A stretch of 23,488 nucleotides of DNA from a virus. Where the stretch lies: IMG/VR virus record IMGVR_UViG_3300046837_000328, positions 1 through 23,488 of that record; one strand, 5' to 3'. The position numbers and the translations under genes are program-made. This document shows, piece after piece, positions 1 through 23,488 of this stretch (positions within the stretch are counted from its first letter, which is position 1; every line of letters begins with the position of its first letter). A model generated the notes under the pieces. The model saw only the letters and a program-made list of their open reading frames with translations. It was not told where the DNA came from and did not search any database.

Positions 1-681
1 AAGATGATTAAAATCCAGGTGTTGGGCCTGGGCTATGGTGCTGGCTGGGAAAAGTTTATCGCGATTTGTGCGAAAGAAGGCGGAATCGATATCACCAAAG
101 ACGACCCGGAGTTTGAAGAGATTCACGACCTGGGCGCGCCGGGTGGTATCAGGAAGATTCCCGGCTGGGGAAAGAAGAGCCGCGAGATTGTGAAAACGTT
201 TCGCGAACAAAATCCCCTGGTGTTCTCAGTAGAACATAACGGCTTGAGCCCGCGTCTGGATTCTAAACTCCGGTCCTCGGTCGGCGAGGACTTCAAAGTA
301 ACGTTGCCTAGCGGTCGCGTGATTTTCTATCGAGATGTCCGACTCGCCGTGGAGATTACAAAAGACCCGGTGAGCGGGAGACCTATCCGAAAGAATAAAG
401 CGACCGCTGACGTGGGAGGGAAACGAAAGACTTTCTATGGGGGCAAGCTGGTTGAGAATATTGTCCAGGCCACGGCTCGTGAAGTGTTCGCCCGCCAATT
501 GGTGGAGATGCACAAGCGAGGCTGGTGGAATCTATTTTCAGTTCACGACGAAGCCGTGCTGGAAGTGGACCTGAACGTCACCGCAAAAGATGTCGAAGAA
601 GAGATGTCGAAGACTCCTGACTGGCTGGTAGGTTGCCCGATTGCAGCGGAGGGTAAAGAACTGCAACACTACGAGAAATAA
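1..681 (+). CDS. Family A DNA polymerase, C-terminal part (5' end outside window)
   Basis: This is the C-terminal end of a family A (Pol I-like) replicative polymerase. The reading frame is open to base 1, so the ATG at 4 is probably an internal Met and the start lies upstream of the window. The fingers-helix motif B is seen at about bases 10-40 (K-x3-L-G-L-G-Y-G). The segment YGGKLVENIVQATAREV, followed by the palm motif C H-D-E (codons at 544-552, context SVHDEAVLEV), is diagnostic of the palm of phage PolA proteins. Motif A and any 3'-5' exonuclease would lie outside the window. The residue matching E. coli Pol I Phe762 is read here as Leu (codon 22-24). The primase-helicase begins two bases after the stop, so the two genes are probably co-transcribed as a replication module. 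Family assignment is secure; the full domain content is not visible. Confidence 0.93.
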   Translation, partial: KMIKIQVLGLGYGAGWEKFIAICAKEGGIDITKDDPEFEEIHDLGAPGGIRKIPGWGKKSREIVKTFREQNPLVFSVEHNGLSPRLDSKLRSSVGEDFKVTLPSGRVIFYRDVRLAVEITKDPVSGRPIRKNKATADVGGKRKTFYGGKLVENIVQATAREVFARQLVEMHKRGWWNLFSVHDEAVLEVDLNVTAKDVEEEMSKTPDWLVGCPIAAEGKELQHYEK

Positions 682-682
682 T

Positions 683-2926
683 ATGTTTCTATACGCAGAG
701 AACGCCGTCACCAATACGCTCCTAAGCGGAGTAGAGCCGTGGGACTTTAAACCCACGGAGAAAATTACCGAGCAGATTCGAAAGGTAAAAGAGGACCGGC
801 AGGCATGGTATCAGAATCCGGACACGAAGCATTATTTTTACACCCTCATTGAGCCGCTGAATCCCCGGCTGAGGGTAACGAAGGAGAGCAATCCGCCGCA
901 ACTCGTCAGAGGATTCTCGCCGGACTTCGACATCGCCTGTCCCCGGGAAACCATAATGCAAGCCATCGAGTCGATGAAGTATAAGCCCTCATGGCTGGAG
1001 CACTCGCTGGGCGGAAACTTTCGATTGATATATCTCTTAGAAGAGCCGATTCGAGTCCATGATTTTTCGTTCGCAATTTTCCTGCACCAGCACGCCAAAA
1101 TATGGTTGAACCTCAAGCTGCTCCCATGCCTGGACGAGCCTGCGTTTGAAAATCCTACCCGGCTGCTGTGTAGGGGCGACCTATGGGAGGACCTGAAGCA
1201 TCCTCCAATCAAAGCAAAAGACTCACAATACTTTTTCTTCCAGACAGCCAAGGAATACAAATTCAAGCCGACAGAAAGCGACCAGATTCCTCTTGCTACT
1301 GTCGAGAAGGCGCTGAAGGAAAAATATGCTGCGTATGAGTGGCCGGACGAATTCGAAGTTAACTCCCAGGGGCCTTCACACTGGTTTGTCCCGGGCAGCA
1401 CCTCGCCGATGTCCGCAGTCGTCAAGTCGGGCGGCATCACTTGTTATTCCGCTCATGCGGACAAAGGCTACTACACATGGGCCGACTTGTTAGGCGGCGA
1501 TTTCGTGACGGAGTATCTGGCCAATGCGTATACCCAGGCCACACGCGATTGCTGGTATGACGGGCACGACTATTTTCGCAAGATTCATGGCCGCTACGAA
1601 TCGGTCAACGAAGCCAGCTTCAAGCTCTATCTGCGGGTCGAGTGCAAGCTATCTGGCAAGCCGGGGCCGGATGGAATCTCTCCGATTGACCAAGCACTGC
1701 ATCACGTCCAATCGGAAAATCGAGTCGCTAGCGCGGGCTCTTTTGTGTTCATGAAACCGGGCTTGGTTACCTTCCAAGGGGAGCTACGTTTAAACAACTA
1801 CAAGCGGAAGCCAATTGAGCCCGCTGTAGGCACACAGAAGTGGGGTCCCCATGGCGGCGCGCCGTTCTGTTCATTCATCCTACAAAATCTGTTCGCACCC
1901 CCGGTTTCCGGGAGAGAAGAGCAGATTCAACTTCCGTGGTTTCTCGCCTGGGCGCAGTATGCCTATTTGTCTGCAATAAATTGGACTCCTTTGCCCGGGC
2001 ATAGACTGGGAATGTGCGGGCCGACTGGCTCCGGCAAAACGCTGGTTAACCGAGAATTCATCGGCGCTTTGCTGGGTGGATTTGCGGACGCTACCCGGTA
2101 TCTTGTGGGAGGAGAGACTTTTAATGCTTACCTTATGGATGTGGCCCATTGGGTGCTAGACGACGAGGTTCCCGCAAACACTCCTGGCGCACGCGCGAAG
2201 GTAGCGGCGCTCCTCAAAAAAGTGACCGCGCAGTCCGGCCTGATTAGCAATGACAAGTTTCGCAAACAGGGATTGGTGGACTGGAATGGCCGCGTAGGCA
2301 TGACTCTAAACATGGACTTCGAGTCGATGCGAATTCTAACCGCGAGTCTGGATAACAATTCGATGGACAAAATGGTTTTGTTCCGTTGCCAGAATCTGCC
2401 CAATTTTAAATTCCCGTCTCGCACGGAGATTCAGAAGATGCTAGCCGTGGAGCTTCCGGTGCTGGGTAGGCTGCTCGTTGATTTCAAATGGCCTGACTAT
2501 ATCGAAGCGACGAGGGATTCACGCTACGGATTTCTTGCATTCCACGACGAGCTTATGGTCGAGCGCGGCAGGCAGACTGCTCCGTCGGCGATGTTCCGCG
2601 AACTGCTGATAGAGACTCTCCGGCTCTGGTTCCAGGACAATCCCGAAGCTCCCAGGTATTCCGGGACTACCTCCGCCATCATCCGAATGATTAATCAGAA
2701 CGCATTTAATCAGGACCTGATGCGCGGCTACAAGTCAGACCAAATCAACAGATTTTTGGAGCAGATACAGACCGAAGGTTTGCTAAAATGCTCCGTTCAC
2801 ACTGCCCCTGATAAGACTCGCGTCTGGACCTTCGAGCGTTTTGATACAGAGGCGGTTCCCACCCTTAACCCAACGACTGGAGTTTCATTTGAATCCCCTC
2901 GACCCATTTCCCCTGAAGCTAAGTAA
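683..2926 (+). CDS. Phage primase-helicase (AEP-like N-terminus plus P-loop helicase)
   Basis: This probably primes and unwinds DNA for the adjacent polymerase. The ATG at 683 is chosen because it starts just after the polymerase stop (679-681); an in-frame ATG at 641 would lie inside the polymerase gene. The product is 747 aa. The N-terminal region has GFSPDFDIAC (acidic D81 and D83), followed by WLEHSLGGNFRLIYLLEEPI and LLPCLDEP. I recognise this pattern from phage primase-helicases with archaeo-eukaryotic-primase-like domains. The C-terminal half has a Walker A motif G-P-T-G-S-G-K-T (residues 446-453) and a Walker B-like VLDDE (D493, D494, E495), as in SF3/D5-type phage helicases. The region after about 620 resembles a DNA-binding tail. 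Upstream there is only a weak GAG Shine-Dalgarno candidate. The helicase assignment is firm; the primase assignment rests on motif resemblance and lacks a structure-level check. Confidence 0.88.
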   Translation: MFLYAENAVTNTLLSGVEPWDFKPTEKITEQIRKVKEDRQAWYQNPDTKHYFYTLIEPLNPRLRVTKESNPPQLVRGFSPDFDIACPRETIMQAIESMKYKPSWLEHSLGGNFRLIYLLEEPIRVHDFSFAIFLHQHAKIWLNLKLLPCLDEPAFENPTRLLCRGDLWEDLKHPPIKAKDSQYFFFQTAKEYKFKPTESDQIPLATVEKALKEKYAAYEWPDEFEVNSQGPSHWFVPGSTSPMSAVVKSGGITCYSAHADKGYYTWADLLGGDFVTEYLANAYTQATRDCWYDGHDYFRKIHGRYESVNEASFKLYLRVECKLSGKPGPDGISPIDQALHHVQSENRVASAGSFVFMKPGLVTFQGELRLNNYKRKPIEPAVGTQKWGPHGGAPFCSFILQNLFAPPVSGREEQIQLPWFLAWAQYAYLSAINWTPLPGHRLGMCGPTGSGKTLVNREFIGALLGGFADATRYLVGGETFNAYLMDVAHWVLDDEVPANTPGARAKVAALLKKVTAQSGLISNDKFRKQGLVDWNGRVGMTLNMDFESMRILTASLDNNSMDKMVLFRCQNLPNFKFPSRTEIQKMLAVELPVLGRLLVDFKWPDYIEATRDSRYGFLAFHDELMVERGRQTAPSAMFRELLIETLRLWFQDNPEAPRYSGTTSAIIRMINQNAFNQDLMRGYKSDQINRFLEQIQTEGLLKCSVHTAPDKTRVWTFERFDTEAVPTLNPTTGVSFESPRPISPEAK
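2879..2882 (+). promoter_or_regulatory. Shine-Dalgarno GGAG for the sigma-factor TTG start
   Basis: GGAG lies six bases upstream of an in-frame TTG at 2889, inside the end of the primase-helicase gene. It is one of the few clear Shine-Dalgarno sites in the window. It decides the start of the next gene, which has no ATG before the conserved region apart from one well inside it. Confidence 0.6.
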
Positions 2927-3548
2927 GCCGGAAGAAAACAAGCTCGCCCAGGGCTCTCAAAAAGACCTGGACAAACTCGTGCTGCACTCGATGCGTGAAG
3001 CGGTAGCCTACGCGCGCCACATCAGCAAGGGCCACATTGAAGACGGTGAGCTTATCTCGATTTGCTACGACGTGCTGAATCGCGGCGCGAAGCGGTGGAA
3101 GACCGGCTGGGCGAGGTTCTTCGCGTTCTGCAAGCCGGGAATTCGCGGCTATGTTCACCGAAGTTGGCGCTCAAAAAATGTGGTGAAGGGTGTCGGCTCT
3201 GAAAACATGGTGCCCCCGGATACCTCGAACCCCAGCGGGCATCACGTTGATTTAACCGGCCCCTGGGACGACACAGAAGAAATCACTCCGGAGCACGAAA
3301 TTGACAACCCCAGGTTCGAAGACATCCACACCCGCGAACGCTGGGAGCAAATGAAGCCGCTGGTGGAACGAATCTGCACCGAGCGGGAGAAGGCAGTTTT
3401 AAACTTGACCTACTTCAGCGGAAGGAATTTTCAGGAAATTGCCGAGATGCTGGATTTAACTCGGTCGGCGATTCAGCGCACTCACCGCGTGGCGCTCCGA
3501 AAGATTCGCGTCGCGTTGCTGGACCAGGGGCGACTACTCTCTGAATAA
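2889..3548 (+). CDS. Sigma-70-family RNA polymerase sigma factor
   Basis: This is predicted to redirect host RNA polymerase to phage promoters. The N-terminal half carries a region-2-like segment (DGELISICYDVLNRGAKRW, then FFAFCKPGIRGYVHRSWRSK), the usual form of small ECF-like phage sigma factors. The C-terminal half has region 4: REKAVLNLTYFSGRNFQEIA followed by EMLDLTRSAIQRTHRVALRKIR, a clear helix-turn-helix. The start is set at TTG 2889 because a GGAG lies six bases upstream. This gives about 219 aa and a 38-base overlap with the primase-helicase. A TTG at 2841 (235 aa) and an internal ATG in HSMREA are alternatives. A plausible target is the opposing virion operon, but no promoter is visible to support this. 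Family assignment is confident; the target is inference. Confidence 0.87.
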   Translation: MNPLDPFPLKLSKPEENKLAQGSQKDLDKLVLHSMREAVAYARHISKGHIEDGELISICYDVLNRGAKRWKTGWARFFAFCKPGIRGYVHRSWRSKNVVKGVGSENMVPPDTSNPSGHHVDLTGPWDDTEEITPEHEIDNPRFEDIHTRERWEQMKPLVERICTEREKAVLNLTYFSGRNFQEIAEMLDLTRSAIQRTHRVALRKIRVALLDQGRLLSE

Positions 3549-3565
3549 TTGCGACTTTTATATGT

Positions 3566-4066
3566 CTGAAAATACTCGCCATAGACCTGGGGACCCACAC
3601 GGGATTCGCTCACAACCTCGCCGGAGCGGATACACTTACTGCTGGGACTTGGACGCTAGCAACGGGGGCGGAAGTTACTGCCTGGGGGAAGGAACGCTGG
3701 ACCCGGCGAAACGACCCGAGGATTCATCGATTTCAGGAATATCTGGTTTCACTTCCCAAGCCCGATGTGGTAGTCTTCGAGGACGTGCAATTTTCGACTT
3801 ACACCCTGCAAACCCAGTTGTGGGCATCATTGCGGACCTGTGTATGGTTGACCCTTGGCAAATCGTGCTTGCTGGAATGTTTGCCAGTCTCCACTTTAAA
3901 AAAGTTTGCCACCGGGTTCGGCGGCGCAACAAAAGAAGGAATGGCAGCCGCCCTGTTTAAACAGTCCCCAGGATTTCGCGGACAAAAACTAGACGACAAC
4001 GCCATTGACGCAATATGGATTTTCAAATGGGCACAAACACACCTATCTCGCGTAAAGTTCCAGTGA
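3566..4066 (+). CDS. RuvC-like Holliday-junction resolvase / endonuclease
   Basis: This is a RNase H-fold endonuclease that would resolve recombination or replication junctions before packaging. Read in this frame the protein begins KILAIDLGTHTGFAHN and has a full RuvC-type acidic set: D7 (AIDLG), E72 (VVVFEDVQ), and D143/D144 with D148 (LDDNAIDAIW). The length of 166 aa is typical for RuvC. The frame has no ATG, GTG or TTG between the stop at 3542-3544 and the conserved block, so the start is placed at CTG 3566. That puts the first catalytic Asp at position 7, the same as in E. coli RuvC. ATA (3560) and ATT (3548) are other non-standard options. A nearby ATG (3562) is one base out of frame and would need a +1 shift or a sequence error. 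The function call is strong; the start is unresolved. The 3' end overlaps the next gene. Confidence 0.85.
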   Translation: MKILAIDLGTHTGFAHNLAGADTLTAGTWTLATGAEVTAWGKERWTRRNDPRIHRFQEYLVSLPKPDVVVFEDVQFSTYTLQTQLWASLRTCVWLTLGKSCLLECLPVSTLKKFATGFGGATKEGMAAALFKQSPGFRGQKLDDNAIDAIWIFKWAQTHLSRVKFQ

Positions 4067-4875
4067 AGAATCTCAATCAGTCGGAACCGATTCAGCTTTC
4101 CAGCCGGGAGCTTTCGACCCGGTTCATGATAGACACTTGCCTCCAGGTGTTCTCCACCGCTGGCGCGGTAATGAGTCACTGGATGCGGACCCCACCCGGC
4201 GTGAACATGTTCGGCATGCCCGAGGCTGCCCCCGCAGAGGTTCCTCCGCTGACTCCCGCCGAGACCGAGACCAAAATCGAATGCGAGAATACACTTCGCG
4301 CGGCTGCGAACCGCATTCAGAAAATCATGGATGACGACGACCGCTGGAGCCTGGAGTTTCAGAAGCGGACCGAAAAGCATTTTGAAGACATCGCACAGAG
4401 ACAGCGGGACGTCCTCGATATGCAACGCAAGTCCGCCGAGGAACATCTGCTGGCCACCCAGGAAGTCTCTTCACCGCATTTTCGCTACAAGCCCGCGCTC
4501 TGCCGCCTGTTGGACGGAAACTGGCTGGCCTACCTGGGCGACATCAATGACCTGGAGCACGCCTTAGTCGGTGTGGGTCCCACGGCGCAAATCGCGCTCG
4601 AAGCTTTTGACGGAGCCTTTAGGGGTGTGCTACACCCAGCCACACAGGAGTGGTTAATAAAACGGGAACAGAACCTAGAAACCGGGGCCGAAGACGCTCC
4701 ATATCCTAAAACACATGAGTTGGACCAAAACGCAAATCGACACCTTGACGAGCCTCCGGCAGGAGGGTTACAGCAACCCGGCGATAGCCACCAAGATGGG
4801 CAAGAGCCTGGATGCGGTGGTGAACAAAATCCGCCGACTGAGCCTGAGCCGCCCATTGACGGCTGGGTCCGCTGA
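4063..4875 (+). CDS. Hypothetical phage protein with charged helical centre and disordered tail
   Basis: Not recognised. The start is placed at GTG 4063, which overlaps the RuvC stop as GTGA (4063-4066), a typical coupled arrangement giving a protein beginning MKNLNQSEPIQLSSREL. In-frame ATGs at 4015 and 4027 inside ruvC are alternatives. Residues from about 65 to 130 are highly charged and probably helical or coiled-coil (TETKIECENTLRAAANRIQK, then FQKRTEKHFEDIAQRQRD). A globular stretch follows (RYKPALCRLLDGNWLAYLGD, then LEHALVGVGPTAQIALEAFD). The last 54 residues are Pro, Gln, Glu and Gly rich, and lie in the 161 bases (4715-4875) that also encode the N-terminal DNA-binding domain of the next gene in another frame. 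That tail may have evolved by read-through into the neighbour. No function is proposed. Confidence 0.7.
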   Translation: MKNLNQSEPIQLSSRELSTRFMIDTCLQVFSTAGAVMSHWMRTPPGVNMFGMPEAAPAEVPPLTPAETETKIECENTLRAAANRIQKIMDDDDRWSLEFQKRTEKHFEDIAQRQRDVLDMQRKSAEEHLLATQEVSSPHFRYKPALCRLLDGNWLAYLGDINDLEHALVGVGPTAQIALEAFDGAFRGVLHPATQEWLIKREQNLETGAEDAPYPKTHELDQNANRHLDEPPAGGLQQPGDSHQDGQEPGCGGEQNPPTEPEPPIDGWVR

Positions 4876-5773
4876 CCCTGCTGCTCCTGCGCTCGCGGCG
4901 GAAACCGAGATTCCTGTTCTCCAGGAGCCAGTCACGCTGCCCCGGCCTACCTTCGGATATCTTCCGTTGGAAGTCGTGAACACCGGCGACTGGATTCGCC
5001 ACGGACTGGTCGCAGACACACACATGTGCTGCAAGGAAGAACGCCTCGCAGAACTGCACGCCCAATACGACCTTTTCAAAGCCGAAGGACTCACGACCGT
5101 GTTCCATGCGGGCAACCCGATTGACGGCTATGTGGCGCGCATCAACGGTGAAAGTGTTTTCTCCTCGACCATCGATGGACAGGCGCAATACTTCGCCGAC
5201 AACTATCCGCAGCGGGAAGGCATCACGACTTACTTCATCACCGGCGACGACCACGAGTCCTGGTTTGCTCCCGGCTTCAACATCGGGTCATACATGGAGC
5301 TTGTCGCCCGCAAAAATGACCGAAAGGATTTGCGCTATATCGGTCACGTCGAAGCGGACGTCGCGATTAAGGCCGGTGCCGTGCCGACTATCATCAAAAT
5401 CATGCACCCCGGTGGTGGTTCAGCGTATGCGCGCAGCTACACGGCGCAGAAGATTGTGGAGTCTCTGGAGGGTGGCGAAAAGCCGTCTATCCTGGTGCTG
5501 GGCCACTATCACGTCTCGAACTACATGCAAGAGCGCAACATTCACGTCGTGTCTCTGCCGGGGTTTCAGGACCAAACAATTTTCGCTCGCAAGAAACGCC
5601 TGCGGATGGAAGTCGGCGGGGCGATTATGGAATTCAAAGTGAACCCGGACGACGGCTCTGTCACCCGGTTCAGAGTGGAAATCAATCGCTTTTTCACGCG
5701 CGGATACTACAAGCGGTTCATCCGTTCAGACGCGAGGTTGATTAAGGGCCAGCTTGAACTGACCCCCGGTTAA
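4715..5773 (+). CDS. HTH domain fused to calcineurin-like metallophosphoesterase
   Basis: The product is 352 aa. Residues 1-47 (WTKTQIDTLTSLRQEGYSNP, then AIATKMGKSLDAVVNKIRRL) look like a Myb/GcrA-type helix-turn-helix, suggesting DNA binding. Residues from about 90 to 300 are a calcineurin-like phosphoesterase. They show D101-T-H103, an AGNPIDG loop (N134, D137) where GDxxD is usual, G-D-D-H-E (178-181) where GNH[DE] is usual, H231 and G-H264-Y-H266. Such enzymes use a two-metal site to cleave phosphomono- or diesters. The changed motif II and III residues leave the metal set uncertain. The start overlaps the preceding gene by 161 bases but is supported by the HTH sequence. It is the last gene of the plus-strand cluster, and its stop overlaps that of the opposing gene. 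A role in nucleic-acid processing is inference; the substrate is unknown. Confidence 0.85.
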   Translation: MSWTKTQIDTLTSLRQEGYSNPAIATKMGKSLDAVVNKIRRLSLSRPLTAGSADPAAPALAAETEIPVLQEPVTLPRPTFGYLPLEVVNTGDWIRHGLVADTHMCCKEERLAELHAQYDLFKAEGLTTVFHAGNPIDGYVARINGESVFSSTIDGQAQYFADNYPQREGITTYFITGDDHESWFAPGFNIGSYMELVARKNDRKDLRYIGHVEADVAIKAGAVPTIIKIMHPGGGSAYARSYTAQKIVESLEGGEKPSILVLGHYHVSNYMQERNIHVVSLPGFQDQTIFARKKRLRMEVGGAIMEFKVNPDDGSVTRFRVEINRFFTRGYYKRFIRSDARLIKGQLELTPG

Positions 5774-5781
5774 ACAACCGG
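5766..5781. terminator. Candidate bidirectional terminator hairpin at the gene convergence
   Basis: CCGGTT (5766-5771) and AACCGG (5776-5781) form a perfect 6-bp inverted repeat around a 4-base AAAC loop. The hairpin contains the overlapping stop codons of the two converging genes (TTAA, 5770-5773). No T-run follows on either strand, so a classical intrinsic terminator is not shown. Its position at the only strand switch in the window is the main reason to list it. Confidence 0.4.
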
Positions 5782-6444
5782 CTTGTAGATTTGATTCAGC
5801 AAACGTCCGGCTCCCGGCATCGAGCCCGAAGTCGGAGCCCCAGGGCTGATATTCCCAATCCGGGCAGCCATAGCTTTACGCTGGACGGAATTCGGGGCAG
5901 CCGCGACAGGCGAGGAGCCTGGAGCCATTCCCGCAGTGACCTGAGGAGGAGCTTGAAGCGTAGGCGGAGCCAATCCATTCGGGACCGACTTCGCCTTCAA
6001 AACTGGATTGTGAATTCCGGATTTCGACACCGCATGGTCCACGATATCAAAAGAAGGCGCGAGTTGTGTGAGCTTCCCGGCCTTGTCGGCTGCCATCAAA
6101 TCTTGGGGGTGCAAATGCAACGAATTGAAAATGACCCCCAGGTGACCGTTCAGAGAGCGGTAAAAGCCGAAACCGGCTTGCGTTAGAGCATCCTTGTGCT
6201 CCTTGATAAGTTTCGCTTCCTTACGGTTACCAAATTCTTTTAACGGGGCGGACACGGCAGCCGGGTTCCCGGCAATCAATGCCTGCATCGCGTGAATCTT
6301 CAGAATCTCCGGGGGCAGCCGGTCGTCCTGGGTGCTAGGCGTCTGGGACGCGTCAGGGGATGGAGCGGCAGCGATGGGTGCGGGGGCAGCAGCGGGTGGG
6401 GCAACCGCAGCGGGAGCAACGAGACCTGATTCAGTGCCAGTCAT
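5770..6444 (-). CDS. Pro/Ala-rich hypothetical protein, last gene of virion operon
   Basis: This 224-aa protein is not matched to a family. The N-terminal 45 residues are a Pro/Ala-rich, probably disordered leader. Residues from about 45 to 150 look globular and helical (LPPEILKIHAMQALIAGNPA, LIKEHKDALTQAGFGFYRSL, HLGVIFNSLHLHPQDLMAAD). The C-terminal 70 residues are again Pro/Gly/Ala-rich and end in PGAGRLLNQIYKPVV. It begins 12 bases after the stop of the 58-aa gene and closes the minus-strand run, so it is probably expressed late with the structural proteins. A minor virion or assembly protein is a guess from position only. No clear Shine-Dalgarno sequence precedes the ATG. Confidence 0.75.
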   Translation of the reverse strand: MTGTESGLVAPAAVAPPAAAPAPIAAAPSPDASQTPSTQDDRLPPEILKIHAMQALIAGNPAAVSAPLKEFGNRKEAKLIKEHKDALTQAGFGFYRSLNGHLGVIFNSLHLHPQDLMAADKAGKLTQLAPSFDIVDHAVSKSGIHNPVLKAKSVPNGLAPPTLQAPPQVTAGMAPGSSPVAAAPNSVQRKAMAARIGNISPGAPTSGSMPGAGRLLNQIYKPVV

Positions 6445-6456
6445 ACTTAACAGTCG

Positions 6457-6633
6457 CTATTTGCGGGCTCTGGGTCGAGCCTGCACAAGCCCCTGGCGGC
6501 TCTTTTCCTTCCGGTCGAGGTGTTCTACCACTTCCTGCCAGAACGGGTCCTGGGAGTAGATATCCGAGGCAATCCGGGCCGCTACCTGCTGCTCCCGGGT
6601 GTATTCTTTCTGCAATTTAGTGTTTACTTTCAT
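6457..6633 (-). CDS. Small hypothetical protein (58 aa)
   Basis: A 58-aa reading frame, MKVNTKLQKEYTREQQVAAR then IASDIYSQDPFWQEVVEHLD, with a basic tail ending in RPRARK. Its ATG overlaps the stop of the 2466-aa gene as ATGA (6630-6633), and its stop lies 12 bases before the next ATG. It therefore fills exactly the gap between two genes of the same operon. Composition (charged, likely helical, no low-complexity runs) supports a real protein. It has no recognisable Shine-Dalgarno sequence and probably depends on translational coupling. The function is unknown. Confidence 0.65.
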   Translation of the reverse strand: MKVNTKLQKEYTREQQVAARIASDIYSQDPFWQEVVEHLDRKEKSRQGLVQARPRARK

Positions 6634-9600
6634 CGGATTGTAACTTTAAAGTCATCCTTGTTTCGACGTTGGTCTTTCGTCCCGTATTGAGACGCCGGGA
6701 GTCCTATTTGATTGGATATGATTGCGTCCGCCCACGCAGAAGCGTCAACAGGCGTCAAAGGACTGGAAGTAATGGACTTACCTCCGCCAATCAAGATTCC
6801 ACCGTTTTTGTCTTGCACTGTCGCTTTGACTAATTTCATACCTGGATTATACTGCACTCCGGGCCTTGGCGCAACTAGATTCATCTCCTGCTGTGCGTTC
6901 CGCTGCTCAAACCTTTTCTGTAGTTCTGGGACCTTTGCCATCTCTTTACGGTAGTCCCCCAGGTCGAGCCGTCCCCAGCCCTTGTCCGCCCAAAGCTGCT
7001 TTTCAGCGAACCAGAGAGCCCCTTGCAGAGCATCGGGCTTGATATCCATCTGATTGGCAGCCGCGCGGAATACTTTCTGAGAAAAGTGGAAATCAGTGTC
7101 TGGCACTCCGGTCGCGTTCTTCGGCAAAATCCGCCACCGGTCCTGGTAGTCCTGGTAACCCAGGCGTCTCATAGTCCGGTCAGCCCATACGTCGATTGTG
7201 GCCTCGTGTTCCGAGCCAACCAAGTTCTTGATAAAATTCTGAGTCTTCGGGCCGGTCGTTTGGTTTAGCCACCGGCGCGCAAGAACCTGGAGCACCGGCA
7301 CGGAATGCATCCCGTAATTTTTTCCATTCGATTGGCGAGGCGCGAGGTCGTGCTGGTCAATCCACTCCGCCATGAAAGTCGCCTTGGTAGGCTTCACAGG
7401 CCGGTCTGACTCTGGAACATTTTTGTTATACCAGTCCTGCCAGTTGTCCTCGTCCGCCATCTTCATGCCCTCGTTGAACTTAGCAATCTGTTGGTCGAAC
7501 TTTCCGGTCTCGAAAGATTTCAGAGCATCGTAGGCGAATCCAAAATTCACATCCGGTGTGGTGTTCGGCGAAGTCGCCGCGAGTAGTTCAGCGAACAGTT
7601 GCGCGTTCTTTCCAAAATTTGCTTTGAGCTTCGGGACAAAATCAGAATACCATTTCATCCCGTCCTTAAACGCCGGGTGGTCTTGCCATTGCTTGGCAAA
7701 ATCAACCACCTTCTGCGCGTAGGCTTTGATTGCCTTCGGGGACTCCGCACCACCGTTTGCTTCTACGAGCGGCGCGTGAACGATATCGGAGGTTAGCTCC
7801 GGCTCTACCAGCTTGCCCTTTTTGTTTCGGACCTTGTTAGGAACGACTGCCTCAGGGTAGTGTTCCAAAAGGTCTTTGTTCGACATCGCCATGACTTCCG
7901 CTTTGCTGAACGCCTGCGGGGCGATAGCTGCACCGAGTAAATCTCTTTCTTCTGGAGTGTTGGGCTTGAACTGAACCCGCTTGTCGGTATCGATTCCCAT
8001 GCTGAACGCGGGACCATCTTTGAGCTTCGAATAAAAATCCTGCTTCTCTGCCTCTGGCCCAACAACAGTTTTCGAATGGTCGGCAGGGTTAATCGTCCCG
8101 TCACCGTAAAGAATACCGTGTGGAGTAAGCACGCTCTCTTGGCCATACTTATTACCCCACGCGGTCGCTTGCTCCGGGGTCATGTTGGGCACCAGAAAAC
8201 TTTTTCCCTGGTCAACGCCTTTGTAATTTCCGCTCACCTCGGTAGGAGTGAAGCCGTCGGCTACAAGAGCTTTTTCTAAATTCTCGTTTCGCAGTTCGTT
8301 GTGCTCGTTGGTGCCGGGGCCTAAATCTTCTTTTGTCGCCGTGAAGATTGCCCAGTTAGGAGACTGGAGCGCGCGAGGAAGTGTTTCTTCGCTCTTAAAA
8401 TCTTCCGGCTTAGCGGACGGTCGGTATTGGACGTCTGGAGCGTAGCCAGCTTTTTGTAGCTCCTGCTGTCTGGTGAACGCTTGAGACTCCAGACTGCTTC
8501 CCTCGTTCGGTTTAGCGACATACTGCTTTAGTTCAACCGCACGGTCTTTTGCCTCGTCGCGGCTCAAAAATTCTCCCGCGTTGGTAGTGAATCCTTCCGA
8601 CAAGTTAGGGTCCGCCTTCCAGGCTTGAAGCATCAGGTTATCCGGAAGGTCACCGTTCTCGTCCAACCGACTGGCGTATTTTTCTTTCAGATACTCCAGC
8701 TTAGCAAAGGCATGCATCGGGCCTTCGTAAATCTTACCGGTGTCCTCGTCACGGAGTGCAGCCATCTTTACCGCGCGCGGGTTTGTTTCATCGGGCCGGA
8801 ATTGAATCGGTAGTTCATACGTGGGCTGGTCAAGCTCACCCACCGGCTCCGCCTTTTTCACCCACTCATTGGGAAGCACAAAATCCGTGGAGGTGCCACT
8901 ACCCTGTTTCAACGCGGCTTCGCGGGCTGCCTGTGCAATTTCTTTCGGCACTTCTACTCTGCTAACTGACGGGCCGAAAGAAATGGCGCGTCTCAAACTC
9001 GAAGTCCACCAGGAGCCACCTTCGCCGGAGCCTACTCCTCCACCTTTGCCGGAGTATAAAATCTGGGTGTCTTCATCAGCGGGCCGGAATTGGGCTGACT
9101 CTGCTTTCCCAGTCGCCTGAGGGCTCGTCTCAGTGACCGTAGACGACGGCTCCGAAATCAACGGGATGTGGTCCAGCTTTTCCCCCGCGTCGTAGGTGTG
9201 CAACGCTACGCCATCCTGGTCAACAATGTTCTTGCCCTTCGCATCCAGCAAATGCACGTCCATGTTGTCAATCTTCCCCAGGTTGCGCTTCACCATCTCT
9301 AGCACCGAGGGAGACAGCTTATCCCAGTCCTGCTGGCGAGCCTCCACTTTAAAAGTGCCGGTGTTCTTCTCGTAGTTCACGCGAGCAAAACCTTTTTGCA
9401 AAGCTTCGGAACGATTCTCTTCGCCGCTGGTCGTAGGCTTCAGACCATACTTCTCGGCCACATCAGGATTCTCGTTTACCCATTCGTGGTGCCACTGCCC
9501 GCCAAGTTGAATCGGTTTCCCGTCGGGGGCAATCCACGCCTTCGAAAACATCCCGGGTCCCTCCTTAAGCTGCCAGTCGTCTTTTCGCTTTCGGGGTTTG

Positions 9601-12600
9601 AACTGGGCAGATTCGTCATCCAAAGAAAGTTTCTGAAGATTCTCCGGCAACAGAAAAGCTTTCTGCTCCGCAAATGGTCTTTCCGGGGCAGGAACAAATC
9701 CGGCTTCGCCCTTCTTGGGAATATTACCTTCCGGGGTCCGGAGGTGCTCACCGAAGTTAACCCAGGAGTTTTGTCCGAGAGTCTCCGAAGCCATCGCAGG
9801 CTTCGCGGCATCCGAATACATCGCGGAGTGCGCGAGGTAAGCGTTAAGCTCCCCCTTCGGGCCGAATTCGTAACCCTCTTTTGCGTGCCCCATCACGTCG
9901 TGGACCGCGCGAAAAACGTCGTTATAAGGAAGCTCACGCCCGTTGACCTGGACGCCAGAATCCTCCAGCAGTGGATGCTTGGCAATCTCTGTGCCGGTTC
10001 CATAGCCCGCCTCAGTGGGAAAAAACCAGAGGTGATGGTTGTCTCGAACATCTGCGGTCATCTCTGCCGAGCTACCGTAGGGCTGCCCGGGCTTAGTCCA
10101 GGGCTCCATCTTATATCCGGCCTTCTCCAGAGCGTTCCATTGCTGAACGGTTTCGTCCGCCATCGCTTTGTAAGACGACTGGACTTCTGGACTGTCCGGC
10201 GAATGGGCCGCACTCTGATAAAAATCCGCGATACGCTTCGCCACCGCTTCATTGAGCGGCGTAGCGGCAGTAGGCCGGGTATACGGCCTGCCGGTGGCCT
10301 TCATGTATCTATCGGCAACTTGCTGGATGTCTTCATTGCCTCTCAACTCCGGACGGAATCCGGCAGGAGCCTCTATCACAGTCCGTCCGCTATCATTATT
10401 AACCGGTAGCCCCTGACTCTCTGCGGCTGAATCCAAAGCCCGCATTTGAGTCGGATTAGGTTTCGGACCCTCAATAAGAATCTGAGCGTCGGCAGACCCG
10501 CCATCGATATTAACTCTGACCCATTGTTTTTTATAGGCTAATTCTCGGGGGTCTTCTTTTGTGACCCCAGTTATGTATTTCTCCGCTGAATGATAGTGGG
10601 TAGGGGTCGCATCATAGAAATCTCCGTCTGGGGACAACCACATTCCTACTAGGTGAGAGAATCTTGGCCATCTCCCCACGTTTTCTTTATCCGGGAGTAA
10701 TTCAGGACGAAATCCGGCAGCCATCGTCAACGTGTTCCCCCGCAGCGACGGTGAACCAGCAGGCGCATGTTCAACGTCCGCCATGTGCTCCAGGTTCAGC
10801 CTGCGCCGTGCCTCGATGAAACTAGGCGCGTCAGAAAATTTGTTTAGCTCCTGTAAAAACGGATTCGGCTCCAAGACATGCTGGCCCTCGATGCCGAGCC
10901 CTTTCGCAGTTTCCCCTTCAAACTCCGGCGACTCTGCGGTCGGCGCTTCGACTCTACCTGGAAGGGTGGCTTCCGCGATTCGCTGCCCCGCGAGATTCAG
11001 CGGCACGACATCCTTCTTCATGATGCGTGCGGTAGCAGGAGTGGTCTGGCCGAACACCGCATTGATTGCGTCGGCAGCATCCTGCGGAATCACAGCAGCC
11101 TCGCCGGTGACTGGAGGAGCAAAATAGCCCTTCATCTTCGGCACCACGAGCGGCTGGCCGGAGCCTGCGCGACCAGTTAACTGGTTGCGGGAATACTTCT
11201 GGACTTGGTCCAGAATGGTATTCCACGAGTCGGGAGTAAAAGACTTGTCGTCAACGTTCCACCCGTCAGGTAGCTTCACCTCAGGGTGCGCGATAGAAAA
11301 ATTCGCAAGCTTCTGAAGGTTCGCCGCGAGAACAGCATGCGAACCGCCATAGACCTGATACTTCCCGCCCTTGGTAACGTCGAAACGTTCCGGAGAGAAT
11401 AACGTGGCCATAAAAGACCGGGTCGCAATCGGGAGTTGTCGCCAAGCCTCGATGACTTCTCGCCTGTCCGCGCGGCTGACCCCGCCGAGCGCAGCTTCCG
11501 GCAAATCGCCAGTGCCAGCCGCAGGTGCGGTTCCGCCCGCGTGCCCGTAGTGAATATCTACCGGCGAGCCCGAAAGAACTGCCTCGTTCAAAATTCCCAT
11601 CATCTCGCGCGGAGACTTGGCAGCGCCAGGGAGCGCAACGTCCGGCGCGGTCTTCACGATTTCCTCGTGGCGTTTCTGTTGCTGCGTCGCGGCAGCGGGT
11701 GACCCAACCGGAGCTACCACTTTCGGGAGCTTGGACGGAGACACCAGCGGCTTGTTTACAGCCGACTGTTTCAGCCCTTGCTTCATCGTGGCGTAGTCGA
11801 GCGGGAAGCCCAGGTCGGAGTATCGGCCAGCAACCGGATTAAATCCGAGAGACGCCATGGTGCCCGCTACCGCGTGAGCGAGCTTGTCAGTGAGCGTCTT
11901 TCCATCACCGATTCCTTTATAAGCCGAATCAAAATTCTCAGCACGGACTTCGGAGCCCATGTATTGGTCTGCTACGTTGTTCTGCTCTTCGGGAGTCAGG
12001 GTGTGCTCCCACAAAGATTTGCCTGCCGCTGCGGCATCGGATTGCTGGCGTTGAATCTCAGAACCGGCAGCTTGTTTAAACGACTCCATGTCCGGAGTCT
12101 CGTTATTCTGGGTGAAGGTGTCGTGGACCTGACGGATTATTTTTTCCTTCGCTTCCGCGTCACCTCTGCCGGTCTGGTCAAGAATGGTAGCGGTGGGATT
12201 GTCGGTGCCTGGAGCGAGCAGGTCGGCATACCGCTGGCGCATTTGCGACCATACCTCAGGGGTATACTGACCCTTGACCGCGTCGTTAAGCTCCCGGACC
12301 TGGGTAGCGCCAACCACATCGTCAATCGCGTGCAGTGCGTCGTGCGGACCGGCCTCAACGTTTCGAATCACCACCACTTTCTTTCCGTTGATGGTAGTGG
12401 TGAAAGCGGCCTTGTCTGCGAAAGTATCTGCCCGGTCTGCGGGAATTCCCATACCCGTCAAAGTGTCGGGTAGATTGTCGGGCTGTCCTTGCTCCGGCCT
12501 GGGCGCATAAAAAAGTTCTGCGCCGGTTCCCTCCACTAGCTGCCGCAAAGCATTCACCCGGGATTTTACCCCGGGAGACGCCGAATCATAACCCGCGTCA

Positions 12601-14030
12601 TGGACCGAATTAAGACCCGGAAAATTCTTCGAGTTGGGGGTGCGAATGTTCGAGCCCCACTCGCGTGGAGCGGAAATCAAACCGCTAATCGTGTGGGTCC
12701 CGGCATACTTCACGCCATGAGCGAGACCGAAAATAGTTCCAAACGGAGTGAACGATTCTCGCTCTTCCGGAGTCTCCGCAGTGCCTGCTTGCAGCCCGAT
12801 ATCGAATCCAGCACCGGCCAACGCTGCGCCAGCGGCACGAGGTGCAGCTTCAGCAACCTGTCGGCCCACGACTGCCAGGGAAGACTTAAGCGGGGCCGCG
12901 CCAGCAATCTGTCTTCCAATTTCCGAAAGCTGGTCGAAGCTACCGGCCACTTTGCCAGCGCCCGTAGCGATTTTTTCTCCGAGCTTCCCGCCCTTCTCCA
13001 AGCCCTCCATGATACCCAGAGGGATAGCAGCCGGATTTAGCTCACCAGCCGCGACTGCTCCCGCAGCAGCACCCGCCGCCTTTGATACTCCCGGAGCTAC
13101 CGCGCGCACCGCAGTCGCCACCGGCTTCACCAGAGCACCGACAGCCTGCACGCCGCGTCCAATCGTAGCCTGGGCTGCCTTCTGGGCCAGTGCAGCAGCC
13201 GATTCAGGCACCAGAGCACCGGCAGCTTTGCCAACCGGGGCCAGACCTTTGCCCATCGCTTCAAAAGCGAACGGGTCCGCCTGGGCTAGCGAGGCCACTT
13301 GCTCCGGTCTCACTGCGGAGCCCTGCTGCTCCAAATTCTTAACCACCTCCGGACCCACCGCACTTAACAACGCGCCGTGGCCGGTTGCAATCTTTTGCTG
13401 CTGCTGAAGGTCGGCCAGGGAATCGAAAAGTGAATTGACTTTGTCTTGTTCCGTGTATTGGTCGAGCGGTTTGCCGCCAACTTTTTTCGCGAGGCGAACG
13501 GCTTGACCCACGAGGCCGGTAGTAGCCGCCTCAGTCGCTGAGGTAGACTCTGCGACTCGCTGCTGGATGTTTCGGCCTAACTGGTCTAGCGTGCCCGGGT
13601 CCGCGCCGAGCAGATGCCCGAGGCCCAAGCTAATCGAATCAGCGGCATTCTGCGCGACATCGCTCGCTTGAGTGAATGCGCCTTTGCCGAAACCCGCGAT
13701 GCCCTTCGCCATGCCCGAAGCGGAGATTCCGCGATACCAGGGCTCCAGCTTCTGCTTGTGCAACGCGTCGGCAACCTTGGAGACCATCCACGGGTCCTTC
13801 TGAAGGTCGGGACGGCTGGAAAATTGTTCGAGGATTCGAAACTCAGGGTCCTGCTTCGATAACTGAAAAATCTGCTCCGAAGTAAAATCCTTCAGAGGGT
13901 CAACCTCTTTGGACTGGGGCTGGTCGAATGCGGCCTGCTGGTCCGGGGTTAACTGAACCTCTTGTCCAGCCGTAGGCGAGTTTTCATACTGCGCCTGTTG
14001 CTCCGGCGATAGAGAAACTTCTTGGGGCAT
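6630..14030 (-). CDS. Giant multi-module 'polyvalent' phage protein, probable ejected internal virion protein
   Basis: At 2466 aa this is by far the largest gene. The N-terminus has two EVxLxPxQQA copies (residues 4-35). Residues from about 100 to 430 are an Ala/Gly-rich, amphipathic, possibly membrane-active stretch. HDALH (563-567) resembles a zincin HExxH with Asp for Glu. From residue 1106 onward, [QG][FY][RKN]P motifs at 1106, 1224, 1476, 1647, 1743, 1868, 2020 and 2393 introduce distinct modules: a W[IL]xPDG module (twice), a NDVFRAVHDVMGH...GQNSWVNF module, a GGSWWT module, an EGPMHAFA...GFTTNAGEFLSRDEA module, a DUF3293-like module (WAIFTA...GQESVL) and a C-terminal ATIDVWADR domain. 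Several of these are familiar to me from large phage polyvalent proteins. Its place after three internal-virion-like genes matches T7 gp16. Ejection into the host is inferred from synteny. ATG 14030 overlaps the upstream stop as TAATG. Confidence 0.85.
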   Translation of the reverse strand: MPQEVSLSPEQQAQYENSPTAGQEVQLTPDQQAAFDQPQSKEVDPLKDFTSEQIFQLSKQDPEFRILEQFSSRPDLQKDPWMVSKVADALHKQKLEPWYRGISASGMAKGIAGFGKGAFTQASDVAQNAADSISLGLGHLLGADPGTLDQLGRNIQQRVAESTSATEAATTGLVGQAVRLAKKVGGKPLDQYTEQDKVNSLFDSLADLQQQQKIATGHGALLSAVGPEVVKNLEQQGSAVRPEQVASLAQADPFAFEAMGKGLAPVGKAAGALVPESAAALAQKAAQATIGRGVQAVGALVKPVATAVRAVAPGVSKAAGAAAGAVAAGELNPAAIPLGIMEGLEKGGKLGEKIATGAGKVAGSFDQLSEIGRQIAGAAPLKSSLAVVGRQVAEAAPRAAGAALAGAGFDIGLQAGTAETPEERESFTPFGTIFGLAHGVKYAGTHTISGLISAPREWGSNIRTPNSKNFPGLNSVHDAGYDSASPGVKSRVNALRQLVEGTGAELFYAPRPEQGQPDNLPDTLTGMGIPADRADTFADKAAFTTTINGKKVVVIRNVEAGPHDALHAIDDVVGATQVRELNDAVKGQYTPEVWSQMRQRYADLLAPGTDNPTATILDQTGRGDAEAKEKIIRQVHDTFTQNNETPDMESFKQAAGSEIQRQQSDAAAAGKSLWEHTLTPEEQNNVADQYMGSEVRAENFDSAYKGIGDGKTLTDKLAHAVAGTMASLGFNPVAGRYSDLGFPLDYATMKQGLKQSAVNKPLVSPSKLPKVVAPVGSPAAATQQQKRHEEIVKTAPDVALPGAAKSPREMMGILNEAVLSGSPVDIHYGHAGGTAPAAGTGDLPEAALGGVSRADRREVIEAWRQLPIATRSFMATLFSPERFDVTKGGKYQVYGGSHAVLAANLQKLANFSIAHPEVKLPDGWNVDDKSFTPDSWNTILDQVQKYSRNQLTGRAGSGQPLVVPKMKGYFAPPVTGEAAVIPQDAADAINAVFGQTTPATARIMKKDVVPLNLAGQRIAEATLPGRVEAPTAESPEFEGETAKGLGIEGQHVLEPNPFLQELNKFSDAPSFIEARRRLNLEHMADVEHAPAGSPSLRGNTLTMAAGFRPELLPDKENVGRWPRFSHLVGMWLSPDGDFYDATPTHYHSAEKYITGVTKEDPRELAYKKQWVRVNIDGGSADAQILIEGPKPNPTQMRALDSAAESQGLPVNNDSGRTVIEAPAGFRPELRGNEDIQQVADRYMKATGRPYTRPTAATPLNEAVAKRIADFYQSAAHSPDSPEVQSSYKAMADETVQQWNALEKAGYKMEPWTKPGQPYGSSAEMTADVRDNHHLWFFPTEAGYGTGTEIAKHPLLEDSGVQVNGRELPYNDVFRAVHDVMGHAKEGYEFGPKGELNAYLAHSAMYSDAAKPAMASETLGQNSWVNFGEHLRTPEGNIPKKGEAGFVPAPERPFAEQKAFLLPENLQKLSLDDESAQFKPRKRKDDWQLKEGPGMFSKAWIAPDGKPIQLGGQWHHEWVNENPDVAEKYGLKPTTSGEENRSEALQKGFARVNYEKNTGTFKVEARQQDWDKLSPSVLEMVKRNLGKIDNMDVHLLDAKGKNIVDQDGVALHTYDAGEKLDHIPLISEPSSTVTETSPQATGKAESAQFRPADEDTQILYSGKGGGVGSGEGGSWWTSSLRRAISFGPSVSRVEVPKEIAQAAREAALKQGSGTSTDFVLPNEWVKKAEPVGELDQPTYELPIQFRPDETNPRAVKMAALRDEDTGKIYEGPMHAFAKLEYLKEKYASRLDENGDLPDNLMLQAWKADPNLSEGFTTNAGEFLSRDEAKDRAVELKQYVAKPNEGSSLESQAFTRQQELQKAGYAPDVQYRPSAKPEDFKSEETLPRALQSPNWAIFTATKEDLGPGTNEHNELRNENLEKALVADGFTPTEVSGNYKGVDQGKSFLVPNMTPEQATAWGNKYGQESVLTPHGILYGDGTINPADHSKTVVGPEAEKQDFYSKLKDGPAFSMGIDTDKRVQFKPNTPEERDLLGAAIAPQAFSKAEVMAMSNKDLLEHYPEAVVPNKVRNKKGKLVEPELTSDIVHAPLVEANGGAESPKAIKAYAQKVVDFAKQWQDHPAFKDGMKWYSDFVPKLKANFGKNAQLFAELLAATSPNTTPDVNFGFAYDALKSFETGKFDQQIAKFNEGMKMADEDNWQDWYNKNVPESDRPVKPTKATFMAEWIDQHDLAPRQSNGKNYGMHSVPVLQVLARRWLNQTTGPKTQNFIKNLVGSEHEATIDVWADRTMRRLGYQDYQDRWRILPKNATGVPDTDFHFSQKVFRAAANQMDIKPDALQGALWFAEKQLWADKGWGRLDLGDYRKEMAKVPELQKRFEQRNAQQEMNLVAPRPGVQYNPGMKLVKATVQDKNGGILIGGGKSITSSPLTPVDASAWADAIISNQIGLPASQYGTKDQRRNKDDFKVTIR
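6843..10715 (-). repeat. Eight dispersed [QG]-[FY]-[RKN]-P motifs marking module boundaries
   Basis: The giant protein carries eight short recurring motifs: GFRP at 10715-10704 and 10361-10350, QFKP at 9605-9594, QFRP at 9092-9081 and 8804-8793, QYRP at 8429-8418, QFKP at 7973-7962 and QYNP at 6854-6843. Spacings between consecutive motifs are 118, 252, 171, 96, 125, 152 and 373 residues. Sequence similarity between the regions that follow is otherwise low, except for the first and third modules. They may be flexible linkers, recombination joints or protease-recognition sites. Confidence 0.6.
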
Positions 14031-15709
14031 TAGTCAACTTTGTAAAATTTTCCATCTGGACCACGCTGCACATTTCCAATCCCTTGAATAAATCGAACAG
14101 GCCCCGCTGCGGCAGCCCCAGGAGCAGAAACCAAACCCTTCGCGGACCCTTTGCTGAGCGGCCAGGGATTTTCCAAAAATTGTCCATTGGCAACTCGCGA
14201 CTGCTCCGCGTCCAGAGGATTGCCGATGCCTGCGGTGCCCGCTGACTGAACCGCATTTTGAAACGCTGGCTGAGCGGCAGACTCGACACCGCGAATCGCT
14301 TCGTAGCCCATATCCACCAACCGCTGGCGCGCCTGGGGAGTAAGGACTGTTTCACCCTTAATCTTTTGCCAGACGTTTTTCATGTTCAGATACCGTTCGA
14401 TTTTGCTCTGGTTCTGTTCCGTCTTCTCCCACTTGAATTCTCGCATCACGCCAGAGGGGTCATACATCTTGATAAGATTTTCAACCATCCCCTGGTCGAT
14501 GACAGCCATGTTCGAGGACTGCTGTTGCTCGATAGGCATCTTCGCCACTTCCTGCGCGCGACTTACAAAAGGTGTGATGTATTGCTGAGCCGCTTCCCAG
14601 TTCGTCACGCGTTTATCCGCGCGCGCCGCAGTCTGGATGTCGTTCTTGACCTTCCAAGCTTCCGGAGTGTAAGTCAGGATGCCGGGAGTAGGCTTAGCAG
14701 CCGGAGCCGCAGGCGCAGATTTCGGAGCCACCATCGGAGCTTCACCGGGGGTGTGCTGAGCCACCGCAACCGAGCGCCGGTTCATCATCTCCTGGACTTG
14801 AGCGTCCGGCATAGAAGACACCAAGGCCGGACCATTCTCCGCACCTTCCTGTTCGAGTTGATTCGCTAACCCTGCCCGGTCTGCCGGATTGGACGCCTGA
14901 GGATTTGGAGTGCCCGCTGGCGAGACTAAGCCCGAACCTGCGTGCATGTCTTTAGCACCGGACACCGCAGAGGGGTCCAAAAAATATTGCCCGCGCGCCG
15001 GATGAAACTGCGGAAGAACTTTGTCCAACTGCTTGGCATACGACCAATATGCCGGAGAGCCGGGATACCCGCTCTCCACGTCCGGAGGAGTAACATTCTG
15101 GCCCTGCCAGTTCACCTTAGCCGTATACTTGCGGCCATTCTCTTCCACGGTCCGTTCGCCCACTGGAGTGAGCGCCTTCAACCAGGAATCGGAAAGTGAA
15201 AGCTGGCCGCGCATTTCGTTTCCACGAGCCGCAGCTTTCTTGAAATCTTCCGGACCAGGATTCGGGGGCATAGCCTCACCGAAAAAATGGCCGAACTGTT
15301 GGTAGGTATCGAGCCCGCCCGGGCCATACACAGCAGTCGCCTGTTGCGCCGCGAGATTCGTCTTCGCTAAAGCTGTCTGTTGCTCCACGAGCCCTTGCTG
15401 GGCCTGCGCTTGCTGGGCCGAGAGTTGGGCCTGGGCACCCGCAGCGCGAGCAGTATCAAGACGAGACTGCACCACATCAGGATTGACATATTCTTTCAGA
15501 CTTTCCAGCAGAGCCTTTTTCTTCGACTGCCCCACTTGACCGATGCGGTCCAAAATATCCTGGTTGGTAATGAACCCCTTTCGGAGTGAATCAACAAGCT
15601 GCTCCACCGCTGCGGGTCCAACCACATTAGGGTCCGCAGAAGTGACGAGGGGCTGCCCGAGCGAGTTTACGCTGGACTGAGCGGTATCAGTAGGTCCACC
15701 AATTGCCAT
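14030..15709 (-). CDS. Internal virion / DNA-ejection-type protein
   Basis: Start ATG 15709 (559 aa) is preferred to an upstream in-frame ATG at 15820 because it follows the previous stop by five bases and has GGGAG at 15720-15724. Residues from about 80 to 125 are Gln/Ala-rich helix (QAQLSAQQAQAQQGLVEQQT). Residues from about 340 to 470 contain IDQGMVENLIKMYDPSGVMR followed by EFKWEKTEQNQSKIERYLNM and LTPQARQRLVDMGYEAI. I recognise this as resembling a domain of phage internal/ejection proteins in which a DPxSVVRE-type segment follows a helix. Pro/Ala-rich linkers separate the segments. It lies between two internal-protein-like genes and the giant protein, and its stop overlaps the giant gene as TAATG. 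The category is fairly likely; the exact role is inferred. Confidence 0.8.
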   Translation of the reverse strand: MAIGGPTDTAQSSVNSLGQPLVTSADPNVVGPAAVEQLVDSLRKGFITNQDILDRIGQVGQSKKKALLESLKEYVNPDVVQSRLDTARAAGAQAQLSAQQAQAQQGLVEQQTALAKTNLAAQQATAVYGPGGLDTYQQFGHFFGEAMPPNPGPEDFKKAAARGNEMRGQLSLSDSWLKALTPVGERTVEENGRKYTAKVNWQGQNVTPPDVESGYPGSPAYWSYAKQLDKVLPQFHPARGQYFLDPSAVSGAKDMHAGSGLVSPAGTPNPQASNPADRAGLANQLEQEGAENGPALVSSMPDAQVQEMMNRRSVAVAQHTPGEAPMVAPKSAPAAPAAKPTPGILTYTPEAWKVKNDIQTAARADKRVTNWEAAQQYITPFVSRAQEVAKMPIEQQQSSNMAVIDQGMVENLIKMYDPSGVMREFKWEKTEQNQSKIERYLNMKNVWQKIKGETVLTPQARQRLVDMGYEAIRGVESAAQPAFQNAVQSAGTAGIGNPLDAEQSRVANGQFLENPWPLSKGSAKGLVSAPGAAAAGPVRFIQGIGNVQRGPDGKFYKVD

Positions 15710-15714
15710 AAAAA

Positions 15715-16380
15715 TTAAACTCCCATCGACATTATGTTTTTCGCAATCGAGGGACTCTGCATAGGACCGAGTCCAGATTGCACCGGCGAAATCCAGCCGG
15801 AGAGCCCGTAGGGATTCCACGACTGCGTAGGATTCATCCCGGGGCTAGTCGATTGATAAATGTTTGGCGCATACGACGGACTCAGCGCAGCGGCCTGCGA
15901 AATTCTCATTGCGTTCGCGCCCGCATCGCCGGTCTGCAAATTAGTTAGCTGCTGAACAGCATTGTTATAGTTAGGGTCAACCCAACCACCAGCCGAAGTC
16001 GAACGCGTCGAGGCAACTTTGTCCTGGGCAACTTGTAATGAACGTTGATACGAATCGTAGGCGTGCATCGCAGTGTTTTTTGCAGTAAGATTTTGAGCAT
16101 ACGCATTCGCCTCGATGAACGCCGGATTTTTGGTAGGGTCCTGCTGCTGCGGTGCCTGATACGCACCGGTGCCCAGCATGTTCTGAAAATTGGGACCGTA
16201 AATTGACTGGAGCATGTTTTGAATCAGCGGGTCCGACAAGCTCTGAATCCCCGGAGCCGCGCCCGGCGTAGGCATGGGGGCTACCTGCCGAGTCGCGAGA
16301 CCCGGGTCACGAGGAGCCACTGGCGCTAACCCAGGAGTCAGCGACGCTGCGGTCCAACCACCAAGAGGAGAGACAGGCAT
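15715..16380 (-). CDS. Hypothetical virion-operon protein (Pro/Gln/Asn-rich)
   Basis: This 221-aa protein is not recognised. The first 45 residues are Pro/Ala/Gly-rich (MPVSPLGGWTAASLTPGLAP). The middle is helical with repeated Gln, Asn and Ala (AFIEANAYAQNLTAKNTAMH, then DSYQRSLQVAQDKVAST). The C-terminal 60 residues are rich in Pro, Ser and Asn with aromatic residues. It starts four bases after the previous stop and ends five bases before the next start, so it is part of one translational unit with its internal-virion-like neighbours. A small internal core or assembly protein is a reasonable guess from position. There is no Shine-Dalgarno sequence. Confidence 0.78.
   Translation of the reverse strand: MPVSPLGGWTAASLTPGLAPVAPRDPGLATRQVAPMPTPGAAPGIQSLSDPLIQNMLQSIYGPNFQNMLGTGAYQAPQQQDPTKNPAFIEANAYAQNLTAKNTAMHAYDSYQRSLQVAQDKVASTRSTSAGGWVDPNYNNAVQQLTNLQTGDAGANAMRISQAAALSPSYAPNIYQSTSPGMNPTQSWNPYGLSGWISPVQSGLGPMQSPSIAKNIMSMGV
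15720..15724 (-). promoter_or_regulatory. Shine-Dalgarno GGGAG deciding the start at 15709
   Basis: On the minus strand GGGAG lies 10 bases before ATG 15709, within the final codons of the upstream gene. It supports the short form of the ejection-type protein over the 37-residue N-terminal extension. Confidence 0.55.
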
Positions 16381-16384
16381 ATCG

Positions 16385-17353
16385 TTAAATCGCAGACAGA
16401 GCTAAGCCGCCTAAATCGGCAGCGTTACCCCCGCCACCTCCGCCGCCACCACCACCAAACCATCCGCTAATCGTAGGAATCGCGCTTCCGAGCGCAGACC
16501 CAGCACCACCAAAAGCGTTCCCCCACGCGGTCGCCTGACCCATGGTCCCACGAGCCGCAGCATCCGCCGAGGACTGCGCGAGTTGATTCGTAGCTCCAAC
16601 ACGGGCAAGCCAGATGTTGGCAATGTTCTGGCCGGAGAGTCCCGCATTCGGGAGCATCGAGGCCGAAGTGCCAAGCACGCTCTGCGTTCCACCGAGGTTC
16701 GCGAGTTGCGTCTGACTGAGCCGAGGGAAAAGCTGCTGCAAAATATTCTGCCTGGAATTTTCCAGGTTCTGCGCCGACTCAGAAAGCTGAGCGGCCTGCT
16801 GCTGGCGTTGCATCTGAAGATTCAGACCAGCGGTTCCCAAAACGGTCCGCAGCATCTGTCCGCCGATTCCTCTGCCGGATGCTCCCTGAGTAACCATGCC
16901 GGACTGTTCGAGACCGGCCTGGACAAGCTGGTTCTCCACGTCCGGAGGAAGTGTAGCGCCCGCAGAAAGTTGTTTGAGCGCGGCATCGACTAAACCATTC
17001 TTGGCTTCCGTCATTCCCGGCGTTCCCGCTAAAGCCTCCTGGGCTGCCTGGGTCCCCACCGCTCCCGATTGCTGCCCGATTTGCTGCGCCTGCGACAGCA
17101 TTTGATTTTCTGATTGATACCGAGCTTGAAGCAAAGCCGGGTCAACCTGTCCCTGAAGCGCGAGACGCGCCATCGTATTCTGAATATCCCCTGCGGTCGC
17201 CTGCGCGTTAATCACCGAAGGGTTCAGATTATTGAAGACGAATTCACGCTGCTGGCGCAACGCATCGATTTGCATCCGCGTAGCGGTCTTCACCGCGTCC
17301 GCCTGAAGTGCGGCACCCGCTACCTGACCAATTCCTGAGAAAATATCGCTCAC
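16385..17353 (-). CDS. Internal virion protein-like (gp14-type position), Gln/Ala-rich
   Basis: A 322-aa protein starting at GTG 17353, which overlaps the GNAT stop as GTGA. The N-terminus MSDIFSGIGQVAGAALQADA resembles the short hydrophobic start of phage internal core proteins of the T7 gp14 / P22 gp7 sort. Residues from about 20 to 220 are long Gln/Ala-rich helices. The C-terminus holds a run of about 10 glycines near residues 298-308 after a hydrophobic stretch (GSAIPTISGWFGG). Such proteins are usually carried inside the capsid and pass through the tail to extend a channel. Role is inferred from composition, size and order rather than from a diagnostic motif. Confidence 0.75.
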   Translation of the reverse strand: MSDIFSGIGQVAGAALQADAVKTATRMQIDALRQQREFVFNNLNPSVINAQATAGDIQNTMARLALQGQVDPALLQARYQSENQMLSQAQQIGQQSGAVGTQAAQEALAGTPGMTEAKNGLVDAALKQLSAGATLPPDVENQLVQAGLEQSGMVTQGASGRGIGGQMLRTVLGTAGLNLQMQRQQQAAQLSESAQNLENSRQNILQQLFPRLSQTQLANLGGTQSVLGTSASMLPNAGLSGQNIANIWLARVGATNQLAQSSADAAARGTMGQATAWGNAFGGAGSALGSAIPTISGWFGGGGGGGGGGNAADLGGLALSAI

Positions 17354-17799
17354 ATTTTTATTGAGAATGCCTCAGCTACGGGATGATACCCAAGCTTGGC
17401 GTAAAGTCTTCGCATCCGTTCAATAGTCGGGCCGGTGGTCGCGGTGCAAACTACGTCATGACACCCGGCCCGCTTGCAATCGAATTCAAAATGATTCAAC
17501 AGGTCGAGGGAATGCCGTCGTGATGTCTTATCGACAGCCCACAAACATTCTTGACCCCGAAGATGCCCGGTTAATGAATCAGGAAAAATCAATCCCAAGA
17601 GGATGCCTTTCACTTTCTCATTCACAGACGCCACATAACCTTTTCCAATTCCCTGTTGCAGCAAAGCAGTCCAGGTCTTCGCAAGGTGCTCGTGATTGGT
17701 CTTTAGCTCGAAGCCGGACTCAATCGCTGCCGCGTCGAGCACCGGCGTTAATTCCTTGATTATCCCGGAAAGCTCTTGATATTGAATCGGTCGAACCAT
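17350..17799 (-). CDS. GNAT-family N-acetyltransferase
   Basis: A 149-aa protein with the GNAT order of elements. It has an N-terminal helix-rich segment, strands GYVASVNEKVKGILLGLIF, a central ECLWAVDKTSRRHSLDLLNH where [RQ]xxGx[GA] acetyl-CoA binding is expected, helix FEFDCKRAGC, and the C-terminal MRRLYAKLGYHPVAEAFSIK typical of the final strand-helix-strand. The acetyl-CoA loop reads SRRHS, which lacks the usual glycines, so the cofactor site may be altered. The gene is embedded between a fibre-like and an internal-virion-like gene. Small GNATs in phage structural operons are familiar, but their substrates are generally unknown. It starts 21 bases after the previous stop with no clear Shine-Dalgarno sequence, and its stop is coupled to the next gene by GTGA. 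Confidence 0.82.
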   Translation of the reverse strand: MVRPIQYQELSGIIKELTPVLDAAAIESGFELKTNHEHLAKTWTALLQQGIGKGYVASVNEKVKGILLGLIFPDSLTGHLRGQECLWAVDKTSRRHSLDLLNHFEFDCKRAGCHDVVCTATTGPTIERMRRLYAKLGYHPVAEAFSIKM

Positions 17800-17820
17800 C
17801 TATGAGAAGTCGCTGTTTTC

Positions 17821-18633
17821 TCACTGCTTGTAAAGGTGCCACAAAGCCAATTGAGGCGGATACGGAGTCGGCGAAGCAGGGTTAATCTGCACCCCGTCGG
17901 TCTCGCCGAAAGTTTCAAAAGACTGGCGCGCAGGCACCCCGGAGGGCACCGTCAAACTCGTTTCACCGTCGTGGTTAGCCTGCATGATGATTCGGCCACG
18001 AATGGTCTGATTTCCGTCTCCCACGACTGCCCAGCCGGGGTTACCAATCAAGGCGTCCGAGAGCAAGTGATACATCACTGCCTTGACGTCGCCAGGGACT
18101 CCGGAGACCGTGCGCCACTGATTTCGCTCGAACCAAATCAAGCAGGAAATATCCGTGTCGTAGTATTGCTGATACGCCGCAGGCGCAGAAGGCCGGTTCG
18201 CGGATGGGCCGGACAAAACGATTCCAAGGAACGGCACCCAAGACGTCCCGTTGAAAATATACCAGCCAATCGGGTTTCCGATGCTGGGGTCGATGTCGGT
18301 CTGGTCCTTCGTGGTCAACAGCCAAATCGGAGGAGTGCTGCTAGCCGGAGTGGACGCGCCCACGAAAAACGGAATCGTGAACGAAGCCGAGATGTCCTGG
18401 GGAACATAGCGATTGGTCGCGTCGTCCCAGACATACCACTGCGTGCCGCCCTTTAGCCAGGGGCCTACGTTTGAAGTGGGTTCCGTGTCACCGATGAAGA
18501 TGAAGTTGGTTCCGTTGGGCGAAACGATTTTTAATCGCTTCACGATTTCCACCCGCAGGTCGTCCGGGCTTCCTTTAAAGGAAGCGGGCAACGGAGCGGA
18601 CTGAATAATCAGACTGGTTGCTTGTAGGCTCAT
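17821..18633 (-). CDS. Tail fibre / collar-like virion protein
   Basis: A 270-aa protein. The N-terminal part has DLRVEIVKRLKIVSPNGTNF, then GPWLKGGTQWYVWDDATNRYVPQDIS, repeated later as GWYIFNGTSWVPFLG and CLIWFERNQWRTVSGVPGDV, i.e. short beta repeats built around W-x-W/Y strands. The C-terminal part has VPGDVKAVMYHLLSDALIGN followed by PGWAVVGDGNQTIRGRIIMQ, which resembles the G-D-[IV]...PGW..cdG pattern of tail-collar or fibre-tip domains. It directly follows the Ig-like adhesin (four-base gap), which supports a role at the host-contacting tail end. The family match is by pattern recall only. Confidence 0.74.
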   Translation of the reverse strand: MSLQATSLIIQSAPLPASFKGSPDDLRVEIVKRLKIVSPNGTNFIFIGDTEPTSNVGPWLKGGTQWYVWDDATNRYVPQDISASFTIPFFVGASTPASSTPPIWLLTTKDQTDIDPSIGNPIGWYIFNGTSWVPFLGIVLSGPSANRPSAPAAYQQYYDTDISCLIWFERNQWRTVSGVPGDVKAVMYHLLSDALIGNPGWAVVGDGNQTIRGRIIMQANHDGETSLTVPSGVPARQSFETFGETDGVQINPASPTPYPPQLALWHLYKQ

Positions 18634-18637
18634 AATT

Positions 18638-20389
18638 TTACGTTAGGGTCATGTTACCTAGAGACAGAATCTGGACACCCCCGAGACCCGTGTCCGGAGA
18701 ACATCGCACGATAAGCTCCAGCAGAATGTGTTTTACCGAATGCGCCGGTAAAACCAAAGACAATGTGAACGGAGTAAAGGGACCCGTTACTAAGTCCCGT
18801 AGGGGCGACTGAATGCTGCTTCCTGAACCGGGAATAGAATCATACAACTCCATGTTGAAGATTACTCCATCCTGGCCCGCGATATAATTGCAAACATTTC
18901 CATCGGCTTCCCACGCTGGAATGTGCCAAGTCAGCGTAACGGGATTGTCTGTCGGATTACATATCCGGGAAGTAAAACCCTGGGAAGTGGAAAGCTGAAA
19001 ACAAGGACCGACGCCCGGTGAGAGTGCGTTAAAAGTTCCTGTTCCGCCCGCCATTGTATTCCCGGGGTCAGCCGGAGAAATCGTCCAGGTCAGGTCTGCA
19101 ATATTGCTGGGCACACCGGCGCACTCGCCATCTGAAATAGCGATACTGTAGCTCCTAGAGCATATTTCCTGGTCCGTGCTAGAGTCCACGACCTGCACCT
19201 CGAAGGTGCTAGTCTGATTCGTAGTAGGAGTGCCGGAGACATGCCCCGCTGAATTCATGCTGAGCCCATCGGGCAGGCTACCGCTAATAATCGAAAACGT
19301 AAGCGGCGCAGTTCCTCCGCTAGCAGTAAAATCAAAAGTGTAAGGCGTGGTGGTGGCCCCGCTGGGAGGATTCGCATTCGTAAATCCAAACGTAATCAGC
19401 TTGTAGTAGAAAATCGCTACACGGTTATTCGCGCTCGTAACTGTGATGTTGTAGTGGAAAGTTCCACTCACTGTCGGGATGCCACTCACGTTTGCCGAAA
19501 TCGGTGACTCTTGCGCAAACACCAATCCGGTCGGCAACGGGTCCCCGGCGTATACAAAAGTGCAAGGCCCCGTGAATCCATCCGGCGCGAGAGTAGTCTC
19601 TCCGAACATATCTCCAAGGCATCCATCTAAGTCGGTAGTGTCCCCTCCGCCACCTCCATCGGGAATACAGGTGCAGCTTGCTGCGTTCCAGGTGAACCCT
19701 GGTTCACACGGGCTCGTGATTAGCCCGCACGGCACACACTCACATAAGATAGCATTCCAGCCCGTTCCAGGAGGACACGTCAACGGAGAGCAATCAAAGT
19801 CTGTGCATACGTGGTCACTCAACGGAGTCTCGCCATCACCAGTGATTGCGGTGATTCGATAACATCCCGGCGTGCAGACTTCGAACGAGCTTCCAGAGAA
19901 GGCATACCAGTAGAGACTGTAAGGGCCGCTAGGCCCATTAGAACTTTTATACAGATTGTAGGCAACGGTCTGCGGGAACACAGGAAGAGCGACGATGGTA
20001 TATCCTCCGCCTGGAATGGCGATAGGCGAACTTCGGGCCGACTCATGCCCCTGTCCATCGATAGCGGAAATCTCATAGTAGCCCTCCGAGCACAGCGCAA
20101 TCGAACCGTTAGGAACGCACTCCGAAATTAAATTGTAAGGGCTGTCCGGATTATTCGGGTCTATTGCTTCATAAATCTGGAAACAGATTTGCCCGGGAAC
20201 ATTGTCGAACGAAAAGAATCTGCGGCCTCGCCCGCCCGCTCTGCCGCCCGTCGGTCCATGATGCCGGAGGATGTCGGGCAGAATTATAACCGGGCCACCG
20301 CTGCTCGAAAACTGTGCCTCGCAAATCGGTGGCGACACATACTCGATGCGCGGCTTGCGCAGAAATAGAGTGTCTAAGATTACGTTCAT
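18638..20389 (-). CDS. Ig-like, Cys-rich virion adhesin-like protein
   Basis: A 583-aa beta-rich protein. Residues from about 65 to 200 hold two fibronectin-III-like units (ICFQIYEAIDPNNPDSPYNL...EGYYEISAIDGQG and AYNLYKSSNGPSGPYSLYWY...CYRITAITGDG). Residues from about 205 to 245 hold two Cys repeats of the form C-x-P-G-x2-W-N-A-x2-C-x-C-x-P. Residues from about 280 to 420 contain two putative-Ig (He_PIG-like) repeats, marked by LPTGLVFAQ...VSGIPTVSGTF and LPDGLSMNSAGHVSGTPTTN. The remainder is a beta-sandwich-like domain with further Cys. No signal peptide is seen, consistent with a virion part. The ATG overlaps the previous stop as ATGA. Surface binding is inferred from the domain types; the receptor is unknown. 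Confidence 0.78.
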   Translation of the reverse strand: MNVILDTLFLRKPRIEYVSPPICEAQFSSSGGPVIILPDILRHHGPTGGRAGGRGRRFFSFDNVPGQICFQIYEAIDPNNPDSPYNLISECVPNGSIALCSEGYYEISAIDGQGHESARSSPIAIPGGGYTIVALPVFPQTVAYNLYKSSNGPSGPYSLYWYAFSGSSFEVCTPGCYRITAITGDGETPLSDHVCTDFDCSPLTCPPGTGWNAILCECVPCGLITSPCEPGFTWNAASCTCIPDGGGGGDTTDLDGCLGDMFGETTLAPDGFTGPCTFVYAGDPLPTGLVFAQESPISANVSGIPTVSGTFHYNITVTSANNRVAIFYYKLITFGFTNANPPSGATTTPYTFDFTASGGTAPLTFSIISGSLPDGLSMNSAGHVSGTPTTNQTSTFEVQVVDSSTDQEICSRSYSIAISDGECAGVPSNIADLTWTISPADPGNTMAGGTGTFNALSPGVGPCFQLSTSQGFTSRICNPTDNPVTLTWHIPAWEADGNVCNYIAGQDGVIFNMELYDSIPGSGSSIQSPLRDLVTGPFTPFTLSLVLPAHSVKHILLELIVRCSPDTGLGGVQILSLGNMTLT

Positions 20390-22395
20390 TCCAAGCCTAA
20401 CGAAATAGTTTTAGGCAGAACCGAGATTAGCTCGTTCTCCGCCATCTTGGTGGCAATCACCAGAGCTACTCGGTCGGCTGCTCGCTGAGAAATAATGCTC
20501 TCAGCGACACCAACACCCACAGCAGAGAAGTCGCCGACTATGACGGTCTCGGTGACCACAGAATGAAAGTCCTGAGTCGGGGCCTGACTCAATGCTATAT
20601 CGAGGGCCTCTTCAGAGGGTCCTTGAACTGATGCCCCGTCGAATCGAACCGCGCTTAGACTAGCCTCGTCCTGGCACGCCTGACCGTCGCCGGACTTATC
20701 TTCGGGCACGGTCAACGCAAAGGTGCGGAGAAATCGAACGGTCGCGGGTCCCTGGCCCACTACGAGTAGCTCGAAGCTCTCGTCAATATTCTCCACGTCT
20801 GGTCGCTCCGCTCCGCAGGAAGACAGAGAGCCGTTGTCGTCCTGTTGGTTCGCATCCTCAGACCGAATCACCCGAGACTGGGGCTTATAGCCGAACAGTT
20901 GCGAATTGATGTCGATTAGAATCCGGAAATTAAGGTTTCCCTTTTCCACAGAAATTTTCTTCGACATGATTTGACGGAACGCGCCACGAAACGCTCCAGC
21001 ATAAAAAACTCCGATGTCCAGGTCTTCAGCGACACCGGCAAGGCCGACATCCACCCACTGGAATCGGCAACGTTGTGCCGGGAGCTTACCCGGCACCGGG
21101 CACGTCTGCCCGAAATGTGCGCGCGGTTGAAAGGCCCAGGTGATTGGGCAGCCGTTGTCCAGCCGGTCGGGAGTGAAAGATTCCCACAACCGATTCTTCC
21201 CGTCAGCATCTACCGATACGTGAAAAATTCTGTTCTTGTCCGCGATTTCTCCGTAGACCCATTCAACTGGCCGGGTGCCAGTCCAATGTCCGCACCAGGA
21301 CGGGCCGGAGTCATCTGAGAGGGTCTCCAGACTGGCGTGATTCAGCACCCAGGTGTGCTTGTTATACACGTCCTCAGCCGGAACACTCATGAGTAAAAAT
21401 TGTCCGAACGACGCACCGGCCACGAGGGAAGTATCATCGCTTAGCTGAGTTTTGCTCAGCATCATTTCGTTGTCGCGCACCGGCAGCCGTGAAGTCAGCT
21501 TGCCCGCAGTGGCAGGGTCCCAGATAGATACGCCATCCGGCGAAAACCAGCAGACCTGACCGTAATGGGCGAACGCGGACCGATTCGAGGTGCATCCCAC
21601 CTGGATTACCTCGCGTTGAAAATTCTGAGTCGAGGGCCATTGTGACCGGTCGCGAATGTTGGCTTCGAGAATCGAGCCGTCCGATTCAGTAAACACCAAC
21701 AACTGCGGGGCCTCGATGCTAGGCGTTTTCACCATCGCCGTGACTTCACTAGCGAAGAAAAACGCTGATGCGCCGCCGAGATAAATCTGTTCACGGAAGC
21801 TAAAAGGATTTCCGATATCGCTAGCCTGGACTTGATTCCCCGAGGCCACCCACAACCGGTCGCCCACCCATTCCATCGGACCACCTGAAGGAGTCTCGAA
21901 CGGGTCCCCGCGAATCTGGCCGGACTGGTGCCCGTCATACCACGCGGGTGCAGACAGTCCTCCATCTTGAACGATGAGCACCGACTTAGGGATAATAACC
22001 CGAATCGCGGACGTGAGAGAATTGTCAATGCGCTCTGCCGACTGAGTAGTCAGAGACCAGAAGACCTGCTTAGCAGTTGGGGACAAGAGCACATTTTGAA
22101 TTTGAACAAACTGAAGGAATGGCCAAGTCGCGACGTAGAGCACCCCGTCAATCGCGATGACAATCTGCTCCAGACCTTCCTGCGGTTTAAACAGCGCGGC
22201 TCCCTGGAGATTACCATCAGGAAGAGTGACGAGGCATCTGTTGCCCGGACGGCAGGATAACACCCCGCCGAGGTTAATCATGTTCAGCGCAGACCAAACG
22301 TAGCCGAGCGGAAGCTGGCCAGGGTCCATGTCTGACTTCGCACCCCGGAAAAAGGTGCCGTCAAAATCAATGATGCGTTGTCCGGCTTCACCCAT
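20386..22395 (-). CDS. Virion neck/tail-nozzle-like structural protein
   Basis: A 669-aa protein. The N-terminus IIDFDGTFFRGAKSDMDPGQ, then LPLGYVWSALNMINLGGVLSCRPG, is a pattern I associate with large podovirus tail-tube or nozzle proteins and related phage structural proteins: a few residues on the DP..LP.GY..aANm...GG...RPG theme. Repeated beta-strand blocks follow (MEWVGDRLWVASGNQVQASD, LLVFTESDGSILEA, GQVCWFSPDGVSIWDP), compatible with a beta-propeller. The C-terminal 150 residues are acidic and hydrophilic. It follows the smaller adaptor-like gene with a TAATG overlap, the same order as tail tubular proteins A and B in T7-like phages. It is called structural with good confidence; the precise T7 gp12 equivalence is inference. 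Confidence 0.78.
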   Translation of the reverse strand: MGEAGQRIIDFDGTFFRGAKSDMDPGQLPLGYVWSALNMINLGGVLSCRPGNRCLVTLPDGNLQGAALFKPQEGLEQIVIAIDGVLYVATWPFLQFVQIQNVLLSPTAKQVFWSLTTQSAERIDNSLTSAIRVIIPKSVLIVQDGGLSAPAWYDGHQSGQIRGDPFETPSGGPMEWVGDRLWVASGNQVQASDIGNPFSFREQIYLGGASAFFFASEVTAMVKTPSIEAPQLLVFTESDGSILEANIRDRSQWPSTQNFQREVIQVGCTSNRSAFAHYGQVCWFSPDGVSIWDPATAGKLTSRLPVRDNEMMLSKTQLSDDTSLVAGASFGQFLLMSVPAEDVYNKHTWVLNHASLETLSDDSGPSWCGHWTGTRPVEWVYGEIADKNRIFHVSVDADGKNRLWESFTPDRLDNGCPITWAFQPRAHFGQTCPVPGKLPAQRCRFQWVDVGLAGVAEDLDIGVFYAGAFRGAFRQIMSKKISVEKGNLNFRILIDINSQLFGYKPQSRVIRSEDANQQDDNGSLSSCGAERPDVENIDESFELLVVGQGPATVRFLRTFALTVPEDKSGDGQACQDEASLSAVRFDGASVQGPSEEALDIALSQAPTQDFHSVVTETVIVGDFSAVGVGVAESIISQRAADRVALVIATKMAENELISVLPKTISLGLE

Positions 22396-23399
22396 TATCG
22401 AATGTCGTAATCGTATTTGTCACGAGGCTGACTCATGTCGATGACCTGCACCGGCATGAACACAGGCGGCTCAGCCTTCATTTGCGCTTCAAGCTCCAAT
22501 CGGGCCGCATCTGCTTCAAAAGCGTGAGCGTCCGGAATCTGGTTGTCGCTGTAATGCTTTCGCGCCTGGACGGCGAGCAGCAACGCAATCCGGCTCTTCA
22601 GCGGGATGTGGTCGAACCGGCTAAAAAATGTAGGATTCGTTTTAAGGTATGCCACGCGCGCCCAATTGCAGCTTCGATTGAGCATGATGCGCCGATACTG
22701 CGGGGTGGTCTCGTCCGGTTCGTAGATGCCGAGCAACACGCCGGTCGCTCCACTGTCATCGATTGTCGAGAGCCGAATGTTTCCCTGCGTTCGCTGTTTA
22801 AACACTCCAGTGATTCTCGCGATTTCGGGGGCTTCAGAATCCGGGATAGCGACTCCGTAGATGGTTGGGACCCGGTAACCGTTGAGGGTGACACCGTTTT
22901 CAATCCGCCGCAGCACGTTCCCTTTCGAATCATAGCCATAGACAATTAACTCCGCGCCGTTATCGGCAGGGTTAGCCAAGTAGGCAACCAGCTTCGCCGG
23001 ATGCACAAGGTCGCGAAAAGTGTAATGATACCCGCCCTGGTCCATCCACTTCCATTCACAGACAGTCCGGCAGGAGCCGGGTCCGTTCAAATGGAATTCA
23101 AAAAGCTGTGCATAACCGAGCACCGGCTGCCCGCCGATGTTTACTCCGATGACTGTTTCGACTTCCCTCGGTAGAGTAATGCACTTGCGTCCGCAACCGG
23201 AAGGGTTGTTACAAATAGAGCCCACGCTTGCACACGAGCACCCGGCAGAGCAGACGTCGATGAACCCTTTCCATCCCTCCAGGTCTTCTTTGTTTGCAAT
23301 GAGTCCAACGGCGTCACCGAGCCATCGAAAAAGTTTGGTGTCGTCGCAGACGCCAATGATTTTCTTGGCCTCGTCATAAATGTCGTCCACGCGGAACAT
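22395..23399 (-). CDS. Tail-tube/adaptor-like structural protein with Cys cluster
   Basis: A 334-aa protein. The N-terminus MFRVDDIYDEAKKIIGVCDD then TKLFRWLGDAVGLIANKEDL resembles head-tail adaptor or tail tubular A-like phage proteins, which start with a helix pair on the pattern of a short repeat-packed subunit. A Cys cluster follows (C50, C54, C56, C63, C69, C73), then ITLPREVETVIGVNIGGQPV and EFHLNGPGSC. C110 and C114 sit in GSCRTVCEWKW. The C-terminal region KSRIALLLAVQARKHYSDNQ then FEADAARLELEAQMK is a helix pair typical of such proteins. The ATG is set by GGGAGG at 23407-23412, seven bases upstream, and overlaps the preceding stop as TAATG. Structural role likely; exact homologue not assigned. 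Confidence 0.78.
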   Translation of the reverse strand: MFRVDDIYDEAKKIIGVCDDTKLFRWLGDAVGLIANKEDLEGWKGFIDVCSAGCSCASVGSICNNPSGCGRKCITLPREVETVIGVNIGGQPVLGYAQLFEFHLNGPGSCRTVCEWKWMDQGGYHYTFRDLVHPAKLVAYLANPADNGAELIVYGYDSKGNVLRRIENGVTLNGYRVPTIYGVAIPDSEAPEIARITGVFKQRTQGNIRLSTIDDSGATGVLLGIYEPDETTPQYRRIMLNRSCNWARVAYLKTNPTFFSRFDHIPLKSRIALLLAVQARKHYSDNQIPDAHAFEADAARLELEAQMKAEPPVFMPVQVIDMSQPRDKYDYDIR

Positions 23400-23488
23400 T
23401 ACTGGGCCTCCCGCTCTTCCATAAGCTTATCCAAAGCTTCCCCGGCCTCGTCGTAACTCTTAGCCGGAGCTTCGTCTTTCTCCTCCTT
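23399..23488 (-). CDS. C-terminal end of an acidic phage protein (5' end outside window)
   Basis: The last 29 codons of a gene entering from beyond the window end. They read, in part, KEEKDEAPAKSYDEAGEALD and KLMEEREAQ, then TAA overlapping the next ATG (TAATG, 23401-23397). The sequence is acidic and helix-forming. The gene position just before the adaptor-like protein would suit a capsid, scaffold or small assembly gene, but nothing in this fragment identifies it. Confidence 0.6.
   Translation of the reverse strand, partial: KEEKDEAPAKSYDEAGEALDKLMEEREAQ
23407..23412 (-). promoter_or_regulatory. Strong Shine-Dalgarno GGGAGG for the adaptor-like gene
   Basis: GGGAGG on the minus strand, seven bases upstream of ATG 23399, inside the end of the preceding gene. 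It is the strongest ribosome binding site in the window. It stands out because most genes here have none. Confidence 0.6.

Follow-up and report, generated by a model that had tools for sequence, protein, structure and literature searches.

Phage polyvalent proteins, as named by Iyer et al. 2017 (PMC5512222), are huge single chains in which effector domains of different kinds, unrelated to one another, are combined with a zincin-like site; their cargo includes ART-PolyVal, GNAT and other enzyme domains. Among the proteins treated in the available text of that paper are DdrB and DarA of phage P1 and the virion RNA polymerase (vRNAP) of N4, which are large virion-associated antidefence or early proteins. 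DdrB and N4 vRNAP carry a metallopeptidase domain, and proteolytic processing of polyvalent proteins has been suggested there. Processing is known for P1, where it yields a single packaged fragment, whereas N4 vRNAP is packaged uncut; serial marks between modules are not reported for either phage in that text (PMC5512222). Cutting at many sites is known from giant phages, in which a separate protease cleaves many head proteins at a short motif. In SPN3US, the prohead protease gp245 cuts at AXE, mostly to remove propeptides (PMC10052503).

The window analysed here is a 23,488-nucleotide stretch of viral DNA (virus record IMGVR_UViG_3300046837_000328, positions 1 to 23,488). As the preliminary description had stated, it holds a real open reading frame for a 2466-aa protein. 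The frame lies on the minus strand, and an identical protein is encoded by all four contigs of this phage. The chain belongs to the phage polyvalent proteins, as the preliminary description had suspected: it consists of a carrier N-part, exchangeable cargo and a DUF7178 cap, the architecture that Iyer et al. named. Short peptides, hereafter marks, stand at the joints between its modules. The features are as follows, in window coordinates.

6630..14030, minus strand: ORF of the polyvalent protein, 2466 aa, one of a family of 29 distinct members
10716..14030, minus: invariant N-part, aa 1-1105, common to 29/29 family members
12330..12344, minus: zincin-like H-x3-H site, HDALH, aa 563-567; HExxH in the other 28 members
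11937..11951, minus: candidate third zinc ligand, E694/E698 (EVRAE)
10704..10715, minus: mark 1, GFRP, aa 1106, end of the N-part
10362..10703, minus: module 1, without known family
10350..10361, minus: mark 2, GFRP, aa 1224
9621..10340, minus: module 2, phrog_3170 domain, which occurs in many other phages too
9594..9605, minus: mark 3, QFKP, aa 1476
9156..9581, minus: module 3, folded domain common to many relatives
9081..9092, minus: mark 4, QFRP, aa 1647
8805..9080, minus: module 4, mostly disordered by prediction
8793..8804, minus: mark 5, QFRP, aa 1743
8430..8792, minus: module 5, placed elsewhere in relatives
8418..8429, minus: mark 6, QYRP, aa 1868
7980..8420, minus: module 6, DUF3293, predicted T3 SAM lyase fold (8bb1, 7ock; Pfam, Foldseek)
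7962..7973, minus: mark 7, QFKP, aa 2020
6876..7922, minus: module 7, DUF7178 cap, last domain in 14/14 relatives scanned
6843..6854, minus: mark 8, QYNP, aa 2393, ahead of the appended C-terminal tail
6633..6842, minus: C-terminal tail behind mark 8
14030..17799, minus: upstream block of genes for 596 aa, 221 aa, 322 aa and a GNAT of 149 aa

Searches of the window protein with Pfam and PHROGs return DUF7178, DUF3293, a sub-threshold DUF3086, two unnamed PHROGs and nothing else. The chain unites disparate predicted activities (SAM-lyase-like, phrog_3170, DUF7178), as is characteristic of polyvalent proteins. Module 6 is matched in Foldseek by the T3 SAM lyase structures 8bb1_E (probability 1.00, E 4.8e-3, TMt 0.60) and 7ock_K (probability 1.00), and in Pfam by DUF3293 together with a weak SAM lyase match; it has the T3 SAM lyase fold by structure prediction and is a putative SAM lyase. 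The T3 enzyme counters restriction and BREX (PMC11580459). It is the product of a separate early gene, whereas module 6, with its predicted activity, is one module of a chain.

Eight [QG][FY][RKN]P marks occur in the C-terminal 1361 residues, against 0.134 expected from shuffles of the same part, which confirms the eight tetrapeptides counted in the preliminary description. The residues before them are also as described there, with A, V or I plus Q in six cases and AG in two. A ninth match to the expression, GFNP at aa 729, lies inside the folded N-part. Looser [QG][FY]xP matches at aa 1444 and 1926 do not count as marks, since the model folds both regions with confidence. The claim that a different module follows each mark holds broadly, as no segment shares a database family with another, although modules 1, 3 and 5 show weak signs of distant kinship. 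The estimate that about seven effectors would be released is plausible; of the segments behind mark 1, however, just four are domains that fold with confidence and have relatives.

Structure predictions place the marks outside these folds. In the AlphaFold model of aa 1218-2412, marks 2, 3, 4, 5, 6 and 8 lie in stretches with pLDDT<50 (6/7, p 5e-4), while mark 7 stands four residues ahead of such a stretch; marks 4 to 6 weigh less in this count because the alignment for the run contained hardly any relatives for modules 4 and 5. The AF2 model of aa 440-1119 has a pLDDT of 84 and turns disordered exactly at mark 1, which opens a stretch with pLDDT<50. The models thus agree with the modular reading of the preliminary description, since the marks are predicted to lie in unstructured linkers and not inside single folded domains. 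A peptide that recurs at module joints, in linkers predicted to be accessible, is what a polyprotein would present.

Searches with parts of the protein, followed by alignment of the N-part, gave 29 distinct family members, the window included; no family member and no N-part relative was found among the contigs of the genome collection. The family N-part spans about 1100 aa and is 29-36% identical to that of the window. Behind it, relatives carry ART-PolyVal, His_Phos_1, GNAT, Radical_SAM and methyltransferase domains as cargo, and the DUF7178 cap is invariably the last domain. GNAT is cargo within two relatives (L099 and L101) and a separate gene at 17350-17799 of the window. At another locus (L115), a homing-endonuclease-like gene (8258-8926; phrog_314, E 1.3e-20) directly precedes the polyvalent gene.

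Across the family, the marks are concentrated in the cargo-bearing part. QFxP occurs 60 times in 23 C-parts, against 3.5 expected from shuffles, and 7 times in the N-parts, against 3.6 expected; G, F and P of mark 1 are invariant across 26 sequences. Module order varies between phages, and module 5 of the window directly follows mark 1 in several relatives. BLAST homology starts within 4 aa of a mark in 200/911 cases, against 27.5 ± 9.8 for shifted marks, and homology ends are likewise enriched, with the caveat that a shared mark by itself carries an alignment on to the joint. Of 47 QFxP marks, none falls within a Pfam domain (6.6 expected), and the number of marks grows with the length of the C-part (rho 0.64). 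A clear mark stands behind the cap in the window and in L098, where a tail follows. In most of the relatives that lack a tail, the chain stops close to the cap and has no mark there; the short tail of L110 is also without one. Some joints in the family bear degenerate marks (QAQP, QLQP, KFQP) or none. Overall, the alignment of homologues shows modules shuffling between phages at the marks, a point that the preliminary description had proposed to check, rather than marks that are not conserved at domain borders.

Do the marks persist as DNA or as peptide? Among marks within one protein, identical residues share the same codon in a proportion of 0.497, against 0.468 predicted from codon usage. 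Because their codons are no more alike than that, the marks are not copied DNA units, and a DNA-level recombination joint was rejected as the main reason for them. Judged from these sequences, selection acts on the mark peptide rather than on a DNA joint. The variable residue x points in the same direction. It is uniform within a protein and differs between phages (R/K, Q, E or S/T), with a within-protein concordance of 0.56 against 0.28 in permutations (0 of 5000). For example, L116 has Q and L016 has E at every mark; in L098 most marks have Q, whereas R/K predominates in L141 and in the window. The last-named relative, L141, is the sister of L098 (support 100/100), and the two are 67% identical over their aligned parts. 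At the seven joints compared between them, one L141 mark being used twice because module order differs, x has changed at each while F and P are retained; Q has become K or R at 5/5 Q joints, against 12/94 elsewhere. Such a concerted change is expected if one factor reads every mark.

These marks follow the carrier. Marks with a uniform flavour occur in 12/24 family members and in 2/52 other large proteins (p 5e-6), the latter taken from the fetched loci, most of which were fetched through the phrog_3170 module; they follow the N-part and not the cargo. The marks are not part of the cargo domains either, as phrog_3170 on other carriers is mostly without a strict downstream mark (6/12 vs. 3/60, leaving out QFGP matches inside phrog_3170 as folded-domain sequence). 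With only 2 of the 52 positive, a mark rule for all polyvalent proteins was rejected. One exception, L021, encodes a different polyvalent protein (5599-13785, 2729 aa) with a HEITH site and nine [FY]SP peptides (p 8e-8). The next residue is S or G in most of these peptides, which are possibly a joint mark of its own; no second relative was found. A general virion maturation site was also rejected: the other ORFs of the same loci, counted as all long frames on both strands, hold 11 marks against 15.4 expected. The lack of an excess there speaks for a reader inside the protein.

A candidate reader is present in the N-part. In polyvalent proteins, a zincin is recognised by HExxH, which some clades follow with an Asp three residues further along, and by a Glu that lies downstream in a second helix. 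HExxH is found in 28/29 family members and the downstream ExxxE/D is conserved; in the N-part model, strands and helices surround H-x3-H and the downstream Glu in a plausible zincin order. Foldseek of this model against PDB gave no significant match, with a few metallopeptidases among the weak ones, and the N-part had no match at E <= 0.001 in PDB or BFVD; its best BFVD match (E 1.4e-3) is to a protein whose name refers to an ART-PolyVal-like domain. Pfam metallopeptidase families matched none of 26 members, and searching the PDB sequences with an N-part profile also gave no match. As the fold searches lend it weak support, the zincin assignment is drawn from the motif, the order of elements and their conservation. 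Several zincins of the thermolysin type favour a large hydrophobic residue directly behind the cleaved bond, and cleavage ahead of F would agree with that. In the window, the site reads HDALH, and codon 564 is GAC (12339-12341), giving Asp at the general-base position. Glu to Asp usually cripples a zincin, and this substitution is a real difficulty for the reading that the protein's own zincin acts in this phage.

The explanation that we favour, with a probability of about one half, is a carrier-plus-cargo protein whose marks are cleaved by one protease per phage, most likely its own zincin. The N-part with its zincin-like site would carry exchangeable effectors closed off by the DUF7178 cap; the linkers between them bear the peptide small-Q/G-F-x-P, and cleavage at it, before the aromatic residue if the zincin is the enzyme, would release the modules, be it in the virion or in the host once the chain has been ejected. 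Of the three functions that the preliminary description had offered for the marks, a linker location and an exchange of modules at the marks both stood, the latter without a joint of shared DNA, and protease processing is the best remaining reading, because x is homogenised within each phage and has switched in parallel, the number of marks follows cargo length, and the N-part holds a zincin-like site. The uncut N4 vRNAP is a counter-example among polyvalent proteins, in the available text of PMC5512222. The carrier's zincin would be the most economical reader of the marks. The cutting enzyme may instead be another protease, of the phage prohead type or from the host, whose specificity sets the flavour in each phage; the window keeps eight marks despite HDALH, and gp245 likewise serves many sites with one short motif (PMC10052503). 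That enzyme acts on many head proteins, whereas here the sequence is different and the mark is confined to one protein. The other ORFs of the loci lack the mark excess that a general head protease would lead one to expect, and the marks track the zincin-bearing N-part, which makes a separate protease rather unlikely.

A single reader need not cut. Peptide-level selection and a flavour per phage fit any such factor, so the marks might be docking peptides, bound through FxP for head loading or guided ejection by one of the phage's own proteins, from its core, scaffold or tail. Their predicted accessibility suits this idea, as does the neighbourhood: by gene order, the polyvalent gene comes directly after a block of genes that likely encode internal virion proteins, and the Mel-JY33 phage has a similar order of GNAT, small protein, large protein and polyvalent gene. 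Docking has no need, however, for a mark at each joint or behind the cap where a tail is appended, nor for module borders within a few residues of a mark, and we consider it unlikely though still a credible alternative. Elsewhere in the window, positions 4-681 look by eye like the part of a DNA polymerase I type gene that encodes the C-terminus (SVHDE motif), and the product of 18638-20389 is probably structural, with an Ig domain predicted in it (He_PIG, E 4.6e-13). Least probable of all is that nothing reads the marks and that they merely record module exchange, as a standard linker end inherited by recombination. Modules do swap at the marks, and a given module can sit at different positions, but synonymous codons are not shared beyond expectation, x has changed jointly along a lineage even though homologous modules still flank the joints concerned, and the same cargo on other carriers is mostly without marks.

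Both the polyvalent protein and the idea of its processing are already known. The available text of PMC5512222 contains neither the word "linker" nor a recurring boundary peptide; a mark that is uniform within each phage, with modules exchanged at it, is new here, and as far as the literature searched shows, a lineage-coded joint mark is undescribed. A further and more tentative step, which we hold at clearly less than even odds, is that the protein is a self-addressed polyprotein, in which the carrier zincin and a QFxP joint peptide particular to each lineage coevolve, so that any rightly flanked effector could be plugged in, delivered and cut free. Cutting into separate effectors has been proposed for giant phage polyvalent proteins, and the readable, lineage-specific joint peptides of this family make the question directly testable: the marks predict cut positions, and a shift of specificity is predicted between the sisters L098 (Q) and L141 (K/R). 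The marks also provide a rule for locating the borders between hidden effectors in a chain. As the cargo includes a likely SAM lyase, the joints also help to discover antidefence proteins.
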